DNA of 64,000 nucleotides from Dichotomocladium elegans (lineage: Eukaryota > Mucoromycota > Mucoromycetes > Mucorales > Lichtheimiaceae), in NCBI GenBank assembly GCA_025716815.1, contig JAIXMN010000020.1, positions 620,001-684,000 of the forward strand, read 5' to 3'. Shown here piece by piece: positions 1-64,000 of the stretch; the stretch's first letter is position 1; every line of letters starts with the position of its first letter. Made by a program: the position numbers and the translations under genes. Below the pieces are notes generated by a model. It ran no database searches and had not been told where the DNA came from. It saw nothing but the letters and a program-made list of their open reading frames with translations.

Positions 1-640
1 GACAGATCGCTCGCATATTCTCAATGAGGAGCATAGGAGCGTTATTTTAGAATGCATTGATGAGAATGATCCAGTGTTCTAGAGCAGCCGATGGAGCAAC
101 TGCTTCAAAGGTTTGACGGTCTCAAAATATCTAAAACGACGCTCCATCGATTTATGAAAAACGCATACAATTTGTATTGAAAATGGCTCGGTTTCAGCCT
201 GTAGACAGGAATAGTGCTGCGAAGATCCAAAAGCGCCATGAGTGGGTACAAAGCATGACATACCCTAAGAAAGGGACACCTGGAATGGTCACAATACGAA
301 AGACAAGAGCAAAGGCAACCACTATCTTGGGAGCAATCCCAGCATCAGGGATCATTGAATGTAGCTTGCGACTCCCACAGCTACTAACCAAGAAAAGAAA
401 GAGGGCAGGTCAATCTGAAGGTATGAGCAGAGGAATTGTAACCGGATATTATCTCACCTACCTTAGGGCCACGATGGACGAGATGGATAAATATGAACAT
501 ATGAAGGGCCATCATTTGGTAATGGACAATGCACTACTCATAAGACTGAGAATATTGATGTGCTTATCTTCCACCATACTCGCCTGAAATCAATCCGACT
601 GAGCAGTTTCGGTCATTTGTCAAGAGCAGAGTACCGTAAA
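1..640 (+). pseudogene. Decayed Tc1/mariner-type (DDE_3) transposase, truncated by window edge
   Basis: Remnant of a cut-and-paste transposase of the Tc1/mariner DDE_3 superfamily. Seen in three frames: an N-terminal helix-turn-helix-like part at 1-230, then a longer open stretch (177-587) with a KTRAKATTILGAI core strand, a TGYYLTYLRATMDEMDKY helix and the HLVMDNA motif that carries the second catalytic Asp. The usual LPPYSPEINP motif near the third acidic residue follows at about 570-600, but out of frame. The stretch that normally holds the first catalytic Asp (between the KRHEWVQ and KKGTP motifs) is missing. Stop codons at about 90, 155 and 175, two frame changes and that deletion make it inactive. 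No terminal inverted repeat is visible because the left end lies outside the window. Confidence 0.8.
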
Positions 641-1973
641 AGTCAATAGGTTACCCTATCATACCGACTTGTTCCATTCTGTATCTTCTAATATTCTGGA
701 TCCTCTGTAGATAACGATAACAGCCTAACTCATGTGCTTCGAGAAGAGAGGATATGGGCTTTGGGTGGGGCCGTGGTTTGGATGCACCTGCGCAGATATC
801 ACCGAACATGACTTCGTCGAGATGCTTTTGTTCATCTGCTTCCTCCGTTGTTTCCCCGATGCTTCTGCCACTGGTGTTGTCGTTGATCCGTCGTCGTCCG
901 TCGTCGTTCCTTCCTCCAAGCCTTCCGCCATTGTTACCGCAATGACACACCTAGCTGCCTTCGGGGCAAATTGAAGGGTAAGAAGGGGCTGGTATTTTCT
1001 GTTGACTACGGGTATATCTGGGCCTTTTTATGCGACAAATTTATGTTTTATAATATTTCTTTGCGACATTTTTTTTTTTTTGAAAATAAAGTACATAAAG
1101 TCATGGATGATTGTCCGTTCATTCCAGCTTAATCTCCTATAAATAATGGAGGTTCTGAGCGAACTACGGTGTTTTCTCAAATCCATCCTTGGCCTCTCTT
1201 TCATGAGTTATTCGGTATCAATTTGCTTTCTATCCGGATGTAATATCTTCTGTACTTTGTAGTTTGACCAACCGCAACTATACTTGATGAGCCATGGAAG
1301 AGAGGTCAAAGATGATACCGCATCACTCGGTGGGGAGTCGCGATTTGGCTGCCTTCGGACCGGTTGTTCCCCCCTTTTTTTTCGTTGAGGAGCCCTTGCT
1401 CACATCCCATTGCTTCGTCCCCCTCTTTTTGGTACTGTCTATCTTCCCCGCGCTCACCCGGCGCAATTTGCCGCTGGCCCGCCTTTTGCTTACTTCGTGC
1501 CGCTATTGTGCCTCCATAGAACCCCTGCCGCTGGTGTTGCCGTTCCTTCTGGTGTTGCTTGTCCTTGCTCCTGGCATTGCTCCTGGCACACCACTCAGTC
1601 CCTCTGCAACGATTATCGCTGTATGCACACCTGGATACGCCTGGTGTGAACTGAATGCTAATCTAAAGTGGAAAGGGGGTGGGGTTAATAGGTTCTGTTG
1701 GCTAACGAAATCATTTTACCTATTGACACGATTTCATATGTTGATACAGTTTCTAGACGAACACTCGAGGCTACCGACTTTGATATGTGAAGATATTAAG
1801 ACATGATGGCAAGCTTCATCTTGGTCGATATCCTTCGATGCTCCTCTGTCTTTATTTTATTTTTTGGTTCTGCATTTTATACGTACCTATCAGTTTAAGA
1901 AAAGAAAACGGGCGCCACCCGCTTCACATATCTTTTTTTTTTGGCTGTACAACACTTGCGTCGCAAAACTGCC
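641..1973. other. Gene-poor interval upstream of the MEA1-like gene
   Basis: No gene I can support. It holds a proline/leucine-rich low-complexity open frame at 1294-1806 and a GTCGTC/GTTGTTG-rich stretch at 860-920. Both contain a similar CTGCCTTCGG motif (956 and 1350), so they may be relics of one dispersed sequence. AT-rich tracts at 1030-1085 could be a terminator or promoter region. Confidence 0.3.
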
Positions 1974-2633
1974 ATGTTGAGTGAGTCGCAATCGTTGTCC
2001 CTTCGTTATTTTACTGACGCCTTTCAATGACAGATCACGACTCTGATGATGTTGTAGAAGAATTTGCTCGCCAATTAGAGCAAGGTGAGTTTCCAACCTG
2101 TCGATCGTGTCAAAAAAAAAAAGGGAAAACTCAAGCCAAATCAGTGTGCGCGATCACACCGATACTACACCAAGCCAAAGTTGATAATGATAGCGATGGG
2201 AGCATATCTGGAGACGAGGGGGATGAGATTCCTTTCGGCTATGAGCAACTGCCACAGGACGAGGACGAAGGGGTGTCGTTGTCCGACGAAACTGAGGAGA
2301 CCAGCAGTCTCCCCATGGAGCATTTCGAGGCACCATCACTTGCGCTCCCGCCTGCGGAGGAAATCTCAGAAGGTTTTCTTTTTTTCGCAAATGAATTTTG
2401 ATTTGCATTTTCATTGGCGCTTATTGTACAACAATAGACACAGCGAACACAATCCGGACTATTATGAGCACAATCCAACTATCCGACCGAGGCATACCTG
2501 GTAAGAGGGGGAGCTACGAAGAGGATAAACAGACGTGACGTTAAGTTTTGAGGTAGAATGGGCAAGAAACATTCCCGAATCCATGTGGCTGCCGAAATTA
2601 AACTCGAGTGATAGCAGCACCACCAAAGATTGA
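1974..2633 (+). CDS. MEA1 (male-enhanced antigen 1)-like small acidic protein
   Basis: Five-exon model 1974-1980, 2034-2084, 2181-2372, 2438-2500, 2533-2633; exon lengths add to 414 nt (137 residues plus stop), and phases match at every junction. The product is acidic, with a GYEQLPQDEDEG segment in the middle and a C-terminal block with TIRTIMSTIQLSDRGIP followed by VEWARNIPESMW. That order (Tyr-rich acidic segment, then hydrophobic helix, then a P-x-WA-x-x-I motif) is the one known from animal MEA1 proteins. Molecular function of the family is poorly known. The first exon codes for only two complete codons, and the last intron would be just 32 nt, unusually short. Either the last junction is wrong or this is a real mini-intron. 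The homology call is from recalled motif order, so moderate. Confidence 0.5.
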
Positions 2634-2782
2634 CATCGTGGTTTCCTCCTTAAAATGGACGCGCTGAATTTTGTGACCCTTGTCCCCTTTCCTTACTTTA
2701 CCATTGCACTGTTCTCTCCCCGCCCCCCACGCCTTCGCTCTTCACCCTCCACCTTGTACCGTTTGTTATATTGTACTAGCTC

Positions 2783-3286
2783 ATGGAGCAAAATGAACGG
2801 CGAGCGCCCATCGCTACTGACAGTACATCGTCATATTCGCCTTCGAGCAACGAATCAAATGCATATGTTTCCTCCCCGTTCAGCACCTTCGGCATGCTAC
2901 CGCACAATGCAGATCCAACCAACCCCTTTGCACTAACACACACTGAATCTGGGCATATGCTCACCCCTGCACCATTCAAATACCCACCATCATCTGTTAT
3001 TCGCTTTGCTTCCAAAAACACCTCTCATCGACCGGAATCATTAGAGCAATTTGATTTTGGTTCACTGAGCTCACACAACAACGATCCCATCAAAGAGCAA
3101 CAACAGATTCAACCAGTTACTGATACAAGCAGCATTCATACCTCCAGCGAGGTTAATGAGACTATTCCACATTCTTCTGGTATAACAACCGTATCGAATA
3201 TGACAAGCGACGATAGCACAACCTTGATTGGCCAAGGGCGCAGTAATACCAATCCTCCTCCTCTGCTTCCAGAACAACAACAACAA

Positions 3287-3325
<39 letters not shown>

Positions 3326-4718
3326 CAGGAGCTGGAGCAACAACAACAATCCTCTTTACCACGACCGCTCTCAAACGATCTACGCGTAAGCGCACATCAG
3401 AGTATGAATATATCTACACACGAATCCGACAGTTTTGCCGGACCTTCAACACCCGTGATTCCTCTTGAAACAATCCCGCGCCGCAACGGCGCGGGGGATC
3501 TCTCCCGCAAAGGCACCGTCCGCAACTACCAAGTCTTCCCTGGCAGGAACAAGTTCTTTTGCGGCGGCCGATTTATGACGAGCCGTGAATATTGGGCATT
3601 TTTGCTAGCACTCATCTTGCTTATTACCCCGTCTGTCCTGTTTGGTATCTTTACGTAAGGAATCTGCCGAAGGGTGTTGGGTGTTTAGGGAAGCAAACTG
3701 AAACTCGACGGAAGGTGCCCGTTTATATGGGAACACATTCATCCAGCTATTCCGATTGTATTTGCGTACTTGTTTGTTCTGTCTCTTGCATCCATGGTGA
3801 AGGCATCATGGACCGATCCCGGTGTAAGCATGACGCACGTTCGTTCTGAGGCGCTTAGACCAACGTTCTCAAAATTGAATAGATCATTCCACGTGACCTC
3901 GACCCATTTCCCATTATGGACCAGCCACCAATGGACGATCAGAGCTCGGCCTATGGCTCGGTGTGGCATCATGGCATGCCCTCTCAGAAGCAGGTACAGA
4001 TCAGGGACAGCACCTGGACCTTGCGATATTGTGAAACCTGCCAGATCTATCGACCACCTCGCGCTAGTCACTGCCGCCAATGCGACAATTGTGTTGGTGA
4101 GTTAAACCCTTTTTCGAAGATGAGTTGAGCGACATCTTACATTCGCGGATGGGCCTGGGTTTGGGGTGTGGGGATTGCGTGGGTTATGTAGAGGTGGAAG
4201 ACCATCACTGCATTTGGTTGAATAACTGTATCGGGAAACGCAACTATCGACCCTTTTTCGTGTTTATCACGACTGCCAGTCTTCTGTGTCTGTTTGTGAT
4301 AGTTTTTTCGGTCGTTCACGTCTTATTGATCTACAGAGGCCACGACTTCAATGTCGCCTTCAACACAATTTTCAGCGAGGCCCCTGTCAGCTTTGTCCTG
4401 GCCATTGTCTGCTTTGTGCTCATGATCATGATAGGTGGCCTGACACTGTACCATTGCTCCCTCATTCTTCGAGGCATCACAACACATGAGCAGCTGCGGG
4501 CGTCGCTCATGAACACCAAATACCCTAGTGCCAACCCATACAATAACAGCAATCCAATCCTAAATATGGCACAAGTTTTGTGCCGTCCCCGGCCAAAGAG
4601 GTTAGTCGTTTCTTCGGAGGCATTGTGGATGACCCGCTGACGCCCAAGACGTAGCTATTTACGGCGACGAAAGTTTGCCGAGCCTGAAAAGCTGTATGGT
4701 GATCAGAAACCCGTTTAA
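2783..4718 (+). CDS. Erf2-like DHHC palmitoyltransferase with long polyQ N-terminus
   Basis: Protein S-acyltransferase that attaches palmitate to cysteines of membrane-associated proteins (Erf2 acts on Ras in yeast), an ER/Golgi membrane enzyme. Exons 2783-3654, 3715-3823, 3883-4096, 4192-4600 and 4655-4718 give 555 residues in phase. About 240 N-terminal residues are Ser/Thr/Pro/Gln-rich with a long polyQ tract (codons at 3275-3357). Membrane segments 1 and 2 follow (REYWAFLLALILLITPSVLF and the exon at 3715), then SWTDPG, the Cys-rich LRYCETCQIYRPPRASHC and CRQCDNC motifs, the catalytic DHHC with IWLNNCIGKRNYR, and two more membrane segments. The C-terminal SNPILNM motif matches the TTxE/PaCCT region of the family. 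The Zn-binding cysteines and catalytic Cys are all present. Downstream the Utp16-like gene starts 133 bp away on the same strand. Confidence 0.9.
3275..3357 (+). repeat. CAA/CAG triplet tract (polyQ) in the Erf2-like gene
   Basis: About 27 consecutive Gln codons mixed CAA and CAG, interrupted once by GAG-CTG-GAG. It lies in the disordered N-terminal extension and is a candidate length-variable site. Confidence 0.9.
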
Positions 4719-4851
4719 AAATTATTCCATTTGCAACAAAATCATAAAACTTCCATCTCAGCCACAAAATCCTTCTCTCTTTTTTCTTGGGTTCACACAA
4801 TATACACATATATATATCCCTTTCTCCTTGGTTCCACACATCCTCATAAAT

Positions 4852-5724
4852 ATGGCAAAAAAAACATTTGACGAAGACGGGAACGCCATCGGTGACGATC
4901 TCGATATTGCCAAGAAACCCCAGCCAGTAGTGCTGCCGGCAATGGAGTCCGAGTCGGACGATGACGAGGCTCCTGAGGCCGTTTCAACAAAGACCGCTCG
5001 ATCGGCCATACTCGAAGAGGAAAAGGCGAAGCGAGATCTCGCTGCACGGTAACGTGTTCTGTTTTTTTTTTTTGGCTTTGGATTATGCTTTGGCGATGAT
5101 GTTCATATAGTTGGTGGGTGGGTTGAAACAATCAAAAAAAAAAACCATAGGGCTGCAGCACTTGAAAAAGAGAAACGTCGATTGCGCGATCAGAAGCTCA
5201 AAGAGCAAAAGCAGAACAGCAAGCGACAAAAGAAAACAAAGGAGGTTGAAGTTGCCGAAGAGGAGGAGGAGAAGCAGGCGGCGGATGAAGAAACGGTAGC
5301 AGAACAGGAAGAAGAAGCAGACGAGAGCAGCAGCAGCAACAACGACAACAACACCAATACCACAGCGAGTGATACGCGGTTACTTCCAGCCGAGCTGCTC
5401 GCTCAGGCGGCTGCGGATGAGAAGAGCATCGGAAAACGTTCACATCTGACAGCAGCTGATTTTGAGCGGATGGAGAAGGAGGAACAGGAGAAAGCAGCGG
5501 AAAGGATGAACAAGAAGCGGAAAAGAGACGAACATCGTGTGGGCGAATATACCGTCAAGGTCATCAACAACCGTCCTCGCCCGGCACCCACAGACGCAAA
5601 GATTCTTAATTTCAAAAAACGGAGTCTCCAGCGCAAGGCCATCCCGCGAAAAGACGCCCTTCTTCAGAAGAGCCAACATAAAAAAAATATTGGCAAAGCA
5701 GCCCTCCAGTTCCACCGTCGCTAA
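4852..5724 (+). CDS. Bud21/Utp16-like nucleolar protein (U3 snoRNA-associated)
   Basis: Two exons, 4852-5048 and 5151-5724, total 771 nt (256 residues plus stop, in phase). The protein is acidic at the N-terminus (ESESDDDEAPE), then has a long charged coiled-coil-like stretch rich in Lys/Glu/Gln, and ends with a basic domain beginning EYTVKVINNRPRPAP and ending ALQFHRR. The C-terminal pattern (V-x-V followed by a basic, Pro-rich tail) recalls the U3_snoRNA_assoc family (Bud21/Utp16), a component of the small-subunit processome that helps process pre-18S rRNA in the nucleolus. The match is to a short motif only, so other small nucleolar proteins (for example NOL7-like) remain possible. The gene converges with the Rpn14-like gene, with only 48 bp between the stop codons. 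Confidence 0.45.
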
Positions 5725-5772
5725 AACATCCACCCTGTAATTTATTGCATTTCTTTTTCTACACAACATCCA

Positions 5773-7748
5773 TCAATAAACCAGAACATTCCCTGAACGA
5801 TTGCAGCATATTATTTGCTGCTGGTGATGATTGCTGGCCTCGCTGCTCGGGATGGCTTTCATACTATGGACTGTCTCGAGTTCGTTACCACTGTACTCTG
5901 CTGCGAGTTTGAGACTGCTTGTGTTCTTCAGGACTGGCAAGATGGGGCTTGTGTGATATACGCTTCCATCGGCTAGACGAGTGAAATAAGTGATGCATTC
6001 GCCGAACCTGTAGCTCCAATTCCTCCCCCCCCCCATTTCCCTGATTACCATTAGCGACAAACACAACCAGCTCGCCGTTTTGATCAAGTTTGATGAGTAA
6101 CCCGGTAACGGCATGCTCGGATCTCTGCCATTGGAGACGTGGGGCGGTCAAGTCTTCCAACGAAAATACGCGGACCGTCCCCCTTTCATCACCCGTCACA
6201 ATAAGACCCGAACCACTGTGGTGGGCAACCGCAGATGCAGACGTGCTGGTTGGATGGGTTGCAAACATCTACGTCCTTCTTTGTCAGCAGAGCCTACCTC
6301 TCTCTTACGCCCCTTTGTCCTAGCAAAGCAACCCTACTTCTTCTTTCGTGCCCAGATGAATTCCTTTCACGCTTCCGTCACCAAGTGCGGCAATCACTAG
6401 CTTATCTGCCGTCTCGAATTCTCGCTCATCTGCTGACCAAAACCTCTTTTTCGTTCAGATCCTGTCGGAAAAACTCGCCTTTAATGTCTTACCAAGATTG
6501 TCCTGAGAAGCGGATGTGGATCCGGCCGGAAGTGTATCAAGCAACATCTTTGTCACAGGCGACTTGTATTGAGCAAGAACATGAATCGTTTCGCTCGAAC
6601 CACAATGCCATAAGCGAATTGTCCCGTCTCTGGATGACGCTAGAAAACACTGGTGTTATAAGGCAATGTTTGACTGATCCATATCTACTCACTGAGTACA
6701 TTTCTTCCCCTCCCGACTATGGCAGTATCTGTAATGGCTGTTGCGATAAACAAATAAGAAATGAGCTCAATTAATCAGAATGACCAATCTCTTTTACATG
6801 ATGTATGCCCACGAAGCGTCACGGGATTGCTTCCATCGAGAACAGACCAAATCTTCGCCTGAAAATCGGAACCACCGCTCAAGACAACTAGGATGCAAAA
6901 TGGGGTGGGGTGGGGGTTTGGAGAGGCGAACAAAAAAAAATCAGTACGGTAGGATCCCATAAATACCGTTCATATTACTATACCTTGGTTGCTTGGAAAA
7001 AACTGAACTGTCGTTACATCGGCAAGGTGACCCTCCAGCATTCTCTACAAGGGGTGGGAAGGGGGGAAACCAAGAAGAGCAGCAGTCTCTCACCTTCAGC
7101 TTTCCGCTGAGAAACCGGTAAGGAGAACAATGGGAATTACCTCGCATTTGCCGTCGTTCAATTTGCCAAGGATAATACGCTTGTCCTGAGCAAGTGCATA
7201 AAGTTCTCCGTCCGAGGTAAGATCGATGGCTACAGCCTTGATATGATCAAGATGAGCCGTAAGCCCGCATCCTTTTTTTTTTTTTTGCTTTTTTTGTTTT
7301 GGCTACTCACTGGCCTATTGTCCACCGAGTTGAATCCCAATTTGGGAGCATAGATCATAACATCATGCAGTCCGAGAGCTGCGCAGTGGACTATGAATGA
7401 TCGCTGGAGACACAGAGAGCCGAATTACGTCAGCCGAGGTCCCGCATCATTTGACGGCTTCACCTACAGAGTTGATATATTTCACCGTAACACCCTGCTG
7501 CCCCTCCAGTTCGACCGATCGCGGCTGATTACCACGCTTGACAAGCACAGTGCCATGGACAGATTCCGAATCTGTCATTGGTGCGACGAACACTTCAGCC
7601 CAGACACGCCGTCTCGACACGAAAAACACACGTTACCTTTTTTATAGCATGACACCCAGAACATGCCCTCGAGAGCAGTCTGGCCGACCACATCGCGCAC
7701 AACTTCATGCCAGTCTGGCTGAACGGAAATTTGAGGGAATTGCTGCAT
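5773..7748 (-). CDS. RPN14: PAAF1/Rpn14-like WD40 proteasome-assembly chaperone
   Basis: WD40 propeller that binds the AAA-ATPase ring of the 19S regulatory particle during proteasome assembly. Start is placed at 7748 (MQQFPQISVQPDWHEV). Successive minus-strand exons give an N-terminal domain (WHEVVRDVVGQTALEGMFWV, then VWAEVFVAPMTDSESVHG), LTAHLDHIKAVAIDL, GHLADVTTVQFFPSNQ, LSGGSDFQAKIWS, AITDTAIVGRGRNVLS, a GTIRLWHCGSSE blade, ATHPTSTSASAVA and VTGDERGTVRVFSLED. The SGG-D-KIW blade followed by RGRNV...SRDGT-RLW is the characteristic order of PAAF1/Rpn14. At least eight introns are needed. The junction after WVSCYKK is not resolved. The 3' end nearly touches the convergent Utp16-like gene. 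Confidence 0.8.
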
Positions 7749-8054
7749 CGCTTTCGTATGTATATGTGCAAAAGTCTCCTGCTATGGAAGGAGAGCCGAA
7801 CGAAATAAAACAAAATGGCTGTATGCTCTTGGGATGGGAAAGTCTCAACAGCCAATCAAATTTTCCACTTGCCCAAGATGTTCTCTTAACGATTGTACAT
7901 GCAACGACCACCGTGTTTGCAAGTCTATCACCACCACCACCATCTTTGCTGATTCCGCGTGCACCTGCCAAGGCAGGTCTTAAAATTGGCCATCAGCCTC
8001 TATGGTGGCAATTGAACCTCCTGCGGATGAGCGTCCTGTCAGATAGACGACGCA

Positions 8055-8074
8055 AAAGAGAGAGAGAGAGAGAA
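8055..8074. repeat. (GA)n microsatellite
   Basis: Short run of GA dinucleotides in the 600-bp interval between the Rpn14-like start and the Trm10 stop (head-to-tail on the minus strand). No gene seen in this interval. Confidence 0.8.
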
Positions 8075-8349
8075 AGGTGTGTAAACCTTAGTTAAACGGT
8101 TGGAAGCCATAAGCCGCATGAGGCTATTTTTTCGAGGATTCGATGAGAAATAAAAGGAATCTACCAGCATTTGAGTTTTCTCGTCCAAACTGTGCAGAGG
8201 ATCGACTTCTGCCGTGCAAATGGGCCCGAATCCGAGCCGCGTTCATGTACGATAGGAATAGTATCCCTTCTGGATACATCTCGAGAGGGGTGGCACAGGA
8301 TAAGGGAATAATGCGTATGTACAGGTTTATTATTACATAGGTGGTCCTG

Positions 8350-9480
8350 TCATGCAGCAACATCTTTCTCGGTTTTGTCACTCGCCCCTTCGCCTTGGTC
8401 TTCCTGCGCATCGGCTTCTTCATCTTCAGAACCATCTTCACTCTTCCATTTGCTATCTTTGAGCTTGCGGCCGGGTATAACCTCTTTAAATGCACTTTCC
8501 CAGTCTTTCGATTCGAGCCATTTTATCATGATCTCATATACTATGGACGCCCTTGAGTCAGTCTCCGTTACCAAGCAAGCACTCAGCCTATGTAATTTGC
8601 CTCACCATGATTCACTGTCAGAACCTTCCGACTGGCCATTTCGATGTATTCGCCAATTGGGAGACGGGCTGTTGCAATGCCTTGTTCCGTTGCCTTGTTC
8701 TGGCAGAGGCCCTTTTTTTTTAAAAAAAAAAAAAAAAAAAAAAAGAAAGCAAGAGGACACTCGTTAGCATCTCCCTTATTCTATTCTGGCTCTTTTTACC
8801 TTGTATCGATTTTTATCTACAATACCGCCAATGATATACACCTTGTTCTCGTCCAGCTCTTCAATGCTGTTATCCGAATCCGCGGACAAATACACGAGCC
8901 GGTCCTTCTCGAACTTGCTGTCATAAGATTCCTCCACAAAATCGACTCCCTTCCAGTTGACATAGGACGGCGCCTTTTTCTCAAAGGCGCCCTTGAGGGC
9001 GTCATCAAACGATGTGATGAAGATCTCCATGGGATGAACAGAGGATCGGTTGGCGCTGTGGCACCGGACCAGCTGGGCTTGCAGCGACTTGATTTCTTTC
9101 TCGGACATGTAGGAGGAAAACGAGCAATCAATCACCACCTTGATTTTGCTCGGCTCAACCGTCTTTGGCCGCTTCGGAGACGGTGCGGGCAGCACACCCT
9201 CTTGAATCAACTTGCGTCGCTCCGCACTCTTCTGCTTCTTTTTTTGTTTCTGGTACGCATTGCGGCGTTCCCGCGTCGCATTCCATACCTCCTCGCGAAG
9301 CATTCGTTTGAGACTATTCTTGGAGATCCCCTGGTATTTGGGATCCGTCACATCGTATGTAATGCCTTGATATTGACGAATGTTGGGCTGAGAAGGATCA
9401 ACAATATCGCCCACAACAGTGCTAGATGGAGGAGGCGGCGTAGCAGTAGTAGTAGTAATTTCGTCCTTTTCGTCGGGCAT
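8350..9480 (-). CDS. TRM10: Trm10-like tRNA (guanine-N1-)-methyltransferase
   Basis: SPOUT-fold methyltransferase that adds a methyl group to N1 of guanine 9 in tRNAs. The first exon (9480 down to about 8776) encodes an acidic head, [16 protein letters not shown], a basic coiled region, then the core: [51 protein letters not shown] and [14 protein letters not shown]. Later exons add [25 protein letters not shown] and [16 protein letters not shown], followed by an acidic Glu/Asp-rich tail. The Asp of DSDN-IEEL and the [13 protein letters not shown]-binding loop are intact. The first intron (about 8711-8775) holds a pure T9-A23 tract. Upstream, a stretch of about 200 bp separates it from the next minus-strand gene. 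Confidence 0.93.
8713..8744. repeat. Homopolymer T9-A23 tract in Trm10 intron
   Basis: Perfect oligo(T) directly followed by oligo(A) in the first intron, potentially a small hairpin. It is a likely polymorphic or sequencing-error-prone site. Confidence 0.85.
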
Positions 9481-9680
9481 GGAATCGAAGAACGAGAATT
9501 ATATATAAAAAAAAATAGAGGACGGAGTATACGCTGTCAAACAAGCCCGCAGGAATGTTCAGAGGGGGGGGGAGAGCGAGAGGAACCCTTCACCTCCTTC
9601 CCTCCTCCCCCAAGAAAAAACCAAGACGAAAAACAGTCACTCTGGCAATTTATTTTTGTTACTGTTATACGGTTGGAGGA

Positions 9681-9926
9681 TTAGACAGCTCTATTATTGA
9701 TCTCGTGCCATTTTTCAAAGCTGATATCATCATGGCCTGCAAAGCTTCCCTTGGAGGGATCGATCTCAGGCCCAATCACCCAACCGCATTTGTCCGCCAC
9801 AAAGATATGGTGAATGTCCTTCTCTTCCACGTAAGGCAAGGGTGTGTCGATCACACCCGAGAATGCATAGAGCGCATTGGGAACTTTCATATTCGTGGCG
9901 TACACATGCGTCCCTGCATCAGGCAT
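9681..9926 (-). CDS. Unidentified small protein (81 residues or C-terminal exon)
   Basis: An open frame that reads like protein (KVPNALYAFSGVIDTPLPYV, IHHIFVADKCGWVIGPEIDP, DISFEKWHEINN) and ends at 9681. It has balanced composition and no low complexity. Just upstream of the first ATG on this strand are acceptor-like CAG and AACAG sites, so it may be the last exon of a longer gene reaching toward 10.0 kb. I do not recognise the family. The coding call rests on composition only. Confidence 0.45.
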   Translation of the reverse strand: MPDAGTHVYATNMKVPNALYAFSGVIDTPLPYVEEKDIHHIFVADKCGWVIGPEIDPSKGSFAGHDDISFEKWHEINNRAV

Positions 9927-10993
9927 GACTGTTAGCCTGCGGAATTATCGTTTGGGTGTGTTTTCTACACATCTGTGTATCAAACTTGCCGCATTCAGTA
10001 CAAAAATGGCGAAGCAGATGCCTTTGATGTGCGAATTTAGTTTTTGATACTGTACACACGCATCCGCGCACCAAAGCAAACATGTATATTACTCACGAAA
10101 CTTCTCCTGTTTCTTTGTTCTTTATCGCCTGATACCCCCTGTTGAGACAGCCACAGGTCACGTGAGAAACAATCACAACCGCAGGTGTAGTTCGGTTTTC
10201 CTCCCCCCCCACTCCCCTCTCCTCACTTTAAATACTGTTCGCCTTGCACTTTGAGCGTGTCTCGGTCACAGTTAAAGTCCATTCCATACCCGCCACTGCC
10301 GGCAAGCTTCCGGCAAATTGAACTGGAATCAACGGACGTCATCCATTTCATATGTTGTACTCATACATCTCGCAAAGTCCTACTATCAATTACCAGTAAC
10401 ATCGTGTAAACTATGTAGATCCATGCGTTATTCTGTGGTCAAACTACTTCCAGCTACAATATACAAAGCAACTTACAGAACAGGGGGTATGGGTGACCAC
10501 CGAAAAGGTGACTTTCTCGCAATGGCATGAACCTCGAACCTCCATGGTATATAGGTTATTTGCTGTGTATGGGAGAAGGATGTGGGGGAAAAAAAAGAGA
10601 AAAAGAACCTACCCATGCATCGCTGCGGATATGACGCCTAATATAGCCGTGTGCGTTCGTCGTGGGCGCAAGCAGGTGACCTGCTGAACCCCGAGAACGC
10701 GCCTCTACATACCGTGTGTTCGCTTTCCGCTGTATTGCACATACACACAGCCAGGATCAAATGACACATTGTCCTACAGCAATTTTAGCTACGTTCTTTG
10801 GGATGCTTTGTATTTCAACAGAGCTAATGGTGTCCCGTTCAGAAAATCACTGGTAACGAAATACGACCGTCGCACCAGCAGGATCGGACGAACAAGGCAA
10901 CAACAGAAAAAAAAAAAATCACAAGCAGGGAAGAAGCATCCCAAGTCCACCGGGACCCTGCATAACTGGCGGCAAGATGCGCGCAATTCATAT
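9927..10993. other. About 1 kb without a recognised gene
   Basis: Contains only short unconvincing frames. It is the 3' flank of the CDF transporter and the 5' flank of the small gene at 9.7 kb. A CCTCCCCCCCCACTCCCC tract at about 10,200 and TTTAAATA at 10,230 could be promoter elements of the 9.7-kb gene. No tRNA or rRNA was found by eye. Confidence 0.4.
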
Positions 10994-12635
10994 TCATGTT
11001 TCGGCGTGTTCTCCGTATGGGTCATCATAACAATTGGTATAACATAAATCGGGTCTACAATGGTGTTTGAATTGAGCATTCTGTGGCTCGATCTGGATGG
11101 TTAGATGACTGAGCCCGAGTTGCTCGGTCAGAATGTGTTGACTCTTGATAAGGACGTCATTATAATCAACCAATTGCTGCTGCTGCTGCTGCTGCTGGAA
11201 TTCATCTCCGTTGCTCCTCGGACGGATGTCTGGAATGCACGCTTCTGCTACGATATGTACAGTCAAGAATGTCTTTCCGGGTGCTAGTGACCAGACATGG
11301 AGATCATGAATGGAAACGACACCAGGTATTGCATTGAGGGCTTTGGATATAGTGTCGAGATGGATATGGCTCGGGACACATTCCATGAGGATGCCCAAGG
11401 AATCCGAGATCAACTGAAACGTGGTGCATAGCACAATGGCCGCGAAAATAAACGTGCATATCGGATCCACAATGGTAAGTTCAGGATTGAAGATAAGGAT
11501 AATGGATGACAGGAGGACGCCTGGTGATCTTGTTGTTAAACGAAACGTCCCTGCATCCGCACCCATCTCCGGTTCCTTGTCTCTCTTTTCTCACCTATGG
11601 ACGCTATTAAATCGCCAAGGACATGGAGTGAGGCCGCCCGCAGATTCATGTTGACATCCTGGTTGAACATCGGTTATCATGACAACGCCTCCCATATATC
11701 AGCCGCTCTGTCAACGAAGGACCTGCCATTTTTTGGATATCATCCTGGTGGTGGTGATGATGCTCAACATCATGGTGATGATGACCGCCCAAGACGTAGG
11801 TAAGACTGTTTTGGTATACATATATATATATATAATGAGCACCATGTCGCTTCACTTCAAAAACAAAAGCGCAAATACTAACACCAAATTCACGGCAACA
11901 CCTATTGATGCTGTAATGCACATCTATCCGATCCCCGAAATGAAAGAGCAGCATGAATGACCTTTTTCTTTATAGAAAAGACGGGCAATATGTTTGAGCT
12001 TTTGCTCTTACCAATCGGGCGTCAATATCCGGAGGATTCTGCAAGCGCAAGATAGCCTCATGCACCAAGAAAGTGGTCAGAATCCATATAGTGAAAACGG
12101 AGACCATGGCCGCAATCACCTCCGCACGGTGGAATCCAAAGGTATGCTCTATTTTCCATCCACACACACACATATATATATCTTGTTAGTCTAGTCTCCT
12201 GTAACATATATACACACACTCCCTCTCTTTTGTAACCGATACACAACTGCTCGTAGGCGGACGTTCGGCAAGGTATATAGCAAAGAGCGCCACAATAAAG
12301 CTTGCCACGTCCGTCAGCAAATGAAATGCGTCCGACATGAGAGCTATATATGGAATTGTTACGATCCAAAGGGTTTCATTGTTTCATAAACCTTTACCGA
12401 GCGAATTTGCGAAATAGCCGGCCACCAGTTCGGTGGTAAAGAACAGTGTGGCCATGCATACGGCGAACCAGAGCTTGCGTCGAGTGGACAAGGTATTTTG
12501 TGACCTGATGGTGGGAGACGTGTGGTTATGGGCCGTGACGCACAACGAGGAAGGCGGGGTTGCGGGTATTATGAGCCGCGTATACTCATCAACCTGGGGC
12601 TGCTTGGATCCGTTATGACACAGCACAACGGTCAT
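10994..12635 (-). CDS. CDF-family (Zrc1/ZnT-like) vacuolar zinc transporter
   Basis: Cation diffusion facilitator, a proton-coupled Zn2+ antiporter, expected on the vacuole or other endomembranes. Exons in order: 12635 down to ~12,400 (TRRKLWFAVCMATLFFTTEL, membrane segment 1); SDAFHLLTDVASFIVALFA with the first metal-site HxxxD; FGFHRAEVIAAMVSVFTIW; ILRLQNPPDIDARLV; a His-rich loop (HHHHDVEHHHHHQDD) at ~11,750; NMNLRAASLHVLGDLIASI with the second HxxxD; then membrane segment 6 and a C-terminal domain with IHDLHVWSLAPGKTFLTVHI. A CAG/CTG run codes for eight Gln before VDYNDVLIKSQHIL. The splice junction between the His-rich loop and the NMNLRAA exon cannot be placed with canonical GT-AG phase, so either an unusual junction or a frameshift lies there (11,640-11,730). 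Confidence 0.88.
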
Positions 12636-12997
12636 CTCTATCGAGGTTGGAGATGAGAAAAAGACAAGCGAATAAAGTAAAAGAGAACGATATGGACGTT
12701 GAGGAAACGACGCTGTACTGGATATGTGTACATCTGTGTTTCGGGGGGCTGAAACTCCAGAACTTAAATAAACATAGAACATTTTCTGCTGCTCGACGGG
12801 TTGGAATCTTTCATCATGGCCTGAGTGGTATTCTTTTCTCGGGTTTACATATTGGATATTTTCAAAAAGGCACCTATCGAAGCCTCAGAGAAGGACTTGA
12901 ATCTTTTAAATGTAAATAATCGATGAAACAGAAGCAGATCATGCGCTTGATTCATATTTGACCATATTAAATTTGGGCACTTCTCAGGAGAGGGGAG

Positions 12998-15366
<2,369 letters not shown>

Positions 15367-15787
15367 TTGAAAAAGAGGAGGAGCAAAGGGAAAAGGGGGA
15401 GAGAAAAAATGGACGGTTTATTTTGAAGAAGCCGTGTGAATCGATGACATCAAACTGCAAGGGCGCGCATCATGTGTGGAAGCGAATGATCTCATGCAGA
15501 ATGGAAAGGCGTTCTTCTATTTGATGAGCTTGTCCAATGCTACGTACCTTTTCTGGTGAATTTGGTTGGACGCCGCCCTACGTCCCTTCCGAGCCCGCTA
15601 TCGGGGCTTTGACGACTCCACCAAACAAACAAAAAAAAAGCCCGCAGACCAAGTTACTAGGGGTGGGGGAGAATTCGTTTTGGGCGGGTGAAATTTTAAA
15701 CAGCTTGGGTGGCTTTTTCTCTCCTCCCGCGGCGGCCTTCCCCTCCTAACTCCCCAGCCTCGTCTAAACATTGACTTTCAGTTTGAC

Positions 15788-16456
15788 ATGTTGACAGTCA
15801 GCCGCTTGCTTGCCGCACGGGTAGCCTCTGCTCCTACCGCTCGTGGCATTTGTTCTTCTGCAACACGTCTGAATGCCAATGACGCTCCTGAAAACAAGGG
15901 TGCTCTTGATGGCATTCTCAATGTCCTCCACCAGAAAAACGACGCATCGGATGCTTCCTCTTCCTCTTCTTCTTCTTCTCCTCAGGCGCAGGGCGAAACC
16001 CCTTCCATCTCGAGCTGGCTAAAGTTCTCAGCCGAGAAGCAAAAGTCGCAAGACGACAGCCCTTACAATATCGGACTTTTGTCGCAGCATTTGACGCGCA
16101 ACCCTGAACATCACCAGATCTACATTCACGCCTCACCGAATAACACCATCATCACGCTCGCCCGGCCCAATGGTTCGCCTCTCATCACCACGTCGGGCGG
16201 CTCTGCCGGTTTTAAAAAGGCAGCCCGCAGCGGCTACGAGGCTGCGCATCAGGCTGCGCTCCAGTTACTCGAGAAGAAGCAGGCCAAGAACCTGAACATC
16301 AAGCACGTTCACGTAATCCTCAAGGGATTCGGTCCTGGAAGAGAAGCGGCTTACAAGGCGCTTGTCACGGGCGACCAATGGACCGTCAAGCGAATTACGG
16401 ATGCGACTCCTGTGCCCTTTGGCGGATGCCGACCAAAGAAAGCAAGACGCCTTTAA
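15788..16456 (+). CDS. Mitochondrial small-subunit ribosomal protein uS11m
   Basis: Intronless gene of 222 residues. The N-terminus is a mitochondrial presequence (MLTVSRLLAARVASAPTARG), followed by a Ser-rich linker and the uS11 domain: IYIHASPNNTIITLARPNG, TTSGGSAGFKKAARSGYEAA, VHVILKGFGPGREAAYKAL and a C-terminal TPVPFGGCRPKKARRL. These are the hallmark rRNA-binding segments of bacterial S11/yeast Mrps18. Its length fits a mitochondrial form with extended N-terminus. The gene diverges from GH47 with a ~420-bp shared upstream region that contains a G-rich stretch at 15,655-15,690. Confidence 0.95.
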   Translation: MLTVSRLLAARVASAPTARGICSSATRLNANDAPENKGALDGILNVLHQKNDASDASSSSSSSSPQAQGETPSISSWLKFSAEKQKSQDDSPYNIGLLSQHLTRNPEHHQIYIHASPNNTIITLARPNGSPLITTSGGSAGFKKAARSGYEAAHQAALQLLEKKQAKNLNIKHVHVILKGFGPGREAAYKALVTGDQWTVKRITDATPVPFGGCRPKKARRL

Positions 16457-16703
16457 GTAAAGAAAGGATTCATATGTACTACATAAAACTCATGTCCTTC
16501 TATCCCCCCCATACACACACCTTTCTTCTCACTGTCCATGCTCTCTATCACGCTCGCCTGTTCGCATGCCCGCGTATTCATCCCCTCCTCTCCATACATT
16601 CCACTTTGTATCGTACATAATTGTTTAGAATAGAAAAAAAAAAGTAGGACAACAGAGACTGTTTGTACATGCTTCGTTTTTTAATATGCGGATGTAAACA
16701 TGC

Positions 16704-17547
16704 TTAGAATCGCAACTTGCTGAAGAACCACTTGTTCTTGCCGGTCTGATATCTCTCTTCAAGGAGCTTCTTGATGAGCTGAGGGGAAAAAGGATACTCA
16801 GTTAAAGCCACAGCATGTTATGTATATAGAGCGCATCCGGAAACGAAAGCTTACCTTCTTGGACTCCTCACGCTGAGTAGGGTCCTTGAACGTCTCGGAG
16901 GAAATGGTGCCCTTGATAGACTCCAAGTCCAAGGCATAACGGGTGGGCATCATGTGGTTATAGTTGATGATCTTGATGAAGGGCTTGACGCGGGAGCGCT
17001 TGGCGACCTTCTTCTTGCCCATGGCGCGGGTGATCTTCAAGGGAGCACGCTCAACACCAGCAACGACAGCATAGCCATAGGGTCTGTCCTTGGTACCCTC
17101 GTCGTGGTCTAAGTGTACATAATAATTTGTATTTAATCAGTCGACCGTCGCATCAATTCCCAAAACGGCTGGGTGGTTGGTCAGGGATTGTGCGTAGCGC
17201 GGGGGGGAGTAAGTCGTGGTCCTTTTTTCTTCTGCCTCCCCTCGCTCTCTCGAATGGGGTTTTAAGCTACATACTGCGAACGACAACGGCCTTCTTGCCG
17301 GCGTAGCGACCCTGCAGGAGAACAACGACCTAGAAAGAGAAAACGTTGGTTCCAGCAAAAAAAAAAATAAATAAATTACATTTCACTTGCTCCTTTCCCC
17401 ATTTCCTCTTCCCCCCCTCTGCCGGCTGTCCAGAATGCCGGACAATGGTTTGAAAAAAAAAACGCATTGCTATCCTTATCCATCCATCCATCCATCCATC
17501 CGTCTCTTTAGTGAACATACTTTGCCAGCCTTGAGGAACTTGACCAT
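16704..17547 (-). CDS. RPL27: 60S ribosomal protein eL27
   Basis: Cytosolic large-subunit protein. It is split into four exons: MVKFLKAGK (17547 down to ~17,520); [17 protein letters not shown] (~17,280-17,331); a long exon (~16,855-17,110) with [20 protein letters not shown] and the [15 protein letters not shown] signature; and a final exon ending [12 protein letters not shown] (stop at 16,704). All blocks match the family along its full ~136 residues. The first intron contains a CATC tetranucleotide run near its 3' end. Four introns' worth of pyrimidine-rich sequence is typical of highly expressed ribosomal-protein genes. Confidence 0.96.
17480..17501. repeat. (CATC)n microsatellite in eL27 intron 1
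   Basis: Five to six CATC units just before the CTTTAG acceptor side of the first intron. A similar tract lies upstream of uS2 at 21,038. Confidence 0.85.
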
Positions 17548-18287
17548 TGCAAAGATGGGGTTGGGGGGATATAAAGAGGAGGCTCCATGACAGGCCGCCC
17601 GGCCTATTGCACCAAATCCCTTCCCTCTCTCTCTCTCTCCTCTCCCTCTATTCCCAACCCCTTCCCCCCTCCCCAAGCTCACCCCCCAAAAAAATTCCAC
17701 ATCTTAGGAACCGTTGGAGCGGTCCACCAAAATTCCCGCTCCCTTCCCCCCCGCGAAGAGCCCTCTGTTTTTTCCCAACCTCCTTTTCTCTCTCTCTTTA
17801 TATAGGCTAGTTTCCGGAAGTAAGATGAAGGGAGGAGAAGAGCATTATAGAGTGGACAAGAGAAAGGTTGTGTACGTGTTATCGCTGGTTCTAGGCAGGT
17901 AGGAAGGACGGACCTGGTCTCCTTCCTCTCTTCCGATCCCAATGGGTTCGCTGTCAGCGCTAGAATGATTATCGTCAAATGGGGAGGATGTACCCCCAGC
18001 AAGAGAGGGCCCACTCGATAGATGAATGTGTAACTAAGCCGCGTTCTCGTTCTTGGCCATTCTCTGCATATCTGTCCCACCCAATATACCAATCGTACCA
18101 CCGCCGACCGTCTTATTAGACCATGGCATTTCTGATGATCACCTGCAGGAAAACGTATCTTTAATTGACTACAAATTTTTCAGACGGGAAAAAGAAACTG
18201 TGCTCAGCACTAACAAAAGAAGGAAAGAGGCAAAAGAGGATATGTAAAGAAAAGAATAAAGTGACTACGGGTAAAATGACGAACAGA

Positions 18288-19579
<1,292 letters not shown>

Positions 19580-19953
19580 TGGAGTAAGTTGTTTGTAAGG
19601 TAAGTTAAAAGAGAGGGAATGGGCTCAGAGTTAAAAAACACGCACACAAAAAAGAAAAAAGGAGAGTGAAGGGGATAAGGAGAGGGTGTGTGTATGGGTA
19701 TGTGTGGTGTGGTATTGAAGAAGTCAGAGAGAGTAAGAAGAAGAAGAAGAAGGGGGTGGGCGCGGGGCGCTCGGCTGTTAGGTTTCTACTTGGGCTCAGG
19801 AAATGAACTAACTGCCTATTGCAGTCGTGCTCAGGGCCTCACCCCCATCCAATACACTTTCTTTTTTTCTCTGTTGAACACACTAAGCGCTAATGTATTA
19901 CAAGCTTTTTATTACTATTATTATTATTTGTTTTTCTCTCGTCTTGCGACCAT

Positions 19954-20993
19954 TTATGCGTCCCAGGAGGAGGCGGCAGCGGCGGGAGCGGCACTGACGG
20001 CACCATCCTCGGCCCAGTCAGTGGGGGCAGACCAGTCGGCGTTGGCGGGAATGACGCCTTCAGCACCCTCGACAACCCAGTCAGCTGAGGCCTCAAGAGC
20101 CTCCTCGCCCTCCAAACCGGCAGCAGCAGCAGCGGCGGCCTCCTGTTCCTTCTCAGCCTCCTCAGGATCGCGGTAGAAGAACATGTCGACCATGACCTCC
20201 CAGGGGGTAGCGTAGTCAAGGGTGCCGCGGAGACGAAGGACAGCACGGGCCAAGAGCCAGTAGATCAAACCAAGAGCATGCTTACCCTTGTTGTTGGTGG
20301 GGATGGCAACGTCGACGTACTGGAGGAAAGAGTCGGTGTCAGCAAGCGAGATGACAGGAATGTTGACATACGAGGCCTCCTTGATGGCCTGGAAGTCGGT
20401 GCGGGGATCGGTGGTGATGACAAGACGGGGCTCGCGGAACGAACGGGTGATGTAGTTGGTAAAAGTACCGGGGGTGAAGCGACCCACGATAGCCTCGGCA
20501 CCAATGTACTTGGCGAACTTCAAGGCAGCACGGTGACCATAGGGGCGAGCAGAGATGACAACGATATCCTGGGGCTAGAATGGCGTGTTTGTGTGTTACT
20601 CCCTAAGCCTTGTATTCCCCAATATGTATGCATCTCTTTCTCTTACGTTCTCAATGGCAGCAATGACACGGGCAGCGAAAATAAGCTTCTCCCAGGTCTT
20701 ACCAAGGTTGATAAGGTTGACGCCTGTGGAGAGGGGGTTGATTCAGATGAGCATGGAGCACATTGGCCAAGATGAATGTGCAGACGAGAATGACATACCA
20801 TCAGCACGGCGCTTATACACATAGGGAATCATGCGGGTGGTGACGTTCTTGGCACCAATGTGGCATTGGGCACTCAACAAGAGCTGGATATCCTCCTCGG
20901 TTGGGCTAAGAACTGATAGAGACGTAAGTTATCTTGATACGCGGATAGTGAGGGGTGTGTGTGTGCGTGCTTACTGGCAGGAACGTTCGACAT
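19954..20993 (-). CDS. RPS0: 40S ribosomal protein uS2 (SA / Rps0)
   Basis: Small-subunit ribosomal protein. Start MSNVPA at 20,993, then exons with [62 protein letters not shown], and a long last exon with [60 protein letters not shown] and [19 protein letters not shown]. The tail is Ala/Glu-rich with Trp repeats ([28 protein letters not shown]), as in fungal Rps0. Four exons and short introns. Upstream, TTACGACTCTGT... around 21,090 and AGAC/TACGTA at 21,000 suggest a 5'UTR intron. Confidence 0.96.
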
Positions 20994-21037
20994 TTTAGAC
21001 TACGTAAAAGCATCATCCATCGGTCAATCGCTTTATT

Positions 21038-21058
21038 CCATCCATCCATCCATCCATC
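21038..21058. repeat. (CATC)n microsatellite upstream of uS2
   Basis: Five CATC units in the probable 5'UTR intron of the uS2 gene, matching the tract in eL27 intron 1. 21,100-21,570 further upstream has no gene. Confidence 0.8.
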
Positions 21059-21574
21059 ATTCTAGCGTGTGAATCCATCGCACTTACGACTCTGTCACTA
21101 AGAAAAAGGAAGGATCCTCGATGGTCGCGCGCTGACACTTCTTTTCCTCTTTACCGGTCCGTCCGTCTCTGGTCTGTAGCGCCCCTCCCCTCTCCCCTTT
21201 CCTTCGTTTCAACCCGATTGAATTTCCGCATTTGGCTTATTTTTTTATCCCCTCTTTCTCTTTGTGGGCGGGCAAGTCATCGCAGTAGACCCGGAGGGGA
21301 GAGACCATCGTATGGTTTTTTCCAACATGTAGGTAAATTGTAGGGTCATGTATCCGACCTGCAATTAAAGCAAGAGGAGTTGTGCATGTGACCCTGCGCG
21401 CGTGGCAATTTTTGCCAAATATTTAGACAAAGCCGTAGCATTTTTCTATATTAAAGGTGCAAACTATTAATTTCCTGGTAAACATGATGAATGGGTGGGT
21501 GGGTAAGGGGAACACCCGATGTAAAAAGGATGGAGAAATGGGACGACCGAGTGGACTATGATTCGGCTTGGTTC

Positions 21575-23900
21575 TTAATGGTGATAAGGATGATGCACCA
21601 AGGGTACATACTCGGGCATGTACATGGACATCTTGACGACATCTTCGAGGATCTCGCCCTGCTGGAGTTTAGCAGTGGCAACGTCCTCCTCGTAAGCGAC
21701 CTCGCAAACACGGGTGCCGACGGCCAATGCGACATTCCGGAGTTGATGGACGCCCGGGAAGAGGATGCCTTCCTTGAGCTGGCTGGGCGTTGCAAGGTTG
21801 GCGATGGTGCGCGCCGTCTCGAGGAACATGCTGGGGGTGACACGTGTGGCACGCGAGACGGTCACTCCGAGACCGAGGCCGGGGAAGCTGTACGAATTGT
21901 TGCACTGGTTGGTGCGGCCCAGCTTGCCATCGCCGAGTGGAACGTCCTTGAAGGGGCTGCCGGATGCAAAGATCGCGCGACCATCCGTCCACTTGAAGGC
22001 CTCCTCAGCAGTGCACTCGGCATGACTGTCGGGATTGCTGAGAGGGAACACGACCGGTTTCTCGTGGTGCTTGGCCATGGTACGGATGGCTCTTTCGGTA
22101 AACACGCCGCGGATGCCAGTCAGGCCCAGGATCACGCTCGGCTTGACTCGATCGATCACCTCTTCCAAACTCAGACGGTCCGGGAGATCGGACTTTGCGT
22201 AGCACTGCTGGCGCTCGTCCAGGGGAGCGCGCTGGCCGCCGCCTCCTGCCGTGGCCGTCGTGCCAGCTTGCTCGTTGGGGAGATTAGGATTGCCGAGCAG
22301 ACCATGCTGGTCAAGCATCCAGATACGGCGGTAGGCATCGTCACGGGATGTCACCCGGCCCTGGGCCACGAGACAGTCAATGATGCCCTCGCACACGCCC
22401 ACACCCGCAGAACCCGCACCGACACACACAATGCGCTCCTCGGAAAGATCATCTTGCTCTCTGCCACGGGCTTTCAGGGAGGCGAGGATGCCAGCTAGGG
22501 TAATGGCTGACGTGGATTGGATATCGTCATTGAAACATCGCACCTTGTTGCGATCTTGATGTATATATGAAGAATGACAGATGATGAGTCATCGTCGTAG
22601 ACGAGAAGCGACATATACTACCCACATTTGTTGAGAAGGTTGTAAGCATGAGGATATTTAAAGTCCTCAAACTGAATCAGTGCATCTAAGATACGTAATA
22701 AACCCCATTTAAGCATCCGCTTCGAGACCAATATCAACACCGCGGTAGAAACAATAGGCGCGACTTACTCGGCCAGCGAGCAGTGACAGCAGTGAGCCAC
22801 TCGTCCACGAAGGAATAGTACTCGTCACCATCGAGGCGGCGATGGGGCATGCCGAGGTACAAGGGATCGTCAAGCAGTGTCTCATTGTTGGTACCAACAT
22901 CCAAAACAACCGGTAATACAGCACGGGGTCTTATACCGCCAGCAGCAACATACTATTTTTTTTTTCCTTTCTGTAAATGCACGCCATACTTCCGATTGGG
23001 AGATAAATAAACTTACCAAACTTAGTTTACCGATGGGGATCTAAAGAAAAATGGGGACATCCACCAATAAGCAATAATTCATATATAAACGTAAAAAATT
23101 AAGCTCATCTCCCGTACCTGCATTCCATTGGCACCCAAATCGCCTAGACCGAGCACCCGGGATCCATCCGTCACCACGATCACATCCACCTCGTCATGGG
23201 GCCAGTTGTAAACCATAGCTGACATGACACCCCGATCCTGCGACGAGAAGTACATGCCTCGGGACCGACGATAGATGCTGTGCGATTTCTGGCAAGCAAG
23301 ACCCACTAGGTCATTGTGAGCGAGAGAGAAAAAGATGCGAAGGGAGGGGTGGCACAAATACCTGTTGGAGTATAGATAATGCCGGATAACTCCTCGAGGT
23401 GATTGATCAACAGGTTGTAGAAAAGGGTCTCATTGCGGTCCTGGAGCGCGGTCAGAAAGACGTACTTGGCCAGAGGGGTGTCGCACGCATCTAGGTTGCG
23501 CTTCACGCGAAGTAGCTGTTTCTCCATTTCCTGCTGGCGTGGCGGAACCAGGCCTCGGATCGAGAGACGCTCTCGCTCGTCAATGCTGAACGCAGTGCCT
23601 TTTTTTTTGTTTCGAGAAGCAAATCGAACGAGATGTCAATAAAACGGTTCTCGGGAGAATTCTGGTGCCATCGCCACCCCCCTCATAAAGAGGAGCAAGC
23701 GGTAGGAAACAGCTATTATTATTACCCTTTGAGAGCAACGGATCATGAATCACATTGACTCCACGCGAATGGGTCAGGTGCACTGTCTTGTCGTTACGTG
23801 GGTCTGTTGCCAAAGTTGCCGAAGGGGCACCGTAGTTACGGCGTGTGGCATTGCGCAGATAAGGAGAGAGTCTTGGCAAAGATATCCGTGCGGACAGCAT
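21575..23900 (-). CDS. Malic enzyme, probably mitochondrial
   Basis: Oxidative decarboxylation of malate to pyruvate with NAD(P)H formation. The start at 23,900 gives a presequence-like [20 protein letters not shown]. Following exons carry a malic N-domain ([49 protein letters not shown]), [28 protein letters not shown] region, and a long last exon with [20 protein letters not shown], the Rossmann loop [49 protein letters not shown] and [13 protein letters not shown]. Catalytic residues (Asp of NDDIQ, Tyr of IYTPT) are in place. Mucoralean malic enzymes supply NADPH for lipid synthesis, but which cofactor this one uses cannot be told here. About seven exons. Confidence 0.93.
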
Positions 23901-24406
23901 AGTAAAAAAAAAAAAGTAGGAAAGAGAAGTAAAATGCAAAGTAGAGTTCTCCCAAACCCATCCATCTTTTCCATCTCATTGTCCTTAACGAGGTCTCCGC
24001 CCTAAAATTAGGCGGTACATGAAAACAAAACGCGAACTTGCGTGCACCCTCGTGCATGTGTCTGTGCTCTGTTGATGATCGGGAATAACTTACTATTGGG
24101 GAAAGGGGGGCGGGGGAAAACATGCGACATATTTCTTTTTTGCTGTAAGTGGGATGATCGGAAGGGAAAGCAGGGAGGTGAATAAGTGTATATATCGGGG
24201 TGGGGGATGATACACTATCAACCCGAAAGAAGCGATGAACAAAAGGATGTATAATACACAGAGAAATTGAGCGGCTTAGCTTGGCGGTTATTTCGCAGGT
24301 CGTCGTTTTCACTGCAAATTCGCGCCATACAAAGCATGCGTTTCTCTCGAGCTGGATCTTGGGCTTGCGCCCTCACGCTTCGTCGTCAGCATATGGAGGC
24401 ATGTTC
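23901..24406. other. Malic enzyme upstream region
   Basis: No supported gene. Contains an A-rich tract at 23,902, a G-rich tract at 24,101-24,117 and a T-rich stretch typical of a fungal promoter. Confidence 0.35.
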
Positions 24407-24760
24407 TTATTCCGGCCAGAGCAACGCCACCATTGGCCGTTCCATTGTGCGTTTGACATCCCACACGGTGGGTGTGAGGAATGTCCAGTTCTTCCCTTGA
24501 TGGCGACTTGCATCCCGTGGTCTGCCCCGTTTTCGCTTGCCACTATGGCTTGTCGTGAGCTCCCAAGGCCGCAACGACGGCGCACTAGGCGCTGCTGTTG
24601 CTATGGTCGGAGCAAGATCATCGGAAAGATGACAGTGCGTTGGTGTCGGTGAGGGCATGCTGCCGGAGACGGAGGGTACGGAAGAGGTGGGCAAAAGGGG
24701 GTCGACTGTGGCTGACGCGTGGTGGAGGTAAAAGTAAAACGTCCTGGTGCTTGTTTCCAT
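24407..24760 (-). CDS. Small AT-hook protein (candidate)
   Basis: 117-residue open frame starting METSTRTFYFYLHHASATVD, with a Ser/Pro/Thr-rich middle, an AT-hook core (GKRKRGRPRDAS) and a following block HQGKNWTFLTPTVWDVKRTM. AT-hook followed by a W-T-F-x-x-P-T-V-W-D-V block is a pattern I associate with small nuclear proteins of Mucorales, from memory. It would bind the minor groove of AT-rich DNA. The C-terminus may continue in another frame through an unseen intron (24,373-24,430). No paralogue or function can be named. Confidence 0.4.
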   Translation of the reverse strand: METSTRTFYFYLHHASATVDPLLPTSSVPSVSGSMPSPTPTHCHLSDDLAPTIATAAPSAPSLRPWELTTSHSGKRKRGRPRDASRHQGKNWTFLTPTVWDVKRTMERPMVALLWPE

Positions 24761-25756
24761 TATGATAGACCGCGCTGCATGTTTCCTGAAGGAGCGCGCT
24801 CACGGAAGGAAGTCGTGGGGGGTGATGGCGGACAGAGACGGAATTCGATCGAAGGAAGTGTCATAAAAGAGTTTAAAGAGTAAAAAAGCGCTGGAATGGA
24901 TTTAGCAAACGATGCTTCTTTATTTTGCCCATACTTGGCAAAGAGCAGAATCTAAAGAAACTTCTTTTCATTGCTTTGAATGGCTAAAGAGTCAGCTCTA
25001 TTCTTGTGCTCCTTCCTCCTTTTCCTATTAACCCCGCCCGAGCGCAAAAGCATGTATTATTAACCTTGGTACGACTCACGTCATCATCGGGATGCCAGCT
25101 TCTACGGCTCAAGAAGAAATATAGCGTTTCTGTTGACTGCCTTGGTGACACCTGGAGTGACATTGTCTGGCTCTACCGAGTATCGCCGAATTTGCTTACT
25201 TTCCGTACTCCGGAACGCGGCACTTTTCTGAACTTCCTTTTAATTTCTGTCGATGTGCATAAAATAGCAGGTCGTACTTCATCCCTTTCACTTTCAGATA
25301 TCTTTGCCTGCTTATGAACAAATCAGCCGCATGTCTATTGATGATTTTTTTTTAATGAGACAATCCAAAGTAATACCACTCATACGTTTCAGAGGGATAA
25401 TTTGATGCTTGTATGCTTCCCGTCTCTCATCGCAACCAGTCAACGGGATAGAAAATCGTCGGTTCGCCTTGTTTAATCTAAAAGAAAAAAGTCAGACGGC
25501 CAACACATCACGTCACTTACCAAAATGCACTATGTATTTTAGTCTAAAAAGCAAGATGAATTTACTGTATAAGTCTGATGACAAAAAATGTTAGTAGTGC
25601 TAGACCGTCCTTCAGCGGTCTGACGGCAGAATCTCGACACCCATTGCTGTGGATAATTTTAGTCTTCAAAATCGAAACGGGATAATGGTATATAGAATAA
25701 CTAGCTACTGCATAAGGTAGCGTTGCTTCAGTAGGGAGGGTAGAAATGGGAGGATA
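24761..25756. other. About 1 kb without a recognised gene
   Basis: Lies between the AT-hook candidate and the Avt3-like stop. Short open frames only (25,006-25,317 the longest), none protein-like. A repeat-like CCGTCCTTCAGCGGTCTGACGG (25,605-25,626) has dyad symmetry and could form a hairpin terminator or relic. Confidence 0.35.
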
Positions 25757-27843
25757 TCATGTCGCCCCCCATTGATGAGCGGTATTCCAAAGCGTAAAGA
25801 ACATCACGCCTGTGCCAAAGACAATAAGGATCTGATCAATAATTTTACAGAACCCCTTCGTAGTGGACAGTTGCAAATGGAACAAAGGCGGGAATATTAA
25901 ACTCAAAGGACCTAGGCACATTGTATTACGTTATTAGCATTCGTACTACAGCTTATTTAGGGCACTTACAGCAGCAGATGGATCCGATCAAGCTAATGAA
26001 TTTGTCCAAGTCATTAGCACCTCCCCAAGCTATCAGAGCACCGACAATGACCACGCCGAAGCGCACTGCATTTTTTTGCCATTTGATGCTAGTGCTGTGC
26101 TTTCCCGTCCGCTCGCCAAATATGCCATGTTCGATAATCCGAATGGTAGGAAACAGGCAGAGCGGATTCGTCAGATGCACTGCAAGAGCATAGCCCAGTT
26201 GCACAACGCTTGCTAACGGTCCTTCAGGAAGATTAAGTAATGCCACTGTCTTGACGTCGCTACCGAAAGCAACATATCCCATTGCCCCCACAGCGCATAG
26301 AATGGTTGCTACTATGACCATCACAATCGTCAGCACCATTGGGAACTTTTCGGGTTTCTCCATCGCATCCCGGATAGGGATAATGAGTCCTGAAACAAAA
26401 TGGAGGTAAACACTTGGAAATATGCAGCCTTTGTCCTTATTAATCTATACCGATGCCTTCAAAGGAGTATACCGCCGTGCCGACAAATACTGGATACATA
26501 TTGGGATTAAACCACCATTCCATGTTGGGTCCCGCGTGTACCCCCGTGTCGCCTCCGGAAAAAAAAATTTGGTATATATCGCACGCCAAGATGATAAACA
26601 AGCCAGTTACAATCAACACATCGGCAAACAGAGCTGCAGGCGAAAGTTTGGAAATGTTGCGAATAAGCACGAGTGGCATTAGCGACAGGGCGATGAGCAT
26701 TAGTACCCGTGTCTCTTCCAAGTCGATGGCATGGGATGTCAAACTCCTGACCGCCTGTACGACGTTTTCAACTATGAAGATGGTACCTCCACAATTGAAG
26801 CCGAGCTGGCAAATAAGGGTAGGTTAGCGCTGTGGGATCATAATAATCCAAATCCACCCGTAAGACCGCACCTGTGATATAGCAATGGAAAACAGAACGG
26901 CATGCCGCATCGACGGTCCGTAGAGTGCACCTCCAATGTCGCCATAGCTTCCCGCAATTTGCTCCTTGCACTTAAGCAGTAAAAGGAAGCAGTATAATGA
27001 CACAAACCCCATGAAATAAAGGATGCTCATCGAAAACGCAAGACCACCGTTTGAGAATGCTTTCGGTAGAAATAGGATTCCGCTGCTAATGAATGCCTTG
27101 AAGAGTAAAAAGCCGGACTTGAGCAGATTTGCCTTGTGTTTACCGTCTGCTTCTGATGATTGCGGTGCCTTTTTCTGTGGTTTTCGGTATACTGAGAGCA
27201 AAGGCTGGATCTCCTCATCTTCTCCTTCTGAGTCGGATAGGTCTTCACCCGCGAACCGGTCTATGACGGATGTGATGGCAAGATATTCAAGAAAATGCCG
27301 AGTCTGAACACCGCGCATCGATCTGATTGTGCTGGACAAAGCGACAGATTCCAAAGCTGTGCAAGAATCGCATGAAGAAGTCGATGGCGTTCTAAAAAGC
27401 GCTAGTTCTTCATTCTGAAGGTTGCCGGCGCGTGTGGGTTGTTGTTGTTGCTGTTGCTGACGATTGATGTAGAAGTGTCTCCGAAATCCACCGGGCTTGT
27501 CTAGGTTCTCGTAAACAAAATCTGACGGTCCTGCGCCCTTTTGCTCCATTGCTCCTGCCTTTGAGCAGATATCACCGCTTGATTTACTGCGATACATAAC
27601 GCTGGCGGTACGCAAGCTGTTTGCGTGATTATATATATCATGTGTAACTGAAGTACCAGGAAGGTGATATGGAATTGGAATGACTTCATCTCCGTCTGGA
27701 GATCTGGGCTGGCGATCGTGATCTGGTCCTTCCACGTCGTCATTGTCATGACTGGGGGATTCAATGATAAGATGTTGCTGCACCAAGGTGGCGATGCGCT
27801 TATCGGGTATGAATCCTGGGCGTTGATTTGAAGCCGACTGCAT
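25757..27843 (-). CDS. Avt3/Avt4-like vacuolar amino-acid transporter
   Basis: AAAP-family permease that exports amino acids from the vacuole. The long first exon (27843 down to 26,870) encodes a ~290-residue cytosolic N-tail (QRPGFIPDKRIATLVQQHLI, a polyQ stretch, FLEYLAITSVIDRFAGEDLS, acidic SDSEGEDEE) followed by KANLLKSGFLLFKAFISSGI, LFLPKAFSNGGLAFS and AGSYGDIGGALYGP, the family's start of the core. Later exons supply IYSFEGIGI, LTIVMVIVATILCAVGAMGY, NLPEGPLASVVQLGYALAVH, LCLFPTIRIIEHGIFG and a last exon ending TLWNTAHQWGAT (stop at 25,757). Eleven membrane segments are expected. An earlier in-frame ATG exists at 28,059, but 27,843 is preferred because the alternative extension would run into the divergent gene's promoter. 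Confidence 0.9.
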
Positions 27844-27980
27844 TCTAATGACCGTTTTGAGCAGAAAAGAAAAGGAACTTTTTAAGCTAAGCTGTGAGAC
27901 ACGTTGGGGGGTGGAGTGTGCGGGGTTGCTTGTACGCATGACACTGTGTAACACCTGTTTTTCCGAAATTTCTGCTATCG

Positions 27981-30900
27981 ATGATGCATGGGCAACCTGA
28001 GGAAAAAGGACTCCCAATCTGGGACCTGCAAACCTGCAATACATACACGGATGTAGCAAACTCTCTTTTTTCCGCTATTCAACGAGGAATATGCGTTTTT
28101 ATTGATGATGACGTTGCTAGAGGTGATGTCTTTAGATATTGCGCATTACAGTGCTTCCAACAAGTAATGTCACAGCCAATCAAAATCAATGTCACTGGTC
28201 AATTAAAAATGATGTCATTGGCTAGCCACAATTGATGTCACAGGCCAAAAGTCATTTGGTTAGAAATCACACCGCGATTCTTGGCACCCGAAAAATATAA
28301 CAGAGTAGAGAAACGTCATTTCAGAGGCTTCGTTTCGCATTCTTACAAGTGCTGGGATAAATGTCGAAATAAAAGAATCCATATAATAATCTCCATTGAC
28401 TTCAACTCCAATAGAATTCAGGTAAGTAACATGCAATGTTTTGTTTTTGAAAATATGAAAAACTGGAGTGTATGTTTTTTATTTCATTAACTAACATGAA
28501 CTTTAGACAGTATCTTTGTGAGCCATTTCAAATTTGAAGTATCGCCCAGTTTAAGCTCGAGTGTCATTCAAAACTGGGTTTTCCAAGTCCTTGATCTACG
28601 AATTGATGCTCAAAATACATGACTCTTTGCAATCAAATCCAAAACACACTAGAAATTTTTGATCGCTAGATCTTTTAGAGTGTTACCATAGTCCAAAACA
28701 TTCCGTTTATATATATATATTATTTTATTTCAAGTCGCACGTAGCACGGTGATTCACTCATTGGCTCTTGAAAACTCAGACACATCATTGACACGAAATG
28801 AATTGCTGACAGCATCAGGTTCTTGGCGTGTGCGAATGTATACGAAGGAATCCATTTACAGTAATCAAAGTGTAGGGCGCACAAGCGGTGGTGATTTTGG
28901 GTTGAATCAATCAAAGAGTAAAGGGAGGGATGAGTGGGACCCCGTTTCTCTTGCCTGGGTGGGTGTCACGGACGGGTCGGCACAAGTGCTAAAAGATATC
29001 AGAGAGTATCATCAATGTGGGGATATTTTTCAAGGACACGAATGTTGTTAGTTCTTCAAAGATAGAGGAAATGTAAGCTGTGCAAATTTGTTGCATCATA
29101 TAGATTCCATCGTGGCGGAGGCGCGTCTGAAAGAAAACCATGCCTCTGGAAGGTCAGAAAGGCTTCCAATAAATTGGTATCAATGGTATCTTTTGTTAGC
29201 GTTGCCAAACGCAAAAGATCGTGACATAGCGCGTGGTTATCGATGGTGGGCCTGTAATTGTGACCTCTCTATATCCAAGACTGGATCCGAAGTCGCAGTG
29301 CCGTAGCTTGGAGATTGCGCCATCAGGACACATCTCACCATTTTTGCATTCTTACGAATACCACAAGATCTATGATTGAAATGAAAACCACGAATTAGTT
29401 TGCGTGTTTACCAAAGCATACATTTGACAAGAGGAAGAAGGTCACTTCCCACTCCCAGCTGGGACGCAATTGCCATAGCAAATGCTATCAAGGCTAGGAT
29501 ATTTCTCCGGCGAAGGGCAGGGTTCAACTGGACCTTCTTCCCATGATGACAAGCTACGGCTCCCACTCCCAGCTGGGACGCAATTGCTATAGCAAATGCT
29601 ATCAAGGCTAGGATATTTCTCCGGCGAAGGGCAGGGTTCATATGTAGACTTGTCATCATGCTTTTCTTGCAAGATTATAAAACCAATAATATGACTTATC
29701 TTTTGGGAAAGAACGAAAAAAAGGAAACCCCCAGCTTTTTAGGGAGGTTGAAGATATTTCCATCCAATCAGCATTAAACAGCTAGGGTATTCCTACTTTT
29801 CCTTTTTTTCCTACTATCAATTACATTCATTGTGAATGACAATAGAAATATTTCCAAAACTCTTTTGACTACAAAGTAAAAAATAAACTTTATGTGAAAG
29901 GTAAAAATCTTATATCTTCTTGAGTGCTTGATTGTGTACATTTATTTTTTTTCCTAATTGATAGATTTTTGGGCCGCTGATCCATGCAACTGGACTATCA
30001 CAAATTATTTATCGAAACCGGTTGCCCGGGATCCTGCAATTTCCAGGCGTAACGCATCCAATCGACTCATTAATGACACGACGATAGTAAAAAACCACGT
30101 GGTAGTAGGCACTATCGCTGAGACAATGTCAAGTGCTATGTTTTCTTTCAAGCAGGTCGGTTAAATTCATTTTTCAGCTATGACTATTGTTGGCAATAAC
30201 CAGTCTTCACAGAATTCTAGGGCTAAAGAAGCATTTAATACATTTCTTGTCAGCCATGCTAGTCAAGTATCTCAAGAGTCGCTGAAGTATGGAGTTCAAA
30301 AGGTTATGTGAATTCTACATTTTTACGTATGCGTTCGGTACGTTATACACGGAACCCACCACTGTACCTAACGATCTTGTAGACCAGGCTGAAAAGCGTT
30401 ATGGCGGAGCAAGTCGTCAATGAAGAAGAAAAGGAAAATGATAGAAAACGACAAGTTGAAAGCAGGTACGAAGATGATTCCGCTCACTACGTCAGTGCAA
30501 GCAAAAGGAGGGAAATCACGGTAATCGATGACAATCAATCCGGTGAACAAGACGATGATGGTGATGATCAAAAGGTCGATATTTGGGAAGAATGGAAACA
30601 TTTCCTCAACGATCAAGAAAATAAAAAATATTTCATGCAGCTGAGGTAAAAAAAATATTGAAATGTAACAATTACCCGTGCTTACGCATATTATGTTAGT
30701 CCTGAAATGCATAATGTGATCTGGTGCGGGAAGCTAGTGCGACGTAGAGTCTGCTTACCTCCTGACCTATATGCCAAGCTAAACCAGGAAGTGTCGTCAG
30801 TCACGATACAGGATATAAGCCCATGCCTTGCCGAGATGTGCATGACCATATTTGATGCGGTATGCCGTTTTTTGCAATGTAATTAGGAAATCGAAAAACT

Positions 30901-33900
30901 AACACCACCTAATATCATAGGAATCCAACATTGAAATGCAAAGCTGTGTTGAGCAATTGAACCACGTTGTGCTAGACGATCCAATCCTTGTTGCAGAAAA
31001 AAAGCTGATTGTCGATATTTGTGGCACGTTGTAAGTAAAGGTAGTAAGACTTGAATACGTACTCAATTGACATTGCTTGTTTAGTAGTGACTATATATAT
31101 GACAATTGTGGTACCGACGTGCTTCGAAAGTCTGAATCATGCTATCGATCATACTTGTTTGACAACTGTATGAAGGCCACTACCAAATATTTGCGCAACA
31201 ACAACCACAACGTTACTTTTTTTCCTGGAGAAATTGAACTCGATGCCATGACCATCCAACTCAAGCAGAAAGGAATGAATGACCGCCGATATAAGTACAA
31301 TGCTGATGGAACACTCAGAGCTAATGATCTGTCTTCGCCTGAAATTCTTTTGACTGAAGTTTCCTCTGGCTATGGCTCCAATGATGCTGGTAAAATAAGC
31401 TTTGACCATTATAAAGCTATGTTTGGTATGCTGGCAATGATGCGAACCCTGGCGCAGTTATATGATAAAGCTTCGTTCAAGACTTTCTCAAATGTCAAGA
31501 TCCATTTTCTTCATGCTCATGGTAAGTGAGTCAGGATATATCACGTTTAATTACGTATGGTGCGTTGTGTGAGCAATTGAATTTTTCTTTACGCAGGCCA
31601 TTCCATCAGACATTGGTCCATGTCAACACAGGCGCCTGGTCTCTATATTATGAACAAAGAGCAGAGAGTCGATGTTCCTATTAGGTTTTCTGAAAAGGAT
31701 ATTACTCTCCTGCCGTTTATCTGCTTCTTTAAAACACTTGCTGTAAGCTGAATTGTACAAGAGCATGATTTAAATAGTGAAAGAACATGTTATCTCACAG
31801 GATTATGTTTGGAAATGTAGGCTGCTTGCGAAGAAACTTTATCCGTGCTGAAGGAACTCAAGAAAGAACATAAAACCATCTTGCGATCAAAGGACAAGGA
31901 ACGAGAAAACCTTTGCAGAATCGTGGATCCAGTCATTATTCGCCTGAATGAAGGAAAACATGCCAGTATTGTAGCAGAACATGGCCCAGCGAGCGTACCC
32001 AGCAGCCCAATATACGAGTAAGTCCCATCAATGATTACTCCATCCCACAGCTTGATTCCCAAATTCTATGACAATAATAAACATATTGGTCTATATTATT
32101 AACGTGACCTACTTGTTGAGTATATTAGCGGACATCTCCAGGAAATGCAACAAGCATTCTGTATTTTGAGATCACTTAAAGAGAGTGCTTGAAATGCGTG
32201 ATCTGAATTCCCTTGCTCAGTCCTAGGTGAGGCTGTTTAATGCTGATTGGGTGGAAATATCTTCAACCTCCCTAAAAAGCTGGGGGTTTCCTTTTTTTCG
32301 TTCTTTCCCAAAAGATAAGTCATATTATTGGTTTTATAATCTTGCAAGAAAAGCATGATGACAAGTCTACATATGAACCCTGCCCTTCGCCGGAGAAATA
32401 TCCTAGCCTTGATAGCATTTGCTATAGCAATTGCGTCCCAGCTGGGAGTGGGAGCCGTAGCTTGTCATCATGGGAAGAAGGTCCAGTTGAACCCTGCCCT
32501 TCGCCGGAGAAATATCCTAGCCTTGATAGCATTTGCTATGGCAATTGCGTCCCAGCTGGGAGTGGGAAGTGACCTTCTTCCTCTTGTCAAATGTATGCTT
32601 TGGTAAACACGCAAACTAATTCGTGGTTTTCATTTCAATCATAGATCTTGTGGTATTCGTAAGAATGCAAAAATGGTGAGATGTGTCCTGATGGCGCAAT
32701 CTCCAAGCTACGGCACTGCGACTTCGGATCCAGTCTTGGATATAGAGAGGTCACAATTACAGGCCCACCATCGATAACCACGCGCTATGTCACGATCTTT
32801 TGCGTTTGGCAACGCTAACAAAAGATACCATTGATACCAATTTATTGGAAGCCTTTCTGACCTTCTAGATGCATGGTTTTCTTTCAGACGCGCCTCCGCC
32901 ACGATGGAATCTATATGATGCAACAAATTTGCACAGCTTACATTTCCTCTATCTTTGAAAGAACTAACCACATCCGTGTCCTTGAAAAATATCCCCACAT
33001 TGATGATCCTCTCTGATATCTTTTAGCACTTGTGCCGATCTGTCCGTGACACCCACTCAGGCAAGAGAAACGGGGTCCCACTCATCGCTTCCTTTACTCT
33101 TTGATTGATTCAACCCAAAATCACCACCGCTTGTGCGCCCTACACTTTGATTAAATGGATTCCTCCGTATACATTCCCACACGCCAAGAACCTGATGCTA
33201 TCAGCAATTCATTTCGTGTCAATGATGTGTCTGAGTTTTCAAGAGGCAACGAGTGAATCACCGTGCTACGTGCGACTTGAAATAAAATAATATATATATA
33301 TAGATAAACGGAATGTTTTGGACTATGGTAACACTCTAAAAGATCTAGCGATCAAAAATTTCTGGTGTGTTTTGGATTTGATTGCAAAGAGCCATGTATT
33401 TTGAGCATCAAATCGTAGATCAAGGACTTGGAAAACCCAGTTTTGAATGACACTCGAGCTTAAACCGGGCGATACTTCAAATTTGAAATGGCTCACAAAG
33501 ATACTGTCTAAAGTTCATGTTAGTTAATGAAATAAAAAACATACACTCCAGTTTTTCATATTTTCAAAAACAAAACATTGCATGTTACTTACCTGAATTC
33601 TATTGGAGTTGAAGTCAATGGAGATTATTATATGGATTCTTTATTTCGACATTTATCCCAGCACTTGTAAGAATGCGAAACGAAGCCTCTGAAATGACGT
33701 TTCTCTACTCTGTTATATTTTTCGGGTGCCAAGAATCGCGGTGTGATTTCTAACCAAATGACTTTTGGCCTGTGACATCAATTGTGGCTAGCCAATGACA
33801 TCATTTTTAATTGACCAGTGACATTGATTTTGATTGGCTGTGTATGTTATACTGCTTGTCAGATGATTTGTCGCCTCCCTTTCCGCAGATGGCCAGAAAT

Positions 33901-34107
33901 ATCTCGGATGATGTCATATCAGCAATCCACATTTCAATAGACAGCGAACCGACCACATGCGTTACACTTAAAGTTACTATGATTTCAGGCTTTAGACAGG
34001 ATAATAATGCAAGGAGGCAAAGAATACATCGATTGGATGGTCCAATAGTACATGGAACCACATCAATGGTTCAGGGTATCAAAAACAAAGACTTTTGTTA
34101 TAGCTGA
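27981..34107 (+). CDS. Small unidentified host gene split by the transposon
   Basis: Two exons flank the 5.67-kb element: 27,981-28,163 (reading LPIWDLQTCNTYTDVANSLF, GICVFIDDDVARGDVF, YCALQCFQQ) and 33,889-34,107 (MARNISDDVISAIHISIDSE, TTCVTLKVTMISGF, HRLDGPIVHGTTSMVQ). A GTAATG donor begins at 28,164 and a TTTCCGCAG acceptor ends at 33,888. Both exons are in phase 0, and together they give 133 residues plus stop. Without the element the intron would be 46-50 nt, typical of this genome. I do not recognise the protein. It diverges from the Avt3-like gene, with 137 bp between starts. Whether the 5.7-kb intron is still spliced is unknown. The start ATG could lie in an additional upstream exon. 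Confidence 0.5.
28167..28245 (+). repeat. Subterminal ATGTCA motif array, left end
   Basis: Four copies of a ~12-bp motif (consensus RATGTCAYWGGC) at 28,167, 28,189, 28,211 and 28,234, spaced 22-23 bp. The outermost copy is completed by host bases AATGT. Mirrored at the right end (about 33,768-33,842). Arrays like this are where transposases of several families bind. Confidence 0.6.
28171..29781 (+). repeat. Left terminal inverted repeat
   Basis: 1,611 bp. Contains, from the outside in: subterminal ATGTCA repeats, a possible TATA (GAAAAATATAACAG at about 28,290), a strong splice donor TTCAGGTAAGT (about 28,415), an AT-rich spacer with TATATATATATT, a broken copy of the inward frame (29,088-29,306) and the 79-bp tandem duplication. 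The inner edge ends at GCATTAAACAG. Confidence 0.85.
29447..29639 (-). repeat. 79-bp direct repeat, two copies, left arm
   Basis: Copies at 29,447-29,525 and 29,561-29,639 (period 114 bp), differing by a single base. Each contains CCCAGCTGGG, a perfect palindrome. Open in two frames over both copies; see the right-arm entry. Confidence 0.9.
30180..32021 (+). CDS. Element-borne gene of unknown function; possible PD-(D/E)XK-like fold
   Basis: Seven-exon model: 30,180-30,302; 30,383-30,645; 30,700-30,859; 30,921-31,030; 31,085-31,521; 31,597-31,742; 31,821-32,021. Lengths sum to 1,440 nt, all junctions are GT-AG and in phase, giving 479 residues. Residues 40-130 are charged and disordered (KEKENDRKRQVE, GEQDDDGDDQK, then IWEEWKHFLNDQENKKY). 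The 130-215 part reads VCLPPDLYAKLNQEVSS and SCVEQLNHVVLDDPILVAEK. The core at 219-420 has TTKYLRNNNHNVTFFPGEIE, PEILLTEVSSGYG (E310-V-S312), a long helix HYKAMFGMLAMMRTLAQLYD, strands VKIHFLHAHGHSIRHWSMS and GLYIMNKEQRVDVP, then a Lys/Glu coiled coil. I recall similar uncharacterised proteins, many copies per genome, in Mucorales. A strand-E-x-S/K-helix-strand order suggests a restriction-endonuclease-like fold, but no Lys follows the Glu here. It could be the element's transposase or a passenger. Confidence 0.75.
32375..32567 (+). repeat. 79-bp direct repeat, two copies, right arm
   Basis: Copies at 32,375-32,453 and 32,489-32,567. One frame reads CPSPEKYPSLDSICYSNC twice (second copy ICYGNC). 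The other frame reads a hydrophobic RRRNILALIAFAIAIASQ twice (second copy AMAIAS). The A-to-G change between copies is non-synonymous in both frames. Neither frame has a clear start context or signal peptide, so I cannot say either is translated. Confidence 0.9.
32708..32998 (-). CDS. Inward-facing small frame in the right arm (96 residues, candidate)
   Basis: Reads MGIFFKDTDVVSSFKDRG, LLHHIDSIVAEARLKENHAS, RLPINWYQWYLLLALPNAKD, DIARGYRWWACNCDLSIS. The mirrored left-arm copy (29,088-29,306) keeps only the last 72 residues because one T is lost upstream. Composition is protein-like, but I do not recognise it. It could be an exon joined to other sequence through the GTAAGT donor further out in the arm. 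Confidence 0.3.
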   Translation of the reverse strand: MGIFFKDTDVVSSFKDRGNVSCANLLHHIDSIVAEARLKENHASRRSERLPINWYQWYLLLALPNAKDRDIARGYRWWACNCDLSISKTGSEVAVP

Positions 34108-34280
34108 TGGCGCGAAATGAAGTGCTGCAAGGAACTTTGCCCAATGATTTCAGCCGGCGACTGAAATTAATACAATAAACTGCAAGAATGTTGTTCCGCG
34201 GAATATATGCCGAAAGCTTTAATAAAAAAAATTGCTTCCTTTTCCCAGGTTCTCCCGTAGACTTGAACACATTCTGGATA

Positions 34281-35106
34281 ATGAACAACCAACATCACAT
34301 GCTGCGGGCCCGAGCATTCGCCTTCGATCTTGACGGCACTCTCATTGACACGACCCCTCTCGTGGAGAAGCATTGGCGTAATTTCGCCATGGAGCATAAT
34401 TTAGATCCTGAAAAGGTAAGCCATGTGAAAATAAAGATCGCTTCTTGCAAAGCGCATGCCGAGTGTTCAAAGCCGAAAATTAAAAGAAAATAGATCTTAG
34501 CCACCTCTCATGGGCGACGTACTATTGAGACGCTTTCACAGTGGACACCAGATAACGCCACACAACAAGCTGCGGAGGCTTTCGAGCGTAAGCTTGCGGA
34601 ACAGTCGGAAGGCGTCTCCATTCTTCCTGGTGTCCAATCACTCTTGGATGAAATTTCGTCACAAAAATGGGGCATCTGCACAGCAGGAAACAAACACATG
34701 GCCACCATGCGTCTAACTCAGGTTGGACTGCCCGTGCCATCCGCTTTGGTGACGGGTGACACCGTAAGTAGATCCCTGTCTTTTCCCCAAATACCAGCAA
34801 TGATAGGTCTCATCCGATCGCACCATCCCACAGGTTAGCCGGGGAAAGCCAGATCCTGAAAGCTACCTAGCGCTGGCAACAAAACTCGGTGTAGAGCCAA
34901 AATGGTGTCTCGTGTTCGAGGATGCGCCTGCTGGTGTGCGTTCCGCACGCGCAGCCGGTATGAACTGCGTTGCTTGTACCACTACTCACACCGTCGATCA
35001 GCTCAAGGAGGCTGGTGCGACTTATGTAGTCAGCCATCTGACAGATGTTGATATCAGCATCCTTTCTGATGGCACATACGACGTCTTAGTGTCCAACCCC
35101 CTATAG
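34281..35106 (+). CDS. HAD-superfamily phosphatase (glycerol-phosphatase/DOG-like)
   Basis: Exons 34,281-34,415, 34,494-34,763 and 34,834-35,106 total 678 nt, 225 residues in phase. HAD motif I is FAFDLDGTLIDT (both catalytic Asp), cap domain VEKHWRNFAMEHNLDP, motif II ICTAGNKHMA (Thr), motif III Lys in SRGKPDPESYLALA, motif IV VFEDAPAGVRSARAAGM. Length and motif order match yeast Gpp1/Dog2-like small sugar/glycerol-phosphate phosphatases. The exact substrate is not decidable. A Met further upstream (34,188) exists in the same frame but MNNQHHML is preferred because the extension lacks conservation. Confidence 0.9.
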
Positions 35107-35329
35107 CGTAGCGAAGGCACTTCCTAAGAAAATGAGATTATGTAGAGATTTCTTCGTGCAAGGGATTTATGGCATATACGCATGGCTAGTGATGTTACAT
35201 TTTACAAGTAGAGGCGTGGTATTTAAAAGTAGTAAAACGACGTCGGGTTAATGTCTCGTTGGAACTCAAACAGCCCACTTTTTGATATTGCAGCGTCAGC
35301 TAAGACAGATATGATATGGGTCCATTCCC

Positions 35330-37209
35330 TTACCCTATTCGACTATCCGTTTTGGATCCAAATACACGATCTTTTGTTGACGCAACCATGCCAATGAAGA
35401 GAACTTGATCTTCCGGAGTAATCCCTGATAAGCCGGCTCTTGTAAGAACAAACTCAACCTTCATTTTTCCTTTTCTTCTGTGCTTACCGACTCCTGACAC
35501 CTCTCCGAACATGTCTATAACCTGACTTGATTCAAAGTTTGACGCGTCGAATATGTGCACAAAGTCGATGGGCTCTATAAACGCAACGGAATACGGGCTT
35601 AATGATTCATATTGGAAAACAAAATGTATCCATTGCCTAATACCTGCTGCGACAAGATAACGTCCATCATGCGTAAATTGCAATGATCGAATGGAACCTG
35701 CTTTCCCGCCCAGGATATGCAGTGCTCTCGCTGGATATCGGATATCGTATACTCTAGCAGTTTTGTCCTGGTTTCCTGTTGCAAAAAGCCGCCCATCCGG
35801 GCTCCAGCAGCATGCAAACGAAAAGTCGTGGTGTTCATTAATTAGAGTCAACCCTACCAATAGCCAGGAGTTAAATCCGGTCGATTCCACCTTGTCTCCC
35901 CTTACCTTTTCCAGTCGCAGCATCCACAATCAATGTTTCCTTTGCATCCCCTACGACACATAAGAGTTGCTTATCTGGAGAGAGCGCAGAGCACTATAAA
36001 GCGTCAGCGAGCATGTTCGTTTATTAGAAAGGGGAGACTTACATTCACCTCAAATGGAAATGACATCTTTCTCTCGATCGCCATCGTATCCAGATTGATA
36101 AATCGTGTCTTTTTATCATTACTCGATACAATTGCTTTCACACCTACATATCGTATGTAATTAGTATATGCATGCCAACACACCAAGTCGCCCAGTTATC
36201 TACCTCCTTGGCGGATGGTTGTTATATTGATGTGGTTAACGATGCTGCTGATGTGGTTTGCAGTTACCCCATAATGGACTGGAGCAGTTTCATCATCTAA
36301 TCTTTTACATGCAATTTCTCCTTCCAGTCCTCCCGTAAAGAGGATGTTTTCAGCGCAAGCCATGCTACTGATAGTGAAGACTAAGTTTTGTGGCGCGCTG
36401 GCAGTTTGAACATTTAGGACCTCGCGACTTCTCGAGAGGTGGGGTGACCAATGCCTGACGGTGTTATCGTCTAAAATATTATACTTTTGAATACAATCCC
36501 ATACACATAATATACCCGTGAGCAACACGCTTGCTCATTTCCAATTCACACAAGTCTTCTTACACATATAATAGACATCGTTTTTACTGGTTGCCCACAA
36601 AAGGTTCCGAAGCTGAAAGTGACCAATGCTCAACTTTTCGGTCAGCTGCGCATGTTTAAAAGTGTAGAATTCGCAATCGTTCGAAACCTCCTTTATGTCC
36701 TAGCATGTGCATATGCTTGTCAGTCCATAAATCACACAAAACTACTGAATGAGATAATACTTTGGTCACCTGAACAAGTGGTGACATTTGGGTGTCCTCC
36801 ACGCACTGGTAGTTAATGTATTCCTTGATTCTGGGGGTATACAAATTATCACTGTCGGTCTTTCGGTACCTTCTTCTCACAAATCAATCTATTTATTTTA
36901 CCTTCTTTTCCGCCATTCGTCCCTGGATGACATTCCATCTCCCCAGTTGATACCTTGCTATCAAGTCATACGTACGGCGTTTACAAATGCTTTCAAAGTA
37001 TTCACACACGGCTGCGCCATATTACCATATCGACGCCCCGACCATACATATCTTCTGTGATAGCGGCATAAAAGTTCTGAGAAGCAAAATGAGCAATGGG
37101 ATGTGGTCACTTGGTATAATCCGCTCACATCGAATAAAGGGTCGTCCAGATCGTCCTCTGTTAGATTAGAGGTACGCAACTCTCCAGCTGATATCTCTAC
37201 AAGGAGCAT
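35330..37209 (-). CDS. WD40 protein with DUF2415-type repeat
   Basis: Multi-exon gene. The start exon reads SAGELRTSNLTEDDLDDPLF, then NFYAAITEDMYGRG, the family-typical QGINWGDGMSSRDEWRKRR, and RYRKTDSDNLYTPRIKEYIN. WD40 blades follow (HVSSIVNHINITTI region, DNTVRHWSPHLSRS, SFACCWSPDGRLFATGNQDK, YDIRYPARALHILGG, RSLQFTHDGRYLVAAG), and the last exons have PIDFVHIFDASNFESSQVID and FGEVSGV. The DP-x-x-FVHI-D-SNFE-x-Q-ID-FGE block is diagnostic of the fungal WD40 family typified by S. pombe C2A9.03, whose role is unknown. At least ten exons with short introns. It begins ~170 bp downstream of the end of the unidentified gene at 37.4-38.2 kb. Confidence 0.75.
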
Positions 37210-37376
37210 AATTTTAGTAGTGTCTCAATAATGAAGGATCTCAGCCGTATACCATGTTCAGTTTCTGGGAGGAAAGGGGAAAGGTCGTTCGGGGAATGTC
37301 TGTAAATGTGAGGAACACGTAATCGAGAGGAGAGCAACAAGTAAATTGACACTTTTCCGTTTTACGAAGCACGATC

Positions 37377-38163
37377 TCAATTGAAAAACACATACTCATT
37401 GACCGATGATTCCCCGACGTCGGACATACCAGTCATGAGTAGAGATGAATAACGGGATTGAGTAATGCAGTTAAATAAAGGAGAAGGAGGAACAAAAGGG
37501 GAGAGTTCAAAAGGCAGGTGAACAAGGGAAGCAGGTGGTCGCGGAAGTTGAATTCGAAATTGTATATCATGCAGCTTGTCTTTCTGGTCCGTAAATGGAA
37601 AAACAGGCCAAAACATGCCTCTGCGAACCCGTATGTCGCTTCTGAAGATTCATTTCTTTGCTTTTACCGTGCAGTTGGGTCGACATGCAACCTATTCGTA
37701 TATCGGGTATGTCTGGCCCTCTGGTAAATAGGCCGAGACCATACCCATTTACCTCAGCAAAAGATACCGGGCATTCATAATCTTCCCGCATTCTACCCTT
37801 TCTGACATCGATGAGTCCATTAGATGAAAAGAACACTGCCATGTTATTGTTCTATGAATAGACATTGTTGGAACTTCTCTATCAACAAGTTGATACGCAC
37901 AGGGTCTCCTTCAGCAGCAGACGCACCCTGAGTCAGTCATATTTCGATGCCAATGCATCCTTTTGGGATTACAATAAATTTGACAGAATGGTTGATATCG
38001 GGTCAATATTTACGTACCAATCAATGTGCATCCCACATCCCTGCGGATGATTCTATCTCCTGTATGTAGAGCATAAGCGGCTTATGTTTCTTTATTAATA
38101 CTGCTCACCAGAAATAACCGAAGCTGTATGAACCCGTGGATCAGATCCATCATACAAAGTCAT
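37377..38163 (-). CDS. Unidentified multi-exon gene
   Basis: Reads MTLYDGSDPRVHTASVIS from 38,163, spliced in phase (GTGAGC donor, ACATACAG acceptor) to GDRIIRRDVGCTLI, then SAAEGDPVRINLLIEKFQQ, then a larger exon with VFFSSNGLIDVRKGRMREDY, PVSFAEVNGYGLGLFTRGPD and IRIGCMSTQL. Finally PVFPFTDQKDKLHDIQFRIQ and LVHLPFELSPFVPP, stop at 37,377, or a further exon after the GTATGT at 37,399. The segments are conserved-looking and free of stops. I do not recognise the family. The join at ~37,950 (two possible acceptors) is not settled. Confidence 0.45.
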
Positions 38164-38523
38164 CGTTCACAGTACAGTAAGTTTGCTTCTAGCTTTCGCG
38201 CCTAAGATGGCATATCTAATGCAGAATACATCTAATTCCTTTAACACGGTCTACTAAACGAAGCTAGATGTTTGATATATATCTTCATCACATACCCTTG
38301 GTGTAAATTAAGCTTGATCAAAGTCTTTCTTATCCATAATTATTTCAGTTCCAAAATGCAAAATGCGTGACTAGATGTGTATTTTGGGGCATTACAAGGG
38401 CAGCTAAAACGGCGAGCATCACCAGAAATGGGGAACGTACCCTCGTAAAGACAAGTGCTGTAACATGGAAAGAACATTTAGTTACTTAGGCATTCAAGAA
38501 AACGTTCTTATGCATTCGTCTAT

Positions 38524-38990
38524 CTAGAAATCACAGTCATCCCATGTTCTTGACGGGACAGCGTCCTTAACGCAAGCATCAAAATTGTCGCTGCCCTCAA
38601 AAGGATGACGTCTGGTATCGCTTCTCACGTTATCCCAAATCTGAACACATAAATGACGATTTGAAAGCTGAAACAGCACCACAGCCTGTCTTCTTCATAC
38701 CCTCCAGCTTCCTATGTGCCTTGGTTGAACGAGAAATAATCCAAGACGAACAAGATGCTCGTCTCACGCTACTGCTTTAGAATTTGGATCGTAGTCATCA
38801 TGAACTGGTGTAAAACACTTTTCCTACACGTAATGGCTGCTTAGCAATTGTTATATATATTTTATTTATCACGATTCGTGGCTCATACTGATCTTGATAT
38901 TCTGTAAGAAATTCTTGATCAAGGGCTCCTAGGGGGTTCCTGTTGGTAAGTTCACCAGATTCATATGCATTTCAGAGAGCAGCCGTTCAT
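38524..38990 (-). pseudogene. Decayed unidentified gene
   Basis: Minus-strand reading gives protein-like blocks in order: HERLLSEMHMNLVNLP, a one-base frame change, NPLGALDQEFLTEYQDQYEP, an intron, CFTPVHDDYDPNSKAVA, an in-frame TGA (38,768 region), DEHLVRLGLFLVQPRHIGSW, an intron, IWDNVRSDTRRHPFEGSDNF, VPSRTWDDCDF and a stop at 38,524. The single TGA and one frameshift in otherwise clean protein argue for recent loss. Family not recognised. Confidence 0.4.
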
Positions 38991-40050
38991 GTCAACTCTT
39001 CACAAATAAGCGGTGGAACAGCAATTAGGATAAAACAATATAGTCAACACCCGCGTGCAGATTAGATGTGCACAGATATCCCACATATCACAGCTAATCC
39101 GTATCAGTTATCCGTAAGTTATCAGAATACACTCTGTATGATAGTATTGCCGTCAAACCCCCATGCGCATGTGTAAATGCGATGTTTTCGGTGCACTGTC
39201 AATGGTCATCTCCTGCTTTCCTTTTCAACAGGATATACGCTATCCGGATCTGAAAATCCTTACTTCAGCATGACAAAGGATTGGCTCCGGATGTTCCGAT
39301 TAATGAGGCCCCTTCTCAAGCCCAGGAAGATGAGGTCTCTTGGAACTGACGGGAGGCGTGTCATTCGAAAAGCTGCCGCCAGTGCGTCGTGCTGTGGATG
39401 AGGAGACAATCGAGGAAACGAATCCTCAAAGAGTGTAAGAGGGACATGGAGCTGACAGGGCCTTCTGCTTCTACTACAATGTACATATAGTAATCAGATA
39501 TCGTGTCTAGTCTCGTGCTGTGTATTACAACTAGGTTGGACATGGAAGGTGGCTTTTCGCTATTAGCTTTCTTCTCTTAGCCCGGAACAGAAAAATGACA
39601 AACCGGTGACCAGTCCGTTCGCCAAACACTAAAGAAAATGATTGTTCATACCTTTTCTTGCTTGGTAAAAGCGAATAACGGGAGATGTTTCCAAAGCTGA
39701 AGTACCTTTTCGTTTTATGTTCAGACCGGCAATATGACCTCCGGCTTCTCCATTGGCTGTCCCCCTCTTCCCAATCTATCGGGCCAAGAGACATACTGTA
39801 CAAGGACACGCGCTGGCCGACAGGACACAAACGGTGAAGACGAATTCAGAACGCCGTTTAACTTTTTAGTCTCGGCGGTATTTCTGCGTTACCTTATTCA
39901 GTATCCTGTGGAGTAAGCTCATATCCATGTTCGGCGGGAAAAGCTGATAAAATATGACCTCCGCTCACCGCATATTTGCGAGAGCGCGTTACGCATTGCT
40001 AATAGAGCTTTAGAGTAGACTGATAGTCCTCTTTGAAGAAATAGAAGAAA
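38991..40050. other. Interval with traces of decayed coding sequence
   Basis: Around 39,280-39,420 the plus strand reads PDVPINEAPSQAQEDEVSW and then FEKLPPVRRAVDEETIEE in different frames, as if from a broken gene. Otherwise no supportable feature up to the ARPC1 start. Confidence 0.3.
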
Positions 40051-41494
40051 ATGTCCAATCCCGTTACATACCAACTTGCCAATTCCCCCATCACAGCTCA
40101 TGCATTTAGTCAAAACAGTATGTCCTCCGTCATCTGCTGTTATTATTGGTCATCATGGGCTCAGGCATTCATGTTTCTTCTAGAGCTCGTCATTTGCCCC
40201 AACACAAACGAGGCCCAATTGTATGAACAAGGCGGCTCCAACTGGAATCTGACAGCTTCGCTTAAAGGTGTAGGTGATATACTAATTCCGAGATTGGACG
40301 TCGAAATGAACCAGTTTCTCCCTTTTTTTTTTATTAGCACGACAAGGTCATTACGAGCATTGACATTGCGCCTAACACGAACCGCATTGTGACTTGCTCG
40401 CAAGATCGTAACGCATACGTATGGACGCAAGAGGGAGGTATTTGGAAGCCTGGATTGGTCCTTCTTCGCATCAACCGAGCCGCCACGTATGTGCGCTGGT
40501 CGCCCAAGGAGGACAAGTTTGCTGTTGCTAGCGGCGCGCGCTGCATTGCGGTCTGCTATTTTGAAGAAGACAATGACTGGTGGGCCAGCAAGCATCTCAA
40601 GAAGCCGATTCGAAGCACTGTGCTCTCAATTGATTGGCATCCGAACAACGTTCTTTTGGCTGCCGGCTCTGCTGATTGCAAAGCTCGCGTCTTTTCGTCC
40701 TTTATCAAGGGTCTCGACAAGAAGTAAGTTGGCCATGACGGAAGGGCAGTAGTCAACAGAAAGGCGGTGCTGATGGCATTCCGTTATAGACCGGCGCCTT
40801 CTGTGTGGGGCGACAAGCTGCCTTTCAACACTGTGTGTGCTGAATTTTCGGATGGACGCGGTGGATGGGTCCAGTCTGTCGCCTTCTCCCCTTCGGGCGA
40901 TGCCATTGCTTTTGCTGGCCACGACTCGGCTATTAACGTGGCCTATCCCAGCCCCGACGGCAACCACGCGGTCTTGACCATCCAGACCTCAACTTTGCCC
41001 TTCCGCACTCTTATCTGGGCTAATGAGCGTCAGATCATCGCAGGCGGTTTCGATTGTGCTCCTCTGCTCATCGAAACCTCCAACGGCCAAGACTGGTGAG
41101 TTTGGCATAATATACTGAAATTAGAAACAGGTAAAGTTTAAATGATACATTCATCTATAGGCGTTTGGCAGGCTCGTTGGATGTAAAACGCGAGAAGGTG
41201 TACGCGGCTTCATCTGTCCTCAGTCGATTCAAGGCAATGGACTCACGTGGCCAAGCCGATCAGGATACGGACCTCACCACGACTCACCAAAATACGATCA
41301 TGTAAGCTAGTCTAATTTCAGAGGAGGGAAGTCGATAGACGACATGACTGACACTGGCCAGTGAAATCCGTCCGCATGCTGGCACTCGTGACAATGTTAC
41401 CCAATTCTCCACTTGTGCTCTTGATGGCAAAGTAGCAATCTGGGACTTTGATCCAAGCCAGCTCTCCACCGACTTTGCAGGACTCAAGCTCTAA
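40051..41494 (+). CDS. ARPC1: Arp2/3 complex subunit ARPC1 (Arc40)
   Basis: WD40 subunit of the Arp2/3 actin-nucleation complex. Six to seven exons: [20 protein letters not shown], then [34 protein letters not shown] and [60 protein letters not shown], the exon at 40,791 with [33 protein letters not shown], the insert [20 protein letters not shown], and [20 protein letters not shown] ending DFAGLKL. The seven-blade order and the inserted loop before the last blade match ARPC1 along its length. Essential gene, intact between two decayed ones. Confidence 0.95.
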
Positions 41495-41689
41495 TGTTCC
41501 TTGAATAATAATAAAAGCACTTCAATAGATTAGCAATCTATCCATATCATTAGGCGGTCCAATGGAAGAAATCGGATACTGTGGAGCATAGAGCAACAGT
41601 TGACCTTGAGATGCGGAAACGGAAAAGGAAGAGAAGAGCAGCGAAATGCGGGAATGGAGTTGGGGTGGGGAAAGATGGTATTTATAAAA

Positions 41690-42760
41690 AAAACCGAAAG
41701 CACACAGACCCGTTCCTAGTGCGTTAGCTCTATTCGCAAATGACAAACTGAAGCCCATGACTGATGCGACCGAGAAATAGTTGGGGACCATGCCTTTGTA
41801 GAGACCCCACGCACAGCTTCATTTCTGATCATTATTTTGATAGCAGTTTCAGGTGCCTTGCATTTGTAATCGATTGTCGCCACGTCGGTCACTTGCATCC
41901 GACGCCATATCTCATCTTTAGTGAGATAGCGCGAGTCAACTTCCCGTCCGTTATCTCATTTATTTTAGTGACCCGAACCTTGCCAAGCGGGTAGGTGATT
42001 GTCTGGGCAACACGTCTTGCAACAGCACTGCACACAAGGTTTCGAGTTGACGAAAGGTTTATCGCTGCCTTCTGGGATTACTAGGAATTTAAGGTCTTCG
42101 TATTAGCATTGGGATTTGATGGCCACATACATAGCATGCAACGCCCCTGGTGGAAAAAACTCCCAAACCGCGGTCCGGAGAATTAAGCTTGTCACCAAGG
42201 CCCCCGGCCAAACTCTCGTTAAGGACCAAGTCACCCACCTTCCTTTCCTATAAATATGGATCATCAAGGGCGGGCACCTTGTCTGACTATTTCTTTTGTG
42301 GTGCTCCTGGGCAGCGCATGTTATCTTCGAGAGATGGGCGACAGGGCTGGGAGGTAAGGACGGACCATGTCAAGCAGGCAGACGCAGGCTACGGATACGA
42401 CACTAGAGATATCGTTTGCGTTCGGACGGCGAGAGGGGGATGTCGAGCTCAAACTTGCCAGGTTTCATTAGTAATCTCTTTGGGTACAAGTATCGCTGTG
42501 TAGTGACTGGCGCGGTAGAGAATGATACAAATGACGTTCGTGCCGTTGCCACGCTTAAGGCACTCGAAGCCTTCCTCGCGCCGCATTTTGGTTAAATTAG
42601 AAAAGATCTCTTGATATGCAGCAATCTCAAGACCTTTGAACCTAGTAGTTGGAGAAAATATTGGATGAATATAGACTTTACTGTGAGGTTTCGGAAATGA
42701 CATGCCATAGCGGCATATCTGGAGTAAACCCTTCATTCATTCCACAGGAGGTGCAACTGT
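41690..42760 (-). pseudogene. Decayed mitochondrial carrier (SLC25) gene
   Basis: On the minus strand, fragments of a mitochondrial carrier appear in the right order: RFKGLEIAAYQEIFSNLTKM, MRREEGFECLKRGNGTNV with IICIILYRASHYTA (repeat 1, with the Px[DE]xx[KR]-type motif region worn away), VRTQTISLVSYP, TSLILRTAVWEFFPPGALHA, and MQVTDVATIDYKCKAPETAI followed after a frameshift by GMVPNYFSVASVMGFSLSF (repeat 3 end). Multiple stops (for example at about 42,290 and 41,960) and frame changes prevent expression. The closest functional type (ADP/ATP-like, CoA or Leu5) cannot be assigned. Confidence 0.6.
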
Positions 42761-43330
42761 GAGAGACGGCGTTTGCGAGGCCCCCATCATTTTTTATCAG
42801 GGTCAGACCATACACCTACCGCTGCAATTAAGCCCTTAGACCTGTCCAACTCGACAATCAGTTTCCAATTCGAAGTTTTGGTCGTTTGTGAAATGGTTTT
42901 TGGACTAATATGCATAGTACGTTCAATGTAGTCAACTGTATCTCGCCAGAAGGGACACCATGGCTGTTGACAGCCGAGAAAACTCGGCTAACAACATGCG
43001 GCAGTGAGTTTTAGTGATCATGGTAACTTAAGTTCCTAAGCTTACCCATTGCTTCTTTCGCAGATAGAAAAGAATTGAGTGGTTAGAATCTTCTGCGCAA
43101 AGTTTGCCCACGAGGATTATCGGGGAGAGATAGACAGAGAGAAAGGTGCATATCAGTTCTTTCAAAGGGGACACTCGACGCAGGGAGACTTGGGTGGATG
43201 GGAAGGTGCGTGGCTTATCGATCGGATCTTCGGTGGAAGCTACAAATGGCATTGAGATCGATGTTGGCCGAGAAAAGTGAAAGGGGATTGGAGACTATAG
43301 GGACCCGAACCATCATGAAACATAATACAC
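42761..43330. other. Gene-poor interval
   Basis: No supportable gene between the carrier relic and the next relic. Confidence 0.3.
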
Positions 43331-43331
43331 G

Positions 43332-43965
43332 ATGCAAGAAGAGAAAAGAAAAGCAAGAATAATGTATCTCAGTGAAGATCCCTTGTCTCACAGCATAAGA
43401 AGCCATAGAAATATCGAAGAGACTATCTACAGCATTTTGGCCATGTATGACATACGGGTAGGAAACGATAATTATATCCCTGCGTTAGAGAGCTTACATA
43501 TAGGCCGAAGTGATTTACAAGTTATCATTGTTGGACTCCAAAAGTAATGTTGCCGTCATCTGGAAAGACGAGACCTACACAATAGAAGAGGCGGTATGGT
43601 ATGTTTGCCTGTGTAAAATATCTTTTACCACTATTTTCTTTCTCGGTCTAGGCATATAACTCGTTTCCCGTGATGAAACTGCATCAAGACATGATACTAG
43701 AGCGCTTGAAAATTGTTTTACCACAACTTGTAGCTCACTCATTGAGCTTAGTTCAGTCGGCGCATCCAGACGCGGAGTTCTGTATACAAATTGTTGGACG
43801 CGACGACTTTAGTCTGTGATATTTCTGAAGCTGTTCCGTTAGATGAACTGGCATTCAGCTGTTTGCTGACTCCCTCTCGCGCTTCTAAAAGATTGATTAT
43901 TTAGAGCTAATCAAGCCGGTTCTACGGAAAATGAGTCATTTTGATATGTTGATAGGATGGTGTTA
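43332..43965 (+). pseudogene. Decayed unidentified gene
   Basis: Plus-strand protein-like blocks: YLSEDPLSHSIRSHRNIEET and SILAMYDIRVGNDNYIPALE, a frame change, SNVAVIWKDETYTIEEA, an intron-like gap (GTATGG...GGTCTAG, about 43,594-43,651), AYNSFPVMKLHQDMILERLK, VAHSLSLVQSAHPDAEFCIQ, VGRDDF, a stop, SEAVPLDELAFSCLLTPSRA, another stop, and ELIKPVLRKMSHFDMLIGW. Order and spacing suggest one gene broken by at least three mutations. Family not recognised. Confidence 0.35.
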
Positions 43966-45047
43966 GCTCTCTACATCACAAAATGTTTAAACAAAAGCTA
44001 TTTTTTAGCGTTGAAAATGAAATTAAAGTGCGCCTCCCCTCCCGGAAGATCAGGCTCGCACTTTTTAAGCTGAAGCGTGTTATTTTCGCACTGCATTAAA
44101 TGGGTGAGCGCTCCTCGCGTTCCTAGGATGTTCATCCTGCTGTCCAAGTCGTTACAAACGACGCTGCATCCGTACCCAAAGCAGTCGCTCGTATCTTGTC
44201 CTATTATTTGGACAGCGTATGCCATGTGTATCAAAGAAGATTACCTCTGAATTCATATCTTATAATATCCGTTTATTATTTATGCATATGCGCATCACTG
44301 CCATTGTGTATCTTGTTTCTCTTTGAACACATAGCTCGAAAACGTCCATGCACACCCGTTTCATTTATTGATCCAAAGATGTTTAGTGTTTTTCTTCTCG
44401 GATTGATCTGGTCTGAGAGCATGGCGCGCTATCGTCAGCAGCTTATTAAAAGATTTTTGCGCTAGGAAGATTATGAAAGAGATTATATGGATTCCTCTGT
44501 GAGCGGGTAGAAATTGTGTAAATCATTATCCCAAGAACAATAACGACAAAATTGTCATTAATACCATTGCTGACATAAACGCAACCCCCAAGCAAGATCT
44601 GACTTAGAGTGCAATTGCCTCAAAACCACAGTGAGAGCAAAGGACTTCATACACTCGCGCATGACATCACACACTCTGAACTTGTGACTATTGTAAACTA
44701 GCAAGCATAAAGGCAGTGCTTGTAATAGAATCAAGAGTTAGATCTGTTCTAATATAAAGATTGTACACAGCAACATTCATCTGACCATGAGTGTTGTCAT
44801 TCGCCATTGCGATTGCAAAGGCGAAGTGGAGTAGGAGACCGCGAAGGGATCTCTGAATGAAAATATTTTTACGTGGAGTTAAAATGACTCAGATCGAGAA
44901 AAATAAAGTTTGTTGTTCAGTAATTACTCCATGCTGCGAACGCTGCCGAATCATCAAAATCGTGCTGGCCGAGTTGCACACCATGTTCTCTCGTTGCGAA
45001 GATTATCAAGCACCTCCGACGACAGGTTAATCGCGCTGCGTAGAGTC
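43966..45047. other. About 1.1 kb without a recognised gene
   Basis: Short open frames only (43,998-44,234 minus, 44,196-44,465 plus), without recognisable motifs. Serves as upstream region of the aminopeptidase. Confidence 0.35.
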
Positions 45048-47419
45048 ATGGCACAAACTCCTGAAAGAGTTGAAGCTCTGTATGCTTAGTAATGCTTAGC
45101 AATGTCGAGGTTACAAATTACTGATGCCCCTGCCCCGGGAAATAGCGTTGTTCCTTCTGAAGACGCTCACCAGGTATATGCGACCCAGGAAAATACCATA
45201 CACTGGCTAAGCGCTCATTGAAATTGACCAGAGCGAATACACTGCAGAATGTGATAATCGTCGCGCTTGGATTTCTGGGTTTACCGGGTCTGCAGGTATG
45301 GGGGACAAACGTATCCTAGGAAAATGTCAGTACTGATATCGCCGCCCATGTTGTTAAAGGCTGCGCAGTCATCACCCAAGATACAGCGGCCATGTTTACT
45401 GATGGTCGCTATTTTCTACAAGCGTCCAAGGAATTGAGAAACGGCTGGACGCTCATGAAACAGGGACTTCCAGGAATACCGACCTGGAAAGAGTACCTAA
45501 GCAAGGTTAGAGGGGTCTGAGGAGAAGGTGCTTGTGCGCATCCGCCGATATCATAAAAAGGAACTGACTGTTTGTGTGACCCAAGAATTTGTCGCCCGGA
45601 ACACGGATCGGTGTTGACGCATCCCTTATTTCAACTGGTGAGATGATAATCAAACCTTGCTATCAAATGACATATTTTAGCTGACTATATTGTCGTATAA
45701 TGTAGCCGATGCCATTGCCCTCGATAAGGAACTTGCCAAAGTGTCATCTAAGATTGTACCTTTGGCGGTGAACCTTGTGGATGAAATTAGAGAAGATCGA
45801 CCTGCGCGTCCCGTAGATCCTATAAAGGAACACCCTATCAAATATGCTGGCCAGTCTCGGCAATCCAAACTGCAGAATTTACAATCTGTTCTGGAGCAAA
45901 AAGGCTACGACGGGATGGTGGTGTCTTCCTTAGACGAAATTGCCTGGTTGTTGAACCTCCGCGGTTCGGACATCCACTGCTGTCCGGTGTTCTTTGCGTA
46001 TTGTACAGTTACACGAGACAGTTGTGTACTCTACATTGGTAACGCCAACGATCGCCTAACAAAGCAGCTTCGCCGAGATCTTGACCCCATTGTGCGTATA
46101 CGTGAATACAATCAGATATTTGAGGATCTCAACCAAGCCAGGGAGCAGAGACAACGCTACATGATTGATCCAGATTCGACAAATTTCTCTATTGTTCAAG
46201 CACTAGGTGGCATTGTGAGTTTATATAATGCCTGGCAGTGCCACACTACTTTTTTTTTCCCAAAACTAATGATTTGCATGCATGCATGCAGACATCTGTG
46301 GGACAAGAAACTTCCCCAATTACACTGGCGAAGGCGATGAAGAATGAAGTAGAGCTCAACGGAGTGCGCGAATGCCATAAACGAGACGCGGCAGCTGTCA
46401 GCCGGCACTTTGCTTGGCTTGAAGATACGCTATGCAACAAGGGTACCCCATTGCTGGAAGCTGAAGCTGCTGTACATCTTGAGAGCATGCGCCAGCAAAA
46501 TCCAGAGTACGTCGGCATGTCATTTGACACTATAGCAGCATCAGGGCCCAACGGAGCCATCATCCACTATCAACCCTCGGCTACCCACTCTGCACGTATC
46601 GATCCCCGTCAAATCTACTTGTGTGACTCTGGGGCGCATTACATTGACGGCACGACGGACATCACGCGGACCTACTTGTTTGCGGGCGAGGCAAGCGAGT
46701 TTCAGAAGCGGGCATATACACGAGTTCTGCAGAGCCATATTGCGTTGGATCGGTCGGTCTTTCCTAGCGGGACAACAGGCAATAACTTGTCGTGATTCCA
46801 TTTTACAAACCCGCTAATTATTTAGATTCCTTGCAGGATACCAGCTTGACGCGATCGCACGGGCGCCAATGTGGCAAGACGGTCTAGACTTTCGGCACGG
46901 TACAGGGCATGGTGTAGGCGCATACTTGAATGTTCACGAAGGTCCGCATGGTATTGGTACCCGGGAAATATATCGACAGATAGCGTTGCAGCCTGGAATG
47001 ATTGTCACGAATGGTAAGGAACTCTCCCCTGTCTATCACTTGCGCACCTCTTAGTGTGTTTATCTTTGGCGGGGAGGAGGGGAGATGGGCGGAGATTCAA
47101 GTAAATTATAACGATTCTGTGCCTACCAGAGCCTGGGTACTATCAAGATGGACAGTTTGGTATAAGAATTGAGAACGTTCTTATTGTGGACAAGGCCAAG
47201 ACAGCTTTCAGCTTTGGCGGTCAGGATTATCTAGGCTTCGAGCATGTGACGTTGGTTCCGCTCGGGAAGCGTCTTCTTGACCCACAGTTGCTAAGCGAGA
47301 GCGAACGCGAATGGATCAATGCATACCATCAACTTTGCCGAGAAGTACTCGAGCCACGACTCCAAAGAGACCCTCGGGCACTCGAGTGGGTAGGAAAGGA
47401 GACAGAGCGGATAGAATAG
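45048..47419 (+). CDS. Xaa-Pro aminopeptidase (aminopeptidase P, M24B)
   Basis: Cytosolic dimanganese peptidase removing N-terminal residues before proline. Start MAQTPERVEAL at 45,048, spliced to VVPSEDAHQ and SEYTAECDNRRAWISGFTGS, ADTAAMFTDGRYFLQASKEL, WTLMKQGLPGIPTWKEYL, GTRIGVDASLIS, and the exon from ~45,680 with the creatinase domain (YDGMVVSSLDEIAWLLNLRG, PVFFAYCTV). The catalytic domain has YLCDSGAHYIDGTTDITRTY (two metal Asp), FRHGTGHGVGAYLNVHEGPH (His), EPGYYQDGQFGIRIENVLIV (two Glu) and a C-terminal SEREWINAYHQLC. All metal ligands present. The N-terminal ~13 residues between VEAL and VVPSED found in relatives are missing in this model. About nine exons. Confidence 0.93.
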
Positions 47420-47776
47420 ATTAGCACAACGTGGATAGAACGACTTTTGTTGCACTTAATCCGAGGTGTTGATTGGCCACCTATTTTTAGTTGATTAATT
47501 TACTGATCCACATAGAGTACGCACAAGAAAAAAGCCCCCCCCCTCACACTTTGAACCATCCAAGAAAATTGAGCCTTGTCCTCGCCTAGTACAGTTTGGC
47601 TTCGCCATCTTATTTTGTACACTCTTTAACCCACAACCTGAGGCCAAAAGCCACTTTACTCTTTCCCTTCCCTTTTTCTTTTCCCTGGAATCCGCACAGG
47701 GCTACGCAGTATCTTTTATTCCCTTCTCCTGAAGGCGCGCCTCCATAAATATAGCATACCGCCTTCATTCTAGACT

Positions 47777-49100
47777 ATGGTCGACATCACTTTTCAATTC
47801 GAGGCATTCAGCTTCGATGGCATCTGTCGAACTGTTGCTTTACCATTATGCCCCATGATGGGCCAAAACGAAGGCATTGAGCCTGTCTGCTACTCCCGCA
47901 ACGTCGATCTAGGTGGCAATCTCGTCTTTCAGCCAGGTAAATAACAGTAATAGATGGTGCTTTTTATCGTGTATTGACTTTGTTCCTTTCTGTCCACACT
48001 AGCAACACTTGTGATTGATGTTGTAGCTATTATCATGGCCGCTATTATGATTTACCACATACGGTCCAAATACACTGCAGTTGGTAAATCCTTACTAACG
48101 TTTAACTATGTGGGCGATGCTAACTGCATCCGTTGTTGTTAACTTTAGGCAGAAAGGAAATCGTCATGTTCTTTTACCTGTATATGATCTCCGTCTTCCT
48201 GGAGATGTTTTTGATTACCGATGTTATCCCCTCTTCTTCCAGTGCATACCCCGTAAGCTATTCAATGGACTGACTGCTCAACAGCATCGTTCACACAATG
48301 CGCAGTATTTTGCAGCCATACACTTAGGCATCGTCAGTGCGACCTTCTGGTGTCTCTTGATCAACGGCTTTGTCGGTTTCCAATTCGCGGAAGACGGAAC
48401 GCCGCTGTCGTTATGGGTAAGCACCTGGGATAATTTGCGGTGCAGAATAACCGCTCATATCCGGCAATAGTCTATCCGCATCAGCTCGTTCGTCATCTTC
48501 GCCATCGTAACTCTAATTGCGATCCTCACCTTCCTGAATATCGGCCCATTCTCGTATCAAAGCCCTGGCGCACTATGGGCGTTCATGTTCATCATCAATG
48601 GTGTCTGCTTCATCGTCTATGTTATTTCGCAAATCATTCTTGTCGTCAACACCCTTGATGATCGCTGGCCGCTGGGTGACATCCTTTTCGGGTTTGCGTT
48701 CTTTGCTGTTGGTCAGGTGTTGATGTACGTCTTTTCCATTGTTATCTGCGATCAAGTGAAGCATTACGTCGACGGTCTGTTCTTTGGCACCATCTGCAAC
48801 CTGCTGGCCGTGATGATGGTGTACAAGTATTGGGATTCTATCACCAAGGAGGATTTGGAATTTTCAGTCGGTTCCAAGCAGAATGTGTGGGAGGTCAAGG
48901 AGCTGATGGCTGAGGACGAGCTCTCTCAGCCTGCTTATGGCGGCAATCCAAACCAAGGCCCCTACCCATCCCAACAGCAACACCATCAGCCACAGCAGCA
49001 ATATCGTCCGCAAGGACCTCCTCCTCCCCCACAGCAAATGGGTGGCCCTCCCCAGCAATATGGCCAACAATACCATCAACAGTTCGATCGCCCGTACTGA
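47777..49100 (+). CDS. CHS7: Chs7-like chitin synthase export chaperone
   Basis: ER membrane chaperone needed to export chitin synthase (Chs3 class) from the ER. Start at 47,777. Exon 1 has [20 protein letters not shown] and [16 protein letters not shown], then [80 protein letters not shown] and a long last exon with [60 protein letters not shown] and [20 protein letters not shown]. Seven membrane segments. The tail is Pro/Gln-rich ([16 protein letters not shown]), longer than in yeast. Six exons, all with short introns. Confidence 0.93.
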
Positions 49101-49279
49101 ATTCATCACCATAAATAATTAAACTTTTCAATTTCTCTTCCTTCTTTTTTCTGTGTGTGTGTGTCTCTGCATTTCGATACCCCCCATTTTGTCACCATTG
49201 GACATTTTGCACATGTTTGGATTTCAAAAGAGAATACACTGCGGAGTTGAACTAACACCTTCTATTCTCTCTTCCAAGC

Positions 49280-50988
49280 ATGGCTCAGCAGCAAGTCAGT
49301 CGAACCAATATTGACGAAACTTTCAGGAAGCTTACACAAAACAGATATAATAAGGCACGTTCTAATCACTAAAGAAAAGAGGAATAGACAAAGTGTGTTT
49401 GCGTGTGTTTGTGCATGCGCGATTATACCATGCCGCTCCCAGTCCGCTGACTTTTACAAATGGATGGCCATGATTCTATATAGGCATGCTTCGACTGCCA
49501 CACCAAAGGTCCCACTTGGGCATCCGTCACTTTTGGCATCTTCATTTGTCAAGAATGTGCAGCAAGCCATCGAAATCTCGGTGTACATATCAGCTTTGTA
49601 AAGTGGGTCAGCTGCGAGCTTGATTATGTGCGGAGCGATTGACTGTTAGGCTAGATCCATCAAGCTGGATAGCTGGTCGGAAGAGCAGCTCGAGATGATG
49701 AAATGCGGTGGGAATGGTCCGGCCCATGAGGCTCTGGATCTCTTGTCATACAAAGATATCAATGCCAAATATACCAGTAAATTGGCCACGCAGTATAAAC
49801 GGGCCCTGGCAAACCGCGTCCGGAAAGCACGCGAGTCACCGGCAGCATCCTCATCAACAAAGAATAGCATTAACGATACCTTGATGGATCTTGAGCCCAA
49901 CATAGACGAGCCGCTGATTGACCTCGACCCGCAGCAGCCCGAGCAGACATCGACAAAAGGCATGGCTGATACAGACGATGACTTCTTTGCAATGTTTGAA
50001 AAGAAGGCAAATGTCCAGCAGCAGCGGCCTCCGGCCTCGGAAACAGGTAGTGGTTTTGGGCGGCCCAAGCATTCGCGTCCTAGTCGGACGCTGGGTGCGC
50101 GCAAGGTCGTCACGAACACATTCAATTTCGAAGAGGCCGAGGCGCGCGAGAGGAGGCAGCAGGGAGAGGCTTCGCAGCGCGAAGACGAAGTGGAACGGCT
50201 TCCAGCCGAAGAAGCTGCAGTCAACCCATCCCCCATAGAGCGAAGGCAGCAAAAAAGGCACGAACCCGCCCGTATATCGTCCCGTCTAACATATCAAAGC
50301 GATGATGACGAAGTAAAACAAGTCGGAAAAGCGGACAAAGAACAACACGATCCGGATCTTGATCGCCTGGGCATGGGTATGTCTCGTATCAACATCCGGT
50401 CCTCAGCCCCAAAGGTAATACGACAAGAGGAATCCGCGAGTTCTGAAACAACCTATGCAAGAGACAAGTTTGGAAACGCAACGAGCATCTCCAGCGATCA
50501 ATTCTTCGGACGGAATGAGTATGATCCAACCCTAGTTGCGGAAAATGCGGCTCGACTTGCGAAATTTCAAGGCGCATCTAGCATCTCAAGCGATCAATAC
50601 TTCAACCGAGAACAAAAACGGCCGGATGACTTCTCTGGTGGCTATGTTCGCAGCACAGGAACCTATGGCTGCAGGAACGGTGGCTCGACCAATGCGCTGT
50701 CTAAGAAGCTCTTATCGGTAGCCAGTAAAGGCGCGACAAAAGTATGTACAACAAACAGAAGCAAAACGATGTATGCACTGCCTCTTATCTAAATGCTTTA
50801 TTTCCACCGGAATCGATTTCCAGCTTCAGCGCGTACTGGCGGATATGGAGGTAGGGGGGAGGGGGGAAGGAAATAAGCCCAAGATAATTTTGGAATCGTC
50901 GCTTAACATGTTTAGCAGAGAAATAACTAGATACCGCGCTGAAGACGAGAAAAAAAAAATAGAAACTCTTCCTTGCAATATTTATTAA
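49280..50988 (+). CDS. GLO3: Glo3-like ArfGAP
   Basis: GTPase-activating protein for Arf1 on COPI vesicles. Exons 49,280-49,354, 49,484-49,602, 49,655-50,741 and 50,824-50,988 sum to 1,446 nt, 481 residues in phase. The ArfGAP zinc finger is [20 protein letters not shown] with [20 protein letters not shown] (CX2CX16CX2C plus the catalytic Arg of SHRNLG), then [20 protein letters not shown]. The C-terminal half has the ISSDQFFGR and [11 protein letters not shown]lo3 motifs and a coiled-coil end [13 protein letters not shown]. The first intron is GC-AG (donor AAG/GCACGT at 49,355). The last exon continues beyond the usual end (after ADME) by 40 residues of weak composition, so the true stop may involve another intron at the GTAGGG. 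Confidence 0.93.
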
Positions 50989-51214
50989 TCGCTGACGGTA
51001 ATGACATGTTGTACAAGTCAGAGCTGACAGAACGGAACCATGTACATTCATGGTGGATCAAATTATTCAAAGCATCGGTCTCTTATGCTGAAGTGCGCTA
51101 TGATAATAGCGACACATGTTTTAATCTCATTTGTATGACGATAAAGTCGTCGTTGATAAAATTAAGAATGAGGAAGGACAAAAGTGTCGATATTTATTTG
51201 GACTTCCTTCTTCG

Positions 51215-52131
51215 TTAGCAGATGGTATTATCAGCCTTAGCATTGAGGATTAGGGCGACAATCAGACCGTAGAGGCCGAGGACCTCGGCGAAAATGAGAA
51301 TAAGCACCATGGTAACAAAAAGTCGTGTTTCTCGGGCATAACCTCGGACGCACTATGTAAATATGTGTTGGAGCAGAAGAAACGTGGGACAAGCGGTCAA
51401 ACATTCAAGGACTTACATAGTCGCCCACAATACCGATGGCGTAGCCGGCAGCCAGTCCACCCACTCCTACCGAAAGACCTGCGGCAAGACCAACGAAACC
51501 GCTATGATTGAACGCAACTGTTAACTTATCCTTGACCTGTATATATATATAACATGCATGTACACGTACGAAAAAAGAGAATATCCGGATGTGGGTGACA
51601 CTATAGAGTGCAAACATGGCCTTAGTTCACTTGGCTTGGGTTCCCCCCACCCCCCACCCCTTTCGTCACCACTACAATCCCCTTCTTTTTAGGCCATACG
51701 AAACTCACTTTGACCGACCAAAAGAACGGCTACAACGAGACCGTATACTGCGATAATACCACTCATGACGACCGGAATCAAGGACTAATGACCAGCCAGC
51801 TTCGGATGAGTAAACCTGATTCTGTTGATGGCTCAGGCAGCGAGGGCCATTACCTTCATGACCAGTTCAGGACGAAATGGGCCAATACCAGCAATACCTA
51901 TACCTGCTTTTGAAGTGCCATAGGCAGCCCCAAGAGCTAATACAAAGGAAATTAGTCGTTGCTGGTCCGGTTGCAGTTAGCATAAGCGTACAGCTAAATG
52001 CCATCTAAAAGACGCGTCAATAGAGTTTCCTGATGGTGCCAAGTCATTACTGCGATTGCACGTACTGCGGCAAAAACGCCAGCAAAACCAAAGAAGGGTG
52101 CGTATGTCGGGCAGTACAAAGCAGGATCCAT
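51215..52131 (-). CDS. VMA11: V-ATPase proteolipid subunit c' (Vma11-like)
   Basis: Membrane-ring proteolipid of the vacuolar proton pump. Exons: [20 protein letters not shown] (start 52,131), [20 protein letters not shown] with [64 protein letters not shown], and [20 protein letters not shown] with [16 protein letters not shown], ending CSSTOP at 51,215 (…ADNTIC). Four membrane helices; the proton-carrying Glu is in [31 protein letters not shown] resembles c' (Vma11) more than c (Vma3), from recalled sequences. c' is a fungal-specific subunit. Six exons. Confidence 0.9.
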
Positions 52132-52267
52132 GTGTTGTACTTTTCGAGTCGTATTTGCAGAGCAAAGGAAACGAGGAACAAGAAGCAAGATGCGGAGTTT
52201 GCTATACACCGCTTTTCTGCTGAAGGGCGTTTTATTATTTTGGGAAGCCAAATGAAGTCTATGAAAT

Positions 52268-55200
52268 CTAGCCAAAGAGTTTCTTCAGACCCTTCTTCTT
52301 CTTTTTCTCCGTTTTATCTTCTTGCGGTCTCTCCACCGAAGGGGCTGCATTTGCTGCACCACTGCGAATGCTCAAATTGCTCAGACTCAGGTGAGACGAG
52401 GAGGAGTTCACATGAGGCATGTGCTGAAGTATGGATGCTTGTTTAGATGCTGGTGGAGAAGGCGGAACGTAAGGTGAGATGATTGATTGTACCGGCTTCT
52501 GATGAAGACGCAGCTGCCCCATCTGCTCTACAAACTTGGCAGGGCGCATGATATCCGTGGATCCTTTCGTAATCGTAAAATAATTAGTCCCAATGTGACT
52601 GTAATCAATAGGCCACTTTACCAATATAGATGTCTCGGTTGTATGCCTCTGCAATTTCATACGCTGCTCGTATCTCTGAATATGTAATACTTCCCAGCAC
52701 AAAAACGATCAGTTTAGCCCCTGAGGATTGCCGTGGTTGTCCCTATATATGGCTCTCGTCATTGCTTATCGAGATAATCTTTTTCTTTCCAACATACCGG
52801 CGCTGCTGCGTTCTGTTTCTTACTCCATGTTGTCGGCTTGGTTGTACGCAAGGAAACGCCACTAGCGGGTATTCCTGTAGCAGGGGTACCGTGGTAATCA
52901 TCTGGCGTATCCATATCAGACTGGCGTGTATATGCAAATTGCGAACTCTCCAACGTGTTGGATAATTGGGCCTGATTATATGTACCTATGAGCCATAACA
53001 TCAATTACGATTGGATATAAAGATACCACTTACATCCATGATTTTCTTCAGTGTAGGCACATAACGAGAGAGTTCATACGGCATCTCCTCATGTTGTCCT
53101 CGCTTTCGCTCTTTTTTCTTTCGGGTCGATTTTTCACCAGCCTTGCGGCGCTCTTTGGACACTTGGACCCCCAAGAGCGATAGATTATTGACGGCATCAC
53201 GCAGCTCACCTTTTAGTTTAGCGTGTTCCAATAACTTATGCTTGTCATCTTCAAATATGCCATTCTCCTTCGAAATGATATAAAGCATCAACAGTCGTGC
53301 TTTGTCTACCGAGCTTCGCTTTAAACGTAAATCAGCTGCATCTAAAAGCGAGTAATCTAGTTACCTTGTAGCTTACCTAACGTATGGATCATCTAACAAA
53401 GGAACCATGTCGAGGACGATGGTTTTGGGCATTTCTCCATCAGGAGTTTCTCCAGTAGCAATGTTCTACACAGGTCATTTAGCGGTCAATAATCTTGGTA
53501 TGTTGATCTTTCTAACCTGTTCCAGATTGCCCAAAGAATTCAGCTTTCGTTTTTCAAAGATTGACAAGCATTCTTGTGCAATACTTAGATGCGCAGAATA
53601 CTAGACGGCTGGTTAGAACTGGTGCTTCAAAGACCTGTAGCAAATGACTCCCACCTTGGCCTTCATATCCTGAAATTGTGGGAGGTTGCTCAACATATCC
53701 TTCATGTCTTTCAAGCTTTTGGCCGCATCCTTTGGCGCGCCGCTTCGGTCTCTAGTTTGCAAGATCTTTCTTGTAAGCGAACGAGTAGTACATGGTACCT
53801 CAATTTCTTACCCGCTCTGCACTGCGCTCTTATTTTCTTCAAGGAATTTGTTAAATTCCTCGATCAGACGATCGGTGCAATCAGCGATATGTAGATGGCG
53901 AATTGATGTGTACACAGAGTCCTCTTCGTCCAGTACAACCTCCTTTGTCCCTATTGATCCGTCCGACTGATTAAAGCTGTACGTATATTTGATTCCGGTG
54001 CCGTTCTCGGTATCATCCACTGACAAAAGGTCGTTGATCATTGCTTGATAGGTAAATTCGTGCAAAAACGGTGCGTTTGCATCAACTGTCCTGTCCACAA
54101 TAAGCAATGTGGCACGAGGTTGAGGAGGATTGAGGGTGGGCTTTCACCAAAATCAATAATGTCAGAGGATCACGAGGAACCAACAAATATCAGGCGACAT
54201 ACCGGAAAATTAGGGTTAAGTCTACAGAAATTATCGACTTCCTTTTGCAATATGCTCGCAAGCTGGCGCGGTGCCGAGAATTGCTGATGTCGAGGGATTT
54301 CCGGGTCGTCGGCTGGAGTGATCTGGTATCGGATAATGGGGTCTTCACCTAGAGTAGCACAGACAGAAAGAAGCTAATAGTTTCGATAGAAACTGCCTAT
54401 GTCAACCAGTCATGAGGTAAACCCGGAGAAGTTTCCCAAGCTCACCTGTTTTGCCATTATTCTCAACGATTCTTCCGGTTTGGCATAGGAATCAGTGCCA
54501 TAAACAGCCAAGAACGATGATGGCGGATCGACGGTGAATACAGCAGACTCTTTTACTGCAGTGAAAAAAAGAGGAATACACACACATAATGATTAACCGC
54601 GAGTTTTTGTCTATTTCTTATCACTTACCCATAAAGTCCACATACATCTCCTTGAGACTCTGAATATATTCAGAGACACCAGCTGTCTTGAATCTTCGGT
54701 TGAGCTCACTGAAAAGTTCATCATCAAGACCTAAAATGAGCGTGCCTGTCAGTCTCGCTCGTGGTTGACATCATCTTAATTATTTGTGCTACCGCTCGTG
54801 AAATGAATATGTGCCGCCTTATACATTGGTGTCTTGCTCGCTGTAAAGTCGTCCACAAGCCGGAGAACTGACTCTCGACATGGCGTTAAGAAGTATACAG
54901 CATCTAGTGTAGGATAAGGCTGACGCTGCTTTTCGATGTTCTCGACCACTGTGTTCCAAGAAAGGGGTTATTGCCAAGATTCATTCGCAAACCGGAAAAA
55001 CAAGCTTACAAGTCACCTAATAGACCGAAAGTATCAGCCAGTGCGTCTCGAAATGCTCAATAGGCAAGCTTACATTCTCCTCGAGAATATCATACATCTT
55101 GCAAGCAGCATTTAATATCTGTGCGCTTTTTGCATCGACGACGACAATTTTCCATTTTCCAGGAGGTTGTACAGCCTTGATGCTATCCATCAGACCTAAT

Positions 55201-55315
55201 ATCTCAGAGGGAGAACACTTGAGAACCCTCACTTGCTTGCGTGCTGGTTTCTTCTATATTGTAGATGACAGGAGTACGCCTTACGTTTACGCATAATCTC
55301 AGTTATGCTGGGCAT
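52268..55315 (-). CDS. SEC1: Sec1/Munc18 (SM) protein, exocytic Sec1 type
   Basis: Binds syntaxin/SNARE complexes to drive fusion of secretory vesicles with the plasma membrane. Start [11 protein letters not shown] at 55,315, then [127 protein letters not shown] (reverse strand of 54.2 kb); [91 protein letters not shown]; and a Ser/Lys-rich tail ending [12 protein letters not shown]. The [10 protein letters not shown] start and [20 protein letters not shown] are SM-family signatures. About 15 exons. Vma11 lies just downstream on the same strand. Confidence 0.92.
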
Positions 55316-55726
55316 GGTTTTACGTGATGCTGTTTTATGTTAATTTATAAAGATGAGATTAGATACTAGATTACATTCAATAATGCATTTAGTTTAATGA
55401 CAGTGCATAACAACAATGCGCAGGCTTACATCTAATGCTATTATAGCAAGAAAAAGAGGCTGCAAAAAGGGGAGAAGCGTTTAGAGCATCATTATGAATT
55501 TTTAATTCCCGATTTCGCGAGCTCAGAGGGAGAGGAAAGTCGAGAGACATCGAGGCCCATGAGCTTTATGTCAAGAAACATGGAGAGGGATCGACAAATT
55601 TTAGCTTCTGCGTTATGTTCTCAGAAAGAACAACAAAAAGAAAATCTCTGGGGCCTATGAGCGAGAAGATAGAACTCTGAAAGTTGGGCCGCGTAAGGTT
55701 ACTGCAAGGCGGTCATACTGGCTTTA
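55316..55726. other. SEC1 upstream interval
   Basis: 400 bp between SEC1 start and the small mitochondrial gene stop. A/T-rich and no gene seen. Confidence 0.3.
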
Positions 55727-55984
55727 TTATGCTGCTTTTCGCTGCTCTTCGAGGGATTTAATCCGGTTCTCGAGTTGTGCGATATGCTTGTCTGATTCCT
55801 CTCGGAATTCTTGATAATCAAGATGTTGCCAAAGTAGCTGCCATGCTAATGTCGTGGCTGACGCCAGCACTGTGCATTTCACCAGGGGTGTGCCGTACTT
55901 GAAGTAGAATCCACCCGATGCCGAAGCAGAAGTAGTATAGGCGCGAATACCGGGTGTCTGTCGAATGAATGCTCTAAACAACAT
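55727..55984 (-). CDS. Small mitochondrial membrane protein (unidentified)
   Basis: Intronless, 85 residues. A presequence-like N-terminus (MLFRAFIRQTPGIRAYTTSA) with a likely cleavage after the AYTTSAS stretch, a Gly/Phe-rich junction (GGFYFKYGTPLVK), one membrane segment (CTVLASATTLAWQLLWQHL), then a charged amphipathic/coiled tail (EFREESDKHIAQLENRIKSL). The architecture suggests an inner-membrane protein with a C-terminal coiled coil. I recall similar conserved fungal proteins but no function. Confidence 0.6.
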   Translation of the reverse strand: MLFRAFIRQTPGIRAYTTSASASGGFYFKYGTPLVKCTVLASATTLAWQLLWQHLDYQEFREESDKHIAQLENRIKSLEEQRKAA

Positions 55985-57186
55985 TGCTGAAGAAGACGAA
56001 TTGTGTAAGCAAGGAAGACCAAGCGATGGATTGCATGCTCCATTTCTTTTTACCCTTGCAGGTTTATTTTTTTGGGCTGGCTGTAAAAAGGATCGTGATT
56101 TGTTTCCCCCAGTCCCACAAATCCCCATTGTTTCTTTTCGTGACCGAGCCAGAAGCGGACCAGCTTACCACTCGTTTTCTTGAGATACAAACTAGTCCCA
56201 TCGACAACTTGCACTAATGGACAGTGTCCATAGCTGTTCCTGCTTAGAATTAAATATTTTGCCAATCTCATACGGGGTTGTCTTGTCGTTGACATAAAGG
56301 GGCTGAGTTAGGTGTCTTCTCAATAGCTTCTTGACCTGACATATTCTCGCGTGAATTGTTTTGGGGATGCATTTGGTGCAGCCGTCAACTTCATTTATCA
56401 TTAAGAAATATCCATTTGCACAAAGGCATTTCCAATAGCTCTTTGTTTGAATGCACGCCCAAATAAAAGCAGCCTGAAGAAAGAGAGGAAAAAAATTGTT
56501 CCCAACTTGCTGTATAGGATTAAGACTGTTACTATGCATCGTGGAATCCTAGAAAAAGAGAGGTCCAATCATGTCAGTTGCTAGATCACTTTGGGATCAC
56601 TTACCTGGTGTCTGCTTAAACCTGTACAATCATAAGTAGATGACTTTTCGGGAAAAATAGCTTATATTTGACGTAGCAAGGGATCGAAGTTTCTCAAGTT
56701 CCGGCGAACGCGCGAGCTAAAATTAGCACATGCTCGAGGGATCTATAAAGGGGCATAATGGACTTGAACCAGAACCCCGCAATGCCAATGGATGATAACG
56801 TTGCGTGCGACCTATCTCATACTGTAGTTCTTGATAGATCCTATGATGAATAGGAAAAAAACACGTGTTGACAGCTCGAAGCGCTCCATCAGCTAATGTC
56901 CCTTTTGTACAGCAGTGTACTCCTTTACAGAACCTGAATTCTTTTGTGTTTATAATACTGTACAGATCCACATAGACATCCGCCATAGGCCAGTAACATA
57001 AAACTTTATTTTCGCAAAGAGCACTAAGCATTAACGCCGGTAATTGGTGCAAGAGACTGACTGCTTGAGCCGGAAGGAATTAGGTTGGGGTCATTGAGGT
57101 TTTAGACAATCGTGGGATCTGTGATCATATCAATAAAAGTATCAATTAAAGTTGCCGCGAAGTTTCTTTCTTGTTTGGTAAGCTGC
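55985..57186. other. About 1.2 kb with only weak coding traces
   Basis: Minus-strand frames at 56,192-56,539 (AFIWACIQTKSYWKCLCANG, QPLYVNDKTTPYEIGKIFNS) and 56,723-57,052 look partly protein-like but have no start or splice support. They may be relics or parts of a gene I cannot assemble. Confidence 0.3.
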
Positions 57187-57578
57187 TTATGCAGTAGCAT
57201 GGGCGTTTGCAAACTGTGGGTGATAGGATACCCCACCCTTATCCAAACATGCGAACCTCACCCCCTTTTCTTTCTCTTTTGGAACTATATAAGACGTTAT
57301 TATTTTTCCACAGTCAGGGTTTAGGCTTAGGCTTTTCCGTGATATGTAGTACGCGATAGATATGCACAACACAGCGGCGGTTATCCCAACTGCTAAATGC
57401 CAGGTGGCGAGGGACAGCGGCACTGTGCGCGTTGCACAGATCTAGGAATATAAATAAAGAGAACCATAAAATAGAGGACCTCCTTAACAACAATAGGGGT
57501 CCTTGCAGAAAATAAGCTCACATCAGAGCCCGGATCCCATGCTGGAAGTAGATGTGGAGATTTTCCAAGAGCATCCAA
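57187..57578 (-). CDS. Small single-pass membrane protein (candidate)
   Basis: Two exons, 57,522-57,578 (MDALGKSPHLLPAWDPGSD) and 57,187-57,441 (ICATRTVPLSLATWHLAVGI then TAAVLCISIAYYISRKSLSL), joined at a GTGAGC donor and TTCCTAG acceptor in phase 0. It gives 103 residues, one hydrophobic segment (SLATWHLAVGITAAVLCISI) flanked by charged tails. Phase agreement makes it more likely than chance. Not recognised. The tail after NPDCGKI could also be an intron with another terminal exon. Confidence 0.4.
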
Positions 57579-58191
57579 TCATCTTGTGGAGGACTGAGTC
57601 TACATGCCCCCGTATGAAGTCATTTTTTGACGTGGGCGTTGCAAAAGATGGATAGCATCCAGATCATAGGAATTGTGAATCGAAGCTTACCAAGTAGTCG
57701 TTCATACTGTTTACGCCTAATGAAACCATGTAGAAGCCGAATAGTGATAGACAGGATTTCGATCACGTCGCTGGTATTGGGAGTTGCACAAAGATCAAGT
57801 TCCAGAAGGAGAGGTCTAGGGTAGTATTATTTACCGTAATCCTTTCAACATTAAGGGCTGCATCATTGTAGATTTTACTCGCGGGATATCCAGGACTTTT
57901 AACATAGGAGGAAGCACGCAACAACACAGAGGATCATGGGCTAAATTATGATTCGAACGCTGGCGGTGGATCCTTTTGAGAACTGCATAGGGAAGGGGTT
58001 GCCCTGGCAACGTGCTTCCGATGGCTATCCAATATGCACGCTTTACCGAGCTTGCGATTATGGCACCTGTATGACACCGGCTATACGTCAGCATATAGGA
58101 GAACGTAGCAAATATTCATATATATTGGAGCGGTCCCTAACTGCCCTGTATCGTTTTCATAAACTAAGACTACGGTTGCGCGAATTTCCAC
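57579..58191. other. Upstream region of the GATA-like gene
   Basis: No supportable gene. Contains short frames without motifs. Confidence 0.3.
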
Positions 58192-59496
58192 ATGAATATT
58201 GCTAGCCTACTTGCACCAGAAGATGACCTTCCTCAGCATACCAATGTCACCGACAAGGAACTCATGCCACTCTGGGAAACGTGGCTCAGGAGCTGCGGAT
58301 TTAAACTCACCCCTGCTGCACACAAGTGCAAATTGACTGATGCCATCTTAGAGCCAGAGCTTCCCACTGTCACTCCCAGCCAGTTCGTCACGAGCACCCC
58401 ACTCCATGTCAAAATCGTTGGTCGATACATGAATGGTTCGTTCCGCTGTCACATTGGAATTGGTAAAGCTTCTCGGCCGATCTGCTCTTCTGAGCTTGAT
58501 CACAACATGCGTCTTCTTGTGGTCTTTTTTCGGCCCGAGAAAAGCAATGCGTCGGTAGTATCACCTGGTTTCGTTTTATTTCCAACGTGGCTTCTTCATC
58601 TTTTCCGCTACACCCGACATGCCAACGCTCCGGGCCGAACAGACATCCGCTTTCTCGAAGATGAGAGGCTTGCCAAAGAAGATCACATATATCGTTTAAA
58701 TCATATAATCAACACGTTATTCCGCTTTAACTTGTATGATTATGATGCCGCTAAGTTGCGAGTGGCAGTGGAGCTTTCCAACTTTCTTTTCAGTGTTGCC
58801 AGCTTGGATGAGGGCTTTCTTCTCTGCTCCGAAGATGAAAGAAGACCGAGACCGTTATTGTATTCTACCCTGGTATCACTCCTCCGTTCACCTCGACCTC
58901 CAAAACTCAAACCCGTCTGTTATAACTGCCACACAAAGCCTGCCTCCCGAAGAGAGTTATGCGTTGCATGTTATCGATATCTACTGAAGCATGGCGAATC
59001 GCGACCACTACGCCTCATCATTGCAAATAAACACAAGCGTCTCTCCGCATCAACCGATGATCTGTATCGTAACAACGTCGTGTCTACTGCCGATTTCATA
59101 TCAGCCGTCACAGATCCAGCGAATGCGGGGGGATTACCATGTGATTGCAAGCCTGTCGTTGCCTTAAAAAGGTTCTGCGCAAATTGCGGCATTCAGAGCA
59201 CACATCAATGGTATCGTAACCCGACTGGGAGCGGTTATTGGTGCGAGACTTGCAAGGGTTACTACCTCCGCCAAGGTCATGCCCGACCGTTTGAGCTTTT
59301 TGTCCGAGCTGCCAGGCGCAAGGCCAATGCTCAGACTCTTGTCAGTAGATCTACTTCGTCTCCAAAAGAGACGGCAACAGCAGCACGCTGTGATATCAAG
59401 ATTGCTTCTCCCATGACCACCGAGAACCAAGGAGCCCTATACCTAAACACGTGGCCAACGCTCATGTCTCGCCGCAACTATTTCAGCGGTTCATAA
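58192..59496 (+). CDS. Two-zinc-finger GATA-like DNA-binding protein
   Basis: Intronless, 434 residues. Two Cys4 fingers: residues ~243-277 (CYNCHTKPASRRELCVACYR, CX2C-X10-CX2C) and ~329-365 (CANCGIQSTHQWYRNPTGSG followed by YWCETCKGYYLRQGHARP, CX2C-X18-CX2C). The second is GATA-like with the typical W and the YY/YLR-x-G motif after the last Cys; the first has a shorter loop. The N-terminal half (SELDHNMRLLVVFFRPEKSN, FPTWLLHLFRYTRHANAPGR) is uncharacterised. Likely nuclear, binding GATA-type sites. The shorter first loop may not fold as a canonical GATA finger. No introns, unlike nearly all neighbours. Confidence 0.75.
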   Translation: MNIASLLAPEDDLPQHTNVTDKELMPLWETWLRSCGFKLTPAAHKCKLTDAILEPELPTVTPSQFVTSTPLHVKIVGRYMNGSFRCHIGIGKASRPICSSELDHNMRLLVVFFRPEKSNASVVSPGFVLFPTWLLHLFRYTRHANAPGRTDIRFLEDERLAKEDHIYRLNHIINTLFRFNLYDYDAAKLRVAVELSNFLFSVASLDEGFLLCSEDERRPRPLLYSTLVSLLRSPRPPKLKPVCYNCHTKPASRRELCVACYRYLLKHGESRPLRLIIANKHKRLSASTDDLYRNNVVSTADFISAVTDPANAGGLPCDCKPVVALKRFCANCGIQSTHQWYRNPTGSGYWCETCKGYYLRQGHARPFELFVRAARRKANAQTLVSRSTSSPKETATAARCDIKIASPMTTENQGALYLNTWPTLMSRRNYFSGS

Positions 59497-61603
59497 CCGG
59501 AAAAACCGTAGACGACTTCATCTCTGACAAAACTGTGTCTGCTTCCAGGAACTATCATACGCTTTGACGTTACATCCAATTATAGTCTTTCGATATACAT
59601 CCACGAAACCTCGTCGACCCAGCTCCCTAGCGGAGACCTTCTACATGCGCCATCTTTTACTTGCAGTCCGTCCTGGCACAGCAGCACACCATATACTCGC
59701 TCATACTATTCAGAGAAACTTCATGTAAAAGCCGAACGTTAGCCTTCCATCTTCCAATTTAATTTATTTTCTTCTACTTAATAACATCTGTATTACCTTA
59801 ACTCTAAAGCCATAACGTAGACCATTTACGTATACGTTAAGATGGTAATGTTCTCTTAAGCCTGCAGAAGCAAAATATAATAAACATTGACCACTAAATA
59901 TGGATAAAAAGAGGGGTAATCTTCCATACCTGTTGAATGGATCAATTCGTTTCGTATCACTGTAAGTCTGTATGTTCTTCCTTAGAGAGAGGGGAAAGGG
60001 CGCAATATTCCCCAGGCCTCCATCATAGGAATCAGCGTTGGTGGAAGTAACTTGACGTGGACAAGCTCATCTGTCCTAGTATCAATGACCACCAGCATGA
60101 ATAGGGCCTATGTTCGGTAAAGGCTTGAAGAGTAACGTTTGTCCGTTAATAGATACCCAGCAAAAGACGCATCATCTGTTTGTGAATAAGGGTACATGGA
60201 CTTTCGGAGGATGGCAATGCGATGGACGGAGCCAAAAACCCGGTAGGCATGCTTTCTTACTACCTTGCTCAAGGGCGAAAAGAATGCCGGAGTTATGCCG
60301 TGAACCGTAATTGGGATTTGACTGATTTTAAATTCAGACTGGATGCTCTGGAGGCCTCCTTGAGACACATTGAGGCCGTGCCCTGGCTGAGCGTGAGAAT
60401 TGTAAAGTGCTGCAAAATACTGTGGCACAGGCATGACTACCAGGCAAGCCAGATTCTGACAATTAGTGCTTTGTCAGATCTCTATGTAAAAGGGTCAATG
60501 TTGCTACTACTGTTACTTGCTTCGAATGAGCGGATATGATGTGCTGGCTGATTTCTCTGACCGTTGAACACGCGGTTTTCTGGCGAGTCATTCTTAACAT
60601 GCGTATTAAGATGCGAGCTGGATGGGATTTTTTCCTGATGCAATACCGATGTGGTTCTTTTTTCTATTGTGAGAAATTGTGCTCGTATTCATCTGCAATC
60701 GGTCTGATTTGGAGCTCCGGGTACAGTAGAACTTTGAACGACTTAGCTGGAGAAGAAAACCTTCTATGGCTAGCATCTTGTTTTTTTTTCGCGGGTATGC
60801 TAACCATCTGTCCATAAAATTCAGACAAATGATAACAAACATAAAACTACTGCATCAGAAGTGTCGAAGGGCAGATAAAAGACAAGGTACGCAGAGAATA
60901 ATGCGCTCCCTATTCCCTGTCCGCAAGAAAGAGTCTGCTGGACAGACCACAATGTTTCACCCGATTGTACCAATGGCAGACGATGGTGTAACACCATATA
61001 AACGAGACAGACATCATTAATGTCTCTGCGGCAACCGCTATAAAAGCTTATTCGGGCTCGGTTGCATCCCAAAGGAGCACCGAGATCTTTCCCACTCATG
61101 TTTTGACCAAGTCCTTGCATATGGACCAAGAGATCCTTTTGACTTTTGCGGGAACAGACAATCTTTATATTGACATGTGTGGATCGACGAGATCTACAAA
61201 CTGGGGAAGTTAATTTTACCTGAACTCCGCAAGCCCATCCTTTCATCTCTGAAACAAAAAGCAAAAGTGGTTGCCCGGAGTAGAGATATCGAAGCCGTAA
61301 AACAATGCATCATTGTTTTTATTTTACTCTTCTTGACGTACGGGGTGGTTATAATAAAAATTTCAAAACCTAAATAGGAAATCGTCATCGATCGATCGAT
61401 GGGAGGACCTCCAAGCACTTTACTTGAGCAAGATGGATGAAATGACGTGGAGAATACAGCGGTTCGTCGGACGTCAGCAGGGGTACGTGCGACTTTGGCG
61501 GTGGTGGAAAAAAAGGGCCGGTTATCGTGTGTAGCCTCACTTTGGACGGGACAGGTCCGCCGTTTTCTCTTTTCTTCTTTTCATTCCAAAGATCCGAACG
61601 TCC
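59497..61603. other. 2.1-kb gene-poor interval with traces of relics
   Basis: Frames at 60,222-60,539 (plus), 60,108-60,434 (minus) and 61,020-61,377 (EIFPTHVLTKSLHMDQEILL, TFAGTDNLYIDM plus) read protein-like in pieces but are broken by stops. Includes a short (ATCG)n at 61,386-61,401. It likely serves as the 3' flank of the GATA-like gene and the promoter of the bZIP gene. Confidence 0.35.
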
Positions 61604-63434
61604 ATGGATCCCTTCTCAAGCAATGCGAATCCTTTCTTCCTGCACCAGCAGGACTTACATTGGTCGCTTGATCCCTCACAGAATTTTGGCCAGTCATCGC
61701 AAAGTCAACAAGGACAACAGCAATCCTCCTCGCCCTCTCCGTATTCGCAATCTATGCCGTTCGTCCAATTTCCCCCGCCTTTCTCTGCAGGACAAGATCC
61801 TTCAATGTCAATACCAGAAGATCTATCGCACAACATTGTTCCGATTGATTTAATATCGCAATCGCCCTGTATGCTAACTGCAGAGCAACAGTCTGCACTC
61901 TCTCAACAACAGAGACATCTCGATGAGAATGGACAGCCTATCAAAATCCGCAAGAAGCCTGGACGCAAACCGAATCCAGCATCGCCAGCACTACGCAAGG
62001 CACAAAATAGAGCTGCTCAGAGAGCTTTCCGGGAACGTAAGGAGCGCCACCTCCGTGAACTGGAGAACACTATCCGTTCTTTGCGGGAACAACGGAATAA
62101 TGCGGTCAAAGAACTTTCGTCCGTCAAGTCAAAACTGGACGGCTACAAAGCAGAGAATTGGTATCTAAAGGGTGTCGTCCTAACACTCCAGTTTGTATGC
62201 CTGCATCATAACATCGTTATCCCAAATCACTCGCCCTATTTGTCTGAGGATGCACTCAACGATATAGCAAGAACGTCTCCACATGCAATTGAGGCTTATG
62301 TCAATGCATACGCTCGTAACGATATCGACTTGAAGCCAATGATGGCGTCGCAATTCGCAAACATTGCTAAGGATGAATCTGTGGACCCGGACGAAGAGAA
62401 GAGTGAGAGGATGAGAGACGACAAAGAATCGTCGGTTCAGGATGATTTCTTGTCAGAAACAAGCGGAGGTGGATTTTCCATGTTCTATCAAGATACTGTT
62501 GCTCCTTCTACGCTTCGTAACAATGAGGATGATGCAGCTAATACGACGGATGATTCGATGATTCAAGAACATGATATCAAGATAGAGTCGTCCCTGGCTG
62601 GTTCCTCTCTGCCCGACTGCTCCATGGACGAAACTTCCGTGCACGAAAATGTATCACCTTCACCGTCCAGTCTAACTGCCATTCAGCAGATTCGACTTCA
62701 GCTCCGCGTTCAGTCAACACTTTCTCGATTGGGCAAGTCAAGCGTTAGATTGCAACCGACGTTGCTGCAGCTTGCGATCCCCCACGATCCACGCATCGAC
62801 CTAATACCTACTCCCCATATGCGAGACAGAATGATTATCTTTCGTGACCTGATGGATTATGACCGATGCTTTACCATGCTCCTCAACGGGGCCGTCTATC
62901 ACGGAGGAGATCCAACCATGGCAGAAAGTTGGGAGCTGCCTGCTGAGTTTTTCAGTGAATTCTGGTACACTTGTTCATCTTCACGTGAAAATTCCACACT
63001 TATTTAAGGGAAATTCGTTGTTTTGTAGGTATTTAACCATCAACTACGACTTCAAATATACCAACAAGTGGCGGTTGCTCAAGGGACTCCCAGAGCTTGA
63101 GATCGGCCCCAACGAGATTCACGAGCGCCATTCGCCATCTACTGACCAATATCTGTGGGGCGACGAATTTTCAGAGCATATGCCATCTCTCCAGCCCTTG
63201 CCTAGACAAACACGCCGGAGCCGTTCAACCTCGCCGGACCAGGCTCCGAGTTCTCCGACACATCCATTTTATGAGTCGTTAAGATGCCCACCCGAATCAC
63301 GGAATCGCATTTATTCCCCAAGTCTTGGTAAGCTAAATGAACTGTTATCATCAGCAATTTCCTGGCTGCTTTACTTATCAAACAACATAGATGCAATGAT
63401 GGAGCTGTTAAATAATATGTCTACGGACTCATAA
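61604..63434 (+). CDS. bZIP transcription factor (fungal AP-1/Yap-like)
   Basis: Exons 61,604-62,964, 63,029-63,327 and 63,391-63,434 sum to 1,704 nt, 567 residues in phase. Gln/Ser/Pro-rich N-terminus, then GQPIKIRKKPGRKPNPASPA and the basic region LRKAQNRAAQRAFRERKERH (about residues 130-150), leucine zipper LRELENTIRSLREQRNNAVK..., an acidic middle, and a conserved C-terminal block (RIDLIPTPHMRDRMIIFRDL, FSEFWYLTINYDFKYTNKWR). NxxAQxxFR is the Pap1/Yap signature that recognises TTACTAA/TTACGTAA-like sites. The last intron (63,328-63,390) is 63 nt and free of stops. Retention would add 21 residues without a frameshift. Confidence 0.92.
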
Positions 63435-63574
63435 TTCTTTTCTGCTGCTTATTCTTATGTTTAATATTTTCATCCTTCTCTTCTCATCACCTACGCTCAC
63501 TCGCCCTTCCTCTTACAATATCCGTCCAATTTCACATATATACATACCATCGACACATTCCTTTTTTAATTTCT

Positions 63575-64000
63575 TCAGAAACTGACATGACCTTTTAAAG
63601 CGAGATGGTTATGGTGATTCACTATCCAAAGGTCAAACGACTTTTTGGTCCCCTGGGCGGTAGACTCACGCCCACACAAGGTAAAAGGCTGATCGACGTA
63701 TAAAGGCATGAGGCATCTATAATCGAATGACTGGATGTGTTCGTCGAGATCCAAGTCATATTTCGCCTTTACGTGAGATCTTAGAAGGGATATGAGAAGT
63801 GTACTTGACAGTGGCCCGTGCACCAATCGCGCTTTTTTTTTTAAAAAAAAATAACAGGGAATCAGTCGTCGTTATTTATAATATATCTTTATAACGTACC
63901 GGGATGCTTTTCCACAGTCGTGGCATATTGGTGATCATAATGAATGAGATGAGCGTTGAAAGTGAGAGCTGAGTATCGGAACAAGAGAACTGGCGTCGGA
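63575..64000 (-). CDS. HTD2-like mitochondrial hot-dog dehydratase, C-terminal part (5' end outside)
   Basis: Two exons visible: ~64,000-63,895 (VLLFRYSALTFNAHLIHYDH QYATTVEKHP) and 63,833-63,575 (MVHGPLSSTLLISLLRSHVK, YRCLMPLYVDQPFTLCGRES, FDLWIVNHHNHLALKGHVSF). The RYSALTFNAHLIHYD motif with its catalytic His and Asp and the VHGPL turn are the hot-dog/MaoC signature of 3-hydroxyacyl-thioester dehydratase type 2, active in mitochondrial fatty-acid synthesis. Also possible: another FAS1-like dehydratase domain (mesaconyl-CoA-type). The 5' end lies beyond the window edge at 64,000. Confidence 0.8.

Follow-up and report, generated by a model that had tools for sequence, protein, structure and literature searches.

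A probable fold-back derivative of the Tc1/mariner lineage with a nuclease-like passenger gene in Dichotomocladium elegans

The locus studied here, in a 64-kb stretch of Dichotomocladium elegans DNA (the window), raised the question of which kind of transposon carries very long inverted arms around a single gene. The preliminary description had read the arms as reverse complements of about 1.6 kb, and the alignment bore this out. The left arm (28171-29782) was the reverse complement of 32232-33842, matching at 98.1% over 1617 columns, and the 31 differing columns (20 mismatches and 11 indel columns) were scattered. The arms contained a 114-bp tandem repeat, and the pair was the sole inverted repeat in the 64 kb, internal repeats aside (E<1e-10, low-complexity masked). 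The 2449-bp centre between the arms had no further DNA match in the genome (E<=0.001), and the flanks were unique sequence on both sides. A palindromic assembly artefact was disfavoured because of these unique flanks, the unmatched centre and the scattered differences. The window element, a middle domain enclosed by two very long inverted arms, is structurally a fold-back. The features of the arms and ends were as follows:

28147 to 28148, no strand: TA dinucleotide at the left end, the expected Tc1/mariner target site (sequence; inter-element homology begins there)
28149 to 28170, + strand: true left terminus CAGTGCTTCCAACAAGTAATGT, 22 bp (homology to other elements; absent on the right)
28171 to 29782, + strand: left arm of the inverted repeat (arm alignment)
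32232 to 33842, - strand: right inverted-repeat arm, which has lost its outermost 22 bp (arm alignment)

The ends had earlier been placed exactly at CACAGCC/GGCTGTG. This placement was rejected, as it merely marks where the arm-to-arm match stops; homology to other elements runs 22 bp further on the left, to the TA at 28147-28148, which is followed by CAGTGCTTCCAA from 28149. The outermost 22 bp were absent from the right end, and therefore the element was taken as 28149-33842 (5694 bp). Because the right end is truncated, no matching right TA could be assigned in the window, and this copy is now probably immobile. The window terminus was common to loci L009, L010, L012, L014, L052 and L062, with homology beginning at the TA. 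The same end type with TA on both sides was found elsewhere in the genome, in C31, C68, C101, C2 and C112; one end-search pattern included the TA, inter-element homology itself starts at the TA, and a later scan was run without the TA requirement. In C31 (7528 bp), C68 (5444 bp) and C101 (1726 bp), the ends were confined to the outer edges (<=2 mismatches in 12). Thus, relatives had inverted terminal repeats of one family at both ends, and the window element had the same minus the outermost 22 bp on the right.

The transposase was found in these relatives. C31, the best-preserved relative in the genome, had an open gene in each arm; both encoded the same DD34E transposase of 427 codons from the ATG, with zero nucleotide differences between the arms. 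The protein matched DDE_3 (PF13358, E=5.6e-30) and HTH_23 in Pfam, and 34 residues separated the second D from the E, the DD34E spacing. It exceeds the classical Tc1 transposase in length by about 90 residues. The transposase genes of C68, C101 and C112 were broken or partial, and the C101 element was a near-complete palindrome of 1.73 kb. No relatives of the transposase were found in viral and prokaryotic contigs. In the window, each arm retained a tail of about 30 codons (the last ~74-89 bp of the gene):

28299 to 28387, + strand: transposase gene relict, 3' end, about residues 398-428 (blastn/tblastn to the L009 and L010 transposases)
33627 to 33714, - strand: transposase gene relict of the right arm, with the deletion as in the left arm (blastn/tblastn)

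The transposase deletion was identical and identically placed in both arms. Between the window arms and C31 or C68, similarity (E<=1e-4) was limited to two stretches: the ~72-bp end, where iterons were shifted, and the last ~74-89 bp of the gene. Since the ends are shared with transposase-bearing relatives and the transposase tail stands in both window arms, the element is very probably a non-autonomous fold-back derivative of the Tc1/mariner (IS630/DD34E) lineage whose arms enclose a passenger; it has lost its transposase and was presumably moved in trans. Two earlier suggestions agree with this reading: a passenger element, with the transposase tail alone left in each arm, and a non-autonomous element mobilised in trans, with an open gene and the same ends available in C31. 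The proposal of a new superfamily was dropped once C31 and C68 proved to carry the transposase in their arms; its DDE_3 match and DD34E spacing and the TA-flanked ends also speak against that proposal. The locus had also been placed outside both Tc1/mariner and the MULEs. The transposase of the relatives contradicts the first part; the second holds. A MULE is recognised by a MULE transposase and an 8-11 bp target duplication, whereas in the relatives the transposase is of the DDE_3 type and the flanks are TA.

The gene between the arms had been said to encode no transposase, which was confirmed. It was resolved by hand splicing as follows:

29851 to 32021, + strand: passenger gene, nine exons, stop at 32019-32021 (hand splicing; homologs; fold of homolog P0005)
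29851-29900, 29965-30155, 30213-30302, 30383-30645 and 30700-30859, + strand: passenger exons 1-5 (hand splicing)
30921-31030, 31085-31521, 31597-31742 and 31821-32018, + strand: passenger exons 6-9 (hand splicing)

The spliced reading frame comprised 548 codons free of stops. No in-frame ATG for exon 1 was seen by eye, and the first exon seems to be disrupted. The gene belongs to a Mucorales protein family with homologs in many Mucorales; the homolog and Pfam searches used an approximate query with leading intron residues and one wrong junction residue. The structural model of P0005 resembled PD-(D/E)XK nucleases. In 20 sequences, E376 and K395 (P0005 numbering) were invariant and D359 was conserved in at least 90%, with the K in the next helix and not in an ExK arrangement. 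The predicted fold suggests that the window passenger is probably a PD-(D/E)XK endonuclease or a derivative. The C31 passenger was a different gene, and its catalytic domain showed a serine-recombinase fold; the serine of YARKS was largely conserved, and DYAGLS stood at the place of the DRLxR motif expected in serine recombinases. Pfam gave no match for the window passenger and none above the cut-off for the C31 passenger. Over a homolog set of 20, each Pfam family matched only one sequence (best E 0.00045, Bac_DnaA), and over a set of 26, weak matches were to CDC45 (9/26, best E 0.0079) and NDC10_II (2/26, best E 0.00058). Against solved structures, the best hits of the passenger sequences were irrelevant (E 2.7 and 0.12).

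The conserved parts of the arms paired as two abutting hairpins, located as follows:

29433 to 29541, no strand: hairpin unit A, in which an 11-bp stem, GGAAGAAGGTC/GACCTTCTTCC, closes off a conserved block (limits set by reading the sequence)
29542 to 29660, no strand: hairpin unit B, adjoining unit A and closed by the 12-bp stem CATGATGACAAG/CTTGTCATCATG (limits set in the same way)
32354 to 32472, no strand: copy of unit B in the right arm (arm alignment; covariance-model hit 32372-32454)
32473 to 32581, no strand: copy of unit A in the right arm (arm alignment; covariance-model hit 32486-32568)

The closing stems scored 11, 12, 9 and 9. Shuffled flanks reached 9 in 3.8% of trials, and 3 of 12 cross-pairings reached 9-11. 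The closing stems thus provide modest evidence for hairpins, and shuffled sequences folded just as well as single units (z -0.6 to +1.1). Rfam gave no match for the region, and no tRNA was found in it. An arm peptide from the 114-bp tandem repeat (MNPALRRRN...), with only sub-threshold Pfam matches, was rejected by eye as a conserved protein because the conserved DNA blocks in C90 sit in shifting frames.

Paired arms were then surveyed across one genome, that of D. elegans. Among 97 transposase loci, the neighbour pairs within 12 kb were convergent in six cases, divergent in three and direct in none, same-strand matches less than 1.5 kb apart having been merged beforehand, which biases against direct pairs. 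Uniform random placement gave a mean of 0.76 convergent pairs and a maximum of 5 in 5000 trials. With one 5' end as DNA query, five of nine loci (E<1e-20) were convergent pairs and four were unpaired by manual grouping. At C90, inverted arms with transposase fragments flanked a window-type passenger and the same hairpin pair. At C43:191k, C35:1585k, C68:1483k and C90, one arm was cut inside the transposase gene, and symmetric ends were looked for there and not found; C2 had a transposase fragment at a single end only. In the tree, the two arms of the same element were sisters in all four elements included, which suggests that arms are homogenised or remade within elements.

According to the preferred explanation, in the best-preserved members both ends are inverted copies of a single end consisting of terminus, transposase gene and, in some cases, spacer, and two inward-facing transposase arms enclose the passenger gene. 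Transposase from another copy would bind the CAGTG ends and insert the element at TA by a cut-and-paste mechanism. Likeness between the arms may be maintained by copying one from the other, through gene conversion or template-switching gap repair; alternatively, the arms may be remade repeatedly. A bolder version holds that the element has twin transposases and that one arm is rebuilt from the other in each round, with the passenger enzymes, perhaps via the hairpins, aiding the copying and the dsRNA of the inverted pair targeting its own family. This version is rather unlikely.

Bacterial composite transposons of the Tn5/Tn10 type consist of two inverted transposase-bearing arms around cargo. 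Accordingly, two opposite Tc1/mariner insertions might have flanked a gene and later moved as a unit, and both arms here do carry transposase with a gene between. However, inner ends were absent from the four elements scanned (C31, C68, C101 and the window element; <=2 mismatches in 12), which means that neither arm is an insertion sequence of its own. Moreover, the same passenger kinds recur, and arm limits vary relative to the passenger, with the C31 arms running into it. Such a composite is clearly improbable, even though bacterial composite transposons are described with this layout (PMC9587614). If one transposon copy had recently been duplicated in inverted orientation, or had been misassembled that way, with no lasting significance, this might account for the several loci with arms 97-99.9% alike and for the asymmetric pairs. 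However, not all pairs are new, since arms differed at 31 columns in the window, by 7.5% at C43:321k/330k and by 15% at C112. In addition, more than six loci showed paired arms, and two passenger kinds lay between arms, with unique flanks on both sides; this explanation is very improbable. The idea of a new superfamily with CACAG ends, cut out by its own PD-(D/E)XK enzyme independently of the Tc1/mariner transposase, draws on the nuclease-like fold, on the conservation of its D, E and K and on homologs in many Mucorales, but is hardly credible, as transposase-bearing elements have these ends and both window arms keep the transposase tail. Of seven other distinct loci of the passenger gene, moreover, one had a transposase match in its flanks, and none showed inverted arms within the ~1.5 kb scanned on each side, so that the gene does not itself carry CACAG arms about.

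The fold-back Tc1/mariner derivative was compared with known systems. The DDE_3 transposase, the DD34E spacing and the TA flanks of the relatives are like those of Tc1/mariner DD34E elements (PMC4877112). Bari2 and Bari3 have long inverted repeats of about 250 nt, and one D. rhopaloa Bari variant has two identical ones (PMC4877112). Unlike Tc1/mariner elements including Bari, the present family has arms of about 0.6-3 kb, each holding a transposase gene, and a central passenger. Very long arms, arm tandem repeats and transposase-less copies are shared with the fold-backs Galileo (PMC4168063) and Tetris (PMC4079207). Most fold-backs are said to be Mutator-related (PMC4168063, PMC4079207), and one reported idea derives the fold-back structure from different lineages through transposase loss and TIR elongation (PMC4079207). 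Galileo is P-related (PMC4168063), whereas the lineage here is Tc1/mariner, with transposase inside both arms. KolobokP resembles the present elements in its composite-like layout and in a second DNA enzyme, a His-Me finger nuclease, beside the DDE transposase (PMC9587614). Its long terminal repeats, however, are direct, and its transposase is internal (PMC9587614); here, the arms are inverted, each with transposase, and the passengers have a probable PD-(D/E)XK or a serine-recombinase fold. In maize, Mu killer arose when a transposase gene was partly duplicated in inverted orientation, and it is proposed to give rise to a hairpin RNA that silences the family (PMC3440606); it is a single rearranged locus, whereas the architecture here is recurrent. 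Neither paired inverted transposase arms in Tc1/mariner nor this passenger family was found in the accessible literature, with subscription papers and Repbase outside the scope.

Paired inverted transposase arms around nuclease- or recombinase-like genes therefore look like a new variation on a known transposon type. So far, the explanation given for fold-backs has been that transposons of several groups lost their transposase while their arms lengthened. The Tc1/mariner lineage described here appears repeatedly in the fold-back state, and in C31, if not in others, both arms have an open transposase gene; within each element, the arms are kept alike. Therefore, one genome makes testable the origin and upkeep of long inverted arms, as well as the self-silencing of an inverted transposase pair through RNAi. 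Furthermore, two uncharacterised Mucorales families, one PD-(D/E)XK-like and one serine-recombinase-like, are tied to mobile elements.

The window element has two arms, placed by arm alignment as follows:

28171-29782, left arm, inverted relative to 32232-33842
32232-33842, right arm, inverted relative to 28171-29782

The arms were 98.1% identical (1617 alignment columns). The genome (39.4 Mb, 122 contigs, the window being C36:620001-684000) contained no further DNA match to the 2449 bases that they enclose, and no second inverted repeat pair was found within the 64 kb at E<1e-10, repeats inside the arms aside. By eye, two gene-like regions border the element: 25953-28059 (minus strand) resembles a membrane transporter gene and ~34190-35000 (plus strand) a HAD-type phosphatase, so the element lies between their 5' sides.

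The preliminary description took CACAGCC/GGCTGTG for exact ends. When the window was compared with the other fetched loci, left-side homology passed CACAGCC and continued to TA followed by CAGTGCTTCCAACAAGTAATGT at 28149, and the 22 bp matching this terminus were gone from the right end; the motif pair thus marks one lost terminus. The same start was common to the window and to related elements on contigs C31, C68, C2, and C79, and C101 and C112 began likewise with more changes. TA was present at both ends of C31, C68, C101, C2, and C112.

The C31 (7528 bp) and C68 (5444 bp) elements have window-type ends flanking long arms, and every arm bears an inward-pointing transposase gene. The two C31 frames were nucleotide-identical, with 427 codons from ATG and no stop, and those of C68 were interrupted. 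The C31 transposase matched Pfam DDE_3 (E=5.6e-30), carried an HTH_23 domain, and had its second D separated from the E by 34 residues. It had 401 homologs at E<=1e-30; the organisms named among the 120 listed belonged to genera such as Rhizopus, Mucor, Absidia, Rhizomucor, and Phycomyces, all of which we take to be Mucorales. Together with the TA flanks, these are marks of the Tc1/mariner (IS630) superfamily, and the relatives of the window element bear them.

At E<=1e-4, matches of the window arms to C31 and C68 were confined to the ~72-bp end and the final ~74-89 bp of the transposase gene. Both arms lack the gene body at the corresponding position; hence, the deletion is older than arm formation or was copied from arm to arm. 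The window copy is non-autonomous and, because its right terminus is gone, probably stuck. It is a genuine mobile element, and the suggested new superfamily gives way to a fold-back member of the Tc1/mariner lineage without transposase.

Scoring 98 of 2573 first-look candidates gave 119 transposase matches, merged into 97 loci by joining same-strand matches <1.5 kb apart. Neighbour pairs <12 kb comprised 6 convergent, 3 divergent, and 0 direct; uniform random placement gave a mean of 0.76 convergent pairs and a maximum of 5 in 5000 trials. Arm identity was 99.9% in C31 (outer 1926 bp), 98.6% at C43:191k, 98.5% at C68:1483k, 97.9% in C68 and at C35:1585k, 97% in C90, 92.8% in C101 (a palindrome of 1.73 kb), 92.5% at C43:321k/330k, and 85% in C112. 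When the C101 5' end served as a DNA query against the genome, 49 matches were listed. Grouped by hand at E<1e-20, they gave nine loci: five convergent pairs (C31, C68, C101:101k, C112, and C101:1101k, the right end of the last having E=4e-13) plus single ends at four loci (C79, C57, C1, and C35). However, in C43:191k, C35, C68:1483k, and C90 one arm broke off within the transposase gene and symmetric ends were not detected, and C2 had a transposase fragment close to one end only, which counts against a uniform picture of paired arms.

Other mirror-image arrangements were seen. C57:1597178-1615491 held paired transposase and serine-recombinase-like matches of identical scores ~16 kb apart, and C49:352554-363955 serine-recombinase-like matches ~8 kb apart. 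At C53:8744-12898, two transposase matches of identical scores pointed outward, opposite to the convergent pairs.

A tree of nine 5' ends was built from the left and right arms of C31, C68, C101, and C112 plus C79, which contributed its only end; the window arms had too little common sequence to be included. The two arms of one element were sisters in all four elements (support 100/100 in three, 98/96 in one), and identity was 87-100% within elements versus 66-82% between them. Either arms are homogenised within elements, or the inverted duplication is repeatedly re-formed. The C31 duplication extends into the passenger gene, so the duplication has no fixed inner boundary. In the window, the 20 arm mismatches were clustered, as expected if arm parts overwrite each other; the longest mismatch-free run (615 bp) was reached by random placement in 0.175% of 20000 trials.

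Hairpin units containing conserved blocks lie end to end in twos, in each window arm and in C90:

29433-29541 and 29542-29660, left-arm hairpin units
29433-29660 and 32354-32581, hairpin-unit regions in the window
L037:30-275 (C90:750620-750865), two units upstream of the C90 passenger gene

The pattern TTTCTCCGGCGnAGGGCAGGGTTCA (<=3 mismatches) occurred six times in the genome, always inside hairpin units, and only in the window and C90 elements. A covariance model (26 sources) recovered those six units, plus a truncated fragment from an overlapping locus. The closing stems were unlike in sequence yet complementary in all four distinct units (lengths 11, 12, 11, and 11, the last two with one mismatch each), which in view of the control values lends modest support to the stems. 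Long tandem arrays of a GTAGGACACTTGAGAAAGAAGAT-type short unit (~20-25 bp by eye) sit in both C31 arms (L009 ~2340-3190, 5150-5440, 6314-6600), and in fetched locus L017 the passenger gene is flanked on either side by repeated stretches that are inverted.

In C31, a serine-recombinase-fold gene (L009:3474-4806) adjoins the transposase. Its product was ~91% identical to Gilbertella, Zychaea, and Rhizopus proteins, and from this similarity horizontal transfer is possible.

The literature searched gave no description of elements whose transposase arms form an inverted pair on either side of DNA-enzyme-like passengers. Such elements would be mobilised in trans at their CAGTG ends into TA, and one arm may be copied onto the other in the course of repair. 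In addition, paired-arm elements might silence themselves through hairpin RNA, for which Mu killer, as outlined in PMC3440606, offers an analogy.
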